From Achromobacter sp. Marseille-Q4962 (GTDB lineage Bacteria; Pseudomonadota; Gammaproteobacteria; Burkholderiales; Burkholderiaceae_B): DNA of 64,000 nucleotides. The stretch spans positions 124,001 to 188,000 of the forward strand of contig NZ_CALSFU010000006.1 in NCBI RefSeq assembly GCF_943737005.1. The letters run 5' to 3'. Each line of letters starts with the position of its first letter. Position 1 is the first letter of the stretch. The notes below the pieces were generated by a model. It was not told where the DNA came from. It saw nothing but the letters and a program-made list of their open reading frames with translations, and ran no database searches. Position numbers and translations under genes: made by a program. Positions 1 to 64,000 of this stretch are shown one piece after another.

Positions 1-2
1 TG

Positions 3-260
3 TGCATGCTGGGGCTTTTCGCGAGCGGCATCGTGATCTGGCGCGAGTATTTCGCGTTCTATTTCCCCATCGGAGTCATCCGGGCCGCTTCCGTGCTGCA
101 CGCCGTTTGTGCGCTGGTGCTGATTTGCGCGATCATTGTGCATATTTACGCCGCGATCTGGGTCAAGGGTTCGCTTACGGCCATGCTGCGCGGGTTCGTG
201 ACGGCGGGATGGGCCTGGAAGCACCATCGCGCCTGGTTCCGCGAACAGATACGCAAGTAA
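3..260 (+). CDS. Formate dehydrogenase cytochrome b556 (gamma) subunit, 3' end only
   Basis: Only the last 86 codons are in the window; the reading frame is open at the left edge. The family (FdnI/FdoI) is the membrane cytochrome b of respiratory formate dehydrogenase, passing electrons from the selenoenzyme and its FeS subunit to quinone. The visible part has a long hydrophobic segment with two histidines 14 residues apart (LHAVCALVLICAIIVH), the spacing of the heme ligands in the last helix pair of FdnI. It ends with a basic cytoplasmic tail. The next gene is fdhE, which fits a formate dehydrogenase operon whose catalytic subunits lie to the left. The assignment is good, but whether it is the N- or O-type isoenzyme cannot be told. 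Confidence 0.85.
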   Translation, partial: CMLGLFASGIVIWREYFAFYFPIGVIRAASVLHAVCALVLICAIIVHIYAAIWVKGSLTAMLRGFVTAGWAWKHHRAWFREQIRK

Positions 261-307
261 CCGGACCGGCCCGCGGGCGCGCCCGCCCGCGCACGGCCGG
301 ATCGCGC

Positions 308-350
308 GGCTGCCTGCCCCGGCCAGGGGCAGGCAGCCGTGTTTGTTTTT
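308..350 (+). terminator. Strong intrinsic terminator between fdh and fdhE
   Basis: A perfect 13-bp stem (GGCTGCCTGCCCC with GGGGCAGGCAGCC) around a 5-nt loop is followed by GTGTTTGTTTTT. The T-rich tract ends one base before the AGGAGA ribosome site of fdhE. It should end or reduce transcription from the formate dehydrogenase structural genes, leaving a read-through fraction for fdhE-selAB. Hairpin and T tract are directly visible; the degree of termination is inferred. Confidence 0.8.
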
Positions 351-362
351 CAGGAGACGCCA

Positions 363-1301
363 TTGCAGCGAATTCTTCCGCGCGGCGAGATCGAGACGCT
401 CGATCACAACGCCATTCCCCGCATCGCGCTGCCCGAGCGCGGCACGGTCTTCGCGGCGCGCGCCGCGCGCCTGCGCCGGCTCGCGGCCGACAGCCCGGTG
501 GGCGACTACCTGCGGCTGATGGCCACCCTGGTGGAGGCCCAGCACCGCGCCCTGGCGGACGCCGACCCGCCCGGCGCCTCCGGGGAGCGCATTTCGCTCG
601 CCCAGGCCCACGGCATGCCGCCGCTGCAGGCGGTGGGCTGGGAGCGCGACCCGGCCTGGCGCGGCATGCTGCGGCAGTTGCTCGATGAGGTGTCCGCGGC
701 CGCGGACACGCCCGCCGAGGCGCGCGAGGTCTGCGCCAGCCTGCGCCGCGCGCTGCAAGATCGTCCCCAGGCCATCGAAGACCTGGCCGACGCCGTGCTG
801 GCCGAGCAGGACGAAGGCGTGGACAGCGCCGCCGCGCCCTTCGTCATGGCGGCCTTGCAGGTGTACTGGACCAGCCTGGCCAGCCGTTTCGACGAAAAAC
901 AGCTGCCAGTGGCCAGCCCCTTCGGCGTGTGCCCGGTCTGCGGCAGCCTGCCGGTGGCCAGCGTGGTGCGCGTGGGCGGGCAGTTCGAGGGCTACCGCTA
1001 CCTGTGCTGCAGCCTGTGCGCCACGCAGTGGCACATGGTGCGCGTCAAGTGCTCGCATTGCGAAGACATGGAAACCGTGGCCTACCAGGCCATCGAGGGC
1101 CGCTCCGAGGCCATCAAGGCGGAAACCTGCGACCGCTGCCACACCTACCGCAAAATCTTCTACCAGGACAAGGATCTCGACGTGGAGCCGGTGGCCGACG
1201 ATCTCGCCAGCCTCATGCTGGACGTGCTGGTGGGCGAGGCGGGCTATGCGCGCGCCAGCGGCAATCCTCTGCTCTGGCACGGCGCCGCGGAGGAAACCTG
1301 A
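363..1301 (+). CDS. fdhE: FdhE, formate dehydrogenase accessory/redox protein
   Basis: FdhE is a cytoplasmic rubredoxin-like protein needed to activate respiratory formate dehydrogenases before export. The product has 312 residues (E. coli FdhE 309). Its C-terminal half has four cysteine pairs: CPVC near residue 190, CSLC near 217, CSHC near 231 and CDRC near 257, as expected for the paired metal-binding knuckles of the family. I chose the TTG at 363 because AGGAGA (352-357) lies 5 bases upstream. A GTG at 339 in the same frame falls inside the terminator stem and has no ribosome site. The stop overlaps the selA start by one base (TGATG), so translation is probably coupled. Confidence 0.93.
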
Positions 1302-2742
1302 TGGCCGGCGAACTGTCCGCCGCGCCCGCGGCGGTTTCCGACATTCCTTCGCTGGACCGCCTGCTGAACGCGCCTGCCATGCGCGCCGCGCTGGACGCCC
1401 ATGGCCGCACCCAGGTGGTGGAGGCCTTGCGGCGCCATCTGGCCGGCCTGCGCGAACGCGCGCTGTCGGGCGGCGTGGACCGCCATGCGCTGGACGAGGC
1501 GGCGGTGGCCGCGCAGGTCGCCGGCGCGCTGGCCGAGGCGGCCCGGCCGCGCCTGCGCGAGGTCTACAACCTGACCGGCACGGTGCTGCACACCAATCTC
1601 GGCCGCGCGCTGCTGCCCGACGAGGCCGTGGCCTCGGTGGCGCGCGCCCTGGCCGCGCCCGCCAACCTGGAATTCGACCTTGAGACGGGCGACCGCGGCG
1701 ACCGCGACGACCTCATCGAGCCGCTGCTCTGCGAGCTGACCGGCGCCGAGGCCGCCACCGTGGTCAACAACAACGCGGCCGCCGTGCTGCTCATGCTCAA
1801 TGCCCTGGCCGACCGCCGCGAGGTGGTGGTGTCGCGCGGCGAACTGGTGGAAATCGGCGGCGCGTTCCGTATCCCCGACATCATGAAGCGCGCCGGCGCA
1901 CGGCTGGTCGAGGTGGGCACCACCAACCGCACGCACGCGGCCGACTACCAGAACGCCATCGGCCCGCGCACGGCCATGCTCATGAAGGTGCATTGCAGCA
2001 ACTACGCCGTCACCGGCTTCACCAAGAGCGTGAGCGTGGCGGAGGTGGCGGGCATGGCGCATGCGCGCGGCCTGCCGGCTACGGTGGACCTGGGCAGCGG
2101 CACCCTGGTCGATCTGACCCGCTACGGCCTGCCGCGCGAAGACACCGTGCGCGAAACCATCGAGGCGGGCGCCGACCTGGTCACCTTCAGCGGCGACAAG
2201 CTGCTGGGCGGCCCGCAGGCGGGCCTGCTGGTGGGGCGCGCCGACCTCATCCGCAAGATCAAGAAGAACCCGCTCAAGCGCGCGCTGCGCGTCGGCAAGC
2301 TGACGCTGGCCGCGCTGGAGCCGGTGCTGTCGCTGTACCGCGCGCCCGAGTTCCTGGCCGAGCGCCTGACGGCGCTGCGCCTGCTGACCCGGCCGCAGCG
2401 CGACATCCAGGCGCTGGCCGAGGAGCTGCGCCCGCAGCTGGCGCAGGCGGCCGGCCCCGCCTACCAGGTCGAGGCCATGCCCATGTTCAGCCAGATCGGC
2501 AGCGGCGCGCTGCCGGTGGACCAGTTGCCGAGCTACGGCCTGGCGGCGCGCTACGCGGGCAAGGGCAGGCCGGGCCGTCATCTCGACCGCCTGGAGGCGC
2601 GGCTGCGCGCGCTGCCGCGACCCGTCATCGGCCGCATCGCCGACGACGCGCTCTGGCTCGACCTGCGCTGCCTGGAGGCGCGAGATGCGCCGGCTTTCGG
2701 CGAGCAGCTCGCGGCCATGGCCGGCGCGGGCGGAGAATCCGC

Positions 2743-2746
<4 letters not shown>
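1301..2746 (+). CDS. selA: L-seryl-tRNA(Sec) selenium transferase
   Basis: SelA is a decameric PLP enzyme that converts Ser-tRNA(Sec) to selenocysteinyl-tRNA(Sec) using selenophosphate. The product has 481 residues (E. coli 463). It shows the N-terminal tRNA-binding region ending in [15 protein letters not shown], the [11 protein letters not shown] stretch, the [18 protein letters not shown] segment, and the PLP-lysine motif [12 protein letters not shown] near residue 300. It lies between fdhE (1-base overlap) and selB (4-base ATGA overlap), so the three are almost certainly one coupled operon. SelD, encoded 2.2 kb downstream, supplies the selenophosphate. Confidence 0.97.
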
Positions 2747-4665
<1,919 letters not shown>

Positions 4666-4710
4666 CCCGGTATCATAGGCGGGCCTTTGCCTCCCCGCGA
4701 GGCATCGCAC

Positions 4711-4806
4711 GGAAGGCATTCGTGTCCGGTGGCACGGCTGGGCTTCAAACCCAGTTGGGGGCGTCAGACGCTCCCAGGTAGGTTCGACTCCTGCTGCCTT
4801 CCGCCA
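4711..4806 (+). tRNA. selC: tRNA-Sec (anticodon TCA)
   Basis: A 96-base gene folds as tRNA-Sec. It has an 8-bp acceptor (GGAAGGCA/TGCCTTCC), a discriminator G and an encoded CCA. The anticodon loop GCTTCAAAC places TCA at 4745-4747, pairing with UGA. The extra arm is long (GGGGGCGTCAGACGCTCCC) and the T loop is GGTTCGACTCC. Length and arm pattern closely match E. coli selC. It lies 45 bases after selB and before selD, completing the selenocysteine set. Confidence 0.97.
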
Positions 4807-4836
4807 TCCGCGCCGGCGGCCGGGGCTGGCGGTCGC

Positions 4837-4888
4837 GGCGTCCGGTCACGGTGTCTGGTCACGGTGTCTGGTCACGGCGTCCGGTCAC
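4837..4888 (+). repeat. Four 13-bp tandem repeats between selC and selD
   Basis: Four consecutive copies of GGYGTCYGGTCAC occupy 4837-4849, 4850-4862, 4863-4875 and 4876-4888. The outer copies are identical to each other (GGCGTCCGGTCAC), as are the two inner copies (GGTGTCTGGTCAC). The array lies 30 bases after selC and 39 bases before the selD start, so it is in the selD leader or promoter region. Function unknown; it could be a slippage tract or a repeated protein-binding site. Confidence 0.9.
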
Positions 4889-4927
4889 GATGCTATTCTT
4901 TTCCCGGTTCATATACGGGAGAACGAA

Positions 4928-5986
4928 ATGACCGAGGATGCAGCGTCGGCGACGCCGCGCCTGACTTCGCTGTCGCACGGCGGCGGCTGCGGCTGCAAGA
5001 TCGCGCCGGGCGTGCTGTCGGAGCTGCTGGCGCGTTTCGGGCCTGCGGCCAGCTATCCGAACCTGATGGTGGGCACCGAGACGGCGGACGACGCCGCGGT
5101 GTACCGGCTCAACGACGAGCAGGCGCTCATCGCCACCACCGATTTCTTCATGCCCATCGTGGACGATCCCTACGACTTCGGCCGCATCGCCGCAACCAAC
5201 GCGCTGTCGGACGTCTATGCCATGGGCGGCACGCCCATCATGGCGCTGGCCATCGTGGGCATGCCCATCAACGTGCTGCCGCACGGCGTCATCGCCGACA
5301 TCCTGCGCGGCGGCGAATCCGTGTGCGCCGACGCCGGCATCCCGGTGGCGGGCGGCCACAGCATCGACTCGGTCGAGCCCATCTACGGCCTGGCCGCCAT
5401 GGGCCTGGTGCACCCCGGCCGGCTCAAGCGCAACGCCGACGCGCGCGCCGGCGACGTGCTCATCCTGGGCAAGCCGCTGGGCGTGGGCATCATGTCGGCC
5501 GCGCTGAAGAAAAACCGGCTCGACGAGGCGGGCTACCGCCTCATGCTGGAAACCACCACGCGCCTGAACCGCCCGGGCGCCGCGCTGGCCGCCATGGACG
5601 GCGTGCACGCCATCACCGACGTCACCGGCTTCGGCCTGCTCGGCCACGCCCTCGAAATGGCGCGCGGCGCGGGCCTGTCGGCCTGCCTGCGGCTGGATTC
5701 CCTGCCGTGGCTGCCCGGCGTGCAGGCGCTGGCCGCCGAAGGCGTCATGACCGGCGCGTCGGGGCGCAACTGGAAGTCGTACGGCGAGTCCGTCAGGCTG
5801 GGGCCGGGCGTGGGCGACACCGAAAGGGCGCTGCTCACCGATCCCCAGACCTCGGGCGGCCTGCTCGTGGCCTGCGCGCCCGAGTCGGCCGAGGCGGTGC
5901 TGGCCGTTTTCCGCGACCAGGGCTTCGCGCAGGCGGCCGTGGTGGGCGAAATGCGGGCGGGGCAGGCCGGCGTGCGGGTGGACTGA
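4928..5986 (+). CDS. selD: Selenide, water dikinase (selenophosphate synthase)
   Basis: SelD makes selenophosphate from selenide and ATP, the selenium donor for SelA and for tRNA selenation. The product has 352 residues. The active-site segment GGGCGCKIAP lies at residues 18-27; the catalytic position is cysteine (C21) with the conserved K24, so this SelD is not itself a selenoprotein. Other family landmarks are DDAAVYRL, TTDFFMPIVDDPYDFGRIAA, the glycine-rich GGTPIMALAIVG and the C-terminal LLTDPQTSGGLL. It follows selC on the same strand, separated by a tandem repeat. It may have its own promoter in the AT-richer bases at 4889-4920. Confidence 0.97.
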   Translation: MTEDAASATPRLTSLSHGGGCGCKIAPGVLSELLARFGPAASYPNLMVGTETADDAAVYRLNDEQALIATTDFFMPIVDDPYDFGRIAATNALSDVYAMGGTPIMALAIVGMPINVLPHGVIADILRGGESVCADAGIPVAGGHSIDSVEPIYGLAAMGLVHPGRLKRNADARAGDVLILGKPLGVGIMSAALKKNRLDEAGYRLMLETTTRLNRPGAALAAMDGVHAITDVTGFGLLGHALEMARGAGLSACLRLDSLPWLPGVQALAAEGVMTGASGRNWKSYGESVRLGPGVGDTERALLTDPQTSGGLLVACAPESAEAVLAVFRDQGFAQAAVVGEMRAGQAGVRVD

Positions 5987-5998
5987 TCCCGGGGGCCA

Positions 5999-6022
5999 GC
6001 CGGCGCTGAAAAAAGCGCCGGC
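5999..6022. terminator. Hairpin between convergent selD and the LysR gene
   Basis: The inverted repeat GCCGGCGCT / AGCGCCGGC (9 bp) encloses a GAAAAA loop, 13 bases after selD and 28 bases from the end of the converging LysR gene. No T tract follows on either strand, so this is at best a weak or Rho-assisted bidirectional terminator. Confidence 0.4.
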
Positions 6023-6050
6023 CCGCGCTCGGGTTCCGGGGCCGGCGCGG

Positions 6051-6974
6051 CTACGCCGGCGCGCGCGGCAGGTCGCGCGCCGTTGCCTGTCCTTGTTCGA
6101 GCAGCCATTGCAGCACCACGGCGGTGTCCGGCGCGCTGCGCCGGGCATTGCGCACGAGCCAGTAAGCGTGTTCGGCGGCGTCGGCGGGGTCGCCCACGAC
6201 GACCAGCCGGCGGTCCGCCAGCATGGGGGCGATGAGGGCGAGCCGGCCGAGCGCGATGCCGTGGCCGGCCAGCGCGGCGTGCACGATCTGGTCATACTGG
6301 TTGAACCGCAGCATGCTCTTGGGCCGCGCCCGGCCCAGGCGCCGCGCGGCCAGCCACTCCTGCCACTGCAGCCAGGGCCGGGTGGGGTCGTCGAATTCCA
6401 GCAGCACGTGCCGCGCGAGTTCGGCCGCGTTCAGGGCGCGCACGTTCAGCATGGGGTGCGCCACCGGCACCACGGATTCGCCGAACAGCCAGACGGCGTC
6501 TTCGGGCACGGCCTCCCGCGGGCTGTAGCGGATGGCGATGTCCACGCTCTCGCGGTCGATGTCCAGCACCCGGTTGTCGGCCGCCACCCGCACGTCGATG
6601 TCCGGGTGGGCGGCCTGGAAACCGCCCAGCCGGGGCAGCAACCAGAGCGAGGCGACGCCGATGGTGGTGGTAATGGTGACCGGCGTGCGCCGCTGGGGCG
6701 CACGCAGCTCCTGCGCCAGTTCCCCCAGCTCGCCCAGCCAGGCGTCGGCCATGCGGAACAGCTGCGCGCCTTCGGGCGTGAAGGTCACGCTGCGGAAGCC
6801 GCGCACCAGCAGCGCGACGCCCAGATGCGCCTCCAGGGCCCGGATCTGCCGGCTGACGGCCGACTGGGTCACGTGCAGGTCGCGGGCCGCTTGCGTAATG
6901 CTCATGTGACGCCCCACGGCGACGAAGCCTTTGACCAGATCCAGCGGAGGCAGCTTGGCGAGGGGGTATGACAT
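6051..6974 (-). CDS. LysR-family regulator, GcvA-like
   Basis: This is a 307-residue LysR transcription factor. The N-terminal winged helix (residues 12-71) contains SITQAARDLHVTQSAVSRQIRALE, followed by the typical LGVALLVRG turn and an effector domain with SLWLLPRLGGFQAAHPDIDVR, a pattern of the GcvA/AmpR branch. The C-terminus is enriched in Ala/Arg. It is transcribed away from a DUF2917 gene and a DsbA-like isomerase gene, which it may control, as is usual for divergent LysR pairs. Its effector and targets cannot be told from sequence. Confidence 0.88.
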   Translation of the reverse strand: MSYPLAKLPPLDLVKGFVAVGRHMSITQAARDLHVTQSAVSRQIRALEAHLGVALLVRGFRSVTFTPEGAQLFRMADAWLGELGELAQELRAPQRRTPVTITTTIGVASLWLLPRLGGFQAAHPDIDVRVAADNRVLDIDRESVDIAIRYSPREAVPEDAVWLFGESVVPVAHPMLNVRALNAAELARHVLLEFDDPTRPWLQWQEWLAARRLGRARPKSMLRFNQYDQIVHAALAGHGIALGRLALIAPMLADRRLVVVGDPADAAEHAYWLVRNARRSAPDTAVVLQWLLEQGQATARDLPRAPA

Positions 6975-6981
6975 TCCTGTT

Positions 6982-7052
6982 ACTCATGCGATGCGCGCGC
7001 AAATGTCGCTTGAGCAATATAGCCCGCCGGGCGTTCAATATCACTCATGCGA
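6982..7052. promoter_or_regulatory. Divergent control region with repeated ACTCATGCGA
   Basis: The region between the LysR gene and the DUF2917 gene contains two copies of ACTCATGCGA (6982-6991 and 7043-7052), 61 bp apart. Between them are two AT-rich elements, TTGAGCAATATA and GTTCAATATCAC. The spacing suggests a looped or two-site operator for the LysR protein. This is inferred from repeats and position only. Confidence 0.4.
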
Positions 7053-7118
7053 CGGAAACGGTGCGGAATGGCCCGCGCCGTCCGCCGCCGGGGCCGTCAA
7101 TGCGGCCGGAGGCGCGCC

Positions 7119-7385
7119 ATGATCCAGCTCTCTTGCTCCGAAGGAATGTCACTGCATCTGAACGGCAGATCGGTGGTGCGGCTGCGGCGCGCCGCCGGCA
7201 CGCGCATCCAGTGCCGGGCCGGCCTGCTCTGGGTGTCGGAATACCAGCGCGCCGACGACAGCGTGCTGCGCGCGGGCCAGGCGCTGACTGTCGGCAGCGA
7301 CTGCGACGTCGTGCTCAGCGGCCTGCCCGACGCGCAGGTCGCCCTCGTTTCCCAGCCCGCCGGCCACCTGGAGCTTTGTCCATGA
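7119..7385 (+). CDS. DUF2917 small protein
   Basis: An 88-residue protein recognised as DUF2917, a beta-rich cupin-like family often encoded beside LysR genes in Burkholderiales. It has a central TRIQCRAGLLWVSEY strand pair followed by DDSVLRAGQALTVGSDCDVVL, the typical low-complexity cupin half. The ATG at 7119 is preceded by GGAGG (7108-7112). An upstream ATG at 7047 in the same frame would add an Arg-rich extension and overlap the control region. The stop overlaps the next start (ATGA). Function is unknown. Confidence 0.75.
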   Translation: MIQLSCSEGMSLHLNGRSVVRLRRAAGTRIQCRAGLLWVSEYQRADDSVLRAGQALTVGSDCDVVLSGLPDAQVALVSQPAGHLELCP

Positions 7386-8035
7386 ATGCACCGCTGCCCC
7401 TCGCGCCCCGCATCGAGATGTGGTTCGACTTCGCGAGCCCCTACAGCTACCTGGCCATGGAGCGCATCGGCGACCTGGCGCGCAAGTCGGGCGTGACGGT
7501 GGACCTGCGTCCGTTCCTGCTGGGCCCGATTTTCCAGGCCCAGGGCTGGAACGACTCGCCGTTCCGGCTGTTTCCCGGCAAGGGGGCGTACATGATGCGC
7601 GACATTGCGCGCCTGGCCGAGAAGTACGGCGTCGTCTACCGCCGCCCGCGGCTGTTTCCGCGCATGAGCGTGCTGCCCGCCCGCATTGCCATCCTGGGGC
7701 AGGACGAATCCTGGGGGCGCGACTTCTGCCTGGCGGTGTTCCGCGCCAATTTCCAGCACGACCGCGAGATCCAGTCCGAAGACGTGGTGCGCGAGCTGCT
7801 GCTCGACCTCTCCCTGGACGCCGACGGGCTCATCGCCCGCGCCAAGAGCGAGGGCGTCAAGGAAACGCTGCGCCGGCAGGTGGACCGGGCGCGCAACCTG
7901 GGCATCTTCGGCGCGCCGACGTTTTTCGTGGACGGCGAAATGTTCTGGGGCAACGACCGCCTGGAAGACGCCCTGGACTGGACCCGCCGGGCTTCGCCCG
8001 CCACCGCCTGGGCGCCCGCCGCCCGGGCGAGCTGA
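7382..8035 (+). CDS. DsbA-family 2-hydroxychromene-2-carboxylate isomerase-like protein
   Basis: A 217-residue thioredoxin-fold protein of the HCCA isomerase/GST-kappa family, which uses glutathione as cofactor in aromatic ring-cleavage pathways. The N-terminal motif WFDFASPYSYLA has Ser (residue 19) where DsbA has its cysteine pair. The C-terminal signature GIFGAPTFFVDGEMFWGNDRLE carries the cis-proline and the family FWGNDRL motif. Translation is coupled to the DUF2917 gene (ATGA overlap). No naphthalene-type pathway is nearby, so the substrate is open. It may act as a general glutathione-dependent isomerase or in stress response. Confidence 0.85.
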   Translation: MNAPLPLAPRIEMWFDFASPYSYLAMERIGDLARKSGVTVDLRPFLLGPIFQAQGWNDSPFRLFPGKGAYMMRDIARLAEKYGVVYRRPRLFPRMSVLPARIAILGQDESWGRDFCLAVFRANFQHDREIQSEDVVRELLLDLSLDADGLIARAKSEGVKETLRRQVDRARNLGIFGAPTFFVDGEMFWGNDRLEDALDWTRRASPATAWAPAARAS

Positions 8036-8286
8036 TTTTTTCCCAACCTTCCGTATTGCAATGAAGAACGCCAGCAGTTCCCTGCGCGGCGCGCCCATGC
8101 CGGGCGGCCGCTCCATCACCCAGTTCCGCGCCGCCCGCATCCGGCGCGTGTCGTTCCAGTGGAAACAGTCTGGCCAGGCCGCGCCCGGTGCCCGGCCCGG
8201 GGACGGCGCAAAGCCGGGCGCCCAGGGTTGACGCGCCCCAGCCCCCGGAGCCGGCGCGCGGCCGCCACCCGCCGCGCGCACCGGGC

Positions 8287-8667
8287 CTAGCCGGCCCGGC
8301 TCACGGGCGCCACCCGTGCCCATTCTTCGTCGGTGTACAGGCGCGAGCGCAGCAGAAAGCGCATGCCCTCGGCGCTGTCCAGCGAAAACGCGCCGCCGCG
8401 GCCCGGCACGGCGTCGATGATGAGCTGCGTGTGCTCCCAGTAGGCGAACTGGTCTTCGCCCATGTAGAACGGGCAGCCCTCCAGCTCGCCCAGGAGCACG
8501 TCCGAGCCGCCGACCAGGAACTCGCCCTGCGCATAGCACATGGGCGAGCTGCCGTCGCAGCAGCCGCCCGACTGGTGGAACATCAGCGGACCGTGCTTGG
8601 CGCGCAGGGTCTTGATGAGGCGGCGCGCCTCGTCGGTGGCCACCACGCGCGGCGTGTGTTCTGCCAT
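8287..8667 (-). CDS. DUF779 protein, aldehyde dehydrogenase partner
   Basis: A 126-residue protein of the DUF779 family. It shows the conserved HQSGGCCDGSSPMCYAQGEF segment (residues 31-50) with a CC pair and a third Cys, then YMGEDQFAYWEHTQLIIDAVPGRGG. The family is known for being encoded directly beside acetaldehyde/ethanol-type NAD aldehyde dehydrogenases, as here: the dehydrogenase gene ends 58 bases upstream on the same strand. The cysteines suggest metal or cofactor binding, but its biochemical role is not established. It is very likely co-transcribed with that gene. Confidence 0.85.
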   Translation of the reverse strand: MAEHTPRVVATDEARRLIKTLRAKHGPLMFHQSGGCCDGSSPMCYAQGEFLVGGSDVLLGELEGCPFYMGEDQFAYWEHTQLIIDAVPGRGGAFSLDSAEGMRFLLRSRLYTDEEWARVAPVSRAG

Positions 8668-8725
8668 GCTCGTTCTCCCGGCCGGGCGCCGCGGGGCAGC
8701 CCCGAAGCGCCCGGCACGCGCCCGC

Positions 8726-10255
8726 TCAGAAGAAGCCCAGCTTCTTCGGCGAGTAGCTGACCAGCAGGTTCTTGGTCTGCTGGTAGTGGTTGAGCATCAT
8801 CTTGTGCGTTTCGCGCCCGATGCCCGATTGCTTGTATCCGCCGAACGCCGCATGGGCCGGGTAGGCGTGATAGCAGTTGGTCCACACCCGTCCCGCCTTG
8901 ATGCTGCGGCCCATGCGATAGCAGGTGTTGATATCGCGCGACCACACGCCCGCGCCCAGGCCGTAGAGCGTGTCGTTGGCAATGGCCAGGGCCTCGTCGG
9001 CATCCTTGAAGGTGGTCACGGCCACCACCGGCCCGAAGATTTCTTCCTGGAACACGCGCATTCTGTTGTGCCCCTTGAAGACCGTGGGCTGCACGTAATA
9101 GCCGTTCTCCAGCGCGCCGGGCAGCCGCGCCCGTTCGCCGCCGGCCAGCACCTCCGCGCCTTCCTGCTTGCCGATGTCCAGGTACGACAGGATCTTCTCG
9201 AGCTGTTCGGTGGACGCCTGCGCGCCCAGCATGGTGTCGGCGTCGAGCGGGTTGCCCTGCTTGATGGCCGCCACCCGCGCCAGCGCCCGCTCCATGAAGC
9301 GGTCGTACAGCGATTCCTGGATCAGCGCGCGGCTCGGGCAGGTGCAGACCTCGCCCTGGTTCAGCGCGAACATCACGAAGCCCTCGATGGCCTTGTCGAA
9401 GAAGTCGTCGTCCTCGGCGCCCAGGTCGTCGAAGAAGATGTTGGGCGACTTGCCGCCCAGCTCCAGCGTGACCGGAATGATGTTCTGCGACGCGTACTGC
9501 ATGATGAGGCGGCCCGTGGTGGTTTCGCCCGTGAACGCGACCTTGGCGACGCGTTTGCTGGAGGCCAGCGGCTTGCCCGCTTCCAGCCCGAAGCCCGTGA
9601 CGATGTTGAGCACGCCCGCGGGCAGCACGTCGGCGATCAGCTCGGCCAGCACCATGATGCCCAGCGGCGTCTGCTCGGCGGGCTTGAGCACCACGCAATT
9701 GCCGGCGGCCAGCGCGGGAGCCACCTTCCATGCGGCCATGAGGATGGGGAAGTTCCAGGGAATGATCTGGCCCACCACGCCCAGCGGCTCGTGGAAATGA
9801 TAGGCCACGGTGTCGGCGTCGATTTCCGAGAGGCTGCCTTCCTGGCTGCGGATGGCCGAGGCGAAGTAGCGGAAGTGGTCGATGGCCAGGGGAATGTCGG
9901 CCGCGCGGGCTTCGCGGATGGGCTTGCCGTTGTCCCAGGTTTCCACGGCGGCCAGCCGCTCCAGGTTGGCTTCCATGATGTCGGCGATGCGCAGCAGCAG
10001 GCGCGCGCGCTCGGCGGGCGGGGTGGCCGCCCATTTGGGTGCGGCGCGGTGCGCGGCGTCCAGCGCCAGCTCGACGTCGCGCTCGTTCGAGCGGGCGCTG
10101 CGGTTCAGCGTTTCGCCGGTAATCGGGGTCACGTTGTCAAAATACTGGCCGCTGGCCGGCGGTTGCCAGCGTCCGTCGATGAAATTCTCGTATTGCTCCT
10201 TGATGTCGATGGGGGTGCCGTAGGTGCCGGGCGTGACGCGGGTTGCGATGTCCAT
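8726..10255 (-). CDS. exaC: NAD-dependent aldehyde dehydrogenase, ExaC/AcoD type
   Basis: A 509-residue aldehyde dehydrogenase that would oxidise acetaldehyde (and similar short aldehydes) to acid. The family pattern is complete: [39 protein letters not shown], the general-base Glu in LELGGKSPN, and the catalytic Cys in [11 protein letters not shown]. The C-terminus YSPKKLGFF is typical of the ExaC/AldB branch. The start at 10255 has GGAGA 8 bases upstream; a longer frame exists but runs through the promoter. Expression is probably driven by a sigma-54 promoter and the divergent AcoR-type activator, with the DUF779 gene downstream. Confidence 0.92.
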
Positions 10256-10318
10256 GGCGTTTGTCTCCGATATGGTTGGAATGGGGCGGCGGCGAGCGCC
10301 CGCCTGACTGTCACGAAG

Positions 10319-10333
10319 CAAAACGCATGCCAT
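10319..10333 (-). promoter_or_regulatory. Sigma-54 (-24/-12) promoter of the aldehyde dehydrogenase gene
   Basis: On the minus strand the sequence reads TGGCATG-CGTT-TTGC. It matches the sigma-54 consensus TGGCAYG-N4-TTGC at every fixed base, with the right spacing. It lies 64 bases upstream of the aldehyde dehydrogenase start, and the gene for a sigma-54 activator is divergent to it. The match is direct; use as a promoter is inferred from context. Confidence 0.85.
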
Positions 10334-10396
10334 GTCCGTGGGCGGCTGGACAGCCGCATGGGCGCGTGCGAAAGTAGGCTTCCACGCGCCCGCTGG

Positions 10397-10434
10397 TGTC
10401 GCTTTTTGCGACGCTGTCGCGGAACAGGTGTCGC
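10397..10434. promoter_or_regulatory. Candidate AcoR-type upstream activator sites
   Basis: Clustered GTCGC/GCGAC half-sites: TGTCGC at 10397, 10415 and 10429 on the plus strand, and GCGAC at 10408, forming the inverted repeats TGTCGC-N5-GCGAC and GCGAC-N3-GTCGC. They lie about 65-115 bases upstream of the -24 element, the usual distance for enhancer sites of AcoR-like activators, and directly before the activator gene, so autoregulation is possible. Confidence 0.6.
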
Positions 10435-10458
10435 AGAACGCCGTCCCAGGAGACATGC

Positions 10459-12330
10459 ATGGCCCAGTCCCACTCTCCGCCGTGGCTGTCGCAGGCGCGA
10501 CAGCTTTTCCATACGCAGGGCGCCGTGCCCGGCGGCCTGGTGGCCGAACCCATCCTGCGCTCGTGGCGGCGCTGCGCCGAACGGGGCTTCGACATGCGCG
10601 GCGCGCGGCGCGCCGAACTCATGACCCAGGCCGAGCTGCGCGAAGCGCGCGAGCGCAACGAGGCCCTGCGCCGGCTGGCCGCGCCGGCCATGTCCGCCCT
10701 GCAGCGGCAGGCCGGAGCCAGCGGCGGCCTGGTCATCCTGTGCGACGCGCAGGGGCTGGTGCTCGATACCGAAGGCGACGCCGGCTTTGCGCAGCGGGCC
10801 TCGCGCGTGGCGCTCATGCCGGGCGCATCCTGGGACGAGGCCGCCGCCGGCACCAACGCCATCGGCACCGCGCTGGTCGAGGGCCGCGCCATCGCCGTGC
10901 ATGGCGCCGAGCATTATTTCGAGCCCAACCGCATCCTCACCTGCGCTGCCGTGCCGATCATGGACGGCGCCGGCCGGCCGCTGGGCGTGCTGGACCTCTC
11001 CAGCCAGGCCGGCGCCGCGCGGCCCGACGTGCTGGCCTGCGTGCAGGCCGCGGCGGACCGGGTCGAGCACAGGCTGTTCCTCGACGCGCACTCCGAATGC
11101 GCCGTGCTGGCGCTGCACGCCCGGCCAGCCGGGCTGGGCGCTCCAGGCGAAGCTTTGCTCGCTTTTCACGACGGCCTACTGGTGGCGGCAAACCGGATCG
11201 CCCTGCAGGCGCTCGATCTGCCGCCCACGGCGCTGGGCGTGTACCGCTACGGCGATCTTTTCGAGGGCGATCTGGCGCGCTGCCCGGTTTCGGGCGGCAG
11301 GCTGCGCGCGCACCGGGGCGCCGTGTTCCATGCGCGCCTGCGCTGGCCCAGCGAGCGCGCGCCGGCGCCGCCGCGCGAGCCGGCCGCGCCGCCCGCGGCG
11401 CCACGCAACGGCATGCCCCTGGCGAGTTTCGACGCGCCCGCCCTGGAGGCGCTGGCGCGCGCCGTGCATCTGTGCGATGCGGGCGTTTCCATCCTGCTGC
11501 AGGGCGAAACCGGCGTCGGCAAGGAAGTCTTTGCCCGCGCGCTGCATGCACGCAGCCGGCGGGCGCAGGGCCCGTTCGTGGCCGTGAACTGCGCCGCGCT
11601 GCCCGAGAGCCTGATCGAATCCGAACTGTTCGGCTACGAGGACGGCGCCTTCACCGGCGCGCGCCGACAGGGCAATAAGGGGCTGCTGCGGCAGGCGCAC
11701 GGCGGCATGCTGTTCCTGGACGAAATCGGCGACATGCCGCTGGCGCTGCAAGCGCGCCTGTTGCGCGTGCTGCAGACGCGCGAAGTCTCGCCGCTGGGCG
11801 CGGCGCGTCCCGTGGCGGTGGATTTCGCGCTGGTGTGCGCCACGCACCGGCCGCTGGCGCAAGGCAGCCCCGATGCGCCGGTGCGTTCCGACCTGTATTT
11901 CCGCATCGCCGAGTACACCGTGGAGCTGCCGCCCCTGCGCACCCGCGCCGACCTGCGCGGGCTGCTGCGCCAATGGTGGGAGAGCCTGCACGGCGGGCCG
12001 GGGCCCGCGCCGGCCCTGCCGCCGGATATCGAAGACCTGCTGGCGGCCTACCGCTGGCCGGGAAATTACCGGCAGATGGCGGCGGTATTGCGCACGCTGC
12101 GCGTGCTGGCCGGCCCGGGCGGCGCGGCCACGCGCGATATGCTGCCGGCGGAACTGCGCGCCGCGCCGCCGCCCGCCGCGCCGAACCTGAAAGAAATGGA
12201 AGCCAGCGCCATCCGCCAGGCGCTGCAGGCGCACGGCGGCAACGTCAGCGCCGCCGCGCGCGCCCTGGGCGTGCACCGCAGCACCTTGTACCGCCGCGCT
12301 GCCGCCCTGGGCCTGGCCCGGGAGCGCTGA
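10459..12330 (+). CDS. Sigma-54-dependent transcriptional activator, AcoR-like
   Basis: A 623-residue enhancer-binding protein. The N-terminal third contains a GAF-type sensor ([21 protein letters not shown] and [20 protein letters not shown]). A PAS-like linker follows, then the AAA+ domain with Walker A GETGVGKE (about residue 350), the sigma-54 contact loop GAFTGA, and Walker [12 protein letters not shown]. The C-terminal Fis-type helix-turn-helix contains [20 protein letters not shown]. The ATG at 10459 has AGGAGA upstream. It is divergent from the aldehyde dehydrogenase gene with its -24/-12 promoter, so it is the obvious regulator of that gene. The likely signal is acetaldehyde, acetoin or an alcohol-derived compound, but this is not shown by sequence. 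Confidence 0.9.
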
Positions 12331-12354
12331 GGCGGGCCGCGGGCGCGTCGGCCG

Positions 12355-13143
12355 CTACGCGATCAGGCGGGCGAGTTCCGCGCCTGGATCTTCCGCGCGC
12401 ATGAATGCCTCGCCCACCAGGAAGGCGTGCACGCCGTGTTCGCGCATGAGCCGCACGTCTTCGGGCTTGAGAATGCCGCTTTCGGTGACCACGCGCTTGC
12501 CGGCCGGCACGGCCGGCAGCAGGTCCAGGGTATTTTTCAGGCTGGTTTCGAACGTGCGCAGGTTGCGGTTGTTGATGCCCAGGAGCGGCGTCTTGAGCGT
12601 GAGCGCCACGTCCAGTTCGCGGGCGTCGTGCACTTCGACCAGCACATCCATGCCCAGCTCCATGGCCAGGCTTTCCATCTCGCGCAGCTGGCCGGGGCTG
12701 AGCGCGGCCACGATGAGCAGCACGCAATCGGCGCCCATGGCGCGGGCGGAAATGATCTGGTAGGGGTCGATCACGAAATCCTTGCGCAGCACGGGCAGCG
12801 GGCAGGCCGCGCGCGCCTGGCGCAGGTGGTCGTGCGAGCCTTGGAAAAACTGCACGTCGGTGAGCACCGAGAGGCAGGCCGCGCCGTTGGCGGCATACGA
12901 CGCGGCGATCTCGGCCGGGTTGAAGCTTTCGCGCAGCACGCCCTTGGACGGCGAGGCTTTCTTGATTTCGGCGATCACGCCGGGCTTGCCCTGGGAGATC
13001 TTGTCTTCGATGGCCTGGGCGAAGCCGCGCACGTCCTGGCGCGCCTGCGCCTCGCGCAGGACTTCGGCCTCGCTGCGCATCTGGCGGGCGGCAGCGACTT
13101 CCTCGGCCTTGATGGCGAGGATCTTCGCGAGAATATCGTTCAT
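12355..13143 (-). CDS. trpC: Indole-3-glycerol phosphate synthase
   Basis: TrpC closes the indole ring in tryptophan synthesis, converting CdRP to indole-3-glycerol phosphate. The product has 262 residues and a single TIM-barrel domain. Diagnostic segments are [13 protein letters not shown] (catalytic Lys), [21 protein letters not shown] (catalytic Lys), [12 protein letters not shown] and VTESGI with the phosphate-binding GEAFMR at the end. It is not fused to TrpF. Its ATG overlaps the trpD stop by 4 bases, so trpGDC is one coupled unit. Confidence 0.97.
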
Positions 13144-14171
13144 TTCTGGAATTTCCGGGTATAAGCGCAGAATTCCTCCAGCTTGGCGCGCGCCGCGCCG
13201 GTGGAAATCATTTCAAATGCTAGCGCCAAGGCCCCGGGAATGGAATCGGCCTTGTTGCCAGCGTAGATGGCGAGACCCGCATTGAGGGCGACGATGTCGC
13301 GGGCGGCTCCCTCGACATTGTCCAGCGCCTCGATGACAAGTTCGCGCGATTGTTCGCGATTGGACACCTTGATGCTGCGGTTGGACATCATGGATAGCCC
13401 GTAGTCTTCGGGATGGATCTCGTATTCCCTGACTTCTCCATCCTTCAGCTCGCCCACCATGGTGGCCGCGCCCAGCGATGCCTCGTCCATGCCGTCCTTG
13501 CCGTGCACCACCAGCACGTGGCGCGAGCCCAGGCGCTCCAGCACGCGCACCTGGATGCCGACCAGGTCGGGGTGGAACACGCCCATGAGCTGGTTGGCCG
13601 CGCCGGCCGGATTGGTGAGCGGGCCCAGGATGTTGAAGATGGTGCGCACCGCCAGTTCTTTGCGGATGGCGGCCACGTTTTTCATGGCGCCGTGGTGGGC
13701 GGGCGCGAACATGAATCCGATGCCCGTGGCCGAGATGCACTCGGCTACCTCGTCGGGCGTGAGCGCCAGGTTGGCGCCCAACGCCTCCAGCACGTCCGCG
13801 CTGCCGCTGGAGGACGAGGCGCTGCGATTGCCGTGCTTGGCGATGGGCACGCCCGCGGCCGCGGCCACGAACATCGCGGTGGTGGAAATATTGAAGGTGT
13901 GGCTGCCGTCGCCGCCCGTGCCGCACATGTCGAGCAGATCCTGCGGATTGGGCGTGATCACCGGCGTGGCGAATTCGCGCATGACCTGGGCGGCCGCGGT
14001 GATCTCGCCGATGGTTTCTTTCTTGACGCGCAGGCCCATGAGCAGCGCGCTGGCGATCTGCGGCGTCATTTCGCCGCGCATCAGCATGCGCATCAGGTGC
14101 AGCATTTCATCGTGGAAGATTTCGCGGTGTTCGATGCAGCGCGTCAAGGCTTCGGTGGGGGAAATGGTCAC
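13140..14171 (-). CDS. trpD: Anthranilate phosphoribosyltransferase
   Basis: TrpD transfers the phosphoribosyl group of PRPP to anthranilate. The product has 343 residues, with [17 protein letters not shown] (PRPP/Mg site) near residue 84, [21 protein letters not shown], and the anthranilate region [21 protein letters not shown] followed by [14 protein letters not shown]. It overlaps trpC by 4 bases and starts 13 bases after trpG, in the order trpG-trpD-trpC. trpE is 6.7 kb away because a sugar-acid cassette lies between. Confidence 0.97.
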
Positions 14172-14184
14172 GATGCGTCCTTAT

Positions 14185-14751
14185 TCAGGCCAGGTTCAGG
14201 AAATTGCGCAGCAGGGCATGGCCGTGTTCGCTGAGCACCGACTCGGGATGAAACTGTACCCCGTAAATGGGCAGGGTCTTGTGGCGCACGCCCATGATGT
14301 CGCCGTCCGGGGCGGTGGCCGTCACTTCCAGGCATGCGGGCAGCGTGTCCGGGTCGATGGTCAGCGAGTTGTAGCGGATCGCGGTGTAGGGGCTGGGCAG
14401 GCCGGTGAAGAGGTCGGAGCCCCGGTGCGTGATGGCCACCGTTTTGCCGTGCATGATTTGCTGCGCCCGCACAATCCTGCCGCCATAGGCCGCGCCGATG
14501 GCCTGGTGGCCCAGGCATACGCCGAGGATGGGCTTCCTGCCCGCATAGGCCCGGATCACCGGCACCGAGATGCCCGCCTCGGCCGGCGAGCAGGGGCCGG
14601 GCGAAACGCAGATGCGGTCGGGATTCAGCGCCTCGATTTCGTCGAGCGTGATCTGGTCATTGCGCGCCACGCGCACGTCCTCGCCGAGCTCGCCGAAGTA
14701 CTGCACCAGGTTGTAGGTGAAGGAGTCGTAGTTGTCGATCATCAGCAGCAT
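14185..14751 (-). CDS. trpG: Anthranilate synthase glutamine amidotransferase component
   Basis: TrpG supplies ammonia from glutamine to TrpE for anthranilate synthesis. In many proteobacteria it also serves PabB. The product has 188 residues, a class I amidotransferase with [14 protein letters not shown] at the N-terminus, the oxyanion and nucleophile motifs [11 protein letters not shown] and [11 protein letters not shown] (Cys near 79), and the catalytic His/Glu in YGVQFHPES. The usual position directly downstream of trpE is lost: the nearest upstream gene on this strand is a LysR regulator of a rhamnonate cassette. trpGDC therefore needs its own promoter or read-through from that gene. Confidence 0.97.
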
Positions 14752-15187
14752 GTCGTTGCAACCTCAATGGGAATGGGGGGATGGCGAGGCGCTCAGGCCC
14801 CGGCGAAGGGGAACGCGGGCAATGGGGAATGCGCCGGCCTCGGCAGTGCCGATGCGCTGGGCCTGAAGAGGGAATCTGCGGAAAGCACGGGCAATCTCCT
14901 GTTTGTCGGAGCCGCCATGCCGGGGGGGGAATAGACTGATTTCGAAACCTGCCACCGGCGACGGCGGCAAGGTGCAGTTTCGAACCGCAACAACGTGCCG
15001 CTTCCTAGCGGAAGCGCCACCACTGTGCTGCGAGGATCGAAACGGTGCGAATCATGGGATAGACGAGCGGATTTCAAAAGGGCCGGGCGGACTGCGCCGC
15101 GACTGGCTTGCCGGGAATTCTACCTTGCGCCGCGCGGCTTTGTCGAATGGAAAAACAGGTGCGGATCGGGCCGGCCGCGTATTCCCT
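14752..15187. other. 436-base gap between the rhamnonate LysR gene and trpG
   Basis: No convincing gene. Short open frames exist on both strands but lack ribosome sites and recognisable content. One notable element is an imperfect inverted repeat, TTTCGAAACCTGCCACC (14940-14956) with GGTGCAGTTTCGAA (14971-14984), able to form a stem-loop without a T tract. Any trpG promoter should lie here. I see no Trp-codon-rich leader like that of trpE and no clear -35/-10 pair. Confidence 0.5.
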
Positions 15188-16126
15188 TCAGCCCGGGGCC
15201 GCGCTGCGCGCCAGCTTCTGCAGCAGGTCGACGAAGCGGGCCTGTTCGCGCGTCATGGTTTCGTTCTTGCGCAGGATGATGCCGAACGGCGCCAGCTCGG
15301 CGGGTATGGCCACGGGCAGCGCCACCACCAATTTCATTTCCAGATAGTCGCGCAGGGCGCTCTCGGAGAGCACCATGACCGCGTCGGTGAGCTGGATGAG
15401 CTGCTGCATCGAATACACCGAGCTGCATTCGGTCACGTCCTGCGGGGGCGGCAATTGCTGGGCCTGCCGGGTCTGCTCGAACGCCAGCCGGGCGGGGCTG
15501 CTCATGGGCTGCAGGATCCAGGGCCAGTCGCGCACCAGCTCTTCCAGCGCCAGCTTGCGCCGCCGGGCCAGCGTATGGTCGCGCCGCACCACCACCAGCA
15601 GGCGCTCGTTGCCCAGCGGCTGGAAGCTGTAGTGGGCGTCGTCGGTGGCGTCGCTGCGCCGGGCGATGGCGATGTCGATGCGTCGCTGCTCGAGCAGGGA
15701 AATGACCTGGTCGCTGGTGTCTCCCATGATGCGGATGCGCAGTTGCGGATAGCGCGCCTTGGTCTGCGCGATGGCGTCCATGACCAGGCCGGGCGCGGCG
15801 CCCACGATGGTGCCGATGGACAGGTAGCCGTAGCCTCCCTGCTGCCGGGCGGCCAGCTCTTCGGCGCATCGGTCCAGGCTGGTCAGCGAGGCCTGGGCGA
15901 ACCGCAGCAGCTCGCGGCCCAGCGTCGTGGGGCGCGTGCCCTTGGGCAGCCGCTCGAAGAGCTCGCAGCCGAACATCGCCTCGATGTCGCGCAGCATGCG
16001 CGTGGCCGCGGGCTGCGAGATGCCCAGCGCCTGCGAGGCGCGGTGCAGGTTTTCGCTGGAGCCCAGCGTCACCAGCATCAGCAGATGGCGGTAACGCAGG
16101 CGGTTGAACAGGCTGCGCAAGGGCAT
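15188..16126 (-). CDS. LysR-family regulator of the rhamnonate cassette, GbpR-like
   Basis: A LysR regulator of 312 residues from the ATG at 16126 (MPLRSLFNRLRYRH). The helix-turn-helix spans NLHRASQALGISQPAATRMLRDIEAMFG, and a sugar-acid-type effector domain follows, as in regulators of the galactose-binding-protein/GbpR group. The frame continues to an ATG at 16210, but the extra 28 codons cover a perfect operator-like dyad (16156-16174), so 16126 is the better start. It is divergent from rhmT-rhmD-rhmA-aldA and is the obvious regulator of that set. In E. coli the rhm genes instead have an IclR-type regulator. Confidence 0.85.
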   Translation of the reverse strand: MPLRSLFNRLRYRHLLMLVTLGSSENLHRASQALGISQPAATRMLRDIEAMFGCELFERLPKGTRPTTLGRELLRFAQASLTSLDRCAEELAARQQGGYGYLSIGTIVGAAPGLVMDAIAQTKARYPQLRIRIMGDTSDQVISLLEQRRIDIAIARRSDATDDAHYSFQPLGNERLLVVVRRDHTLARRRKLALEELVRDWPWILQPMSSPARLAFEQTRQAQQLPPPQDVTECSSVYSMQQLIQLTDAVMVLSESALRDYLEMKLVVALPVAIPAELAPFGIILRKNETMTREQARFVDLLQKLARSAAPG

Positions 16127-16155
16127 GGGGGCGTCGGAAGCCACGCTCGTTCCTT

Positions 16156-16174
16156 CGATACCTGCAAGGTATCG
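16156..16174. promoter_or_regulatory. LysR-type operator of the rhamnonate cassette
   Basis: A perfect dyad, CGATACC-TGCAA-GGTATCG, contains the T-N11-A core typical of LysR binding sites. It lies 30 bases upstream of the preferred LysR start, in the divergent region leading to rhmT. The 250-odd bases from here to the rhmT ribosome site hold no other clear element. The dyad is seen directly; the binding partner is inferred. Confidence 0.65.
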
Positions 16175-16463
16175 GTATGTGCAAAAAAACGATTGGAAGG
16201 GCATCAACATACACCACTACGATGTGGGCACATAACAGCGCGCGAACCGCCTTCGCCGCCAGGAGACAGCATGTCCAGCATCGGATCATTACCCGCCGGC
16301 CCCGCGCCGCGCGCGCCGCAACCGCGCCGCGCCTAGTTCCCCGCAGCAAAGCACCGCTTTCCCGCATTGCCCGCAGCGCGATGCGCGCGGTTTCGCACGC
16401 GCCGTCGGCGCGCGCCGATGGCGCGTGGCCGGACGCCGCCCCAAAAAAGAAAGGAGACAGACC

Positions 16464-17753
16464 ATGCCGACCAACGTATCTTCCGCCACGCTTGCCAAGG
16501 TGTCGTGGCGCCTGCTGCCTTTTTTGCTGCTGATGTACGTCCTGGCCTTCCTGGACCGGGCCAACGTGGGCTTCGCCAAGGCGGCCTTCCAGGCCGACAC
16601 GGGAATCGGCGATGCGGCTTTCGCCTTCGGTGCCGGCGTGTTCTTCGTGGGGTACGCGCTGCTCGAAGTGCCCAGCAACCTGATCATGCACCGCGTGGGC
16701 GCGCGGATGTGGATGTGCCGCATCATGGTGTCTTGGGGGCTGATCTCGGCGGCGATGATGTACGCCCACGACGAAACCACGTTCTATGTGCTGCGCTTCC
16801 TGCTGGGCGTGGCCGAGGCCGGCTTCTTTCCCGGCGTGATCCTCTACCTGACCTACTGGTTCCCCGCCGCCACACGGGCCAGGGCCATGGGGTTCTTCTA
16901 CTTCGGCGCGCCGCTCGCCTTCATCTTCGGCAGCCCGCTGTCGGGCCTGCTGCTGGAGTTCGACGGCGCGTGGGGGCTGCACGGCTGGCAATGGATGTTC
17001 ATGGTGGAGGGCCTGATGGCCAGCGCCGTGGGCGTGTGGGCGTACTTCTATCTCGACAACCGGCCTGCCGACGCGAAATGGCTCTCGGCGCAGCAGCGCG
17101 GCGAGCTGCAGTCCGTGCTCGACCAGGAAGAGCGGCAGAAGCAGGCGCATGGCAGCCTGCTGGCGCTGATGCTCCAGCCCCGTGTGCTGTACCTCGGCGC
17201 GATCTACCTGCTGATCCAGGCCAGCGTGTACGGCGTGGTCTTCTACCTGCCCACCCAGGTGGCCGGACTCATGGGCCGCCAGGTGGGCTTCATGGTGGGC
17301 CTGGTGGCCGCCATTCCGTGGCTGTGCGCCGTGCTGGCGGCATGGAAGATTCCCGCCCTGGCCGACCGCACCGGACAGCATGCGCGGGTCGCGGCGCTGA
17401 CCCTGGCCGCATGCGCCGTCGGCATCGCCTGCTCGGTTGCCCTGTCGTCGCCGTTCTTCGCGATGGCGGCGCTGTGCGTGGCCGCCGCCGGCTTCATTTC
17501 GGTCCAGCCGGTGTTCTGGACCTTTCCCTCGCGTTTTCTCTCGGGCAGCGCGGCGGCCGGGGGCATCGCCCTGATCAATTCGCTGGGCGCGGTGGGCGGC
17601 TTCATCGCGCCGGTGCTGAAAACCTGGGCGGAAAAGACGTTCGCCTCCGCCTCGGCGGGCCTGTACCTGCTCGCGGCCCTGACGGTGGTCGCGGCGGCGC
17701 TGGTCGCCGGCATCCGGCTGCGCCTGAACGCCAAGCAGGCGGTTCTGGCCTGA
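16464..17753 (+). CDS. rhmT: MFS sugar-acid transporter, RhmT (L-rhamnonate) type
   Basis: A 429-residue major facilitator of the anion:cation symporter branch with about 12 membrane segments. Family motifs include [17 protein letters not shown] in helix 1, [19 protein letters not shown] and [19 protein letters not shown]. These stretches agree closely, from memory, with E. coli RhmT (YfaV), the rhamnonate carrier. The start at 16464 has AAGGAGA upstream. It is the first of four plus-strand genes (rhmT-rhmD-rhmA-aldA) with gaps of 35-58 bases, read as an operon for uptake and breakdown of L-rhamnonate or a related 6-deoxy/aldonic acid. Confidence 0.87.
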
Positions 17754-17788
17754 GGCCCCGCCCTCTCGATTCCCATTCAGGAGATTTC

Positions 17789-18973
17789 ATGAACATTCCT
17801 CGCATCAAGCACGTCCGAGCCTACACCCTGCGCGGCGGCGGCGCCGATTATCACGACCAGGGCGACGGCCACTGGATCGACGACCACATCGCCACGCCGA
17901 TGAGCAAATACCCGCAATATCGGCAGAGCCGCAGGGCGTTCGGCATAAACGTGCTGGGCACGCTGGTGGTCGAGGTCGAGGCCGACGACGGCACCGTGGG
18001 CTTTGCCGTGACCACCGGCGGCGAGCCCGCGGCCTACATCGTCGAGAAACACCTGGCCCGCTTCGTCGAAGGCGCGCGCGTCACCGACATCGAACTGATC
18101 TGGGACCAGATGTTCAACGCCACGATGTACTACGGGCGCAAGGGCATCGCCATCAACACCCTCTCCGGCGTGGACCTGGCGCTGTGGGATCTGCTGGGCA
18201 AGGTGCGCGGCGAGCCCGTGCACCAGTTGCTGGGCGGCGCGGTGCGGGACGAGCTGCAGTTCTACGCAACGGGCGCGCGGCCCGACCTGGCCAGGAAGCT
18301 GGGCTTCATCGGCGGCAAGATGCCCCTGCAGCACGGGCCGGCCGAGGGCGAAGCGGGCCTGCGCCGCAACCTGGAAAAACTGGCCGAAATGCGCGAGCGC
18401 GTCGGCGACGATTTCTGGCTGATGTTCGACTGCTGGATGTCGCTCGATCTCAACTACGCGACCCGGCTCGCCCACGGCGCGCGCGAGTTCGGCCTGAAGT
18501 GGATCGAAGAGGCCCTGCCGCCCGACGACTATTGGGGCTACGCCGCGCTGCGCCGCAATGCGCCGCCGGGCATGCTGGTCACCACCGGCGAGCACGAGGC
18601 CACCCGCTGGGGGTTCCGCATGTTGCTGGAGATGGGTTGCTGCGACATCATCCAGCCCGACGTGGGCTGGTGCGGCGGCCTGACGGAGCTATTGAAAATC
18701 TCGGCCCTGGCCGACGCCCACAACGCGCTCGTGATTCCGCACGGCTCCTCGGTCTACAGCTACCACTTCGTCGCCACGCGGCAGAACAGCCCGTTCGCGG
18801 AATTCCTGATGATGGCGCCCCAGGCCGACGAGGTGGTGCCGATGTTCCACCCGCAGTTGCTGGGCGAGCCGGTTCCGCAGAACGGCCGCATGCGCGTCTC
18901 GGCGCTCGACCAGCCTGGTTTCGGCGTCGCGCTCAACCCCGACTGCCCGCTCCACCGCCCCTACACCCATTGA
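17789..18973 (+). CDS. rhmD: L-rhamnonate dehydratase (enolase superfamily)
   Basis: RhmD dehydrates L-rhamnonate to 2-keto-3-deoxy-L-rhamnonate. The product has 394 residues, with the capping domain first and then a barrel. It has [25 protein letters not shown] near residue 110, the metal-ligand region [34 protein letters not shown], and the C-terminal catalytic His region [17 protein letters not shown]. These match the rhamnonate dehydratase subgroup rather than mandelate racemase itself. RhmD enzymes also accept L-lyxonate and L-mannonate in vitro, so the true substrate could be another sugar acid. It is flanked by the transporter and aldolase genes. Confidence 0.92.
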
Positions 18974-19031
18974 CCGATATGCACGGTTCCGGCGCCCGCT
19001 TCGGCGGCCGGCGGAACCGCCGGAGACTCGC

Positions 19032-19826
19032 ATGATGATGCCGAAAAACCGCTTCAAGGCCCGCCTGGGAGAGCTGCAATACGGCGCCTGGGCCGGCATG
19101 GCCCACCCCTATGCCGCGGAAATCGTGGCGTCCACGGGCTACGACTGGATGCTGATCGACGGCGAGCACGCACCCAACACGGTGCCCACCATCCTGGCGC
19201 AGCTGCAGGCGCTGGCCGCCTGCGACAGCGCGCCCGTCGTCCGGGCCGTCAGCGACGACAAGGCGTTGATCAAGCAACTGCTCGACATCGGCGCGCAGAC
19301 GCTGATGATTCCCATGGTGGAAAGCGCGGCCCAGGCCGAGGAGATCGTTCGGGCCATGCGCTATCCGCCGCATGGCGTGCGCGGCGTCGGCGGCGGGCTG
19401 GCGCGGGCCACGCGCTGGGACGGCGTGCCCGACTACCTGCGGACCGCGCACGAATCGCTGTGCCTGATCGTGCAGATCGAATCGCGCGCGGGGGCCGGGC
19501 AGGCCGCCGGGATCGCGGCAACGCAAGGCGTGGACGCCGTTTTCATCGGCCCCGCCGATTTGTCCATCAACCTCGGCCATCCCGGCAATCCCGGCCATCC
19601 GGAAGTGCAGGCCTGCATCCGCGGCGTCATCGAGGCCGCCAACGCCGCGGGCAAGGCCTGCGGCATCCTGGCGCCCGACCCCGAAGACGCGCGCCGCTAC
19701 CGCGACTGGGGCTGCCGCTTCATTGCCGTGGGCATAGACATCAGCCTGCTTTGCCGCGCCGCGCGCGACAACCTGGCCGTCCACCGCGGCGAACCCGCGG
19801 ACGGCGCCTCGCCGCGCACCTACTGA
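19032..19826 (+). CDS. rhmA: 2-keto-3-deoxy-L-rhamnonate aldolase (HpcH/HpaI family)
   Basis: A class II pyruvate aldolase that would split 2-keto-3-deoxy-L-rhamnonate into pyruvate and L-lactaldehyde. The product has 264 residues. WMLIDGEHAPN carries the acidic metal region and base, GAQTLMIPMVESAAQAEE the substrate loop, IVQIESRAG the metal Glu, and FIGPADLSINLGHPG the metal Asp. HpaI acting on 4-hydroxy-2-ketoheptanedioate has the same fold, but the neighbouring dehydratase and AldA-type dehydrogenase favour the RhmA role. It starts 58 bases after rhmD and precedes aldA by 48 bases. Confidence 0.87.
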   Translation: MMMPKNRFKARLGELQYGAWAGMAHPYAAEIVASTGYDWMLIDGEHAPNTVPTILAQLQALAACDSAPVVRAVSDDKALIKQLLDIGAQTLMIPMVESAAQAEEIVRAMRYPPHGVRGVGGGLARATRWDGVPDYLRTAHESLCLIVQIESRAGAGQAAGIAATQGVDAVFIGPADLSINLGHPGNPGHPEVQACIRGVIEAANAAGKACGILAPDPEDARRYRDWGCRFIAVGIDISLLCRAARDNLAVHRGEPADGASPRTY

Positions 19827-19874
19827 CGCCGGCCGCTTGCGCCCTTCGACTCACGCTTTCACCAGGAAACCGCG

Positions 19875-21311
19875 ATGACCGCCTCCGTACCGCTGCACCC
19901 GAATTTCATCAACGGCCGCTTCGAGCCCGCCGCCCAGTATCTCGACGTCGTCAACCCCGCCAACGGAACGCTGCTGTCGCGCGTGCCGGATTCTTCCGCC
20001 GAACAGGCCGGGCAGGCGCTGGAGGCGGCGCGCGCGGCGCAGAAGGCGTGGGCAGCCCGCCCCGCCATCGAGCGCGCGGGCTACCTGCGCAAGATCGCCC
20101 AGCGCATCCGCGCCAATGCGCCGCAACTGGCCCGCACGATCGTGCAGGAGCAGGGCAAGACCGCGCCGCTGGCCGAGGTGGAGGTCAACTTCACCGCGGA
20201 CTACCTGGACTACATGGCCGAATGGGCCCGCCGCATCGAGGGGGAAATCGTCGCCAGCGACAGGCCGGGCGAGCACATTTTCCTGTTCCGCAAACCCATG
20301 GGCGTGGTGGCCGGCATCCTGCCCTGGAACTTTCCGTTCTTCCTGATTGCGCGCAAGATGGCGCCCGCGCTGGTAACGGGCAACACCATCGTCATCAAGC
20401 CCAGCGAAGAAACGCCGAACAACTGCCACGCCTTCGCCGAGCTGGCGGCGCAGGCCGACCTGCCGGCGGGCGTGTTCAACGTGGTGCATGGCGGCGGCCG
20501 CGTGGGCGCGGCGCTCAGCGCGCATCCCGGCGTGGACATGATCAGCTTCACCGGCAGCGTCGAAACCGGCTCGCGCATCATGGCCGCTGCCGCCGGCAAC
20601 CTCACCAAGCTCAACCTGGAACTGGGCGGCAAGGCGCCGGCCATCGTGCTGGCCGACGCCGACCTCGACCTGGCCGTCAACGCCATCCGCGCCTCGCGCG
20701 TCATCAACACCGGCCAGGTATGCAATTGCGCCGAGCGTGTGTACGTCGAGCGCCGCATCGCCGACGCGTTCATCGACCGCATCGCCTCCGCCATGGCGCA
20801 GACGCGCTTTGGCGACCCTGGCGCCAGCCGGGATCTCGACATGGGACCGCTCATCAACCGGCAGGCGCTGGACAAGGTGGCGGCCAAGGTGGAGGCCGCG
20901 GTGGCGCAGGGCGCCCGAATCGTCACCGGCGGCGCGCGCGCCGACCTCGGCCAGGGCTTCCACTACCTGCCCACCGTGCTGGCCGACTGCCGGGCCGACA
21001 TGCCCATCATGCGCGAAGAGATTTTCGGGCCCGTGCTGCCCATCCAGGTAGTGGACGACCTGGACGAGGCCATCGCCCTGGCCAACGATTGCGAGTACGG
21101 CCTCACGTCGTCCGTGTACACGCGGGACCTGGCCCAGGCCATGCACGCCGTGCGCAACATCGACTTCGGCGAAACCTACATCAACCGCGAGAACTTCGAG
21201 GCCATGCAGGGGTTCCACGCCGGCGTGCGCAAATCCGGCATCGGCGGCGCGGACGGCAAGCATGGGCTGTACGAGTACATGCACACGCAGATGGTCTATC
21301 TGCAAGGCTGA
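19875..21311 (+). CDS. aldA: Lactaldehyde dehydrogenase, AldA type
   Basis: A 478-residue NAD aldehyde dehydrogenase, nearly the length of E. coli AldA (479) and alike along its whole sequence. Shared segments include FTADYLDYMAEWARRIEGEI, GILPWNFPFFLIARKMAPAL, LELGGKAPAIVL (general base Glu), INTGQVCNCAERVYV (catalytic Cys), and the end region INRENFEAMQGFHAGVRKSG. It would oxidise L-lactaldehyde from the RhmA reaction to L-lactate, completing the route from rhamnonate to pyruvate plus lactate. It is the last gene of the cassette and converges on trpE with a 110-base gap. Confidence 0.92.
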   Translation: MTASVPLHPNFINGRFEPAAQYLDVVNPANGTLLSRVPDSSAEQAGQALEAARAAQKAWAARPAIERAGYLRKIAQRIRANAPQLARTIVQEQGKTAPLAEVEVNFTADYLDYMAEWARRIEGEIVASDRPGEHIFLFRKPMGVVAGILPWNFPFFLIARKMAPALVTGNTIVIKPSEETPNNCHAFAELAAQADLPAGVFNVVHGGGRVGAALSAHPGVDMISFTGSVETGSRIMAAAAGNLTKLNLELGGKAPAIVLADADLDLAVNAIRASRVINTGQVCNCAERVYVERRIADAFIDRIASAMAQTRFGDPGASRDLDMGPLINRQALDKVAAKVEAAVAQGARIVTGGARADLGQGFHYLPTVLADCRADMPIMREEIFGPVLPIQVVDDLDEAIALANDCEYGLTSSVYTRDLAQAMHAVRNIDFGETYINRENFEAMQGFHAGVRKSGIGGADGKHGLYEYMHTQMVYLQG

Positions 21312-21421
21312 ACCTGCGCCGGCCCGGCCGCCCGGGCCGCATGGTCCCGCCAGGGATGCGCGGCGCCCGATGCGCGAACCGGCCGAGCGTGATGGAAAGG
21401 CCGCCGGCGGGCAGGCGCGCC

Positions 21422-22942
21422 TCAGATCGGCTCGTCCAGCCCGTGCTGCACCTGTTCGGCGGCGCGCAGCACGGCGCGGGCCTTGGCCTCGGTTTCGGCC
21501 CATTCGGCTTCGGGGTTGGAGTCGGCCACGATGCCGGCGGCGGCTTGCACGTACAGGGTGCCGTCCTTGATGACGCCGGTGCGGATGGCGATGGCCACGT
21601 CCATTTCGCCGCCGTAGCTGAGGTAGCCGGCCGCGCCGCCGTAGATGCCGCGGCGCACGGGCTCGAGCTCGTCGATGATCTTCATGGCCTCGACCTTGGG
21701 CGCGCCGGTGAGCGTGCCGGCGGGGAAGGCCGCGCGCAGCACGTCCATGCTGCTCATGCCCGGGTTCAGGTCGCCGGTGACGTTGGACACCAGGTGCATG
21801 ACGTGCGAGTAGCGCTCGATGACCATGGTGTCGCTGACTTTCACCGAGCCCACCCGCGCCACGCGGCCCACGTCGTTGCGGGCCAGGTCGATCAGCATGA
21901 CGTGCTCGGCGATTTCCTTGGGATCGGCCCGCAGCTCCGCGGCCAGGGCGGCGTCTTCCTCGGGCGTGCCGCCGCGCTTGCGCGTGCCGGCCAGGGGACG
22001 GATGGTGATCTGGGATTTTTCCTCGCCGTTCTCCACCACGCGCTCCTGGCGCACCAGGATCTCCGGCGAGGCGCCCACCACCTGGAAGTCGCCGAAGTTC
22101 CAGAAGTACATATAGGGGGAGGGGTTGAGGGACCGCAGGGCGCGGTAGAGGGAGAGGGGCGAGTCGCGGAAGGGCTTGGCGATGACCTGGCCGATCTGCA
22201 CCTGCATGAGGTCGCCGGCGGCGATGTGTTCCTTGGCCCGGCGCACGGCGGCGAGGTAGTCCTCTTTCTTGAAGTCGCGCCGCTCCTCGGTCTGCATGCT
22301 GGCGTGGCTGTAGGGAATGTCCACGGGGCGGCGCAGGCGGGCGCGCAGGTCGTGCAGGCGCTGCTGGGCGCGGCTGTAGGCCTCGGGCTGGGCAGGGTCG
22401 GCGTACACCATGAGGTAGATGCGGCCGGCCAGGTTGTCGACGATGACCAGCTCGTCCACGTGCATCAGCATCAGGTCGGGCGTGCCGCCTTCCATGCCGG
22501 CGGGAAACGGCTTGACGGCCGGGCCGAGGCAGGGCTCGATGTGGCGCACGGTGTCGTAGCCGAAGTAGCCCGCCAGGCCGCCGCAGAAGCGCGGCATGCC
22601 CGGACGCAGCGCCACCTTGAAGCGGGACTGGTATTGCTCGATGAAGGCCAGCGGGTCGCCCTCGTGGGTTTCGGCGACCTTGCCGTCGACCAGCACTTCG
22701 GTGAGGGTGCCGCTGGCGCGGATCACGGTGCGGGCGGGCAGGCCGATGAACGAGTAGCGGCCGAAGCGCTCGCCGCCCACCACGGATTCCATCAGGCAGG
22801 TCATGCGGCCCGCGTGGGGGCCGGCATGGGCGAGCTTGAGGTAGATGCCCAGGGGAGTGTCCAGGTCGGCGTAGGTTTCCGCCACCAGGGGAATGCGGTT
22901 GTAGCCTTGGGCGGCGAGGGCCTTGAATTCGATTTCGGTCAT
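21422..22942 (-). CDS. trpE: Anthranilate synthase component I
   Basis: TrpE makes anthranilate from chorismate using ammonia from TrpG. The product has 506 residues. The N-terminal feedback region CLMESVVGGERFGRYSF matches the LLES-type Trp-inhibition site. The catalytic domain has RPLAGTRKRGGTPEED, IAEHVMLIDLARNDVGRV, and the C-terminal GTLTGAPKVEAMKIIDELE and AGIVADSNPEAEW. A Trp-rich leader peptide and attenuator precede it. Upstream on the same strand are gph and rpe, the usual Burkholderiales order, but trpG does not follow: the rhm cassette lies in between. Confidence 0.97.
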   Translation of the reverse strand: MTEIEFKALAAQGYNRIPLVAETYADLDTPLGIYLKLAHAGPHAGRMTCLMESVVGGERFGRYSFIGLPARTVIRASGTLTEVLVDGKVAETHEGDPLAFIEQYQSRFKVALRPGMPRFCGGLAGYFGYDTVRHIEPCLGPAVKPFPAGMEGGTPDLMLMHVDELVIVDNLAGRIYLMVYADPAQPEAYSRAQQRLHDLRARLRRPVDIPYSHASMQTEERRDFKKEDYLAAVRRAKEHIAAGDLMQVQIGQVIAKPFRDSPLSLYRALRSLNPSPYMYFWNFGDFQVVGASPEILVRQERVVENGEEKSQITIRPLAGTRKRGGTPEEDAALAAELRADPKEIAEHVMLIDLARNDVGRVARVGSVKVSDTMVIERYSHVMHLVSNVTGDLNPGMSSMDVLRAAFPAGTLTGAPKVEAMKIIDELEPVRRGIYGGAAGYLSYGGEMDVAIAIRTGVIKDGTLYVQAAAGIVADSNPEAEWAETEAKARAVLRAAEQVQHGLDEPI

Positions 22943-22991
22943 GTCGGATCTCGTGGCTTGCTGTGATTTGCGGGGGACCGGGCATGCAACG

Positions 22992-23024
22992 AAAAAGCCC
23001 GGTCCAGGTTGCTGGTTCCGGGCT
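22992..23024 (-). terminator. trp attenuator terminator hairpin
   Basis: On the minus strand AGCCCGG-AA-CCAG-CAAC-CTGG-A-CCGGGCT is followed immediately by TTTTT. This intrinsic terminator lies 50 bases before trpE and 60 bases after the stop of a Trp-rich leader peptide. Upstream AGCGCC/GGCGCT segments can pair with the leader-peptide coding part, giving the usual competing structures of trp attenuation. Hairpin and T tract are directly seen; the switching is inferred from position. Confidence 0.88.
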
Positions 23025-23084
23025 TGGCGCTGTTTCAGACAGCTTCGGCGCTAGGCGGCTATGCGTCCAGGGCCGGGAAGGGAA

Positions 23085-23135
23085 TCATCGCCACCCGGAA
23101 GACAAACGCCACCAGCGCCACGAGGCGCCGAGCAT
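23085..23135 (-). CDS. trpL: trp operon leader peptide
   Basis: A 16-codon frame upstream of trpE encodes MLGASWRWWRLSSGWR, with four Trp codons including a TGG-CGC-TGG-TGG cluster, and stops at TGA. It is followed by the attenuator hairpin at 22992-23024, exactly the arrangement of a ribosome-controlled trp leader. The frame is open further upstream to an ATG at 23159, giving a possible 24-residue version. Neither start has a strong Shine-Dalgarno sequence. Ribosome stalling at the Trp cluster under tryptophan shortage would favour the antiterminator and trpE expression. Confidence 0.82.
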   Translation of the reverse strand: MLGASWRWWRLSSGWR

Positions 23136-23216
23136 CTGGTTCTGGAGGGAAGCGGACATGGATGGTTGCCGTGCGATGTTCGTATGAGGGGGTGCAATGT
23201 GTTCTTGCGGCGCCCG

Positions 23217-23930
23217 TCAGGAGCGCGCCTTGGCGGCGTTGCGGTTCTGGTTCCAGAGCGCAACCCATTGGGCGGCGTCGACAAGCGTGTCAACTATACC
23301 ATCGGCATCCAGTTCCCGCACGTCGCGGCCTTCGTTGTAGCCGTAAGGCACCACCAGCACCTGGGTGCCGGCGCTGCGGCCGGCCTGGGCGTCGTTGATG
23401 GAGTCGCCGATGGTGACCGCCTCGGCGGGCCGCACGCCCAGCAGCTCGCAGGCGTGCAGGATCTGGTCGGGGTCGGGCTTGCGGCGCGGGCAGGTGTCGC
23501 CGCACACCACCGCCTCGAAGAAGCCCGCCAGCCCGGTGCGCTGCAGCAGCGGCAGCGTGAATTCGGTGGGCTTGTTGGTCACGACGGCCAGCTTGAGGTC
23601 CTGGCCGCGCAGATGCTTCAGGCCCTCCAGCACGCCGGGGTAGACCATGGCTTTTTCGCCGTTGACGAGATGGTAGTGACGGTAGAACGCGTCGCGCGCC
23701 CGCGCGAATTCGGGCGGCGCGGGATCGGCGCCTTCCAGGTTGCCGGCCAGGCTGCGGCGCACGAGATTGTCCACGCCCTTGCCCACGAAGGTGGCCACCA
23801 CGTCCTCGCGCAGCGGGGCCATGCCCAGCTCCACGCGCATGGCGTTGGCGGCGAAGGCAAGGTCGGGAATGGAGTCGAGCAGGGTGCCGTCCAGGTCGAG
23901 GAGGGCGGCGCGGAAGACGGTCGTGTGCAT
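23217..23930 (-). CDS. gph: Phosphoglycolate phosphatase
   Basis: A HAD-superfamily phosphatase of 237 residues that removes 2-phosphoglycolate, a by-product of DNA repair and oxidative chemistry. The nucleophile motif AALLDLDGTLLDSIPDLA lies at residues 8-25, motif II is VTNKPTEFT, and the Lys/acidic motifs are KPDP and TIGDSINDAQAG. It starts 2 bases after rpe and lies directly before trpE, the order rpe-gph-trpE found in many beta- and gammaproteobacteria. Confidence 0.95.
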   Translation of the reverse strand: MHTTVFRAALLDLDGTLLDSIPDLAFAANAMRVELGMAPLREDVVATFVGKGVDNLVRRSLAGNLEGADPAPPEFARARDAFYRHYHLVNGEKAMVYPGVLEGLKHLRGQDLKLAVVTNKPTEFTLPLLQRTGLAGFFEAVVCGDTCPRRKPDPDQILHACELLGVRPAEAVTIGDSINDAQAGRSAGTQVLVVPYGYNEGRDVRELDADGIVDTLVDAAQWVALWNQNRNAAKARS

Positions 23931-23932
23931 GG

Positions 23933-24637
23933 TCAGGCCGAGAGGGTTTCGCCCAGGGCGATCTGTTCGCGCATGGACTTGATGATGCCGGCGTAGTCCG
24001 GCTTGCCGAAGATGGCGGAGCCGGCCACGAAGGTGTCGGCGCCGGCGCGGCGGATCTCGGCGATGTTGTCGATTTTCACGCCGCCGTCGACCTGCAGCAG
24101 GATTTCCTGGCCGCCGGCGCGGGTCCAGGCGTCGATGCGGGCGCGGGCCTCGCGCAGCTTGGTCAGGGCCGAGGGCAGGAAGCTCTGGCCGCCGAAGCCC
24201 GGGTTGACCGACATGATGAGCACCAGGTCGATCTTGTCCATGACATAGTCCAGGTAGGAAAGCGGCGTGGCCGGGTTGAACACCAGCCCGGCTTTACAGC
24301 CCTGTTCGCGGATCAGCGACAGCGTGCGGTCCACGTGGCGGCTGGCCTCGGGATGGAAGCTGATGTAGTCGGCGCCGGCCTGGGCGAACATGGGCACCAG
24401 CGGGTCCACCGGCTCGACCATCAGGTGGACGTCGATGGGCACCTCGACGTGCGGGCGGATGGCCGAGCACACCATGGGCCCGATCGTCAGGTTCGGAACG
24501 TAGTGGTTGTCCATGACGTCGAAGTGGATCCAGTCGGCGCCGGCGGCGACGACGTTGCGCACTTCCTCGCCGAGGCGGGCGAAGTCGGCCGACAGGATGC
24601 TGGGAGTGATGCGGGTGGAGGCCTGGGAACGGGACAT
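23933..24637 (-). CDS. rpe: Ribulose-phosphate 3-epimerase
   Basis: Rpe interconverts ribulose-5-phosphate and xylulose-5-phosphate in the pentose phosphate pathway. From the ATG at 24637 ([15 protein letters not shown]) the product has 234 residues. Signatures are [32 protein letters not shown], the metal-site [12 protein letters not shown] and LQVDGGVK, and the phosphate-binding VAGSAIFG. An in-frame ATG at 24661 would add eight residues, but it borders the AT-rich bases at 24661-24676 that look like the promoter, so I prefer 24637. Divergent apaG starts about 160 bases away. Confidence 0.95.
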
Positions 24638-24799
24638 GATGTTCGGGATCGGGGAGGGCATAATGTGCCATTATTGCAGTTTGAGCCGCAACGCCGGGCA
24701 AGGCTCCGGCCGGCATGTCCGGCAACGGCGCCGGCAACGGCGTCCCGCCTCCGGGGCGCCCCGGGGCCGGCGCCCGCTCCCGTCACCCAGGAAAGGACT

Positions 24800-25174
24800 G
24801 TGAAACCCTACGACCTCAGCGTCTCCGTCACGCCTCGCTACGTCCCCGACCAGTCCGATCCCGGCGAGCACCAGTTCGTCTTTGCCTATACCGTCCGCAT
24901 CACCAACACCGGCGAGCATCCCGCGCAGGTCATCAGCCGGCACTGGATCATCACCGACGGCAACCAGCGCGTGCAGGAAGTCCGCGGCCTGGGCGTGGTG
25001 GGCCAGCAGCCGCTGCTGGCGCCGGGGGAAACGTTCGAATACACCAGCGGCTGTCCGCTGCCCACGCCGGTCGGCACCATGCGCGGCACCTATCATTGCG
25101 TCGGCGAGAACGGCATCCCGTTCGAAGTGCCGATTCCCGAATTCGTCCTGGCCATGCCGCGCACCCTGCACTGA
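24800..25174 (+). CDS. apaG: ApaG protein
   Basis: A 124-residue ApaG, a fibronectin-III-like beta-sandwich protein. The family pattern is complete: YTVRITNTGEHPAQVISRHWIITD, VRGLGVVGQQPLLAPGE, YTSGCPLPTPVGTMRG and a C-terminal IPEFVLAMP. The start is a GTG at 24800 with AGGAAAGGA just upstream. ApaG has been linked to Co/Mg resistance and to diadenosine tetraphosphate metabolism in enterobacteria, but its biochemical role is not settled. Here it precedes mltA by 36 bases and may share its transcript. Confidence 0.95.
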   Translation: MKPYDLSVSVTPRYVPDQSDPGEHQFVFAYTVRITNTGEHPAQVISRHWIITDGNQRVQEVRGLGVVGQQPLLAPGETFEYTSGCPLPTPVGTMRGTYHCVGENGIPFEVPIPEFVLAMPRTLH

Positions 25175-25210
25175 ATGGCCTGTCGCACCCCGTCCGTTCG
25201 TTCATCTTCA

Positions 25211-26503
25211 ATGAAGCGCCTTCTCAGCCTGTCCATGCTGCCGCTCGTGCTGGCGGCGTGTTCCTCCCTGACGGAAATCCCGCCCGAGCCCGGCCAGCCC
25301 GGCCCCGGCGCGCCCGCCGCCGAAGGGCCGCTGGTGGTGCCGCCGCTGTCGGCCCTGCCCGACACCGCGCCGCGCACCCTGGCGGGCCGGTACAAGCCCG
25401 TGAACTGGTCCGAGCTGCCCGGCTGGACCAGCGATGACCTGTCCCGTTTCTGGCCGCTCTTCCTGCGCGACTGCCGCGGCCTGATGCGTCCCACTTCGGG
25501 CAACCTGGCCGCGCCCGCCCGCGCCACGCCGCGGGCCTGGCAGCCGGTCTGTGCGGCCGCGGTCGACCCCGCGCGCGCGCCGGCCCCCGGCGACGGCGCG
25601 GCGGTGCGCCGCTTCCTGCAGACCTACCTGCAGCCCTGGCGTCTGGCGGGAACCGACGGCAAGCCCGCGGTCAATACCGTCACCGGCTACTACGAGCCGC
25701 TGGTGCGCGGTTCGCGCCGGCAGGGCGGGCCCTACCAATGGCCGCTGTACGGCGTGCCGCACGACCTGCTGACCGTCGACCTGGGTTCGGTGTATCCCGA
25801 GCTGGCGGGCAAGCGCGTGCGCGGCAAGCTGGACGGCAAGCGCGTGGTTCCCTACGACACCCGCGCCGCCATCGAATCCTCCAGCCGCCGGCCGCCCGTG
25901 GTGGTCTGGGTAAACGACCCCGTGGACAACTTCTTCCTGCAAGTGCAGGGCTCGGGCCGCGTGCTGCTGACCGACGGCCCCGACGCCGGCTCGACCATCC
26001 GCGTGGCCTACGCCGACCACAACGGCCAGCCCTACGTCTCCATCGGCCGCTGGCTGATCGACCGGGGCGAGCTGCCGCCCGACCAGGCTTCCATGCAGAA
26101 CATCCGCGCCTGGGCGCAGCGCAATCCCCGGCGCGTGCAGGAAATGCTGAACGCCAATCCGGCCGTGGTGTTTTTCCGCGAAGAAGCGGTGACGGACCCC
26201 GAGCTCGGACCCAAGGGCGCCTACGGCATCCCGCTGGCGCCGCAGCGCTCGGTGGCCGTGGACACCAGCTTCGTGCCCCTGGGCACGCCGGTGTTCCTGT
26301 CCACCACGTATCCCGCGTCCGACCGTCCGCTGCAGCGACTGGTGCTGGCGCAGGACACCGGCACGGCCATCCGCGGCGCGGCGCGCGCCGACTTCTATTG
26401 GGGCTACGGCGACGAGGCCGGCCAGATGGCCGGGCGCATGAAGCAGCGCGGCCAGATGTGGCTGCTGTGGCCCAGGCAGGCAGGGGAGCCTTCTGCAAGA
26501 TGA
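25211..26503 (+). CDS. mltA: Membrane-bound lytic murein transglycosylase A
   Basis: A 430-residue outer-membrane lipoprotein that cleaves peptidoglycan with 1,6-anhydro ring formation. The signal peptide MKRLLSLSMLPLVLAACSS has a clear lipobox (LAAC, lipid Cys 17). The catalytic domain includes TGYYEPLVRGSR, GSGRVLLTDG, the double-psi barrel VAVDTSFVPLGTPVFL and, at its end, LVLAQDTGTAIRGAARADFYWGYGD with the catalytic Asp. The start at 25211 is preferred over an in-frame ATG at 25175 because it begins a proper lipoprotein signal. The stop overlaps the next start (ATGA). Confidence 0.95.
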   Translation: MKRLLSLSMLPLVLAACSSLTEIPPEPGQPGPGAPAAEGPLVVPPLSALPDTAPRTLAGRYKPVNWSELPGWTSDDLSRFWPLFLRDCRGLMRPTSGNLAAPARATPRAWQPVCAAAVDPARAPAPGDGAAVRRFLQTYLQPWRLAGTDGKPAVNTVTGYYEPLVRGSRRQGGPYQWPLYGVPHDLLTVDLGSVYPELAGKRVRGKLDGKRVVPYDTRAAIESSSRRPPVVVWVNDPVDNFFLQVQGSGRVLLTDGPDAGSTIRVAYADHNGQPYVSIGRWLIDRGELPPDQASMQNIRAWAQRNPRRVQEMLNANPAVVFFREEAVTDPELGPKGAYGIPLAPQRSVAVDTSFVPLGTPVFLSTTYPASDRPLQRLVLAQDTGTAIRGAARADFYWGYGDEAGQMAGRMKQRGQMWLLWPRQAGEPSAR

Positions 26504-27669
26504 ACTACCAGATCGTCGTCTGCGGCGCCGGCATCGTCGGCCTGTCCACCGCCCTGGCGCTCGCCCGCCGGGGCCAGCGCGTCGCCGTGCTGGCCCCGCG
26601 CGCGGCCGTGCCGCCGGCCGACCCCAACCAGTACCATCCGCGCGTCTATGCGATTTCGCCGGCCAGCCAGCGCTTCCTGGCCGGGCTGGGCGTCTGGGAC
26701 GCCCTGCCCGCCGCCCGGATCGCGTCCGTGCAATCCATGGAAATCCATGGCGACGGCGACGGCCTGGTGCGCCTGAACGCCTGGCAGGCGGCGCTGCCCC
26801 AACTGGCCTGGATCGTCGAATCCGGCGAGATCGAGCGGGTGCTGATCCAGGCCGTGCGCATGTTCGGCATCCCGTGGCTGGAAGACCGCTGCGCGGGCTA
26901 TGCCGAAGGCGCCGTCGAAACCGCGAATTCGGGCCGCATCGAGGCCGAGCTTTTCGTCGGCGCGGACGGCGCGGCCTCGCCGCTGCGCGAGGCCGCGGGG
27001 CTGAAGCACGAGGCGGTGTCGTATGAAGACACGGGCCTGGTGGCTCACCTCGACGCCGGGCGGCCGCACCAGGGCGCGGCCATCCAGTGGTTCCGCGACG
27101 ACGGCGTGCTGGCGCTGCTGCCCATGCCCGACACGGCCGGCGGTCCGCAGGTTTCCATGGTGTGGTCCATGCGCAGCGCCCTGGCCGCCGAATTGCTGGC
27201 CCTGCCGGCCGATGCCCAGCGCGCCCGCCTCGAAACCCTGCTGGAGCAGGCCACGCACGGACGCCTGGGCGGGCTGCGGGTGCGCAGCCCGTTGCATGGG
27301 TTTCCGCTCACACTCGAGCGCGCGCAGATGGCGGCGCCCGGCATCGCCCTGGCGGGCGACGCCGCCCACCGCCTGCATCCGCTGGCCGGGCAGGGGTTGA
27401 ACCTGGGCCTGGGCGACGTGGAGGCGCTGGCGCGCATCGTGGCCGGGCGCGAACCCTACCGCAAGGCGGGCGACCTGCGGGTGCTGCACCGATACCAGCG
27501 CGCGCGCGCCGAGCCCGTGCTCGCCATGCGGCTGGCCACCGACGGGTTGCACAAGCTGTTCGGCTCCCGGGCTGCGCCGCTGGCCTGGCTGCGCAACGCC
27601 GGCATGCACTGGGTCGAGCAGGCGCCGTTCGTCAAGCGCCGGCTCATCGCGGGCGCTTCGGCTAACTGA
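26500..27669 (+). CDS. FAD-dependent UbiH/VisC-type hydroxylase
   Basis: A 389-residue flavoprotein monooxygenase of the UbiH/UbiF/VisC group, likely acting in ubiquinone ring hydroxylation. The FAD-binding GXGXXG motif CGAGIVGLSTALALARRG is at residues 8-25, the family motif VGADGAASPLREAAG is near residue 154, and the second FAD motif ALAGDAAHRLHPLAGQGLNLGL is near residue 285. Which ring position it serves cannot be told. It is coupled to mltA by an ATGA overlap, an unusual partner but the tightest link in this block. A 16-bp tandem repeat begins in its stop codon. Confidence 0.88.
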   Translation: MNYQIVVCGAGIVGLSTALALARRGQRVAVLAPRAAVPPADPNQYHPRVYAISPASQRFLAGLGVWDALPAARIASVQSMEIHGDGDGLVRLNAWQAALPQLAWIVESGEIERVLIQAVRMFGIPWLEDRCAGYAEGAVETANSGRIEAELFVGADGAASPLREAAGLKHEAVSYEDTGLVAHLDAGRPHQGAAIQWFRDDGVLALLPMPDTAGGPQVSMVWSMRSALAAELLALPADAQRARLETLLEQATHGRLGGLRVRSPLHGFPLTLERAQMAAPGIALAGDAAHRLHPLAGQGLNLGLGDVEALARIVAGREPYRKAGDLRVLHRYQRARAEPVLAMRLATDGLHKLFGSRAAPLAWLRNAGMHWVEQAPFVKRRLIAGASAN

Positions 27670-27722
27670 GGCGGACCGCGGGCGAGGCGGACCGCGGGCG
27701 AGGCGGACCGCGGGCGAGGCGG
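27668..27722 (+). repeat. 16-bp tandem repeat after the UbiH-type gene
   Basis: Three exact copies of GAGGCGGACCGCGGGC (27668-27683, 27684-27699, 27700-27715) are followed by a partial fourth (GAGGCGG). The first copy overlaps the last two bases of the preceding stop codon. The array fills much of the gap before dsbC. It is probably a slippage-generated tract; no function is evident. Confidence 0.9.
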
Positions 27723-27791
27723 CCGGCGACGGCGATTCCGCGGATCGGTTACGCTTGCCTGCGGAACACCGCAATACGTACAGGAGCTTGC

Positions 27792-28592
27792 ATGAAACCG
27801 CGCATTTCTTCCCTGCTGGCGGCCAGCCTCATTGCGGCCGCCGCCGCCGCGCCGTTTCCGGCCGCGCAGGCGGCCGGGGAGGACAAGGTCTATTCCACCA
27901 CCCAGGCCCCCGCGTCCCGCGACGCCAAGAGCGTCTCCACTTCGCAGGTCGCCCCGGCCGATCCGGCGAGCGAGGCCGTCAAGGAGCGGCTCGGCCAGCG
28001 CTTTCCGGGCATGGCGGTGACGGCCGTGCGCCGCACGCCCTACGGGCTTTTCGAAGTGCAGCTGGGCATGGACCTGATCTACACCGACGAGAAAGTCACC
28101 TGGGTCATGGACGGCACCCTCATCGACGCCATGACGCGCCGCGACGTGACCCGCGAGTCGCTGGAACGGCTGTCGGCGGTGTCCTTCGCCGACCTGCCCC
28201 TGGACCTGGCCATCAAGCAGGTCAAGGGCAACGGCGCGCGCAAAGTGGCCATTTTCGAGGATCCGAACTGCGGCTACTGCAAGCAGTTGCGCAAGACGCT
28301 CGAAGACGTGAGCGACGTCACCATCTACACGTTCCTCTACCCCATTCTTTCGCCCGACTCCAAGACGAAGGTGCGCGACGTGTGGTGTGCCGACAACCCT
28401 GGCCAGGCCTGGGACGACTGGATGCTGCGCGGCAAGCGTCCCGCCACGGCCCAGTGCGACGCGCCCGAGGACAAGCTGCTGGCCCTGGGCCAGCGGCTCA
28501 TGGTGCGCGGCACGCCCACGCTGTTTTTCGCCGACGGATCGCGCGTGAGCGGCGCGCTGCCGCTGGACCAGATCAAGGCGCGTTTGAACTGA
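27792..28592 (+). CDS. dsbC: Periplasmic disulfide isomerase DsbC
   Basis: DsbC repairs wrong disulfides in periplasmic proteins. The product has 266 residues, with a signal peptide ending near AAQA (residues 1-27), an N-terminal dimerisation domain (residues about 55-125) and a thioredoxin-fold domain. The active site is EDPNCGYCKQLRK (CGYC), and a second Cys pair (WCADN and QCDA) matches the structural disulfide of DsbC. The cis-proline is in RGTPTLFFADG. It stands alone between the UbiH-type gene and a dehydrogenase gene, with its own leader. Confidence 0.94.
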   Translation: MKPRISSLLAASLIAAAAAAPFPAAQAAGEDKVYSTTQAPASRDAKSVSTSQVAPADPASEAVKERLGQRFPGMAVTAVRRTPYGLFEVQLGMDLIYTDEKVTWVMDGTLIDAMTRRDVTRESLERLSAVSFADLPLDLAIKQVKGNGARKVAIFEDPNCGYCKQLRKTLEDVSDVTIYTFLYPILSPDSKTKVRDVWCADNPGQAWDDWMLRGKRPATAQCDAPEDKLLALGQRLMVRGTPTLFFADGSRVSGALPLDQIKARLN

Positions 28593-28653
28593 CCGGCGCG
28601 CGGAGCCGGCCAGGGCGGCTGGCGGGCAAGGGCCGGCTTTCCTGGAGACAGCA

Positions 28654-29610
28654 TTGAAGATCGCGATACTGGACGACTACCACGACGTGGCCCGCCGCTA
28701 TGCGGACTGGACCTCGCTGGGCAGCGATGCCGAGGTGGAGATATTCAACAACGCGCTGCCGCCCGGCCAGGCGGACAGCCTGCTGGCGCCCTTCGACGTG
28801 ATCGTCGCCATGCGCGAGCGCACGCCGTTCCCGGCCGCGCGCGTGCGCGCGCTGCCCAATCTGCGCCTGCTCGTCACCACGGGCATGCGCAACAATGCCA
28901 TCGACATGCAGGCTTGCGCCGAGCGCGGCATCGTCGTCAGCGGCGCGCCGGGCAGCCCCGACGCCAACACGGCCACGGCGGAACTCGCCTGGGCGCACAT
29001 CCTGGGCCTGTTCAAGCACCTGCCCGCCGAAGACGCGGCCATGCGCCGGGGCATGTGGCAGACCGACATGCCCGAGCCCCTGGCCGGCAAGCGCCTGGGC
29101 GTGGTGGGGCTGGGCAAGCTGGGCACGGCGGTGGCCAAGGTGGGCCTGGCCTTCGGCATGGACGTGGTGGCCTGGAGCCCCAACCTGACCGACGAGCGCG
29201 CGCGCGAGGCGGGCGTGGCCCGCGTCGACAAGCACGAGCTTTTTTCCACCTCCGACGTCGTCAGCCTGCACCTCATCCTGAGCGAACGCACGCGCCACGT
29301 GGTGGACGCCGCCGCCCTGGCGGCCATGAAGCCCACGGCCTACCTGGTGAATACCTCGCGCGCCGGGCTGGTCGACCAGGACGCGCTGATGGACGCGCTG
29401 GTGAAGTTCCGCATCGCGGGCGCGGGGCTGGACGTCTATCCCGAGGAACCGCTTTCGCCCACCGACCCGGTGCGCGACCTCGACAACGTCATCCTCACCC
29501 CCCACCTGGGCTATGTCAGCCGCGAGAACTTCCAGGCGTTCTATCGCAACGCGCTGGAAGCCGTGCGCGCCTGGCGCGACGGCAAGCCCGTGCGCGTGCT
29601 CAACGCCTGA
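28654..29610 (+). CDS. D-2-hydroxyacid dehydrogenase family protein
   Basis: A 318-residue NAD-dependent D-isomer 2-hydroxyacid dehydrogenase. The Rossmann motif GLGKLGTAVAKVGLAFGMDVVAW lies near residue 151. The catalytic Arg is in NTSRAGLVDQ, the Glu in YPEEPL and the His in TPHLGYVSR. The start is TTG at 28654, with TGGAGA 6 bases upstream. Members act as glyoxylate/hydroxypyruvate reductases, phosphoglycerate dehydrogenase-like enzymes or with unknown acids. The substrate cannot be assigned from sequence or from the neighbours (dsbC, ttcA). Confidence 0.9.
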   Translation: MKIAILDDYHDVARRYADWTSLGSDAEVEIFNNALPPGQADSLLAPFDVIVAMRERTPFPAARVRALPNLRLLVTTGMRNNAIDMQACAERGIVVSGAPGSPDANTATAELAWAHILGLFKHLPAEDAAMRRGMWQTDMPEPLAGKRLGVVGLGKLGTAVAKVGLAFGMDVVAWSPNLTDERAREAGVARVDKHELFSTSDVVSLHLILSERTRHVVDAAALAAMKPTAYLVNTSRAGLVDQDALMDALVKFRIAGAGLDVYPEEPLSPTDPVRDLDNVILTPHLGYVSRENFQAFYRNALEAVRAWRDGKPVRVLNA

Positions 29611-29615
29611 TCGCC

Positions 29616-30605
29616 CTAGCCGCGCCGGAACACCAGCTTCTGCTCGGCAATGCCCCCGCCTTCGGCGGGGGCGGCCGGGCCGCAGGCGTCGGCCGACGGA
29701 TCCACCTCGTCGAAGGCCGTGTCGCCGTTGGCGTCGGGCTTGCCGTCCGGCCTGAGGTTCACGAAATCGAACAGGTCGCGGTCCATGAGGTGCGAGGGCA
29801 CCACGCGCGACAGCGCGTTGAACACATTCCAGGAGCGCCCGGGGTGCTTGCGGTCCCACTCCTGGATCATGCGGCCCACTTCCTTGCGCTTGAGGTTCTC
29901 CTGGGAACCGCACAGGTTGCACGGAATGATGGGGAACTGCTTGAGTTCGGCGTAGGCGACGAGGTCGGCCTCGGGCACATAGGCCAGGGGCCGGATCACC
30001 GTGTGGCGGCCGTCGTCGGACACCAGCTTGGGCGGCATGCCCTTGGCGCGCCCGCCGTAGAACAGGTTCAGGAAGAACGTGGCGAGGATGTCGTCGCGGT
30101 GGTGGCCCAGCGCGATCTTGGTGGCGCCCAGCTCCGAGGCGACGCGGTACAGAATGCCGCGCCGCAGCCGCGAACAGAGCGAGCACATGGTCTTGCCCTC
30201 TTCGAGCACCCGCGTGACGATGGAATACGTGTCCTGTGTCTCGATGTGGAAGGGCACGCCCAGCCCGCGCAGGTAGTCCGGCAGCACGTCGGCCGGGAAA
30301 CCGGGCTGCTTCTGGTCCAGGTTCACCGCGACCAGCTCGAAGGGGAAGGGCGCGCGCTTCTGGAGCTGCATGAGGATGTCCAGCAGCGAGTAGGAATCCT
30401 TGCCCCCCGACAGGCACACCATGACGCGGTCGCCCGCCTCGATCATGTTGTAGTCGGCGATGGCGCGCGTGGTTTCGCGGGCCAGCCGCTTGGTGAGCTT
30501 GTTGCCCTCGTGGCGGGCCTTTTCCTGGGCGCGGGCGCCGGGGGCGGCGCCGTCCCGGCCGAGGCCGGCCGGGGCGAGTGTGTCGGGAGTAGCGATGTCG
30601 TTCAT
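29616..30605 (-). CDS. ttcA: tRNA 2-thiocytidine biosynthesis protein TtcA
   Basis: TtcA is a [4Fe-4S] PP-loop enzyme that thiolates cytidine 32 of certain tRNAs. The product has 329 residues. The PP-loop [15 protein letters not shown] lies near residues 64-78, and the iron-sulfur cysteine pairs are [10 protein letters not shown] and [13 protein letters not shown]. Also typical are [20 protein letters not shown] and the C-terminal DFVNLRP. The last 20 residues are an acidic/Ala-rich tail beyond the usual end. It converges on the dehydrogenase gene and lies upstream of nothing coupled; folB ends 30 bases before its start. Confidence 0.95.
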
Positions 30606-30635
30606 GGCGGCTCGATGCGGAAGAGTCGGCGCGTC

Positions 30636-30995
30636 CTAGCGCGCGAGCTGGATTTCCACGCCTACCGCGGCGCAGTCCGAGAAGGCCATGGGCTTGCTGA
30701 TGCGCAGGCGCAGCGCGCGGATTTCCGGGAAGTCGGCCAGCAGGCGCGCCGCCACCTGTTCGGACAGTGTCTCGATGAGGTTCACGTGCGCCTGGGTGCA
30801 TTCCTGCACGATGGCCTCGCGCAGCCGGCGGTAGTCCAGCACGCTGTGGATGTCGTGGTCGTCCACGGGGCGCGCGATGTCCACGTCGAACTCGGCGTCC
30901 ACGTGCAGCGGCTGCGTGGCGCGCAGCTCGTGTTCGAGGATGCCGATGCGGGCGTCGAGCGCCAGTCCGGAAAGAATGATGCGGCGTGTAGGCAT
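30636..30995 (-). CDS. folB: Dihydroneopterin aldolase
   Basis: FolB converts 7,8-dihydroneopterin to 6-hydroxymethyl-dihydropterin and glycolaldehyde in folate synthesis. The product has 119 residues, with LDARIGILEHELRATQPLHVD at the N-terminus, the substrate region VLDYRRLREAIVQ, NLIETLSEQVAARLL (the Glu and active-site turn) and RLRISKP near the C-terminus carrying the catalytic Lys. The start at 30995 gives the usual length. ttcA lies 30 bases downstream on the same strand, so the two may be co-transcribed. Confidence 0.94.
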   Translation of the reverse strand: MPTRRIILSGLALDARIGILEHELRATQPLHVDAEFDVDIARPVDDHDIHSVLDYRRLREAIVQECTQAHVNLIETLSEQVAARLLADFPEIRALRLRISKPMAFSDCAAVGVEIQLAR

Positions 30996-31113
30996 GATGA
31001 AAACCAGGGTGGGACAGGCAGGATTGTAAGGCGGCCGGGCGCGCGGCCGCCGCTGGCTACAATTCCGCCATGTCCGGCCGCCGGGGCGGCCGGGGCGAGA
31101 TGCAAGGGGTGAA

Positions 31114-32016
31114 ATGCACGAAATGCACGATGCGGTCATTGTAGGCGGCGGCCCGGCGGGGGCGTCCTGCGCGATCTGGCTGGCCCGGCTGGGCCTGTCG
31201 CCGCTGCTGGTGGAGGCCGCCGCGCGGCCCGGCGGGCTGACGCGGGACAACCCGTTCGCCGACGACTGGATCGCGGCCCTGCCCGGCGCCACCGGCCAGC
31301 AGGTGGCCGACAACATCGAGGCCAGCGTGCGCGCGGCGGGCGTGCCGCTGCGGCTGGGCACCCGCGCCACCGGCGTGCGTCCGTGCAAGGGCGGCGTGGA
31401 GGTGGCGCTCGACGGCGGGGGCGCCGGCCCGGCGCTGGCGCGCGCTCGCGCCCTGGTCATCGCCTCGGGCGTGCGCGCCAAGGGCCTGCCGGGATATCCG
31501 GCAGGCGAGCGCTGGCCGGGCGTGCTCATCGGGCCCGGCTCTCCCATCGTGGCGCAGGACTATTCCGGCCTGTCGGTGGCGGTGCTGGGCGGCGGCGACA
31601 ACGCCTTCGAGAACTACGTCTACGTGCGCAACCGGGGCGCGCGCGAAGTGCATCTCTACGCCCGCAGCGTGCGCGCCCAGCAGCAATGGGTGATGCGGGC
31701 GGGCGCCCAGGGCGTGCGCGTGGGGCCCTACCAGGTCGATCCCGCCGCGCGCAGCGTCGATGGCCGCCGCTACGACCTGATCCTGGTGTTCTACGGCTGG
31801 GAGCCGCAGGCCGATTTCGCCGACAGCCTGAAGCTCGCGCGCGACGAACGCGGCTACATCCGCACCGATTTCGCCACCGCCCAGACCAGCCTGCCGGACA
31901 TCTACGCCATCGGCGAAGTGGCCAACCGCATGCACCCTTGCGTGGTCACGTCCATGGCCGACGGCGTGGTGGCCGCCAAAGCCATCCAGCGGCGCTGGGA
32001 GCGGCCGGGCGCCTGA
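31114..32016 (+). CDS. Thioredoxin-reductase-like FAD/NAD(P) oxidoreductase without a CxxC
   Basis: A 300-residue class II pyridine nucleotide-disulfide family protein. The FAD motif AVIVGGGPAGASCAIWLARLG is at residues 8-28, the NAD(P) motif VAVLGGGDNAFENYVYV near 155, and YAIGEVANRMHPCVVTSMADG at the C-terminus. In thioredoxin reductase the redox CxxC sits just before the second GGG motif; here that place reads LIGPGSPIVAQD, with no cysteine. It therefore cannot reduce thioredoxin by that route and may be a ferredoxin/flavodoxin-type or small-molecule reductase. It lies directly before a Fur box and iron-uptake genes, but no operon link to them is visible. Confidence 0.85.
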   Translation: MHEMHDAVIVGGGPAGASCAIWLARLGLSPLLVEAAARPGGLTRDNPFADDWIAALPGATGQQVADNIEASVRAAGVPLRLGTRATGVRPCKGGVEVALDGGGAGPALARARALVIASGVRAKGLPGYPAGERWPGVLIGPGSPIVAQDYSGLSVAVLGGGDNAFENYVYVRNRGAREVHLYARSVRAQQQWVMRAGAQGVRVGPYQVDPAARSVDGRRYDLILVFYGWEPQADFADSLKLARDERGYIRTDFATAQTSLPDIYAIGEVANRMHPCVVTSMADGVVAAKAIQRRWERPGA

Positions 32017-32042
32017 ACGCGCGGTTTGAGCGGCGCGCCATT

Positions 32043-32069
32043 TTATTGAATAATAATTATTCTCAATAA
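32043..32069. promoter_or_regulatory. Fur box upstream of the AraC regulator gene
   Basis: The AT-rich near-palindrome TTATTGAATAATAATTATTCTCAATAA stands out in GC-rich DNA and resembles the repeated GATAAT hexamers of Fur sites. It ends 13 bases before the AraC gene start, so Fur binding would cover its promoter. Dyad and position are seen; identification as Fur rests on consensus similarity. Confidence 0.8.
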
Positions 32070-32082
32070 ATTGGAGCCTGCC

Positions 32083-32958
32083 ATGCCTGCGCAACGCCCG
32101 GCGGCGCACAGCCGCGTCGACGCCGCCTTCAGTGTGCCTGGCGGCCTGGCCGTGCGCGCCGGGGTATTCCGCCCTGCGGCCACGCAGTGGCGCGAAGAGC
32201 CGTTCTACCAGGGACTGAAAGTGATCTTCCTCGACGGCAGGGTGGACAGCCGCATCGAGGACGCGCCGCTTCTGCGGCTGTCCGGCCCCGCGCTGTGCCT
32301 GGTCTGGAGCGCGAGGCCGGTGTGGGGCGCGGATGCCTTTTCCGAGGGCGTGGACCAGCGCTACGCGATGGTGACTCTGCCGGCGGCCTCAATGTGGACC
32401 GAGCTGGGCGTGGAACCGGGCATGCTGGCGCGCCTGGGCCGGCCGGCAGGGGCGGAAGGTCCGGCGCTGTGGTACGGCCCGGCTGGCCCCGAGGCGCGGC
32501 GCGTTGCCGACCAGCTACGGGTCTGCGCCTATCAGGGCGCGGCGCGCAGCCTCTACCTGGCCGCCAAGGGGCTGGAGCTGGCGGCGCTGGCGCTGGCCCA
32601 GGTCCAGGCCGGACGCGAGGCGCCGCCGGCGCCCGCGGGCATGGCGGCCCGCGAGCGCGACGCCGCCCACGAGGCCCGCCGTTGCCTGCTCTCCGACCTG
32701 CGCCAGCCGCCCTCGGCCGCCGAGCTGGCGCGCTCGCTCGGGCTGCACACGCGCCGCCTCGACGAGGCCTACCGGCGCGAATTCGGCGTCAGCATGGCGC
32801 GTTCTCTGCAGGAGGCCCGCCTGCTGCGCGCGCGCGAGCTCATCCTCAATGGCGGCCTCAGCGTATCCGAGGCCGCCTGGCACGTAGGGTACGGACCCGC
32901 GCATTTCTCGGTGGCCTTCAAGCGCCGGTTCGGCGCCAGCCCCAGTGCCTATTGCTGA
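32083..32958 (+). CDS. AraC-family regulator of a siderophore receptor, AlcR/PchR-like
   Basis: A 291-residue AraC/XylS protein. The first 190 residues form a sensor domain without a clear motif. The last 100 carry the two helix-turn-helix units: SAAELARSLGLHTRRLDEAYRREFG and the signature SVSEAAWHVGYGPAHFSVAFKRRFGASPSAY. The ATG at 32083 follows TTGGAG. The Fur box just upstream and the TonB siderophore receptor gene just downstream match the AlcR/PchR arrangement, in which a cytoplasmic regulator senses the imported siderophore and activates its receptor. Direct repeats 21 bp apart before the receptor are its likely targets. Confidence 0.87.
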   Translation: MPAQRPAAHSRVDAAFSVPGGLAVRAGVFRPAATQWREEPFYQGLKVIFLDGRVDSRIEDAPLLRLSGPALCLVWSARPVWGADAFSEGVDQRYAMVTLPAASMWTELGVEPGMLARLGRPAGAEGPALWYGPAGPEARRVADQLRVCAYQGAARSLYLAAKGLELAALALAQVQAGREAPPAPAGMAARERDAAHEARRCLLSDLRQPPSAAELARSLGLHTRRLDEAYRREFGVSMARSLQEARLLRARELILNGGLSVSEAAWHVGYGPAHFSVAFKRRFGASPSAYC

Positions 32959-32981
32959 TGCCGCGCGCGAGCGCCGCGCCA

Positions 32982-33017
32982 GAAATCGAAAGCCTTAATT
33001 CCGAAATCGAAAGCCTT
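32982..33017 (+). promoter_or_regulatory. Two 15-bp direct repeats, candidate AraC-type activator site
   Basis: GAAATCGAAAGCCTT occurs exactly twice, at 32982-32996 and 33003-33017, with a 21-bp period (two helix turns), the usual layout of paired AraC-family half-sites. A possible -35 TTGCTC (33023) and -10 GATGAT (33046), 17 bp apart, follow immediately. The repeats precede the TonB receptor gene, so binding by the AraC protein encoded just upstream is the simplest reading. Confidence 0.7.
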
Positions 33018-33043
33018 TCCGGTTGCTCCGCTCCTGACCGTTG

Positions 33044-33061
33044 AAGATGATTATCAATCTT
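33044..33061. promoter_or_regulatory. Fur-like site at the siderophore receptor promoter
   Basis: AAGATGATTATCAATCTT, an imperfect dyad containing the GATTATC core of Fur half-sites, lies 30-47 bases before the TonB receptor start and overlaps the proposed -10 element. It would let iron-loaded Fur block the promoter that the AraC repeats activate. Confidence 0.65.
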
Positions 33062-33090
33062 ATTAAACGGTTGTAGACCGGAGGGAAATC

Positions 33091-35349
33091 TTGAGTATCG
33101 AAAAGAGGAGCGCCCGCCCGCGCCGGCGGCGGCGCGGCGGGCCCGCGTCCGGCGCCCGGGCCTGCGGCGCGGCGCTGCTTGCCCTGTGCGCGGCCGCGCA
33201 CGCGCAGTCGCAATCCGGAACCCGCGTGGCGCAGGACGACGCGGACCAGGGCCTGGCGGCCGTGCTCGCGCCCGTGCTGGTGCAGGGCCAGGCCGAGGGC
33301 GTGACCGAAGGCAGCGGCTCGTACACCGCGCCCAGCGCCACCGTGGGCGGCAAGCTGCCGCTGCCGATGCGGGAGATCCCGCAATCGGTGTCCGTCATCA
33401 CGCGCCAGCGCATGGAGGACCAGAACCTCGCTTCGCTGGAAGACGCCATGGCGCAGATGCCGGGCATCACCATCGACCTGGCCGCCACCGCGGCCATTCC
33501 GCAGTTCTATTCGCGCGGCTTCCAGATCGAGTATTTCCAGTACGACGGCGTGCCCATGCAGACGGGCGGCGCTTCATGGGCTCAGCCCGACCTGCTCATG
33601 TTCGACCACGTGGAGCTGCTGCGCGGCGCGGCGGGCCTCTTCAACGGCGCGGGGCAGCCGGGCGGCGTCATCAACCTCGTGCGCAAGCGTCCCACGCGCG
33701 ACCTGCAGTTCAGCGGATCGGCCAGCGCGGGGTCGTGGGACAACTATCGCGGCGAGCTGGACCTGTCCGCGCCGCTCAATGACTCGGGTTCGGTGCGCGG
33801 CCGCGTGGCTACGGCATACGAGGACCGCAAGTATTTCTACGACGTCGCCCAATCGCAGAAGCAGGTCTACTACGGCATCGTGGAAGCGGACCTGGGCGCC
33901 GACACGCTGCTTACCCTGGGCGGCAGCTACCAGAAGCGCGACTGGCTGCCCTACATGATGCACCAGCCGCGCTACGCCGACGGCGGCCCGCTGGACCGCA
34001 AGCGCAGCACCTACCTGGGCGCCGACTGGAACCGGTGGGACTTCGAGAACACCCAGGTGTTCGCGGAGCTGCGCCATCGCCTCTCGCAGGACTGGACCGT
34101 GCAGCTTAACGTGAACCGCGCCGAAGAAACCAGCAAGCTCAAATATGCCTACGTGCGCGGCGGGGTGGACCGCCAGACCGGGCTCGGCCCGCGTCTCTAC
34201 GGCGGCGGCAACCAGTACCGCAACCAGCAGTTGGGCATCGACCTGATGGTGTCGGGGGCGTTCGAGGCGCTGGGCCGCCGCCACGAACTTGTATTGGGCG
34301 GCAACTGGTACGACCGTCGCGCCCGCGCCTACAACACTTATGCGCTGCCCGGTTTCGCGACCCGGCCGGTGGATGTGTTCGACTTCGACCCGGCCGATTA
34401 TCCGGAGCCTGCCGACCCGCAGTGGGACAGCAAGAGCGAAGTGAAGACGCGCCAGTCCGGCATCTACGCCATGGCGCGCCTGAAAGTGGCGGACCCGCTC
34501 ACGCTGGTGCTGGGATCGCGCATGAGCTGGTGGCGCACGCAGACCGACAATCTCGTCACCGGCGCGGCCAGCCCCGCCGTCAGCGAGCATGGGCGCATGA
34601 CGCCCTACGCCGGCCTGGTGTACGACATCGACCCGCACTGGACGGCCTACGCCAGCTACGCCGACATCTTCCGCGTGCAGAGCGACCTGCGCACCGCCGA
34701 CGACCGCGCGCTGCCGCCCGTGGTGGGCGCCAACTACGAAGCAGGGCTGAAAAGCGAATGGCTGGACGGCCGGCTCAACACCTCGCTGGCGGTCTTTCGC
34801 ATCATCGAGCGCAACCGCGCGCAGCGCGACCCCGACTACCCGGAAACCGGCGACTGCTGCTACGAATCCAGCGGCAAGGTGCGCAGCCAGGGCGTGGAGG
34901 CTGAAGTCTCGGGCCGGCTTGCGCCCGGCTGGGAAGTTGCCGCCGGCTACACCTTCAACACCACGCGCTATCTGCGCGACAGCAGCAGCCAGGGCGCTTC
35001 GTTCCGCACCTTCACGCCCAAGCACCTGTTCCGGCTTTGGACGACCTACCGCCTACCGGGCGAATGGAACCGCTGGTCGGTGGGCGGCGGCGTCAATCTG
35101 CAGAGCGGCATCTACACCGAAAGCGCGATGCAGGGGCCGGTCAGCGGCAGCGCGGTTCGCGTTTCGCAGGGCGGATACGCCATCTGGAATGCGCGCATTG
35201 GCTACCGCATGAGCGACCACGTTTCGCTGGGCCTGAACGTGAACAACCTGTTCGACAAGGTCTATTACCAGCGGCTGGGCAACGCGGACATGGGCAACGC
35301 CTACGGCGAGCCGCGCAGCGTCATGCTGAATGTGCGGGTCAAGTACTGA
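33091..35349 (+). CDS. TonB-dependent siderophore receptor
   Basis: A 752-residue outer-membrane receptor for a ferric siderophore. The signal region ends near AAAHA (residue about 35). The plug domain has the TonB-box-like APVLVQGQAEG, REIPQSVSVITRQRMEDQN, FDHVELLRGAAGLFNGAGQPGG and VINLVRKRPT. The barrel ends with NVNNLFDKVYY and a terminal aromatic (Tyr in NVRVKY), as required for outer-membrane insertion. The pattern is that of the FpvA/FauA/FhuE ferric-hydroxamate and related receptors; the ligand cannot be named. The start is TTG at 33091 after GGAGGG. No siderophore synthesis genes are near, so this looks like uptake of a foreign siderophore. Confidence 0.93.
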   Translation: MSIEKRSARPRRRRRGGPASGARACGAALLALCAAAHAQSQSGTRVAQDDADQGLAAVLAPVLVQGQAEGVTEGSGSYTAPSATVGGKLPLPMREIPQSVSVITRQRMEDQNLASLEDAMAQMPGITIDLAATAAIPQFYSRGFQIEYFQYDGVPMQTGGASWAQPDLLMFDHVELLRGAAGLFNGAGQPGGVINLVRKRPTRDLQFSGSASAGSWDNYRGELDLSAPLNDSGSVRGRVATAYEDRKYFYDVAQSQKQVYYGIVEADLGADTLLTLGGSYQKRDWLPYMMHQPRYADGGPLDRKRSTYLGADWNRWDFENTQVFAELRHRLSQDWTVQLNVNRAEETSKLKYAYVRGGVDRQTGLGPRLYGGGNQYRNQQLGIDLMVSGAFEALGRRHELVLGGNWYDRRARAYNTYALPGFATRPVDVFDFDPADYPEPADPQWDSKSEVKTRQSGIYAMARLKVADPLTLVLGSRMSWWRTQTDNLVTGAASPAVSEHGRMTPYAGLVYDIDPHWTAYASYADIFRVQSDLRTADDRALPPVVGANYEAGLKSEWLDGRLNTSLAVFRIIERNRAQRDPDYPETGDCCYESSGKVRSQGVEAEVSGRLAPGWEVAAGYTFNTTRYLRDSSSQGASFRTFTPKHLFRLWTTYRLPGEWNRWSVGGGVNLQSGIYTESAMQGPVSGSAVRVSQGGYAIWNARIGYRMSDHVSLGLNVNNLFDKVYYQRLGNADMGNAYGEPRSVMLNVRVKY

Positions 35350-35486
35350 AACCGAGCGCCCGGCCGTCCGCCGCGCGGGCTTCTTCCGGGAAGGAACCGT
35401 CAGCGGCTTCCCCGCTCCCGGAGGACCGCGCGGGCGGGCGGCGGTGCGGGGCGCTGACAGCCATCGATTGATTCAAGGAGACGATT

Positions 35487-36023
35487 ATGAATAACTCGAT
35501 CATCCGGGCCTGCCTCGCCATATGCTGGTGCGCCTTGCTGGCCGGCGCGCCGGCTGGGCCGGCAACCGCGGCGGCGTCCGCCGCGAGCGTGCAGGCCGCG
35601 GCGTGGCCTGCGGGCGAGTACCGCTGGACGGTGGATGACGGCAACGGCGAACCATCATACGTGCTGCGTCTTTACGCACAGCCGCTGCCCTCGGGCGACT
35701 ACGCGCTTGCGGGCAGCCTGCTGCTCGACGACGCCGAGCTGGGCGCGTATGGCTCGGCGCGTTTGCGCGACGGCAAGCTGGTGCTGGACGTCACCGCCAG
35801 CGGAGGCGTGCTGCAGGCGCCGCTCGATGCGGGCAAGCGCCGTTTCTACGCCACAGGCAAGGCGCCCGGCCGCGTCGATTCGGCGGGTTTCGCCACCATG
35901 CGGGCGGTGCTGGACCCGGGCTCGCTGGACGGGACGATGCAGCGCTACCAGACCAACGTCATGACGGGCCATCACGTCCAGGGCCCGGTCTACGTCAACA
36001 GCACGGTGCGGCGCCTGCGCTGA
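35487..36023 (+). CDS. Unrecognised secreted protein downstream of the siderophore receptor
   Basis: A 178-residue protein with a good ribosome site (AAGGAGA) and an N-terminal signal peptide (residues 1 to about 29, ending near PATAAA). I do not recognise the family. The mature part is short, beta-rich and low in charge clusters (GEYRWTVDDGNGEPSYVLRLY, LLLDDAELGAYGSARLRDG), with a repeated-strand look and no cysteine after the signal. It lies 137 bases after the receptor on the same strand and may be co-expressed with it. Alternatively it is an independent envelope protein. Confidence 0.72.
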   Translation: MNNSIIRACLAICWCALLAGAPAGPATAAASAASVQAAAWPAGEYRWTVDDGNGEPSYVLRLYAQPLPSGDYALAGSLLLDDAELGAYGSARLRDGKLVLDVTASGGVLQAPLDAGKRRFYATGKAPGRVDSAGFATMRAVLDPGSLDGTMQRYQTNVMTGHHVQGPVYVNSTVRRLR

Positions 36024-36032
36024 GCGCCGGCC

Positions 36033-36770
36033 TCAGCCTGCCGCGCGCGGCCTGCCGGGCGCGGCCTCGTGCGCCTGGCGCAGCCGGCCGGCGGCGTTTT
36101 CCATATGGCGGCGTGCCGCCGCGCGTGCGCCCTCGGCGTTCCCGGCGCGTATCGCTTCCACGATGGCGCGGTGTTCGTCCTGCACCGCGCGCATCAGGTC
36201 GGGACGCCGCGCTTCGTTGCCGCGCGTGACGCGGGTGGCGGCTTCGAGGTACTGGCTCACGAAATTCAGCGTGGCCAGGAAATACGGGTTGCCCGAGGCG
36301 TGCGCGATGCGGCGGTGGAACGCCACGTCTTCGCGCACGCCGTCTCCGCCGTCCTGCACGGCGCGGTCCAGTTCCGCCAGGGCGGCGTCGATGTCGGACA
36401 TGTCCGCTTCGCTGCGGTGCAGGGCGGCCTGGCCGGCGGCCTCGGTCTCCAGCGCGCGGCGCAGGTCCACGATGTGCAGCACCGCCCGCAGCGAGCCGAG
36501 CTCGGCCGCGTCGATGCGCAGCGGCCGCTTGCCGCCTCCGGCGGCCACGTACACGCCGCTGCCTTGGCGCGCCTCCACCACGCCGTCCTGGCGCAGGCGG
36601 GACACGGCCTCGCGGATCACCGTGCGGCTCACGCCGAACTGTTCGGCCAGCCGCAGCTCGGTCGGAAGCTTCTCGCCGGGCCGCACGCGGCCGGCGTCGA
36701 TCTCCGCCAGCAGGCGCTTGGCGACGGTATCGGTAAGCGTGGGGGGCGGAGGCAGGCGGGCGAAGCTCAT
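36033..36770 (-). CDS. GntR-family regulator, FadR subfamily
   Basis: A 245-residue GntR protein. The winged helix at residues 12-76 contains LTDTVAKRLLAEIDAGRVRPGEKLPTELRLAEQFGVSRTVIREAVSRL and GSGVYVAAG. The all-helical FCD effector domain shows the metal-type positions DVAFHRRIAHASGN (Asp/His) and DEHRAIVEAIRAG (His), as in FadR-type regulators of sugar-acid or carboxylate pathways. It is divergent from the znuD-like gene, but the tight Zur-like sites in between suggest zinc, not this protein, controls that gene. Its real target may be the hydroxypyruvate isomerase-like gene or elsewhere. Confidence 0.88.
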   Translation of the reverse strand: MSFARLPPPPTLTDTVAKRLLAEIDAGRVRPGEKLPTELRLAEQFGVSRTVIREAVSRLRQDGVVEARQGSGVYVAAGGGKRPLRIDAAELGSLRAVLHIVDLRRALETEAAGQAALHRSEADMSDIDAALAELDRAVQDGGDGVREDVAFHRRIAHASGNPYFLATLNFVSQYLEAATRVTRGNEARRPDLMRAVQDEHRAIVEAIRAGNAEGARAAARRHMENAAGRLRQAHEAAPGRPRAAG

Positions 36771-36820
36771 GGCGGCGGGATCCTGCCGCGGCGGCGGATG
36801 GCGGCGGCGTGCCTATGATA

Positions 36821-36851
36821 CGCGGGGTCCGGTCGCGGGGTCCGGTCGCGG
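36821..36851. repeat. 13-bp tandem repeat beside the GntR gene
   Basis: Two copies of CGCGGGGTCCGGT (36821-36833, 36834-36846) plus five more bases. The period (13 bp) and the core GTCCGGTC are shared with the four-copy array at 4837-4888 between selC and selD. Function unknown. Confidence 0.8.
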
Positions 36852-36887
36852 ATTGCGGCAATTACGGCATTGCCGGCCGATATTGAA

Positions 36888-36928
36888 ACGTTATATCATC
36901 CATATCCAATTTTGTAATGATATAACGT
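36888..36928. promoter_or_regulatory. Paired Zur-like sites before znuD
   Basis: Two facing copies of a zinc-uptake-regulator-like site: ACGTTATATCATCCA on the plus strand (36888-36902) and ACGTTATATCATTAC on the minus strand (36914-36928). They share ACGTTATAWCAT with the site before rpmJ2 at 45352 and resemble the known Zur core GTTATA-N-TATAAC. The pair ends 15 bases before the znuD start. Repression by zinc-loaded Zur is inferred. Confidence 0.8.
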
Positions 36929-36943
36929 TTTCAAGGAAACCGT

Positions 36944-39055
36944 ATGTCCGGGATCGCTTCCCACCGCCGCCCCCACGTCATGCACGACCGCCGCGCGCGG
37001 TCCCGCGCAGCGCGACTCCGGCCGGCCGCCATGGCGGTGCTGCTGCTCGGGTCGGCCGCGCAGGCCGAAGACGCCGACACCCGCCGCGCCGGCGCACCCG
37101 CCGCGCTTGCGCCCATCACTGTCTCGGCCAACCCCCTGGGGCTGGACCTGAACAGCACCGCACAGCCCGCTTCCGTACTCGAAGGCAGCGAACTGGTCGA
37201 AAAGCGCGCCGGCACCCTCGGCGACACGCTGGACGGGCTGCCCGGCGTGCACAGCGACACCTTCGGCGCGGGCGCCAGCCGCCCGGTCATCCGGGGCCAG
37301 ACCGCGCCGCGTGTCAAGGTGCTGTCCGACGGCTCCGAGCTCATGGACGCCTCGGCCATTTCGCCCGACCATGCCGTCACCACCGAACCGCTGCTGGCCG
37401 AACGCATCGAGGTGCTGCGCGGGCCGGCCGCGCTGCTCTACGGCGGCGGGGCCATCGGCGGCGTGGTCAACGTGGTCGACCGCAAGATTCCCACCTATGT
37501 GCCCGAAAAAGGCATCGAGGCCGAAGCGGAGATCCGCGGCGCCACCGGCACCCGCGAGCGCGCCGGGGCGGTTGGCGTCACGGCGGGGCAGGACGCTTTC
37601 GCGGTGCGCGTGGAGGGCATGAAGCGCCGCACCAGCGACTACGACGTGCCCCATTGGCCGGGCGGCAAGCTGGAAGGCTCCTACAGCGAATCCACCCAGG
37701 GGTCGGTGGGCATGTCCTGGGTGGCGCCGCGCGGCTACGTGGGCGTGGCCTTCACCCATCTCGAAAGCGAATACGGCCTGCCGGGCCACAACCACGAGTA
37801 CGAAAGCTGCCATCCGCACGGCACGCACCTGCATTGCGGCGGCCACGGCCACGACGAGCACGAGCACCACGATCACCACGGCCACGAGGAAGGCCATGGC
37901 GTGCCCTACGTGAAGCTGCGCAGCAACCGCACCGACCTGCGCGCCGAATACGCCGACCCGTTCGCCGGTTTCGAGAAGATCCGCCTGCGCGGCGGCTACA
38001 CCGACTACCAGCACAAGGAGATCGAAGGCGGCGAGGTCGGCACGCGCTTCAAGAACCGCGGCTACGATCTGCGCCTGGAGCTGCAGCACAAGTCCGTGGC
38101 GGGCTGGCGCGGCGTTGTCGGCATGCAGACTTCGTACAGCGACTTCCGCGCCGACGGCGAGGAGGCTTTCCTGCCGCGCAGCAAGACGCGCGCGCACGGC
38201 GTTTTCCTGCTCGAAGAGTACAAGCTCGACGACTGGCGTTTCGAGCTCGGCGCCCGACAGGACTGGCAGCGCGTGTCTCCCGAAGGCGGCCAGCGGCGCA
38301 GCAGCCTGTCGGGCGCTTCGCTGTCGGCGGCGGCCATCTGGAACTTCGCGCCCCAGTACTCGGTGGCGCTGTCGCTGTCGCGCTCGCAGCGCCTGCCCAC
38401 GGCGCAGGAGCTCTACGCGCGCGGCGTGCACCTGGCCACCAACACCTACGAGATCGGCGATCCCGGCCTGGGCCGCGAAACCTCCCGCAACATCGACCTG
38501 ACGCTGCGCAAGCATGCGGGCGACACCACCTTCAGCGCCAGCGTGTTCCACAACCGCGTGAAGAACTACATCTACGCCGACACGCTGGACCGCTACGAAG
38601 ACTTCCGCCTCATCCAGTACGCCCAGCGCGATGCCGAGTTCACCGGGGTCGAAGGCGAGCTGCGCCACCAGTTCACCCCCGTGTTCTCGGCCGCGCTGTT
38701 CGGCGACTACGTGCGCGGCCGCCTGACGGGCGGGGAGGGCGACCTGCCGCGCATTCCGGCCGCCCGCGCCGGCCTGCGCGGCAACGTGAAGTGGGACGCC
38801 TGGTCCGGCAGCATCGAATACGCCCGCGTGTTCTCGCAGAAAGACATCGCCGCCTACGAAGACCGCACGCCCGGCTACAACATGGTGAACGCCGTGGTGG
38901 CCTATCGCGGCAAGGCGGGCGCAACGGGATATGAGGTCTATCTGCGCGGCACCAACCTGCTGAACCGGCTGGCGTACAACCATGCGTCGTTCATTTCGTC
39001 GGTGGCGCCGCTGCCGGGCCGCAGCGTGCTGCTGGGCATGCGTCTCACATACTGA
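36944..39055 (+). CDS. znuD: ZnuD-type TonB-dependent zinc receptor
   Basis: A 703-residue outer-membrane receptor. The signal peptide lies within residues 1 to about 42 (cleavage near AAQA-ED). The plug has LAPITVSANPLGLDL, GTLGDTLDGLPGVHSDTFGAGASRPVIRGQ and ERIEVLRGPAALLYGGGAIGGVVNVVD. An external loop near residues 285-325 is extremely His-rich (CHPHGTHLHCGGHGHDEHEH), and the barrel ends with GMRLTY. Both the His loop and the overall pattern match ZnuD, which imports zinc (and possibly heme) in Neisseria and Acinetobacter. The twin Zur-like sites upstream support control by zinc. Confidence 0.92.
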   Translation: MSGIASHRRPHVMHDRRARSRAARLRPAAMAVLLLGSAAQAEDADTRRAGAPAALAPITVSANPLGLDLNSTAQPASVLEGSELVEKRAGTLGDTLDGLPGVHSDTFGAGASRPVIRGQTAPRVKVLSDGSELMDASAISPDHAVTTEPLLAERIEVLRGPAALLYGGGAIGGVVNVVDRKIPTYVPEKGIEAEAEIRGATGTRERAGAVGVTAGQDAFAVRVEGMKRRTSDYDVPHWPGGKLEGSYSESTQGSVGMSWVAPRGYVGVAFTHLESEYGLPGHNHEYESCHPHGTHLHCGGHGHDEHEHHDHHGHEEGHGVPYVKLRSNRTDLRAEYADPFAGFEKIRLRGGYTDYQHKEIEGGEVGTRFKNRGYDLRLELQHKSVAGWRGVVGMQTSYSDFRADGEEAFLPRSKTRAHGVFLLEEYKLDDWRFELGARQDWQRVSPEGGQRRSSLSGASLSAAAIWNFAPQYSVALSLSRSQRLPTAQELYARGVHLATNTYEIGDPGLGRETSRNIDLTLRKHAGDTTFSASVFHNRVKNYIYADTLDRYEDFRLIQYAQRDAEFTGVEGELRHQFTPVFSAALFGDYVRGRLTGGEGDLPRIPAARAGLRGNVKWDAWSGSIEYARVFSQKDIAAYEDRTPGYNMVNAVVAYRGKAGATGYEVYLRGTNLLNRLAYNHASFISSVAPLPGRSVLLGMRLTY

Positions 39056-39122
39056 GCCCGAGCGCGAAGCCGGTGTTTGCCGCTATGCTTGATGGCGTCA
39101 CACACCCTCGCCGGAGTCCGCC

Positions 39123-39908
39123 ATGCTGAAGTTCGCCGCCAACCTGTCCATGCTGTACCCGGAGCACGCGTTCCTGGACCGGTACGCGGCCGCCGCCGCC
39201 GACGGTTTCGAGGGCGTGGAATGCATGTTTCCCTACGAGGCGCCCGCGGCTTTCGTGCGGGAGCGCCTGGAGGCCAACGGCCTGAAACAGGTGCTCTTCA
39301 ATGCGCCGGCCGGGGTGGCCGCGCGCGGCGAGCGGGGGCTGGCGGCCCTGCCCGGCCGGCAATCGGAGTTCCGGGCCGGCATCGACCAGGCCCTGGCCTA
39401 CGCCACCGCCCTGTCGTGCCCCCGCGTGCACGTCATGGCGGGGCTGGCGGGCCCCGACGACTCGCGCGCCGCCATGCGCGACTGCTATCTCGAAAACCTG
39501 GCCTGGGCCGCCGCCCAGGCGGCCTCGGCCTGCGTCACGGTGCTGATCGAGCCCATCAATACGCGCGACATCCCGGGCTATTTCCTGAACCGCCAGCAGG
39601 ACGCGCACGCCATCGTGCAGGAAGTCGGCGCGCCGAACCTCAAGGTGCAGATGGACCTGTACCACTGCCAGATCGTCGAAGGCGATGTCACGACGCGGCT
39701 GCGCGAATACCTGCCCACGGGCCGGGTGGGCCACCTGCAGATCGCCGGCGTGCCGCTGCGCCAGGAGCCCGACCGAGGCGAACTCGACTACGGCTGGATT
39801 TTCGGCGTGCTGCGCGAACTCGAATACAGCGGCTGGATAGGCTGCGAATACCGACCCGCGGACAGCACCACGGCGGGCCTGCGCTGGCTGCGGGCCGCGC
39901 GCGGCTGA
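39123..39908 (+). CDS. hyi: Hydroxypyruvate isomerase family protein
   Basis: A 261-residue xylose-isomerase-like TIM barrel of the Hyi family, which interconverts hydroxypyruvate and tartronate semialdehyde; the related OtnI acts on 2-oxo-tetronate. Visible landmarks are [32 protein letters not shown], the metal/catalytic [29 protein letters not shown] and GYIGCEY-like [10 protein letters not shown] near the end. No glyoxylate carboligase or tartronate semialdehyde reductase gene is adjacent, so the physiological substrate is uncertain. It stands alone after znuD, in convergence with the RhtA-type transporter. Confidence 0.85.
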
Positions 39909-39933
39909 ACCCCGCGCAGGCCCGGCCGCCCTG

Positions 39934-40821
39934 TTATTTTCGGGCCTGGCGCCGCGCCGTGGCCGCGCAGCCGGCCGAGGCCGCGATGATGCCGCCGATG
40001 GCCAGCCACTGCGTGGACGACAGGTGCTCGTGCAGCACGACCACGCCAGCCAGCGCGCCCATCGCGGGCTCCATGCTCAACAGCACGCCGAAGGTCTTCT
40101 TGGGCAGCCGCTTCAGCGCGATCATTTCCAGCGAATAGGGCAAGGCGCTGGAAAGCACGCCCACGCCGATGCCGGCCAGCAGCAGGCCGGGGTCGAGCAG
40201 CGCCGCGCCCGCGTGCGCCGCGCCCACCGGCACGGCCACCAGCGCCGCGGCCGTCAGGCCCAGCGAGGTTGCCTGGCCGCCATGCACATTGCCCGCGATC
40301 TTGCCGAAGACGATATACAGCGCCCAGCACACCGCCGCGCCCAGGGCATAGGCAATGCCCACCGGGTCCAGGCCATGGGCGGATTGCCCGGTGGGCACGA
40401 GCAGCACCAGCCCCGCCGCCGCGCAGGCGATCCACACGAAGTCGATGGCGCGCCGCGACATGGCGACGGCCAGCGTCAGCGGCCCGGTGAACTCGATGGC
40501 GATCGCCACGCCCAGCGGCAGCGTGCGCAGGGCCATGTAGAAGCTCAGGTTCATACAGGCCAGGGTCACGCCGTACACCGCGATCTTGGCGGCGTCGCGG
40601 CGCTTCAGTGGAAAGCGCCACGGCCGCCAGAACGCCAGCAAGATGACTGCGCCCACCAGGATGCGATAGGCCGTGGTGCCTTGCGCGCCCACCTGCGGAA
40701 ACAGCGACTTGGCGAACGAGGTGCCCACGCACAGCGAAGCCATGGCGCCGATCAGCGACAGGACGGGCAGCAGGACGGAGGAATCGGCGGGATTTCCTGG
40801 CTTGAGGGTGGCGGTGATCAT
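39934..40821 (-). CDS. EamA/DMT-family exporter, RhtA-like
   Basis: A 295-residue inner-membrane protein with about ten hydrophobic segments and two EamA repeats, resembling RhtA, the threonine/homoserine exporter. Recognisable stretches are GAMASLCVGTSFAKSLFP, AYRILVGAVILL, YMALRTLPLGVAIAIEFTGPL and the second-repeat SSALPYSLEMIALKRLP and LLSMEPAMGALAGVVVLHE. It is on the same strand as the PPOX-methyltransferase genes, but a 161-base gap makes it the doubtful last member of that run. The substrate is probably a small amino acid or similar, not determined. Confidence 0.87.
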   Translation of the reverse strand: MITATLKPGNPADSSVLLPVLSLIGAMASLCVGTSFAKSLFPQVGAQGTTAYRILVGAVILLAFWRPWRFPLKRRDAAKIAVYGVTLACMNLSFYMALRTLPLGVAIAIEFTGPLTLAVAMSRRAIDFVWIACAAAGLVLLVPTGQSAHGLDPVGIAYALGAAVCWALYIVFGKIAGNVHGGQATSLGLTAAALVAVPVGAAHAGAALLDPGLLLAGIGVGVLSSALPYSLEMIALKRLPKKTFGVLLSMEPAMGALAGVVVLHEHLSSTQWLAIGGIIAASAGCAATARRQARK

Positions 40822-40982
40822 TGCGGCGGTTCAGCGTATGCGGACGGGATGCCGGGAGGCGAAGCGAGAGCGTGTTTCCGCCCCGTCGCGCCCGAAGGCC
40901 CCCAGTGTACGCAAACCGGCCGCGGAGATGCGGGAAAACCCGGGACCGGCTCCTGGCGGCATCCCGCCCGCCGCATTCCGGC

Positions 40983-42002
40983 TCAATAGAGATTGCGCTT
41001 GTAGTCTTCCTCCAGCCCTTTGCGCATCAGTCCGGGCACGGAAACCATTCCGCGCGCCAGCGCCGCCCGCCATCCCCCGCCGCGATTGAGCTTCACGTGG
41101 GCCGCGAAAACGGCGGCCGGGTCGATGTCCGGCGCTGGCGCGGGCGCATCCCACAGCCGCGCCCGCGCCAGCGCCGCGCTTTCGCGCAGCGCGATGCGAG
41201 GCGCATACAGGCTCACGGCCAGCCGCGGCGTCTTGCCCTGCACGGCGAACTCCGCCAGCACGGCGGGATCGGCCGTGATCTCCGTCCGTCCCTGTGCGCG
41301 GGCCACCAGCGTGCTGCCGGGCGCCAGCAGCAGCGCCGCCGCCCGGGGGCGGGCGAGCAGGTTGTACAGGCTGTCCATGCGCCGGTTGCCGGGGCGGTCC
41401 GCGTAGCGTATGCCGCCGTCGAAGGGACGCGCCAGCATTCCCGCCGGATCGCCCTTCGGGCTGAGGTCGGCGCGGTTGCGGGCATCCGCCGTTGCCAGCC
41501 CCAGGAAGCGGGCGGCGGAGATGAAATCATGGCTGTCCAACCCCGCACCTTCTTGCGGCGCCTGCGCGGTTTCCGTGCGCCAGAAATCCGAGCGCAGGAG
41601 CGCCTTGGCGCAATGCGCATAGCACTCGTGGACATCGACCAAGATCTCGTCTCCCGTCGCATGGGCCACCACGCCGTTGATGCGCAAGGTTTCGCCCAGG
41701 CCGGGAATCAGGAACAGCAGGCCCGCGCCGCGGCCCGGCGCGGCAAGGTCCGGGTCGTCGACCAGACGCCAGGGCAGGCTGAGCCGGCCCGGCGTGTCCG
41801 CGCGCGCGAAACCGGCCGCGCCGCCCGCGAGGGTCGCGTCCACGCCCCGCTCGTCGCAGAACGCGGCGAAGGCCAGCGGCGATGCGGCCAGCCAGCGCCG
41901 CGCCCAGGCATCAAGGTGGTCGATGACTTTCAGGTCGGCCACGGCCGGCCGCGCGCCGACCTGCGCCTGCAGGCCCTGTTCGGTGCGGATGATGTGGTTC
42001 AT
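40983..42002 (-). CDS. Double-domain PPOX-type FMN flavoprotein
   Basis: A 339-residue protein of the pyridoxamine-phosphate-oxidase-like FMN superfamily (MSMEG_1061 branch). The usual length is about 200 residues; here I read two tandem copies. The first (about residues 27-150) keeps GLGETLRINGVVAHATGDE and HECYAHCAKALLRSDFW, but its phosphate-binding segment is replaced by LSLPWRLVDDPD. The second (about 160-310) keeps IRYADRPGNRRMDSLYNLL and GRTEITADPAVLAEFAVQGKTP. Each copy has lost part of what the other retains. The start at 42002 has GAGGA upstream. It follows the methyltransferase gene by 10 bases and ends the rpmJ2-led run. Function is unknown. Confidence 0.75.
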   Translation of the reverse strand: MNHIIRTEQGLQAQVGARPAVADLKVIDHLDAWARRWLAASPLAFAAFCDERGVDATLAGGAAGFARADTPGRLSLPWRLVDDPDLAAPGRGAGLLFLIPGLGETLRINGVVAHATGDEILVDVHECYAHCAKALLRSDFWRTETAQAPQEGAGLDSHDFISAARFLGLATADARNRADLSPKGDPAGMLARPFDGGIRYADRPGNRRMDSLYNLLARPRAAALLLAPGSTLVARAQGRTEITADPAVLAEFAVQGKTPRLAVSLYAPRIALRESAALARARLWDAPAPAPDIDPAAVFAAHVKLNRGGGWRAALARGMVSVPGLMRKGLEEDYKRNLY

Positions 42003-42012
42003 GGCGGAATCC

Positions 42013-42876
42013 TCACGATGCGCCGTCGCGCGCATGCAGTTCATACACGGCATAGAAAGGCACGCCGCAGACCAGGCGGAACAGCGGCCCGAAGGCGGAA
42101 TAGGGAAACCCATAGCCTTCCATGACCTTGCGGGCCGCGGCCATGCGCAGGCGCGGATGCGGGCGTGTCAGGTCGGCCAGGCGGCGCGGGCCCCAGCCGA
42201 ACTCCGCCCGCGTGTGCCGCACGGAAGGATGGCGGCGCGCCCGTCCGGCGGCCAGCCAGCACATGGCGTCGAAGGCGAATACCGAGCCGGCCGGCGCGCG
42301 CTCGCCGACCTCGGCGAGAATGGCGGACACCGCTTGCGGCTGGAGGTACATCAGCACGCCCTCGCTCATCAGGAACACCGGCGCCTGGCCCGGCCCGGAT
42401 GGCAGGCCGAGGCGGTCCCACCAGCCGGGCTGGCAGAGATCCAATTCCGCCAGCGTGCGGCGCGGTCCGGGCTGGCCGAGCCATTCGCGGCGCAGCGCGA
42501 TCACTTCCGGCAGATCGGCGTCGACCATGCGCGCCTGGCCGTTGTCGAGCCATTGGAAGTAATCGCTGAGCCCGCAGCCCAGGTTGACGAGGCAGCCCGC
42601 GGGTTCGCGCGCCAGATAGGCCTGCGCCAGGTCCTGGAAGGCACGGGTGCGCGCCAGCACGCCGTAGACGCTCTGGCGGTCGCGCAGCCAGCGCTGGCCG
42701 TCGTCGCCCAGGCGCCGCAATGCCTGCCGGGCGGCGGCGTCGTTGACGGCGAGGGCGGGAAACATGGCGTCGCCGAAGGCGCGGGCGGCCAGCGGAATGC
42801 GCAGGGTGTCGCTGACCGGGTTGGAAAGCACCGATGGCGGGGCCGCGGGCGCGCCGGCCGGGGAAGCGTGCTGCAT
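42013..42876 (-). CDS. Class I SAM methyltransferase, leucine-carboxyl-methyltransferase family
   Basis: A 287-residue SAM-dependent O-methyltransferase of the LCM/PPM1-like group, which also includes polyketide O-methyltransferases. Motif I is CLVNLGCGLSDYFQWLD (near residue 95), and MVDADLPEVIALRREWL is the acidic loop binding the SAM ribose. VFLMSEGVLMYL is the family motif before the C-terminal barrel. It starts 28 bases after the SBF transporter gene and is followed by the PPOX-type gene after 10 bases. Its acceptor is unknown; the setting under a Zur-like site suggests metal starvation. Confidence 0.85.
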   Translation of the reverse strand: MQHASPAGAPAAPPSVLSNPVSDTLRIPLAARAFGDAMFPALAVNDAAARQALRRLGDDGQRWLRDRQSVYGVLARTRAFQDLAQAYLAREPAGCLVNLGCGLSDYFQWLDNGQARMVDADLPEVIALRREWLGQPGPRRTLAELDLCQPGWWDRLGLPSGPGQAPVFLMSEGVLMYLQPQAVSAILAEVGERAPAGSVFAFDAMCWLAAGRARRHPSVRHTRAEFGWGPRRLADLTRPHPRLRMAAARKVMEGYGFPYSAFGPLFRLVCGVPFYAVYELHARDGAS

Positions 42877-42901
42877 GGACGACTCCCGAAAGGGGAAGTC
42901 C

Positions 42902-42930
42902 TGATTATAAATGAGACTTATTTTTAATAA
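42902..42930. promoter_or_regulatory. AT-rich, Fur-like element at the end of the SBF gene
   Basis: TGATTATAAATGAGACTTATTTTTAATAA overlaps the last codons and stop of the SBF transporter gene, 26 bases upstream of the methyltransferase start. ATGAGACTTATT resembles Fur half-sites (ATGAGAAT-ATTATC) but differs clearly from the Zur-like core. It could be an internal promoter or operator for the methyltransferase-PPOX pair. Weak evidence. Confidence 0.4.
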
Positions 42931-43924
42931 AGAGCAGTCCGGCCGCTGTGCTTTCCCGCCCGAGGCGGCGCAGCAGCAGGCGGCGCAGCGCCACCAGGTG
43001 CGGAAACTCCACCAGCATGCCGATGACCAGCGCCGCGTAGACCAGCGGCCGGCCCGGCAGCGCCGCCATGGTCACGGCCAGCATCAGCGGCGCGTTGCGC
43101 GCCGCCAGGCTCATGGTCAGCAGGGCGTGGTCCGGGTAGGCCAGGCCGGCCAGGCGGCTCAGGCCCTCGCCCAGCAGGAAGGTGCACGCGAAAAACACGA
43201 AAACCGCCAGCAGCAGCCAGGCGAAGACGGCGCGGTGCTCCAGCATGACCGCGACGTGGGCCGCGAAAATTTCCATGACCAGCAGCGCGATCACCCAGGG
43301 CGTGGCCCGGTCCAGCGCATGCAGCAGCTTGTCGAACCGCGGGGCGCCCAGCCATTGCCGCAGCACGCCATGCGCGGCCACGGCGGCGGCGAGCGGCGCG
43401 AGGAACCCCTGCGCGAGCGCATCGCCCAGCGTGCCTGGCTCCACTTGCGCCGCATGGCCGGCGAACAGGTGCAGGTAGGCCGGATACAGGGCGATCTGCG
43501 CCGCCATGTTGATGGGAATGAGCGCTGCGCCCAGGGCGACGTTGCCGCCCGCCAGGCGGGTGAAACCCAGGAACCAGTCGGTGCAGGGCGCCATGAAGTA
43601 AATCGCGAGGCCGATCATGAGCCACGGATGCGCCGGCAGCAGCAGGGACGCGACGGCGTAGCCGATGAACGGAACGAGCACGAAATTCGCGGCCAGGATC
43701 AGGCCGATGACGCGCAGGCTGCCCCAGGCGCGCACGATGGCGCCGAAACGCACGCCGAAGCACAGCAGCCCCACCAGCGCCAGCAGCGTGGCGTCGACCC
43801 GCGCGCCCAGGGCGGCGCCGGCCGCGGGAGAGGCGTGGCCCAGCGCCGCGCCCGCGAGCATGCCGCCGGCCAGCAGCAGCGAGACGCGGGCCGAGGGCGC
43901 GGGGGCGGCGGCCGGGGTCAGCAT
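42905..43924 (-). CDS. SBF/ACR3-like membrane transporter
   Basis: A 339-residue inner-membrane protein with about ten hydrophobic helices, of the bile-acid:sodium symporter/arsenite-permease (SBF) superfamily. Typical parts are GLLCFGVRFGAIVRAWGS, LILAANFVLVPFIGYAVA, the discontinuous-helix region FMAPCTDWFLGFTRLAGGN with a conserved Cys, and LLTMSLAARNAPLMLAVTMA. ACR3 arsenite exporters carry a key Cys in the equivalent APCT motif, so anion or thiol-complex transport is conceivable, but no arsenic genes are nearby. Translation is coupled to the flavoprotein gene (overlap at ATGCTGA). The substrate is unknown. Confidence 0.82.
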   Translation of the reverse strand: MLTPAAAPAPSARVSLLLAGGMLAGAALGHASPAAGAALGARVDATLLALVGLLCFGVRFGAIVRAWGSLRVIGLILAANFVLVPFIGYAVASLLLPAHPWLMIGLAIYFMAPCTDWFLGFTRLAGGNVALGAALIPINMAAQIALYPAYLHLFAGHAAQVEPGTLGDALAQGFLAPLAAAVAAHGVLRQWLGAPRFDKLLHALDRATPWVIALLVMEIFAAHVAVMLEHRAVFAWLLLAVFVFFACTFLLGEGLSRLAGLAYPDHALLTMSLAARNAPLMLAVTMAALPGRPLVYAALVIGMLVEFPHLVALRRLLLRRLGRESTAAGLLFIKNKSHL

Positions 43925-45105
43925 GCGCAGCCCTCGCAGCATTCGCTGTTGCCGAACGGGCCCCACGCGCCCGCGCCGGCGGCCAGCGCGCTGGCGTCGC
44001 GTCCCAGGCATTGCGCGATGCCCTGGGCAATCAGGCCGAAGCGCTGGCGGAACTTGTAGATGAAGCAGTAGATGCGCTGGTCGTGGCGCACCTGCGGCCC
44101 GGCCAGGAACAGGCCGGGGGTGCGGGTGGATTCGTCGGCCTCGGTCAGCACGACGCGGCCGGCGTCGTCCCATTCCCAGAGATCGGCGATCTGCCGCGCG
44201 CCGCCTCCGCCGATAAAGCCGGTGCCCAGCACGGGAGGCTGCGCCGTGTCCCAAAAGCGTCCGTCGCCTGCGTGGACGCGATAACCCCCGGCGCTTGCGC
44301 GCGTGACGGCCATGACGTCCACGCCGAAAACGATTTCCAGGCGCCTGGAATCCACCGCTTCGTAAAGGCGCTGCCGGCTATAGGGCGAGAGCGACAGGCT
44401 GGGGTCGTAGGGGCCCCGCGGATCCCAGGTGGACTTGCGCGCCAGCAGGCGCACCGCGCGGCCCAGCCGCGCCAGGTTCACCGCGGCGTCCACTCCGCTT
44501 TCGTAGCCGCCGATGACGACATGGCCGCGACCCGGAACCGCCTGCCAGTCGGCGACCTGGGCATAGTGCAGGCAATCGCGCGCGCCGGGAAAGGGCGACA
44601 GGTCGGGAAACTGGTATTCGCCCGTGGCCCAGATCAGGAACCCGGCTTCCAGGCGGCCCTGCGCTGTGGACAGGATGAAGCCGCCGCCCGGCAGCGCGGC
44701 CACGGACTCGACTTTGCAGTCGCAGACCACCGGCAGATCGTGTTCCTGCGCCAGAAAAGCCAGGTAATCGGCATATTGCGCGCCGCTGGGATGCTCGGCG
44801 CCGGTGTAGATCGCCGGCGAGCTGGGCTCGTTGACCGCGTTGAGATCGGCCAGGCCGAAGGGATTGCTGTGGAAAGAAGGCGTGATGAAGCGCGTCTGCG
44901 CCGGCCAGCGCCGGAACGACTCGCCCACGCGGCCGGCTTCCAGCACGCCGAAGCGCAGCCCCGGCACCTTCCGCAAGGCCAGCGCCATGCCGATGCCGGC
45001 CGCGCCCGCGCCCACGACCGCCACATCGAGGCGGCGCGTCACCGGACCGCGCGGGCCGTGGCGGCCCGCGCGGTCCGCGTCGTGGAATGGCCGGGCAGCG
45101 CTCAT
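43918..45105 (-). CDS. CzcO-like NAD(P)/FAD flavoprotein with a Cys-rich tail
   Basis: A 395-residue flavoprotein of the CzcO/flavin-monooxygenase type. The FAD motif [19 protein letters not shown] is at about residues 26-44, [12 protein letters not shown] and [13 protein letters not shown] follow, and the NAD(P) motif [20 protein letters not shown] is near residue 190. [10 protein letters not shown] lies near the C-terminus. The last ten residues are [10 protein letters not shown], four cysteines that look like a metal- or thiol-binding tail. The start ATG at 45105 overlaps the rpmJ2 stop (ATGA), and the end overlaps the transporter start, so all three are one coupled unit under the Zur-like site. 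Substrate unknown. Confidence 0.85.
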
Positions 45106-45248
45106 GCCTTGCCGCGCTTGATGCCGCCCTGGCGCGCCTTGAAGCGCGGGTTGGATTTGCAGATGACGTAGATCCGGCCGCGGCGGCGCACGACCTGGCA
45201 ATCGCGATGGCGCGTCTTCGCGTCCTTCAGCGAGGCAAGCACTTTCAT
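45102..45248 (-). CDS. rpmJ2: Zinc-independent 50S ribosomal protein L36 paralogue (YkgO type)
   Basis: A 48-residue L36 of the C-minus type: [20 protein letters not shown] at the start and [16 protein letters not shown] near the end, very like E. coli YkgO. It lacks the full Cys/His zinc ribbon of ordinary L36. Such paralogues replace the zinc form during zinc starvation and are Zur-repressed in many bacteria, which frees zinc from ribosomes. A Zur-like site at 45352-45366 lies 104 bases upstream. The stop overlaps the flavoprotein start (ATGA), an unusual coupling of a ribosomal protein gene to an enzyme gene. Confidence 0.95.
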
Positions 45249-45351
45249 GGGGGTTCCTTGCGAAGAAGAGAGAATCAACAGGAGGCGGCGGGCATGGAGA
45301 ACGGGAGGCGGGAGGTTGGGCCTAAGCCGCAAATGGCTTGGCAATTTCAAT

Positions 45352-45366
45352 ACGTTATAACATAAC
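45352..45366. promoter_or_regulatory. Zur-like operator of the rpmJ2 operon
   Basis: ACGTTATAACATAAC, in which GTTAT-AAC-ATAAC is a perfect 5-3-5 palindrome identical in layout to the Zur core GTTATA-N-TATAAC. It shares ACGTTATAWCAT with the two sites before znuD. It is the only such site in the 248-base gap between rpmJ2 and the divergent membrane-protein gene. The flanking AT-rich bases (45343-45375) probably hold the promoter. Confidence 0.82.
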
Positions 45367-45496
45367 AATAATACGTCAGCCCGCGGCCGCCCGTCACGCG
45401 CGCCGTGGCGGTCCGGCCTGACATCCCGAAGGAAAACGATACAAAGCCGTGCCGCCCGGCTTGCTAGCATGACCCTTCCTGCGACGGGAGGCCGGG

Positions 45497-46789
45497 ATGC
45501 CGGGAATCGCTGCGCCGTTCGTTCTGACGTTTCGCCTGTGGCGACGCTTCTGGCCGCAACTCGCGGCCCTGGTGCTGGCCGGCGTGCTCGTCCACGGCCT
45601 GCTGCTGCAGGCGGCGGTGCGCGTCGGCTTTCTCAACCACCTGGCCGGGCTTGCCGTGCTCACGCTGGTCGCGCTGGCCCAGCTCGTGATTACCGTGACC
45701 CTGTTCCAGGTGCTGCTGCCCGGCTTGCCGGCCCTGCGGGCGGCGCAGGCGGCGGCGCGAGGCGGAAGCGGTGCCGAAAAGCCGGGATTCCGGGGGCTGA
45801 TGTCCGCCGTCACGATCGCGCTGCTGCCTTTCTTCGCCTATTACGCCGCCTGGGGATTCCTGGGCGACACCGTGCGCCAGTATTCGCGCCTGGCGCTGGA
45901 CCTCGATCCCTTCGGCACGCACGGCCTCATCCTGGATGCGCTGGATTCGCGCTGGCTGCTGGTGTCGGTGGCGGTGTCGTGGCTGGTGCGCAAGGCGGCC
46001 ACGCGGCTGCGCCAGGCCACCGGCCGCCCGGTGTGGCAGATCGTGGTCGTGGTGTGCGAAACCAACTGGATCCTGGTCGGCCTGTATGTCATCAGCCGCT
46101 GGAAAGACCAGGCCTGGCAATGGATCGCCCAGCTCGGCATCTGGCAGAGCCTGCGCGGCTTGCTGGAAGCGCTGGCCGAGCCGGTTTCGTCCGCGTGGGC
46201 GGCCGGCATGGCGCCGGCCGAGGCGGCGGCGGACACGCCGGGCGTCCTGCTGGCGAATCTGTTTTTCTACGCGCTGCTGCCCGTGGTCTGGCTGGCGATG
46301 GCCGCGCTCGTCTACGGCTACGATGTGCGGGACGAACAGCAGCTGCTGCGCATCCACCGCCGCGTCGAGCGCTTCGGCGAGCGCTACCGCGCCATCCCGA
46401 AATTCCTGCGCGACTTCGTCGCCCACTTCATCGGCGGCTACCGCTCGCGCTACCTGCCGATCGCCAACGGCGTGCGGCTCACGCTGAACGCCGGGGTGGT
46501 GCTACTGGTGACGCTGATCCTGGGATACCGTCTGATCGAATGGGGCAGCGCCTGGCTGTGGCTGGCCGCCAGCCGCCTCATCGGACCGCATGATCTCGAT
46601 ACCTGGCAGGTGCTGGCCCATGGCCTGAGCCTGCTGTTCGGCAGTCCGTTCCGCGATTCCTCCACCGGCATTCTGATCGAGCCGCTGCGCATCTGCTTCC
46701 TGGCGGCCATCCTGGAAACCGCATTCGCGCGGCCGGCAGCGGCTTCTGCGGCTGTTGCGCCCGACGCGCCCCGCAGCGAGCCCGCCTGA
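45497..46789 (+). CDS. Unrecognised multi-pass membrane protein
   Basis: A 430-residue inner-membrane protein with about seven or eight hydrophobic segments, for example [20 protein letters not shown] near residue 25, [18 protein letters not shown] near 105, [20 protein letters not shown] near 255 and [14 protein letters not shown] near 333. A soluble stretch before the last helices is rich in charged residues ([22 protein letters not shown]). I do not recognise the family. The start at 45497 follows GGGAGG. It is divergent from the Zur-preceded rpmJ2 gene and converges on a three-gene set of unknown envelope proteins, with which it may work. Confidence 0.72.
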
Positions 46790-46808
46790 CGCGCAGACGC
46801 CTTTGTTT

Positions 46809-47519
46809 TTATTGCGCCTGCACCAGCTCCGGGCGCCGCGCGAAGCGCAGATAGTACGGCCGCTGCGACGCGAGGCTTATCGCGGGCCGCAGCGTGGCGG
46901 CCACTTCACGCGGCACCAGAAAGGCATGCTGGACGCGCTGTGTGCCGCCTTCCTTTGCCGCCGCGCGGATCGCCGCGTTGCACTCCCGTTCGCTCGCGCG
47001 CGGCAACGGCAGCGCCAGCGTGGGCGTCCAGCGGCGGCCCTCCCCGTCTTCCAGCGAAACCACGCATTCCAGCGGCGCGCGGGCCGGCTGCGCGCCCGTC
47101 GCCTGCACGCTGAACTGCGCCACCACGGCCATGGCATCGGCCGGAATGCGCCCGCCGGCCGGGGCCGGCGCCATGCGCAACCCCGTCAACTGCCAGCGCA
47201 GGCCGCCGAACCCGGCCGGCGCGTCGCCTGCGGCTTCGCGGGCGAACAGGTCGCGGCCCGTCCACCATTGCCGCACGCTGTCGTACGCGGTGACGGCAAT
47301 CGTCAGCGGCAGCAGCACCGCCAGCAACGCCAGGCTGCGCCGCCGCCACAGCCGCTCCCCGGCGGAGGGCGGATCATCGCGCAGCGCACGTTCCGGCGGG
47401 CTTGCGCCCTGGCGGGCTTCGGCATGGGCATCTTCGGGCGGCCGGGCGACGTCCGGTGAGCGGCCTGCGCCCTGGCGGGCTTCGGCATGAGCATCTTCGG
47501 GCGGCCGGGCGATGCTCAT
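46809..47519 (-). CDS. Unknown single-pass membrane protein with a duplicated N-terminus
   Basis: A 236-residue protein: a hydrophilic N-terminal region, one membrane helix (LALLAVLLPLTIAVTAY, near residues 64-80) and a 150-residue outer domain. The N-terminus contains ARPPEDAHAEARQGA twice with a 21-residue period, from a 63-bp tandem DNA duplication. The C-terminal domain (CVVSLEDGEGRRWTPTLALPLPR and PRPAIS-like RPAISLASQRPYYLRF) looks beta-rich. Last of three overlapping genes (ATGA overlap with the one before). Family not recognised. Confidence 0.7.
   Translation of the reverse strand: MSIARPPEDAHAEARQGAGRSPDVARPPEDAHAEARQGASPPERALRDDPPSAGERLWRRRSLALLAVLLPLTIAVTAYDSVRQWWTGRDLFAREAAGDAPAGFGGLRWQLTGLRMAPAPAGGRIPADAMAVVAQFSVQATGAQPARAPLECVVSLEDGEGRRWTPTLALPLPRASERECNAAIRAAAKEGGTQRVQHAFLVPREVAATLRPAISLASQRPYYLRFARRPELVQAQ
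47403..47514. repeat. 63-bp tandem duplication inside an unknown membrane-protein gene
   Basis: The segments at 47403-47451 and 47466-47514 are nearly identical (TGCGCCCTGGCGGGCTTCGG onwards, one mismatch noticed), with a period of 63 bp. It is in frame and gives two 21-residue units. Near-identity suggests a recent event. Confidence 0.85.
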
Positions 47520-48103
47520 GGCCGGCCTCCGGAAGCGGCGCTCAAGTCCAGGGTGTCGGCGATGGCGAGGGAGCCGTCGGGGTTTCGTGGCAGGGTGTCC
47601 AATGCGATGCGGGCTTCGGAATCCAGACGCGGCGAGAAGCGTTCCGACAGCCGCAGCGTGGCGCCGCCCGCCTGGTCTGGCCGTATCTCGAATACGAAGC
47701 GCCCCTGCCTGGGCAGGCCGGGGTCCAGCGCGTGCGGCGGCTGGCCGGGCGAGAAATCCAGCCGGTCCGTCTGCTGATAGAGCAGACCCGTCGGCCCTTC
47801 CCAGGCCGCCTGGCCGACCGCCACCGACTTCGCGCGCGCAGCGAGTTCCACGGTCACAATGGCCCATAGCCCCGAGGTACTGCGCATGACCGGACTGCCG
47901 AAGCGCCGGTACACCACCTGCCGCGCGAACGCCACGCGCTCGACCCTGGCGTCGAACAGCCGCGTGCGCACTGGCTCTCCCATGCGCCCCGAAACGGGAA
48001 TCGGGCCGGTCAGCTCGTCATAGCGCGGCGAATGGCGTTGCATGGCAAGCAGCACCGCGGCCGCCGCAGCCAGCAGCACCAGCGTGGCAAGACGGCGTTT
48101 CAT
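47516..48103 (-). CDS. Unknown membrane-anchored envelope protein
   Basis: A 195-residue protein with an N-terminal anchor or signal (MKRRLATLVLLAAAAAVLLA) and a soluble domain of about 170 residues with no cysteine. Stretches such as WAIVTVELAARAKSVAV and GRFVFEIRPDQAGGATLRLSE suggest a beta-sandwich, as in small secreted DUF4352-like proteins, but I cannot assign a family. Middle gene of a three-gene overlapping run (ATGA overlaps on both sides). Confidence 0.72.
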   Translation of the reverse strand: MKRRLATLVLLAAAAAVLLAMQRHSPRYDELTGPIPVSGRMGEPVRTRLFDARVERVAFARQVVYRRFGSPVMRSTSGLWAIVTVELAARAKSVAVGQAAWEGPTGLLYQQTDRLDFSPGQPPHALDPGLPRQGRFVFEIRPDQAGGATLRLSERFSPRLDSEARIALDTLPRNPDGSLAIADTLDLSAASGGRP

Positions 48104-48705
48104 GGGGCGCGCGCCGCGTCCGCGCCGCCTGGCGCGAAGGAAGCGCCCAGCGGCAGCGCCAGGCGGCCGACCACGGCCGGGTTGTACCAGCCGGGTACGC
48201 CGTACAAGTTGTCCCGGGGCTTATACGTCTTGGCCACCACGTCCGCCGTCAGCGTCGCCGGCGGCGCGGCCGAATCGGCCATCACCCAGATGTACGCCAC
48301 GCGCTCGGCCAGCCCCGGATGCAACAGCGGCGAAAGCCGCGGGTCGCGCGTCTGCGCCACCGTGGGAGCGCCGGGCGCCAGGCCCGGCACGGCATGCGGG
48401 CGCAGCACGTCCGCATAGTCGCTGCTCGACGCCCGCGTGCGGTTGCCGAGATCCACCTCCACCACCAGCATCTGCTGGCCCGGCCCGGGCGACACGCCAT
48501 AGACCTTGTCGCGGCTCACCCAGGCGCGCCGCGGCACCACCTGCCACTGGCCCGCCTCGATCGGGCTGCCCGCCTCATAGCGCGCCAGCGGAGGCGGCGG
48601 CGACACCTTGACGTATAGACCATAGACCGCAGCGCTGCAGGCCGCGAGTATCGAACCGATCCCGGCAAGCAGCCGGGTCTTGACCTTGCCGAATGCTGGG
48701 CGCAT
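48100..48705 (-). CDS. Unknown membrane-anchored envelope protein, first of a trio
   Basis: A 201-residue protein. The N-terminal hydrophobic stretch (residues about 11-31) includes LAAC at residues 19-22, which could be a lipobox, but the hydrophobic run continues past the Cys, so a plain membrane anchor is equally likely. The rest resembles its two downstream partners in length and style (QMLVVEVDLGNRTRA, VAYIWVMADSAAPPATLTADV). The start at 48705 has GGAGTGGAG upstream. First of three translationally coupled genes (48705 to 46809). No family recognised. Confidence 0.7.
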   Translation of the reverse strand: MRPAFGKVKTRLLAGIGSILAACSAAVYGLYVKVSPPPPLARYEAGSPIEAGQWQVVPRRAWVSRDKVYGVSPGPGQQMLVVEVDLGNRTRASSSDYADVLRPHAVPGLAPGAPTVAQTRDPRLSPLLHPGLAERVAYIWVMADSAAPPATLTADVVAKTYKPRDNLYGVPGWYNPAVVGRLALPLGASFAPGGADAARAP

Positions 48706-48949
48706 CTCCACTCCCTGTCGGTGCATGGAACGGGCAATGCCGGACAACGGAGCATCGTAACGGCGCGGGCTGGCAAGAGCGGTTAGAGGATGTTTCGAGA
48801 CGTATGGCGGGGCGCAAGGCCCCGGAAGCGCGAAAGACGGCGCGAGAAAGCAGGCGTTTCCGGCCGGGATGAAGCCGCAAGCGCCGGCCGGCCAGACAGA
48901 GCCCGATCGAAGACCAGGTTGGCCGGGCCGGCGCTCGCACAGCAATGGC

Positions 48950-49162
48950 TCAGGCGTGGCGCGGCGTTTCAACCGGCGGCGTGCCATCATGGAACAGCGA
49001 CTTCAGCTGCGCCCGCAATTCCGGCGTATCCGCGTGCTTGTGCACGGTGGTGGCGTGCTGTACGGCCGCCTCCAGCAGCTCGCTTTCGGAATCCGCCGCC
49101 AGCGCCACCGAGCAATTCATTTCGCTGGGATACTCGCGGCAATCGATGTATTTGCGTGTCAT
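48950..49162 (-). CDS. DUF1059 small protein
   Basis: A 70-residue protein of the DUF1059 type: MTRKYIDCREYPSEMNCSV at the start and ELLEAAVQHATTVHKHADTP in the middle, with two cysteines and two or three histidines that may bind a metal. GGGAGA lies 7 bases before the ATG at 49162. The family is widespread and small, with no settled function. It lies just after the decayed TonB receptor remnant on the same strand and may once have been unrelated to it. Confidence 0.82.
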   Translation of the reverse strand: MTRKYIDCREYPSEMNCSVALAADSESELLEAAVQHATTVHKHADTPELRAQLKSLFHDGTPPVETPRHA

Positions 49163-49329
49163 GTGTGTCTCCCGCGCGCAGGCCTGCTGGGCCTGCGCAA
49201 TAGACGTTCCGACGCGCGGCGCGGAACGCCCGGGACGATGGCGCGTCGCATCGGCGGGGGCGGTCTGGCAAGTATAGATCCCGCTCGCAGACCCGGCGCG
49301 GGCATTTTCGATGCCGCCGGACGGGCGCC

Positions 49330-50087
49330 ACCTATAGGTTGCCGTGGCCATGACGGTGCGTTCGTTGCCGTACATGCAGACCGAATACGCCTGGCAGCCG
49401 CTGATGTCGTGGCGATTGAACAGGTTCGTTCCGCTCAGCGCAAAGCGCCAGTCGCCGGTGTCATAGAGGCCATCTGGCGCGGGCGCGGGATATCGACCGG
49501 CCATTTTCCGGGCGTCTCGTCCCCGGCTTTCACGTTTTTTACGTTCTGGAATGCATACGCCGCGATGAGGGACAGGTTGGGCGTCAGCTTGCCCGTTGCG
49601 TTCAGTTCGATGCCGCGCGCACGCACCTCGCTGTCCGTGGTGGTCTGCCGGTTGAACTCGAAGCCGAGCAGCACCGTGTGATCCACTGGCCCGGTCCTGA
49701 TTTTCGCCTGCGCCTGGTTGTCCAGGTTGAAGCGGTTGTAGTCCATCTGGAAAAGGCCGGCATAGCGGGTCATGCCGGTCATGCTGTCGCCGTCGAAGCC
49801 GCCTCCCCACACCGAGGCTTTGTCGAGCGTCAGGCGCATGAGCGTGGCGTCTTGGCGCAGCGTCCATACCGAATCCGCCTGGTGCTCGAGCTGATGGCCG
49901 ACCGACCATTGCTTCTTGTCGTAATAGTTGAAGCCCGGATCGCCCGCGCCGTACAGCGCGGAGGTAGGGCCGCGCAGCACGGTAATGCTGTCGATCATGT
50001 AGGGATCGACCCGCCAGCTCGCCAGGTTCAACGTGTTCGGGGTCTGCAATCCGTCGACGAACTGGGTGGGGGTGAACCCGGAAAACA
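49330..50087 (-). pseudogene. Decayed TonB-dependent receptor fragment
   Basis: Minus-strand remnants of a siderophore receptor. Plug-domain pieces (GFTPTQFVDGLQT, PYMIDSITVLRGPTSALYGAGDPG) run straight into barrel pieces (QADSVWTLRQDATLMRLTLD, EVRARGIELNATGKLTPNLSLIAAYAFQNV), with parts of the barrel missing. After about 49470 the reading continues only in another frame (WRFALSGTNLFNRHDISGCQAYSVCMYGNERT, ending ATYRW without a stop). The signal peptide and first half of the plug are gone; at 50087 homology stops where an AraC remnant on the other strand begins. Frameshift, internal deletions and the lost ends make it non-functional. Confidence 0.82.
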
Positions 50088-50089
50088 AC

Positions 50090-50356
50090 GACACGATCGA
50101 CCAGTGGAGCGAGCACGTAGGCGCAAGCACGCGAACCTTGACCCGGCTGTTCCGCGAAGAAACGGGCTTGAGTTTCGGGCAATGGCGGCAGCAATTGCGC
50201 CTGGTGGAAACCATCGCCCGCCTTGCCCAGGGCGTGTCGGTGTCGACGGTCGCCAGTGAACTCGGCTACCGGAGCGCCAGCGCATTCATTTCGATGTTCA
50301 GGGAAACGCTGGGCGATACGCCGCAACGCTATTTGAAGCGGCGGGAGAGTGTGTGA
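50090..50356 (+). pseudogene. AraC-family regulator remnant (DNA-binding end only)
   Basis: The last 88 codons of an AraC regulator: TRTLTRLFREETGLSFGQWR and the second helix-turn-helix GVSVSTVASELGYRSASAFISMF. Only about half of an ordinary DNA-binding end precedes it, and the sensor domain is absent. The open frame continues upstream to 50033, but that part is antisense TonB-receptor sequence. It may still be translated as a 107-residue chimera, yet without an N-terminal domain it is most likely dead. Confidence 0.75.
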
Positions 50357-50500
50357 CGCCCGGCGAGGGCGGACCCGGCAAGAAAGGGCATTCGAGCCTT
50401 TCCGCCCGAGCCCGCAAGGGCATTATTGGGCTGCATCGACACGCGATGACCATGGCCGGATGGCAGGCTGCCGGATCGACGCCTTGACGCACAAATGAAA

Positions 50501-50525
50501 ATGCCCAGCTAAAAGAGCTGGGCAT
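50501..50525 (-). terminator. Terminator of the tRNA-Phe gene
   Basis: A perfect 10-bp stem ATGCCCAGCT/AGCTGGGCAT with a 5-base loop lies 9 bases after the tRNA-Phe 3' end. Read on the minus strand it is followed by TTTTCATTTG, a usable T tract. Confidence 0.85.
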
Positions 50526-50533
50526 CGAATTCG

Positions 50534-50609
50534 TGGTGGCCTGGGGCGGAATCGAACCACCGACACAAGGATTTTCAATCCTCTGCTCTACCGACTGAGC
50601 TACCAGGCC
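50534..50609 (-). tRNA. tRNA-Phe (anticodon GAA)
   Basis: A 76-base tRNA on the minus strand with encoded CCA. The acceptor is GGCCTGG/CCAGGCC, the D arm GCTCAGTCGGTAGAGC, the anticodon loop ATTGAAAATC (GAA) and the T arm GGTGGTTCGATTCCGCC. The layout matches E. coli tRNA-Phe closely. The decayed AraC/TonB locus lies about 180 bases beyond its 3' end. Confidence 0.97.
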
Positions 50610-50716
50610 AACGAAGTCCGCAACTATACACAAAATTTTGAGGCCGTGCACGCGGGCAGGCGGAAATCTGCGACTTTTTTGGCGCGGATGTGAAAAAAGG
50701 CGGGGAGTTGGGCAAA

Positions 50717-50757
50717 GATTGCGCAGGGCTGGCAGCGGATTGCGCATGGATTGCGCA
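50717..50757 (+). repeat. Three phased GATTGCGCA repeats in the tRNA-Phe to hemA gap
   Basis: GATTGCGCA occurs at 50717-50725, 50738-50746 and 50749-50757, with steps of 21 and 11 bases, that is two turns and one turn of the helix on one face. They lie about 160-200 bases upstream of the hemA -10. The other bases of this 345-base gap hold no gene. A protein-binding role is possible but unproven. Confidence 0.6.
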
Positions 50758-50893
50758 TCGCCCCAGGATGGCGGGGCCGGGCGTGTTGGTGGCGCAGAGC
50801 GCGTCGCCGGCCGGAGCCGGAATCGGGGGCGCACCCGTGTTGGAAGAAAGGAACGGCAGGGTGCGACGCAGGGTCGCGGTGGGACCGGGCGCT

Positions 50894-50922
50894 ACGCTGG
50901 GGATAACCCGTGGGAGTATAAT
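50894..50922 (+). promoter_or_regulatory. hemA promoter
   Basis: A perfect -10 TATAAT at 50917-50922 lies 33 bases before the hemA start. At 17-bp spacing upstream the -35 place reads ACGCTG, a poor match, so activation or a weak basal promoter is likely. The -10 is directly visible and rare in this GC-rich DNA. Confidence 0.6.
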
Positions 50923-50954
50923 CGCAAGCAGTCGACTTGTTACAAATCCTGCCC

Positions 50955-52229
50955 ATGTCGGTAGCCGTTCTTGCCTTCGGTCTGAATCACACGTCCGCGC
51001 CGGTTTCGGTACGCGAACGCGTGTCCATGCCCGTCAATCTGGTCAAGCCGGCGCTGGAGGGCCTGCGCGCGGCGTTCGGCGGCTCGGTCCGCGAAGCGGC
51101 GATTCTCTCTACCTGTAATCGCACCGAGATCTATTGCGCGGCCGAAGGCGAGGTGGCCGAGCGGCTGCCGGTGTGGCTGGCCGAGCACAATCACCTGGAT
51201 GCCGGCGCGCTGAATCCCCATCTTTACCGCCACCAGCAGGACGAGGCCGTGCGCCATGCGTTCCGCGTGGCGAGCGGGCTGGATTCCATGGTGCTGGGCG
51301 AGCCGCAGATCCTGGGGCAGATGAAGGACGCGGTGCGCGCGGCCGGCGAGGCCGGCGCGCTGGGCACGCTGCTGCACCAGATGTTCCAGCGCACGTTCTC
51401 CGTGGCCAAGGAAGTGCGTTCGCAGACGGCCATCGGCGCGCATTCGGTGTCGATGGCGGCGGCGGCCGTGCGGCTGGCCGAGCGCGTGTTCGGCGACCTG
51501 GGCCAGGCCCGCACGCTGTTCATCGGCGCGGGCGAGATGATCGAGCTGTGCGCCACGCACTTCGCCGCGCAGCGGCCGCGCAGCATGGTGGTGGCCAACC
51601 GCACCGTGGAGCGGGCCGAGCTGCTGGCCAACCGCTTCTCGGCCAACACCATGAAGTTGTCGGACCTTACCGAGCGGCTGTCGGAGTTCGACGTCATCGT
51701 GTCCTGTACGGCGAGCTCGCTGCCCATCCTCGGGCTGGGGATGGTGGAGCGGGCCACGCGGCTGCGCCGCCACCGTCCCATGGTGATGATCGACCTGGCG
51801 GTGCCGCGCGACATCGAGCCCGAGGTCGGCCGCCTGGACGACGTCTATCTCTATTCCGTGGATGACCTGGGCCGCCTGGTGCAGACCGGCACCGACGCGC
51901 GCCGCGCGGCGGTGGTTCAGGCCGAGGCCATCATCGAGACCCGTGTGCAGGGTTTCATGCACTGGATGCAGTCGCGCGAGGTGGTGCCCGTGATCCAGGG
52001 TCTGCACCAGGCCGCCGAAGACGTGCGCGCCGCCGAGCTCGAGCGCGCGCGCCGGCTGCTGGCGCGCGGCGAATCTCCCGAGGCCGTGCTGGAGCAGCTT
52101 GCGCACGGCCTGACCCAGAAGTACCTGCACGGCCCGCTGGCGGCGCTCAACCGCAGCGAAGGCGAGGACCGCAAGCAGCTGCTTGCCTGGATGCCGCGCC
52201 TGTTCCCCGGCCGCGATTCCCGCCGTTAG
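50955..52229 (+). CDS. hemA: Glutamyl-tRNA reductase
   Basis: HemA reduces glutamyl-tRNA to glutamate-1-semialdehyde, the first step of heme synthesis by the C5 route. The product has 424 residues from the ATG at 50955. Landmarks are [16 protein letters not shown], the catalytic-Cys motif [11 protein letters not shown] (Cys near residue 54), [17 protein letters not shown], the NADPH site [27 protein letters not shown] and a C-terminal dimerisation helix ending PRLFPG. A longer TTG start at 50937 is in frame but lacks support. It heads the hemA-prfA-prmC-grxD-ubiX block seen in Burkholderiales. Confidence 0.97.
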
Positions 52230-52319
52230 CGATCCTGTCCCGCGTCCCGCCTCCCGGCGGGCGTTCGCGTTTTGGGCGCCCGCTTTCCGCTTACCTTCTT
52301 TTTCTCTGTTCCCGATTCC

Positions 52320-53402
52320 ATGAAATCTTCCATGCGCAGCCGGCTGGAGCACTTGTGCCACCGCTTGATCGAGGTCGACGCCCTGTTGGCCGAACCGGAA
52401 ACCGCCGCCGACATGGACCGTTTCCGCAAGCTGTCGCGCGAGCGCTCCGAGCTGGAGCCGGTGGTGGAAGCGTTCAAGGCGTTCACACGGACCGAGGACG
52501 ACCTGGCCGCCGCGCAGGAGATGCTGTCGGACCCGGAAATGAAGGCCATGGCGGAGGAGGAGCTCAAGACCGGGCGCGCGCGCCTGGAAACGCTGGAAGC
52601 GGAGCTGCAGGTGCTGCTGCTGCCGCGCGACCCCAACGACGGCCGCAGTGTGTTCCTGGAAATCCGCGCGGGCACGGGCGGCGACGAAAGCGCGCTGTTT
52701 TCCGGCGATCTGCTGCGCATGTATACGCGCTATGCGGAGCAGCGCGGCTGGCGCGTGGAGCTGATGTCGGAAAGCCCGTCGGAGCTGGGCGGCTACAAGG
52801 AAGTGATCGCACGCATCGACGGCGACGGCGTGTACGGGCGGCTGAAGTTCGAGTCGGGCGCGCACCGCGTGCAGCGCGTGCCGGCCACCGAGGCGCAGGG
52901 CCGCATCCATACCTCGGCCTGCACGGTGGCCATCATGCCGGAGGCCGACGAGATGTCGGACATCGTCATCAATCCGAACGACTTGCGCATCGACACGTTC
53001 CGCGCCAGCGGGGCGGGCGGCCAGCACATCAACAAGACCGATTCGGCGGTGCGCATCACGCACTTGCCCACCGGACTGGTGGTGGAGTGCCAGGACGATC
53101 GCTCGCAGCACCGCAACAAGGACAAAGCCATGCAGGTGCTGGCCGCGCGCCTGAAAGACAAGGAGATGCGCGAGCGCCAGAGCAAGGAGGCGGCCGAGCG
53201 CAAGAGCCTGATCGGCTCGGGCGACCGCTCCGAGCGCATCCGCACCTACAACTATCCGCAGGGCCGCGTCACCGATCACCGCATCAACCTGACGCTGTAC
53301 AAGCTGCAGCAGATCATGGAAGGCGACCTGGACGAGCTCACGGGCGCGCTGATTGCCGAGCACCAGGCCGAGCAGCTTGCCGCGCTGGGCGACGAGGCTT
53401 GA
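52320..53402 (+). CDS. prfA: Peptide chain release factor 1
   Basis: RF1 ends translation at UAA and UAG. The product has 360 residues, the same as E. coli. The PAT-like tripeptide region appears as [14 protein letters not shown], the peptidyl-tRNA hydrolysis motif is [15 protein letters not shown] (GGQ near residue 236), and the C-terminal domain includes [15 protein letters not shown]. It starts 90 bases after hemA without a clear ribosome site. prmC, whose product methylates the GGQ glutamine, follows by 20 bases. Confidence 0.98.
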
Positions 53403-53422
53403 GGCCCGGCGCATCCGAGGTC

Positions 53423-54283
53423 ATGCCCATGGCGCAAATCAAGGACCTGCTGGCCGACGCCCGCCTGCCCCGGCTGGAGGTGCGCATGCTGCTGGAGCAC
53501 GTGCTGCGTAAGCCGCGCGCCTGGCTGCTGGCGCACGACGCCGATCCGCTCGACCCGGCGGCGGCCCGGGCCTATGAGGCGCTGGCCGCGCGCCGGCTGG
53601 CGGGCGAGCCCATGGCGTATCTGCTGGGACACCGCGAGTTCATGGGGCACCGCTTCCGGGTGTCGCCCGACGTGCTGATTCCCCGGCCCGATACGGAGGT
53701 GCTGGTGGAGACGGCGCTGGCGGCGATTGCCGGCCTGTCGGCGCCCGCGGTGCTGGACCTGGGCACGGGCAGCGGCGCGATTGCGATTTCGATTGCGCTG
53801 GCGCGTCCCGATGCGCGCGTCACGGCTACCGACGTGAGCGAGGCGGCGCTGAAGGTGGCGGCGGGCAATGCCTGGGAACTGGCGGCCTCGGTGCGTTTCG
53901 CGGCGGGAAGCTGGTACGCCGCGGTGCCGGCCGGCGAGGGGTTCGACCTCATCGTGTCGAACCCGCCCTACGTCGCCAGCGGCGACCCGCATCTCGCGCA
54001 GGGCGACGTGCGTTTCGAGCCGCGCGGCGCGCTGACCGACGGCGCGGACGGCCTGTCCGATCTGGCGCGCATTGTGGCGGGCGCGCCGGCGTTTCTGCGG
54101 CCGGGCGGCGCGCTCTGGATGGAGCACGGCTGGGACCAGGCGGCGGCGGTGCGCGGTCTGCTGGCGCGGGCCGGTTTCGAGCGGGTGGAGAGCCGCCGCG
54201 ACCTGGCCGGCATCGAGCGGATTTCCGGCGGCGTCCGGGCCGGTGCGCTGGCGCGGGCTTTTCCCGGCGCGGCGGCGGGGTAA
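53423..54283 (+). CDS. prmC: Release factor glutamine methyltransferase
   Basis: PrmC methylates the glutamine of the GGQ motif in RF1 and RF2. The product has 286 residues, with a small N-terminal substrate-binding domain (residues 1-90, EPMAYLLGHREFMGHRFRV) and a SAM domain having VLDLGTGSGAIAISIALARP and the catalytic LIVSNPPYVAS (NPPY). It directly follows prfA, its substrate gene. An ATG six bases further (53429) could also serve as the start. Confidence 0.95.
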   Translation: MPMAQIKDLLADARLPRLEVRMLLEHVLRKPRAWLLAHDADPLDPAAARAYEALAARRLAGEPMAYLLGHREFMGHRFRVSPDVLIPRPDTEVLVETALAAIAGLSAPAVLDLGTGSGAIAISIALARPDARVTATDVSEAALKVAAGNAWELAASVRFAAGSWYAAVPAGEGFDLIVSNPPYVASGDPHLAQGDVRFEPRGALTDGADGLSDLARIVAGAPAFLRPGGALWMEHGWDQAAAVRGLLARAGFERVESRRDLAGIERISGGVRAGALARAFPGAAAG

Positions 54284-54349
54284 TGGGGGGCGCATCCGCC
54301 GCAATCCCTATAATGGGCGTATTCCGTTAGGCCCGTCCAAGAGACCACC

Positions 54350-54676
54350 ATGAGCGACGTTCAAGAATTCATCCGCGAAACCGTGACCCAGCACCCCGTG
54401 GTGCTGTTCATGAAGGGCACCGCCCAATTCCCGCAATGCGGTTTTTCCGGCCGCGCCATCCAGATCCTGAAGAGCTGTGGCGTGAAGAAGCTCGTCACCG
54501 TCAACGTGCTGGAAGACGAGGAAGTCCGCCAGGGCATCAAGGAATACTCCAACTGGCCCACCATTCCGCAGCTCTACATTTCCGGCGAATTCATCGGCGG
54601 CTCGGACATCATGAACGAGATGAACGAGTCCGGCGAGCTGAAGACGCTGCTGGACCAGTCCGGCGCCACGGCCTGA
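54350..54676 (+). CDS. grxD: Monothiol glutaredoxin GrxD
   Basis: GrxD is a CGFS glutaredoxin that carries and transfers [2Fe-2S] clusters. The product has 108 residues. It has HPVVLFMKGTAQFPQCGFSGRA with the CGFS site at residues 29-32, NWPTIPQLYISGEFIGGSDI (cis-proline and glutathione site), and an acidic C-terminus. A plausible -10 TATAAT lies at 54309-54314. ubiX follows by 7 bases. Confidence 0.97.
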   Translation: MSDVQEFIRETVTQHPVVLFMKGTAQFPQCGFSGRAIQILKSCGVKKLVTVNVLEDEEVRQGIKEYSNWPTIPQLYISGEFIGGSDIMNEMNESGELKTLLDQSGATA

Positions 54677-54683
54677 GGCCGCA

Positions 54684-55247
54684 ATGAAGCGGCTGGTCGT
54701 CGGCATCACCGGCGCCACCGGCGCCCTGTACGCGGTGCGCATGCTGCAGGCGCTGCGCGGGGTGGACGACGTGGAATCGCATCTGGTGGTGTCGGCGTCG
54801 GGCGTGCTGAACATCAAGCACGAGCTCGGCATCGGCCGCCAGGAGGTTCACGCCCTGGCCGACCACGTGCACAGCGTGCGCGACGTGGGCGCCACGCTGG
54901 CCAGCGGCGCGTTCCAGACCGCGGGCATGGTGATCGTGCCCTGCTCCATGCGCACGCTGGCGGCGGTGGCGCACGGGCTTTCCGACAATCTCATCACGCG
55001 CGCGGCCGACGTGACGCTCAAGGAGCGCCGCCGGCTGGTGCTCATGGTGCGTGAAACGCCGTTCAACCTGGCGCACCTGCGCAACATGACGGCCATTACC
55101 GAAATGGGCGGCATCGTGTTTCCGCCGCTGCCGGCGTTTTACCATCGGCCCGCCAGTATCGAGGAAATGGTGGACCACACCGTGGCACGCGTGCTGGAGC
55201 TCTTCGACATCCACGTGCCCGGTCCGCACTGGGAAGGCATGAAATAA
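54684..55247 (+). CDS. ubiX: Flavin prenyltransferase UbiX
   Basis: UbiX prenylates FMN to make the cofactor of UbiD-type decarboxylases in ubiquinone synthesis. The product has 187 residues. It has VGITGATGALYAVRMLQAL (flavin phosphate site), MVIVPCSMRTLAAVAHGLSDNLITRAADVTLKERRRLVLMVRETP and PAFYHRPASIEEMVDHTVARVLELF at the end, all family signatures. It is last in the hemA-grxD-ubiX run; a hairpin follows its stop. Confidence 0.96.
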   Translation: MKRLVVGITGATGALYAVRMLQALRGVDDVESHLVVSASGVLNIKHELGIGRQEVHALADHVHSVRDVGATLASGAFQTAGMVIVPCSMRTLAAVAHGLSDNLITRAADVTLKERRRLVLMVRETPFNLAHLRNMTAITEMGGIVFPPLPAFYHRPASIEEMVDHTVARVLELFDIHVPGPHWEGMK

Positions 55248-55255
55248 AAAGGCGG

Positions 55256-55275
55256 CGCCCGCGACATCGCGGGCG
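55256..55275. terminator. Terminator between convergent ubiX and a DUF gene
   Basis: CGCCCGCGACATCGCGGGCG forms an 8-bp stem. On the minus strand it is followed by GCCGCCTTTTTATTTC, a T tract. On the plus strand only TCTTG follows. It best terminates the minus-strand gene ending at 55291, and weakly terminates ubiX. Confidence 0.65.
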
Positions 55276-55290
55276 TCTTGCCATTCGGGC

Positions 55291-56364
55291 CTACTCCACC
55301 AGCCCCAGGCCGTTCAGGCCGCCCAGGTTTTCCGGCCACCGCCGGGCACGCGCGTTCTGCAGCTCGATGCGCGCCCACGCCATCCAGCCCGCCCATTCGA
55401 TGCGCTTGTCCCAGGCCGTGCCCCAGGCCTGCAGCGCGGCCAGCCCCGCGGCCGCGTGGGCTTCGGCGGCTTCGAAGTCGCCGGCCGTGAGCGCGAGCTG
55501 GGCCAGCAGCAGCCGGGGCTCGCCCACCCAGGGGTTGTGCGCCACGGCGGCTTCCAGCATGTGGCGCGCGCTGTCCATTTCGGTGAGCGGGTGCATGCGC
55601 GTGATGACCTGCCAGTAGAGCGCCGAGGCGGCGGCTTCATCGCGCGGGCCGAGCGTGGCGCGGCAGGCGTCGAAGGCGGGCGGAACCGGGATGCCGGTAT
55701 CGGCGGGCATGGCCGACAGGGGCGCCAGCAGGCGCGAGAGCATGGACAGGATGTTGGCCGGCGGCTTGAGCGGGCCGGGCCAGATCGAGGCGGCCCAGTG
55801 CGGCCGCAGCTCGCGCCGTTGCTGCTGCGGATAGCCGGCGAAGATCTCGTCCTGCCAGCTGTGCCATTGTTCGCCGATGTCGGCGGCCGAGACCACGATG
55901 AAGGCCGCCACCTGGCGCGGCGTGAGCGTGAAGACCTGACCGTCCGCGGCTTCCAGCCGCATGCCCTGCGGGCCGGCGCCCTGGCCGGCGAGCACGGCCT
56001 GCACGAAGCGGGTGCGCGGCATGGCGCAGAACAGGCTGACCCATTCTTCCGCCTCGTCGCCCAGGCATGCGCGCAGCGCGCTGCGTTCGCGCTCGCGGTC
56101 GAACAGGGTGAGGTCCACGTATTCGTTGCCGTACACGCTGTGGAAGAGCCCCAGCAGCCGCACTTCGCGCGGCTGGTTCCACAGCGCCAGGGTGCGGTAG
56201 ACGCCCAGCAGGTGGTGTTTGAACGTGCCGGCCTTGTGCCAGTCTTCGCCCGCGCTGCGGGCAAAGAGCAGGTCCAGCAGAGCGGGCAGATCGGCGTCCA
56301 CGGCGGCGTAGTGGTCGGAGAGCAGGGCGCGCGCGTGCGGATGGAGTTCGGGGCTGGCTGTCAT
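55291..56364 (-). CDS. Hypothetical protein with a DUF6817-like HD-type domain
   Basis: A 357-residue cytosolic protein. The first 150 residues contain TFKHHLLGVYRTLALW and REVRLLGLFHSVYGNEYVDLTLF, a pattern of His and Asp that recalls HD-type metal hydrolases and the DUF6817 group. The C-terminal 130 residues are Ala-rich helices (LEAAVAHNPWVGEPRLLLAQLALTAGDFEAAEAHAAAGLAALQAWG) of TPR style. No closer assignment. Stands alone, convergent with ubiX and divergent from metQ. Confidence 0.72.
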   Translation of the reverse strand: MTASPELHPHARALLSDHYAAVDADLPALLDLLFARSAGEDWHKAGTFKHHLLGVYRTLALWNQPREVRLLGLFHSVYGNEYVDLTLFDRERERSALRACLGDEAEEWVSLFCAMPRTRFVQAVLAGQGAGPQGMRLEAADGQVFTLTPRQVAAFIVVSAADIGEQWHSWQDEIFAGYPQQQRRELRPHWAASIWPGPLKPPANILSMLSRLLAPLSAMPADTGIPVPPAFDACRATLGPRDEAAASALYWQVITRMHPLTEMDSARHMLEAAVAHNPWVGEPRLLLAQLALTAGDFEAAEAHAAAGLAALQAWGTAWDKRIEWAGWMAWARIELQNARARRWPENLGGLNGLGLVE

Positions 56365-56436
56365 GGCGGGATGGCGTGGTGAAAATCAGGCGCTATTGTG
56401 TCGCGATCGCGGCGGGCTGTCATGGCGCGCCGCTAT

Positions 56437-56454
56437 ATATGCAAATCCGCATAT
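56437..56454. promoter_or_regulatory. Palindrome in the metQ upstream region
   Basis: ATATGC-AAATCC-GCATAT is a perfect 6-bp dyad in an AT-rich patch between the DUF6817-like gene and metQ. A possible -10 TAGAAT at 56497 with -35 TTCTGG at 56474 (17 bp) follows. The dyad could be an operator for metQ. I see no SAM riboswitch structure here. Confidence 0.4.
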
Positions 56455-56533
56455 CAATATGAAAATTCATCGCTTCTGGTTTTGATGGGCGGTCACTAGA
56501 ATCGCTGCTCGACTTTCTCTTTGCGAGTACAGC

Positions 56534-57325
56534 ATGCGTCTACGCCGCTTCCTGGTCCTTTCCGCCGCTTTCCTGGGCTTTGCCGCCGCCGCCCACGCGC
56601 AGGATGCCGAACTCAAGGTGGGGGTGACGGTGGGGCCGCACGCGCAGATCGGCGAGGTGGCGCGCGAAGTGGCCGCGCGCGACGGCCTGAAGGTGAAGCT
56701 GGTGGAGTTCAGCGATTTCATCCAGCCCAACGCGGCGCTGGACGCCAAGGAGCTGGATCTCAACATTTACCAGCACAAGCCTTTCCTGGACGCGCAGAAC
56801 CAGGCGCGCGGCTACCACCTGGTGCCCGTGGCCACCGCCGTGGTGCAGCAGATGGGCATCTACTCCAGGCGCGTGAAGTCGCTGGACGAGCTGCCCCAGG
56901 GCGCCAAGGTGGCCATTCCCAACGATCCCACCAACGGCGCGCGCGCCTTGCTGGTGCTGCAGGCCGCCAAGCTCATCACGCTCAAGCCGGGCGTGACCGT
57001 CAACGCGTCGCTGTTCGACGTGGCCGAGAACCCCAAGAAGCTGAAGTTCGTCGAGATCGAGGCCGCCCAGCTGCCGCACTCGCTCAAGGACGTGGACGCG
57101 GCGGCGGTGAATTCGGCCTACGCCATTCCCGCCGGCCTGTCGCCCGCCAAGGACGCGCTCGCGCTGGAAAGCAAGGACGCGCCCTTCGCGCCGGTGGTCA
57201 TCGCCGCCCGCGAAGACAACAAGAACGATCCGCGCATCGCGCGCTTCATCAAGGCGTACCAGTCCGACGAGGTGAAGGCCTTTGTCGCCAGGCAGTTTCC
57301 GGGCGCGTACTCCACGTCCTGGTGA
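56534..57325 (+). CDS. metQ: MetQ/NlpA-family substrate-binding protein
   Basis: A 263-residue periplasmic binding protein of the MetQ family (methionine or related amino acid uptake). The signal peptide (residues 1-22) ends with AHA-QD and has no lipobox Cys, so it is a soluble form rather than the usual lipoprotein. It shows KVGVTVGPHAQIGEVA, LDLNIYQHKPFLDAQN, VAIPNDPTNGARALLVLQ and AVNSAYAIPAGLSP, all typical. No MetN or MetI genes are adjacent, so it must use an ABC transporter encoded elsewhere. Ligand specificity cannot be read from sequence. Confidence 0.9.
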   Translation: MRLRRFLVLSAAFLGFAAAAHAQDAELKVGVTVGPHAQIGEVAREVAARDGLKVKLVEFSDFIQPNAALDAKELDLNIYQHKPFLDAQNQARGYHLVPVATAVVQQMGIYSRRVKSLDELPQGAKVAIPNDPTNGARALLVLQAAKLITLKPGVTVNASLFDVAENPKKLKFVEIEAAQLPHSLKDVDAAAVNSAYAIPAGLSPAKDALALESKDAPFAPVVIAAREDNKNDPRIARFIKAYQSDEVKAFVARQFPGAYSTSW

Positions 57326-57375
57326 TCCTGCGCGTCGGGCGTACTTGCCCGTCAGCCCGCCGTTCCCTGTCCGTC

Positions 57376-57631
57376 GCGCAGGACGCCTCGTCCGACGCCG
57401 GGAATGCCGCGGCGATGGCGCCGGGCGTGAGGCCGGGTTCCATCTGATGAGCACCGTGTCCGCGATGCGCGGATCCACGGGCCGCGCCTCGCGTCCCGGG
57501 ATCTGCAGGATCATGACTTCGGTAAAGGTTTTCTTGCCGATCCGCTCGCTCACGAGGTCTTTGTCCCGGTAGCTGATGCCGGCCAGGTGGTGGCCGCAAA
57601 GGCGGGTTTCGGGGCGTTCGCGGGTGCTCAT
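57376..57631 (-). pseudogene. Truncated citryl-CoA lyase/citrate-synthase-like gene
   Basis: From an ATG at 57631 the minus strand reads MSTRERPETRLCGHHLAGIS, then KKTFTEVMILQI and REARPVDPRIADTVLI. These are the first 60 residues of the citryl-CoA lyase-like branch of citrate synthases. After that the match continues only in another frame (EPGLTPGAIAAAFPASDEAS) and ends abruptly at about 57376, where an intact gene would need some 200 more residues. It is a 5' fragment with a frameshift. The rest of the 546-base gap between metQ and the DUF934 gene holds nothing recognisable. Confidence 0.7.
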
Positions 57632-57871
57632 GTCGTCCCCCTTCAGCGCGGCGCCGCGCACGGCGTTTTTCAGCGCCTTGCCCACGCACGAGCGGGGCGG
57701 GCCGCGACGCCACCGGCTATCCGCGGCTGACGGGTCAGCGTGTCCAGCCTGATCGGCCGCATGCAGGCGGCGCGCCAGCGCGCCATCGCCGGGCTGATAC
57801 GCCGGCGGCTCGCGCCGGCATCGGGCCCAGCCGGGCGGCGGGCGAGGGACGCCGACCGGCCCGCCCGGGGC

Positions 57872-58402
57872 TCAGGGAGCGGGGTAGCTCTTCTGGTAGT
57901 GCACCGTGAAGGTCTTGAAGGCGTTGAGCGCCTTGTGCGGATCGTGCCCCGGCTTGACCAGGAAACTGTCGAAACCCACGCGCGCCTGGTAGTGGATGGT
58001 GTCGATCATGACGTCGCCCACGGCGCGCAGCTCGCCTTTCCAGCCATAGCGCTTGCGCAGCAGTTGCGCAAGCGAGTAGCCGCGGCCGTCCGTGTAGACG
58101 GGAAAGTCGATGGCGATGAAGGCGATGCCCTGCGGATCGAGCTTGCCGTCGTCGTCGGCCAGCTCGCGCAGGTCGGCATCGGGCTCCAGCAGGATGGCCA
58201 CCGGATGCCGGTGCCGGCGCAGCGCCGCGCGCGAGGACTTCCAGGTCTTGAGCGGCACGATCCAGCCGGGCTGGTCGTCGGGCAGCTGTCCTTCGGCGGG
58301 CACTTCGGGCTCGGGCGTGAAGCGCCGGGCCGTGTCCTGCTGCAGCGCACCGCCGCGGATCAGGTGCGGGCCGGGGGCGTCGTGGGCATAGACTTCAGGC
58401 AT
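57872..58402 (-). CDS. DUF934 protein, sulfite reductase partner
   Basis: A 176-residue DUF934 protein. Family stretches are WIVPLKTWKSSRAALRRHRH, VAILLEPDADLREL, the long AFIAIDFPVYTDGRGYSLAQLLR, and VMIDTIHYQARVGFDSFLVKPGHDP. The family always accompanies the siroheme reductase in Burkholderiales and other betaproteobacteria and is thought to act in sulfite reduction, possibly as an electron-transfer helper; its activity is not proven. It overlaps the cysI end by 8 bases, so the two are coupled. Confidence 0.9.
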   Translation of the reverse strand: MPEVYAHDAPGPHLIRGGALQQDTARRFTPEPEVPAEGQLPDDQPGWIVPLKTWKSSRAALRRHRHPVAILLEPDADLRELADDDGKLDPQGIAFIAIDFPVYTDGRGYSLAQLLRKRYGWKGELRAVGDVMIDTIHYQARVGFDSFLVKPGHDPHKALNAFKTFTVHYQKSYPAP

Positions 58403-60149
58403 GGACGGCCTCCTGGGGCTGTGCGGGCCGGGCCACGGCCGGGTCGGCGTATACGTCGCGCTTGAAGGGATCGATGCCGACGCGGTCCACCACGTCGATG
58501 AAGCGTTCTTCTTCGCTGTCGCGCAGCGCGAGGTAGGTGCGGATCAGGCGCTCGACCACGTCGGGCACCTGGTCGCGCGCGAAGGAGGGGCCGATGATGC
58601 GGCCTATCGCCGCGCCGCCGCCGTTCAGGGATTCGAGGTCGGGCAGCGGGTGCGCCGCGCCGCTCTGGCGGCCGCCCAGGGTGACCTGGTACCACTCCTC
58701 GCCGGCCTTGTCCACGCCCAGGATGCCGATGTGGCCGACGTGGTGGTGGCCGCAGGAGTTGATGCAGCCCGAGATGTTGAGGTCCAGTTCGCCGATCTCG
58801 AACAGGTAGTCCAGGTCGTCGAACCGGCGCTGGATGGCTTCGGCCACCGGAATCGAAACCGCGTTGGCCAGCGCGCAGAAGTCGCCGCCGGGACAGGCGA
58901 TGATGTTGGTGAGCAGCCCGATGTTGGGCGTGGCGAGATTGAGGGCCTCGAGCTTGCGCCAGAGTTCGGGCAGCCGCGCGCGGCGCACGTCGGGCAGGAT
59001 CAGGTTCTGCTCGTGGGAGACGCGCATTTCGCCGAAGCCGTATTCGTCGGCCAGTGCGGCCACGGCGTCCATCTGGTCGGCCGTGATGTCGCCGGGCGGC
59101 GAGCCGGTGGGCTTGAGCGACAGCGTGACGGCGGCGTAGCCGGGCTGCCGGTGGGCGTGCACGTTGGTGCGCAGCCAGCGCGCGTAGCGCTTGTCGGCCG
59201 CGGCGAGCGCCGCCTGCTCCGTCTCGGCCTGCGCGGCTTGCTGCGCGGCGGCCGGGTCGTACTGCGGCCAGGTGAAGCGGCCGGCGATCTCGTCCACGAA
59301 GGCCTGCGTGAGGGTGTCGGGGCCGCCGCGCGTGAGCTGCCACTGCTCTTCGACCTGCTCGGCGAAGACCTCGGGCGTCAGTTCCTTGACCAGGATCTTG
59401 ATGCGGGCCTTGAACTTGTTGTCGCGCCGGCCGTGCAGGTTGTAGACGCGCAGCACGGCCTGCAGGTAGGTGAGCAGGTCGGCCCAGGCCACGAAGGGCT
59501 TGATGAGCTTGCCGGTAATAGGCGTGCGGCCCAGGCCGCCGCCCACCCAGACGCGAAAGCCCACTTCGCCGTCGCGCTCCACGGCCTGCAGGCCGATGTC
59601 GTGCACGCCCACGGCGGCGCGGTCTTGCACCGCGCCGCTGACGGCGATCTTGAACTTGCGCGGCAGGAAGGCGAATTCGGGGTGCAGCGTGGACCATTGG
59701 CGGATGATCTCGCACCACACCAGCGGGTTGACCAGCTCGTCGGGCGCCACGCCGGCGAAGTGGTCGGTCGTCGTGTTGCGGATGCAGTTGCCGCTGGTCT
59801 GGATGGAATGCATCTGCACCGTGGCCAGCTCGGCCAGGATGTCGGGCACGTCTTCGAGGCGCGGCCAGTTGAACTGCATGTTCTGGCGCGTGCTGAAGTG
59901 GCCGTAGCCGCGGTCCCATTTGCGCGCGATGTGCGCCAGCGTGCGCAGCTGGCGCGAGGCCAGCATGCCGTAGGGTATGGCGATGCGCAGCATGGGCGCA
60001 TGGCGCTGGATATACAGTCCGTTCTGCAGGCGCAGGGTGCGGAATTCGTCCTCGCTGAGCTGCCCGTCGAGAAAGCGGCGCGTCTGGTCTCTGAACTGCG
60101 CCACGCGCTCCTCGACGAGCTGCTGGTCGACGGGGTCATACACGTACAT
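58395..60149 (-). CDS. cysI: Sulfite reductase hemoprotein (CysI-type siroheme reductase)
   Basis: A 584-residue siroheme/[4Fe-4S] sulfite (or nitrite) reductase for assimilatory sulfur reduction. It is built of two ferredoxin-like half-domains. It shows GHFSTRQNMQFNWP and TSGNCIRNTTTDHFAG in the first half and the cluster cysteines ACPGGDFCALA and ISGCINSCGHHHVGHIG in the second. The DUF934 partner favours sulfite over nitrite. No CysJ flavoprotein gene is nearby, in line with ferredoxin-like electron supply in this group. An AT-richer patch upstream (about 60240-60297) likely holds the promoter, perhaps a CysB target, but no defined site can be named. Confidence 0.93.
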   Translation of the reverse strand: MYVYDPVDQQLVEERVAQFRDQTRRFLDGQLSEDEFRTLRLQNGLYIQRHAPMLRIAIPYGMLASRQLRTLAHIARKWDRGYGHFSTRQNMQFNWPRLEDVPDILAELATVQMHSIQTSGNCIRNTTTDHFAGVAPDELVNPLVWCEIIRQWSTLHPEFAFLPRKFKIAVSGAVQDRAAVGVHDIGLQAVERDGEVGFRVWVGGGLGRTPITGKLIKPFVAWADLLTYLQAVLRVYNLHGRRDNKFKARIKILVKELTPEVFAEQVEEQWQLTRGGPDTLTQAFVDEIAGRFTWPQYDPAAAQQAAQAETEQAALAAADKRYARWLRTNVHAHRQPGYAAVTLSLKPTGSPPGDITADQMDAVAALADEYGFGEMRVSHEQNLILPDVRRARLPELWRKLEALNLATPNIGLLTNIIACPGGDFCALANAVSIPVAEAIQRRFDDLDYLFEIGELDLNISGCINSCGHHHVGHIGILGVDKAGEEWYQVTLGGRQSGAAHPLPDLESLNGGGAAIGRIIGPSFARDQVPDVVERLIRTYLALRDSEEERFIDVVDRVGIDPFKRDVYADPAVARPAQPQEAVHA

Positions 60150-60294
60150 GTCTACTGCCCTTGATGTCTGGTCGGCGCGCGGCCCGGCTGGGGCGCAACG
60201 CGCAAGTCCGCCGTGCGGCGCCCGGGCGGGCAGGCGGGATTCATAACCGTAACAGCGAGGGCGCGTGGGCGTCTAAGTCATTCTCGTAATAAGG

Positions 60295-61209
60295 TCATGC
60301 GCCGGCCCCGCCGATGCCGCGCACAATGTGGTCCAGCAGTTCTCGCGCGGCCGGGGACACATGACGGCCGGCTCGGCTGAGCACCTGCAGGCTGCCCTGG
60401 TTGAGAATGGGATTGGCCAGCGGCAGGCTGGCCAGCTGCCGCGCCTGCAGGTCCACGGCCACGGCGATGGGCGGGGTGAGCGCGTAGCCGATGCCGGCGG
60501 CGGCGAACTGCCACAGCGCCTTGAACGACGAAGTGGTGAGCACGTTGGGCAGCCGCACCTGCTCGCTGATCTCCGCCGCCTGCACGTGCTGGCGCACCCC
60601 GAAACCCTCCTGCATGGCGGCGCCCGGATAGACGGCGAGGTCGGCCAGCCGCAGCGGACGGCCCAGGCGGGTGAGCGGGTGGTCCTGGCGCACGATGGCG
60701 CGGATGGGCTCGGGCCGGCTGTAGTGCGTGCGCAGGCGCGCATCGCTGGGCGGCTGGAACACCAGGCCGATGTAAGCGCGGTCGTCCAGGAGGCGCTGCA
60801 CGATGTCGGTGGTGCGGGCCACGTCGATGTCCAGCGTGACTTCGGGGTGGCTGCGCCAGTAGCCGGGCAGCACGCGGTCGAACATGAGCTCCACGAAGCC
60901 CTCGCCCAGCGCCAGGTCGATATGGCCCCGTTCGGCCTTGCGCAGGCTGTCGATCTCGGAGAAGAAGCTCTCCTGGATATCTTGCTGGCGCTTCACGTAG
61001 CGCGCCAGGATATGGCCGGCCTCGGTGGGCGCCACGCCCCGCCCGCGCCGCTCGAACAGGGCGATGCCGCAGTCCCGCTCCAGGGCGACGATGGCCCGGC
61101 TGACGGCGGACGGGTCCATGTCCAGCGCCTCGGCCGCCCCGCGCACCGAGCCCCGGCTCATGACCTGCATGAAATAGTGGGTGCGGCGGGCGTCGAGCGT
61201 TTCGTCCAT
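60295..61209 (-). CDS. LysR-family regulator divergent from a DUF3100 gene
   Basis: A 304-residue LysR protein. The helix-turn-helix is SRGSVRGAAEALDMDPSAVSRAIVALERD, with LFERRGRGVAPTEAGHILARYV following and an effector domain containing GHIDLALGEGFVELMFDRVLPGYW. The ATG at 61209 is preceded by GGAGA. It is divergent from the DUF3100 membrane-protein gene, and a dyad typical of a LysR site lies between them, so it probably controls that gene and itself. It also lies upstream of cysI on the same strand, but it is not of the CysB type. Confidence 0.9.
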   Translation of the reverse strand: MDETLDARRTHYFMQVMSRGSVRGAAEALDMDPSAVSRAIVALERDCGIALFERRGRGVAPTEAGHILARYVKRQQDIQESFFSEIDSLRKAERGHIDLALGEGFVELMFDRVLPGYWRSHPEVTLDIDVARTTDIVQRLLDDRAYIGLVFQPPSDARLRTHYSRPEPIRAIVRQDHPLTRLGRPLRLADLAVYPGAAMQEGFGVRQHVQAAEISEQVRLPNVLTTSSFKALWQFAAAGIGYALTPPIAVAVDLQARQLASLPLANPILNQGSLQVLSRAGRHVSPAARELLDHIVRGIGGAGA

Positions 61210-61274
61210 GGGAATCTCCGGTGCGGGGCTCCGGCGGGCTGAACATGCAGAATTTGCCGGTAAAGTGTTCTTCT

Positions 61275-61291
61275 GTTGCATTTTACGCAAC
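61275..61291. promoter_or_regulatory. LysR-type operator between the LysR and DUF3100 genes
   Basis: GTTGCATTTTACGCAAC, a 5-bp dyad with the T-N11-A core (TGC...GCA) of LysR boxes, 66 bases upstream of the LysR start. It is the clearest dyad in the 261-base divergent gap. Confidence 0.6.
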
Positions 61292-61470
61292 GCTAATGCC
61301 ATCTGGCTGTCATGGTTGCGCGGCGGGCCCCTGGGCGAAAATTGCGCAGCCGGCGCGTCGCGTACCGGCGCCGGGCCGCGCATGCTCCATGCCGCCCGCC
61401 CGTTGCCCGCCCGGGGCCGCCGCCGGCCCCCGCGCGCCATTCATTTCATTCACGCATACAGGGGAATCCG

Positions 61471-62805
61471 ATGTCTCACGCCAGCCTGGGCCTGGCCGCG
61501 CCTTCCATGCCGCTATCCAGCCGCCTGCGCATGCTTGCCGCCATTTTGCTGGTGGTGGCGATTGCCGAGGCCATCGGCAGCGTTTCGTTTACCGTGGGGC
61601 CGGGCAAGATTGTGCTGCAGCCCATGCTGTGGGCGATTTTCGTCGGCGCGGTGGTGGCGGCCTTCGGCCAGCGCCTGCCCGCCGGCATGGGCGTGGATAC
61701 CGCCATGCAGGCGCGCATCAGCGGCTACCTGCCATACGCGCTGCTGCCGTTCCTCGCCAAGCTGGGTCTGATGGTCGGGGGGGCGCTGCCCCAGGTCCGC
61801 GAGGCCGGCTGGGCGCTGGTGTTCCAGGAGTTCGGCCATTTCTTCGGCACCATGGCCATCGGCCTGCCGCTGGCGCTGCTGCTGGGCATCAAGCGCGAGG
61901 CCATCGGCGCCACTTTCTCGGTGGGCCGCGAGCCCAGCCTGGCCATCATCGGCGAACGCTTCGGCATGAATTCGCCCGAAGGCCGCGGCGTCATGGCCGA
62001 GTACATCACGGGCACGGTCATCGGCGCGCTGTTCGTGGCCCTGCTGGCCGGTTTCATCACCAGCCTGGGCATTTTCGACCCGCGTTCGCTCGCCATGGGC
62101 GCCGGCGTGGGCTCGGGCAGCATGATGGCGGCGGGCGTGGGGGCCATTGCTTCGCAGCAGACGCCCGACATGGCGCACCAGGTCGCGGCCCTGGCCGCTG
62201 CCGCCAATCTGCTCACGACCGTGGTGGGCGTGTACTTCACGCTTTTCATTTCGCTGCCCACCACGATCTGGCTCTATGGCCGGCTGGAGCCGGTGCTGGG
62301 CCGCTTTTCGCGCGGCAAGGCGCAGTCGGCCGCCGCCGCGGATGCCGGCGCCGGGGCGGCGGCGCATGCGGTGAAACTGGGCTTCGGCGACCGCCTCACG
62401 GCCTACGTGGTGTGCGGCCTCTTCACGCTGGTGGGCAACCAGCTCGGCTACAAGGTGCCGGTCCTGGATGCGCTGCCCGGCATGGCCATCATCGTGCTGC
62501 TGGTGGTCATCACCGACCTGCTGCTGCGCCTGGCGCCCAGGCTGCCCGCGGTGTTCGTGCTCTCCGTGCTGGCCATGACGGCCGGCTGCCCGGGTGTGCT
62601 GCCGTATTCCGACCAGGTCATCGCGCTGGTCAACAAGGTGAACTTCCTGCCTTTTACGACGGTCATCCTGGCCATGGCGGGCTTGTCCATCCTCAAAGAC
62701 CTGCCGGCTTTCCGCAAGCTGGGCTGGAAAATCGTGGTGGTGTCGCTGGCCGCCAACGCGGGCACCTTCCTGGGCGCGACGATGATCGCGGAGTTCTTCC
62801 ACTGA
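61471..62805 (+). CDS. DUF3100 membrane protein, putative transporter
   Basis: A 444-residue inner-membrane protein with about twelve hydrophobic segments, recognised as DUF3100: VGPGKIVLQPMLWAIFVGAV near residue 42, LPYALLPFLAKLGLMVGG, EPSLAIIGERFGMNSPEGRGV and GAGVGSGSMMAAGVGAIAS in the middle. The family is thought to transport a small organic molecule and often sits beside an amidohydrolase gene; none is present here. The preceding LysR gene and its operator suggest substrate induction. The transported compound is unknown. Confidence 0.82.
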   Translation: MSHASLGLAAPSMPLSSRLRMLAAILLVVAIAEAIGSVSFTVGPGKIVLQPMLWAIFVGAVVAAFGQRLPAGMGVDTAMQARISGYLPYALLPFLAKLGLMVGGALPQVREAGWALVFQEFGHFFGTMAIGLPLALLLGIKREAIGATFSVGREPSLAIIGERFGMNSPEGRGVMAEYITGTVIGALFVALLAGFITSLGIFDPRSLAMGAGVGSGSMMAAGVGAIASQQTPDMAHQVAALAAAANLLTTVVGVYFTLFISLPTTIWLYGRLEPVLGRFSRGKAQSAAAADAGAGAAAHAVKLGFGDRLTAYVVCGLFTLVGNQLGYKVPVLDALPGMAIIVLLVVITDLLLRLAPRLPAVFVLSVLAMTAGCPGVLPYSDQVIALVNKVNFLPFTTVILAMAGLSILKDLPAFRKLGWKIVVVSLAANAGTFLGATMIAEFFH

Positions 62806-62869
62806 CCAAGCGACGCGCGCCGCGGATGCGCGCGGCGCGCGCGATCCCCCGGTGGAGACCGCCGGGCGT

Positions 62870-63427
62870 TCAGGGGCGAAGACGAGAGTTCGCGGGCGCG
62901 CGATGGCGCGCCTCGTCGGTTACGTTCTCGAGCGCGCCGACATTCGCCACCGCCGCCACGTCCGCGCCGGCCGCCTTCAGGGCGGCCGTTGCCATTTGCA
63001 GCACCGGCGGATTGGCCATGGCGACCCGGTAGGGCTGCAGCGGCGCCAGCCCTTCCAGCGTGCCGAGGTCGTTGGCGGCGTGGGCGCGCTGCGCCTGCGC
63101 GGCTTCTTCCACCGCCCGGCGCAGGCGCGTATCGGCATAATCGTCGCGCAGCGCGTCGAGCGCGGGGGCCAGCGGAATCGCGGCCCGGGCGGAGGCGGAC
63201 GCGAGCGGAGCCCCGGCGTGCGCGGCAGCCCCCGGGCCGTCGGCCGCGCCGGCGCGCTCGGCGCGCCAGGCCGGCTGTGCGCGGGCCGGATGGCGGATGC
63301 GCCCGGCGCCGCGTTGCGCGGACGGCGCGCCGGCCTCTGCCGCGGCGCGGGCGTCTTGGGCCGCGGCCAGCCGGGGCAGGACGGCGGGGGCGATGCGGGG
63401 GATGGGGGAAAGCGCGGTCAAGACCAT
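62870..63427 (-). CDS. Hypothetical Ala-rich protein
   Basis: A 185-residue frame with no recognised family. Residues 1-110 are Ala/Arg/Pro-rich and look disordered. The C-terminal 75 residues are helical and more conserved in style (LGTLEGLAPLQPYRVAMANPP, ALKAAGADVAAVANVGALENV). CACAGGGAGCACAG precedes the ATG at 63427 and gives a possible ribosome site. It could be a real small protein, but composition alone in GC-rich DNA makes false frames common, so confidence is moderate. Neighbours (DUF3100 gene, GST gene) give no clue. Confidence 0.5.
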   Translation of the reverse strand: MVLTALSPIPRIAPAVLPRLAAAQDARAAAEAGAPSAQRGAGRIRHPARAQPAWRAERAGAADGPGAAAHAGAPLASASARAAIPLAPALDALRDDYADTRLRRAVEEAAQAQRAHAANDLGTLEGLAPLQPYRVAMANPPVLQMATAALKAAGADVAAVANVGALENVTDEARHRAPANSRLRP

Positions 63428-63534
63428 GCTGTGCTCCCTGTGCGTTGCGCCTGCCTGTCAGGGTAGCAGGCGGGCCGGGCCGCGTTAAGCCCCCCGCTCG
63501 GTCCGCCGCTTTCCGCCCGCCGTGCCGCCGCCGT

Positions 63535-64000
63535 TCAGGCGTGGGGCAGCGTGGCCTGCATGGAAGGCCGCTGATTGAACGTCTCGAACCAGCGCGCCAG
63601 TGCCGGATGGCCGCCGCGCCAGTCGAACGCGGGGTAGCGGAAATCCAGGTAGCCCAGGGCGCAGCCGACGGCAAGCGTGCCGATGTCGACCCGGCCGTGC
63701 AGGTCGGCCGCGCGCGTTTCGAGCTGGCGCAGCCCGTCGCGCACCTTGCCCATCTGCCCTTCGTACCAGGCGTCCCAGCGCAGGGCTTCGGGCCGCAGCG
63801 CGGTTTCGTAGCGCGCCAGCAGCGCCGCGCCCAGCATGCCGTCGGCCAGGGCGTGCTCGGTCAGCGTGCGCCAGCGTGTCTGCCCGCGCGGAAAGAGCGA
63901 CCCCTGGGCCAGGTCGTCCAGGTATTCGCAGATGACCCGGCTGTCGTACAGCACCTGTCCGTCGTCCGTGAAGAACGTGGGCACCTGGCCCAGGGGGTTG
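63535..64000 (-). CDS. Glutathione S-transferase, 5' end outside the window
   Basis: The last 155 codons of a glutathione S-transferase family protein; the frame runs off the right edge. The visible N-terminal part, NPLGQVPTFF (cis-proline turn) and VLYDSRVICEYLDDLAQ, is the end of the thioredoxin-like domain, with the gamma-Glu-binding DSR motif. The helical C-terminal domain follows, including GTLAVGCALGYLDFRYP. The catalytic residue lies outside the window, so the class cannot be set; the pattern resembles the small beta/YfcF-like bacterial enzymes. Confidence 0.9.
   Translation of the reverse strand, partial: NPLGQVPTFFTDDGQVLYDSRVICEYLDDLAQGSLFPRGQTRWRTLTEHALADGMLGAALLARYETALRPEALRWDAWYEGQMGKVRDGLRQLETRAADLHGRVDIGTLAVGCALGYLDFRYPAFDWRGGHPALARWFETFNQRPSMQATLPHA

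Follow-up and report, generated by a model that had tools for sequence, protein, structure and literature searches.

The window analysed here, a stretch of 64,000 nucleotides from Achromobacter sp. Marseille-Q4962, contains a Zur-like palindrome followed by five genes on the same strand. The original prediction had described this arrangement with the overlaps and gaps between the genes, together with an RhtA-type gene 161 bases downstream, and all of these are borne out by the coordinates (40983–45367 for palindrome and five genes). The features of the locus are as follows.

45397–45368, minus: sigma-70-like promoter GTGACG-18-TATTAT (promoter scan, 9/12 consensus matches).
45351–45367, minus: Zur-like box TGTTATGTTATAACGTA, found by pattern search directly behind the -10 element; putative operator.
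45275–45295, minus: leader mini-ORF MPAASC-stop, with a Cys codon immediately before the stop.
45102–45248, minus: rpmJ2, type-B (zinc-free) ribosomal protein L36 (NF002021, 93.5 bits, cut-off 70).
43918–45105, minus: flavoprotein of the Pyr_redox_3 fold, overlapping rpmJ2 by 4 bases (ATGA).
43921–43941, minus: codons of the C-terminal CCEGCAC tail of the flavoprotein, recognised in the alignment of family members.
42905–43924, minus: SBF-type permease of the ASBT fold, overlapping the flavoprotein gene by 7 bases.
42904–42931, minus: candidate internal promoter TTTATT-16-TATAAT, with a perfect TATAAT before the LCM gene.
42013–42876, minus: LCM-type SAM methyltransferase, 28 bases after the SBF gene.
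40983–42002, minus: PPOX flavoprotein of the MSMEG_1061 family (TIGR04025, 185.7 bits, cut-off 170), 10 bases after the LCM gene.
39934–40821, minus: RhtA-like EamA exporter (329.6 bits, below the cut-off of 354).
36944–39055, plus: ZnuD-like TonB-dependent receptor carrying a loop rich in His (714 bits against NF038289, cut-off 950).
36913–36929, plus: second Zur-like box TGTAATGATATAACGTT, preceding the ZnuD-like receptor gene.

The NF002021 score also confirms the predicted assignment of the L36 paralogue to the zinc-free type-B form. The RhtA-like gene probably lies outside the operon, and the ZnuD-like receptor gene, for whose product NF038289 was the best match among the families listed, is probably a co-regulated neighbour.

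A box search with up to three mismatches found two sites in the window and none in each of 100 shuffles, and the promoter scan around the operon box found one promoter in the region against a shuffle mean of 0.4. The right half of the box at 36913–36929 is repeated as an inverted copy just upstream. For the whole genome, a relaxed pattern was built from the two window boxes, whose own matches are therefore by design. With up to three mismatches this pattern gave 15 sites, fewer than the 19 of a control pattern, and weak matches consequently carry no meaning. With at most one mismatch it gave three sites, at the rpmJ2 operon, the ZnuD-like gene and the intergenic region between a zur-like gene and a zinc ABC transporter, the last having played no part in building the pattern; each adjoins a zinc-type gene. 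For the Fur-family gene at the third box the best model was Zur (86.9 bits, below the cut-off of 167). The ABC transporter includes a ZnuA-family binding protein and was best described as AztABC-type, with AztA at 221.7 bits against a cut-off of 220, and AztB and AztC as best-scoring models that both fell below cut-off. A Zur-type operator is present at the rpmJ2 promoter, and the genome has another where the zur-like gene and the zinc ABC transporter lie; a like motif precedes the rpmJ2 operon genes in relatives. Judged by sequence, the box at 45351–45367 is very probably a Zur box, and we infer Zur control of the rpmJ2 operon. The mini-ORF has a similar version in four relatives; a search of positions 36000–47000 against Rfam at gathering scores gave no match.

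RpmJ2/YkgO type-B L36 genes occur in Zur operons, and it is established that L36-2-type paralogues spare ribosomal zinc. As in those operons, a zinc-free L36 gene follows a Zur-like box at this locus; the operon differs in adding a flavoprotein–permease pair.

The flavoprotein was compared with homologues from 69 named loci, and 62 members were aligned, leaving out eight loci that held near-copies (L042, L051 and L052) or broken or cut genes (L066, L100, L097 and L101, which end at contig ends, and L103, which has a broken frame). All 62 carry a C-terminal Cys tail of the pattern CC-x(1-4)-C-x(1-2)-C, which was also seen in the left-out loci L042, L051, L052, L066 and L100, and all 62 retain Cys347. 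The tail is flexible in the structure model (pLDDT below 50). The closest characterised folds are those of YpdA/Bdr bacillithiol-disulfide reductases (7a76, TMt 0.82; profile E 3e-27), with which the flavoprotein shares its FAD and NAD(P)H domains; it differs in lacking the FAD-motif Cys and in having the additional Cys tail. Membership of YpdA/Bdr was rejected, the TIGR04018 score being 57.4 against 339.9 bits and the FAD-motif Cys missing in 62/62, with Ala or a gap at that position in 61 and Ser in one. A CxxC motif outside the last 60 residues was absent from 61 of the 62 aligned proteins. ArsO was likewise rejected (NF040505, 38.3 against 425 bits). Flavin monooxygenases (FMO/BVMO) are marked by the fingerprint FxGxxxHxxx[FYWD]; none of the aligned members has it, and this assignment was also discarded. 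The flavoprotein represents a distinct family of FAD/NAD(P)H type, with members in Pseudomonadota, Verrucomicrobiota, Deinococcota, cyanobacteria, Bacillota and haloarchaea.

The permease belongs to the SBF superfamily (PF01758, 54 bits, gathering score 24.3) and its fold matches ASBT (8oyf, TMt 0.83). Although it shares this fold with SBF/ASBT and ACR3 transporters, it has its own PCTDWF motif, conserved among these SBF-type permeases in an alignment that leaves out near-copies, L066 and L058 (with an internal stop), and it sits under the ACR3 cut-off (TIGR00832, 57.3 against 282.8 bits), so arsenite efflux of the ACR3 type was rejected. Known SBF proteins usually transport organic anions. 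In relatives the partner may instead be a FeoB-like protein with Gate and GTPase domains; two of these scored 83.2 and 99.2 bits against the FeoB model TIGR00437, under its cut-off of 315.65. Among the 69 named loci, the permease beside the flavoprotein is SBF-type in 31 and FeoB-like in 25, never both, and is lacking in 13, of which L097 and L101 alone reach a contig end. A quick tree of 71 rows, 60 of them labelled, requires at least three changes between the SBF and Gate labels.

Comparison of neighbourhoods revealed recurrent linkage to zinc genes. In all seven other same-genus loci, rpmJ2, flavoprotein and permease (four SBF, three FeoB-like) follow a Zur-like box. COG0523, ZnuA or Zur lies nearby in 42 of the 69 named loci; the fetched flanks of the other 27 hold none of the three. 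Several queries of this locus search, which also gave the permease counts, were taken from the searched loci and match themselves there. Zinc-free L36 is nearby in eight further named loci. Twenty arbitrary 13-kb control stretches from nine genomes, drawn from the window's own family where the 69 loci span several phyla, contained no COG0523, ZnuA, Zur, zinc-free L36, SBF or FeoB-like protein. Cysteine-poor S14 paralogues adjoin the pair in haloarchaea and Paenibacillus, and replacement paralogues such as FolE2, CysS and PyrC adjoin the flavoprotein in relatives. A Zur-like box with at most two mismatches occurs somewhere in 29 of the 69 stretches, comprising 29/37 from Pseudomonadota and 0/32 from other groups, whose Zur boxes may differ from the searched pattern.

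The family itself is patchy, occurring in 8/43 same-genus, 8/151 family and 1/398 phylum-sample genomes (own genome included each time); the last figure is a lower bound, five candidates having been scored per genome, and the single positive is the own genome. Among 72,556 plasmid records, 538 carry a homologue; Klebsiella accounts for 499 of these. Eleven plasmid or phage loci were hand-picked from match listings to span different organisms; a Gate match was found in 10 plasmid or phage loci, one of which, L147, holds just a 33-residue remnant.

LCM and PPOX genes, in contrast to the first three genes, were found beside the flavoprotein in 0/69 named, 0/7 same-genus and 0/11 plasmid or phage loci (87 others). 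The original prediction of a four-gene zinc module downstream of rpmJ2 is supported for flavoprotein and transporter, whose tie to zinc starvation recurs as linkage in relatives and across phyla, and is not supported for LCM–PPOX, which we reject as part of a zinc module because it is not conserved beside the flavoprotein. The core conserved in these comparisons is rpmJ2, flavoprotein and permease. LCM homologues occur in 7/200 and PPOX homologues in 11/200 family genomes (own genome included), and no Zur-like box with at most two mismatches lies in the ~4-kb stretches around the other six and ten, respectively. An AT-rich patch (42880–42945, 44% GC) holds the candidate internal promoter, which falls under the threshold of the scan that found the sigma-70-like promoter. 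The two genes look like a local addition and may be driven by this candidate promoter. The PPOX protein had been called double; its TIGR04025 match does fall in three stretches, but Pfam detects a single PNPOx_N domain.

The S. aureus gene of PDB entry 3d1c encodes a homologue of the window flavoprotein; the two align by fold at 34% identity, and the homologue has a similar Cys tail. Its locus runs flavoprotein-Gate-COG0523, differing in that the permease is FeoB-like rather than SBF and that COG0523 stands in place of rpmJ2. In a listing in PMC5480029, three S. aureus Newman genes in this order, NWMN_2483-2482-2481, annotated as FAD oxidoreductase, 'hypothetical' and COG0523, are induced 152-, 83.1- and 43.2-fold by the zinc-sequestering protein calprotectin. 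From gene order rather than tags, NWMN_2483 would correspond to the 3d1c gene, and the Gate protein would be the product of NWMN_2482. The passages of PMC5480029 that concern these genes name no function for them. The earlier claim that none of the four genes downstream of rpmJ2 has a role in zinc supply stands as regards known function, but is weakened by this strong induction of same-order genes. In Corynebacterium glutamicum, the Zur-repressed 'putative oxidoreductase' gene cg0795 is divergent from COG0523 gene cg0794, according to the part of PMC2823685 that covers them, a likeness in regulation and neighbouring gene. The literature listings and passages searched contained no account of the flavoprotein–permease pair or its function.

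Our favoured reading, to which we assign a probability of about one half, is a Zur-repressed operon with a core of L36, flavoprotein and a permease importing zinc or a zinc–thiol complex, with the Cys tail accepting zinc. The role proposed for the undescribed flavoprotein–permease pair is in zinc starvation, probably the uptake of zinc and its acceptance by the thiol tail. Under zinc shortage, Zur would leave the box and the core would be expressed; L36-2 would free zinc otherwise held in ribosomes; and the SBF-type permease, or elsewhere the FeoB-like Gate protein, would carry zinc, alone or with a small thiol ligand, across the inner membrane. With NAD(P)H and FAD, the flavoprotein would either hold its tail in the reduced form or break open an incoming thiolate complex, and the tail would pass zinc to COG0523 chaperones or client proteins. 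Mercuric reductase, whose Cys-Cys tail accepts Hg(II), is the proposed parallel. We infer the import direction, zinc cargo, and redox and transfer steps from the observed box, gene order and its conservation, tail, permease alternation and zinc neighbourhoods. Zinc is not an obvious SBF cargo given the organic anions usually carried, and the tail, a putative zinc site, may merely be a redox relay.

This last possibility leads to an alternative in which zinc loss exposes cysteines to oxidation and the flavoprotein, as a disulfide reductase with the tail as relay, repairs them, while a thiol or disulfide is the cargo of the permease. The kinship to YpdA/Bdr agrees with it, as does the induction of NWMN_2483 by sulfide, and less so by HNO, in the PMC5480029 passages; yet the replaced FAD-motif Cys, the near-universal lack of CxxC outside the last 60 residues and a FeoB-like partner better suited to metals than to thiols make it unlikely. 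That partner, related to an Fe(II) transporter, together with the FolE2, CysS and PyrC paralogues, would fit import of Fe, Co or Mn as a substitute for zinc, with the flavoprotein setting the metal's redox state. The two FeoB-like proteins scored far under the FeoB cut-off, however, and SBF-type transporters are not known to have a metal role, so we hold this to be quite improbable.

Long odds also attach to the earlier idea that all four downstream genes synthesise and export a zinc-binding or thiol compound. The genes are tightly packed and the methyltransferase, PPOX and flavoprotein are all enzyme-like, but the idea is undercut because it rested largely on LCM and PPOX, which are not conserved with the core; furthermore, the flavoprotein family lacks the monooxygenase fingerprint, and a FeoB-like protein is an improbable exporter of an organic compound. 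A co-opted arsenic-type pair shielding zinc-freed thiols from metalloids draws on the weak kinship to ArsO and ACR3, with scores far under both cut-offs, and a FeoB-like partner is ill-suited to arsenite export; we regard it as very improbable. Returning to zinc import, a wider form is tentative and somewhat doubtful: redox-assisted zinc entry in bacteria and haloarchaea, in which an interchangeable SBF or FeoB-like permease of the inner membrane passes zinc to the Cys tail of a dedicated NAD(P)H flavoprotein. If true, metal uptake would depend on thiol redox state.

Zur operons have been studied in depth. In distantly related phyla this pair is found repeatedly near zinc chaperones and ribosomal proteins of the zinc-free kind, an association that suggests a role at some stage of zinc handling. 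With unrelated permeases taking the same place next to one flavoprotein, whether they share a cargo can be tested directly, and the Cys tail, being conserved, is a simple target for mutation.

The original prediction described five same-strand genes behind a Zur-like palindrome and inferred a zinc-limitation module from the four downstream of rpmJ2, and re-reading of the sequence confirmed the genes, their strand, overlaps and gaps:

45351-45367: Zur-like box, directly behind promoter-like sequence
45102-45248, minus strand: rpmJ2, type-B L36, the operon's first gene
43918-45105, minus strand: flavoprotein, a Pyr_redox_3 protein
42905-43924, minus strand: SBF permease
42013-42876, minus strand: LCM-type methyltransferase
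40983-42002, minus strand: PPOX flavoprotein

A position directly behind the promoter is usual for a repressor site. A relaxed pattern, built from two sites in the window and thus not independent of them, matched three sites in the whole genome with at most one mismatch. Site 1 is the box ahead of the rpmJ2 operon. Site 2, also in the window, precedes a gene for a TonB receptor that scores best as ZnuD, with 714 bits against a cut-off of 950. Site 3, unused in building the pattern, lies between a Fur-family gene (best NCBI model Zur, 86.9 bits against a cut-off of 167), followed by a gene of the zinc-chaperone-type family COG0523, and a divergent ABC transporter. The transporter has an ATPase that passes the AztA cut-off, a permease of the ABC-3 type and a binding protein of the ZnuA family. 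With up to three mismatches allowed, the pattern performed no better than a control (15 versus 19 sites, whole genome). Similar motifs precede homologous genes in relatives; at three loci (L031, L032, L033), where neither rpmJ2 nor SBF was found, a box lies upstream of the flavoprotein by no more than 300 bases. With all three sites at zinc-type genes and like motifs in relatives, the palindrome is very probably a Zur box. The stretch 36888-39055 comprises the ZnuD-like receptor gene, which encodes a His-rich loop, and upstream of it the box together with an inverted copy of the right half of the box; the gene is the second member of this three-site predicted Zur regulon.

The rpmJ2 leader contains a mini-ORF (45275-45295, minus strand; MPAASC*) ending Cys-stop. 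Such mini-ORFs of 5-6 codons occur in the window and in relatives' loci L027, L028, L029 and L131 (MPAASC*, MNSSC*, MKPTC*, MTPSC*, MNPPC*), L039, L040 and L042 read M-x-L-S-C-R-F at this spot, and the leaders of L030, L047, L062, L099 and L136 have none. It is possibly a leader peptide.

The flavoprotein was found in 8 of 43 same-genus genomes, and the seven other loci run from box to rpmJ2, flavoprotein and either SBF (4) or a FeoB-like protein (3). The predicted gene order thus stood as far as the permease; LCM and PPOX were absent from these seven, from 69 named loci and from 11 plasmid or phage loci, with homologues located elsewhere in a few genomes. The two genes are spaced closely enough for read-through from the Zur promoter. 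The SBF-LCM junction (42904-42931, minus strand) holds a perfect TATAAT, one of three in the window on both strands, with a weak -35 inside a 44%-GC patch; a standard promoter scan did not list it. Given their absence from those loci and this candidate promoter, LCM and PPOX were removed from the zinc module and are best seen as a local addition, perhaps independent. The AT-rich patch looks like a joint, and it also encodes the C-terminal end of the SBF protein, which is odd.

The 69 named loci were collected by flavoprotein alignment, and neighbours were scored within the fetched stretch. COG0523, ZnuA or Zur occurred in 42 of them and rpmJ2 in 10, eight of which lacked the former three. The permease was SBF in 31, FeoB-like in 25, both in none and neither in 13. 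None of these genes was found in 20 arbitrary 13-kb control stretches (9 genomes, own family). A Zur-like box (at most two mismatches) was present in 29/69 stretches (Pseudomonadota 29/37, others 0/32) and in 0/20 controls. COG0523 and FolE2 are inserted between box and rpmJ2 at L131, as are a zur-like gene and two COG0523 genes in Verticiella and Pollutimonas. Neighbours of the flavoprotein-permease pair in other genomes include CysS, ThrS, PyrC, FolE2, DksA, QueD-like and carbonic-anhydrase-like paralogues, several of which published Zur regulons include as zinc-sparing replacements, established or proposed (PMC2770081).

The flavoprotein family profile scored 573 bits in its own genome, the next match scoring 26. 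Members were recruited by a scan with two other peptides in which the tail played no part, yet all 62 aligned flavoproteins (identity down to 38%) carry the Cys tail pattern; Cys347, Cys389, Cys393 and Cys395 are invariant, and 61 members also have Cys390. The structure model is good (pLDDT 87.2) except at the N-terminus and in the apparently flexible tail. The nearest solved structure is S. aureus 3d1c (TMt 0.91), whose sequence has a similar tail. None of the 62 has the flavin-monooxygenase fingerprint, which casts doubt on 'monooxygenase' labels.

The S. aureus flavoprotein locus (flavoprotein, Gate permease, COG0523, the last incomplete at the record's end) encodes a protein matching 3d1c end to end with no visible difference. 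Calprotectin increased NWMN_2481 (COG0523), NWMN_2482 (hypothetical) and NWMN_2483 (FAD oxidoreductase) 43.2-, 83.1- and 152-fold, and sulfide also induces them (PMC5480029). In C. glutamicum, Zur represses the oxidoreductase gene cg0795, which adjoins COG0523 (PMC2823685); this is a likeness of regulation and neighbour, by description. Zinc regulation of such genes is therefore already in print; the version with SBF and rpmJ2 was not found mentioned in the literature searched. At this locus the unverified record OR844989.1 (L148) has the sequence of S. aureus chromosome, although its title is that of a Staphylococcus phage.

Flavoprotein and Gate permease (annotated 'nucleoside recognition domain' or 'FeoB small GTPase') adjoin COG0523 on plasmid records of Staphylococcus arlettae, S. 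epidermidis, Paenibacillus, Pantoea, Haloferax, Halocatena and Haloarcula (in Haloarcula the flavoprotein is unannotated and was detected by translation). They lie beside zigA (COG0523) and Fur-family genes on an Acaryochloris plasmid, a second of which retains only a 33-residue Gate remnant after the flavoprotein; in Paracoccus the flavoprotein adjoins COG0523, cysS and aztABC without Gate. The family is held by 499 Klebsiella records in the plasmid collection, and in one of the records listed it reaches a gene annotated 'nucleoside recognition domain'. Ribosomal protein S14 has a four-cysteine form. In Paenibacillus and three haloarchaea, an S14 gene shares the flavoprotein's gene group, and its product has just one or two cysteines, indicating lost zinc ligands; coupling to a zinc-free ribosomal protein thus seems to have arisen separately with L36 and with S14. 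On haloarchaeal plasmids L141, L144 and L146, a two-cysteine S14 paralogue lies between flavoprotein and Gate permease, divergent from COG0523. The haloarchaeal group is a possible archaeal zinc-sparing operon.

The SBF permease has a fold like ASBT, and R59, C114, D116, N139, Q143, E253, R276, N277 and E306 are conserved in 27/27 aligned proteins. Its alternative, the Gate/GTPase protein, is kin of FeoB, and on a quick tree (71 flavoproteins, 60 permease-labelled, some forks weak) the label requires at least three changes. Since the same enzyme is accompanied by either of two unrelated, interchangeable permeases, we suggest that they share one cargo. Thiol repair is the nearest rival to zinc entry as the role of the system. 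The predicted low-zinc derepression argues for import or mobilisation, the thiol tail on a reductase fold for thiolate chemistry, and the interchangeable permease for a transport partner; together they favour zinc entry. At even odds at best, zinc or a zinc-thiol complex would enter via the permease and be taken up by the flavoprotein tail.
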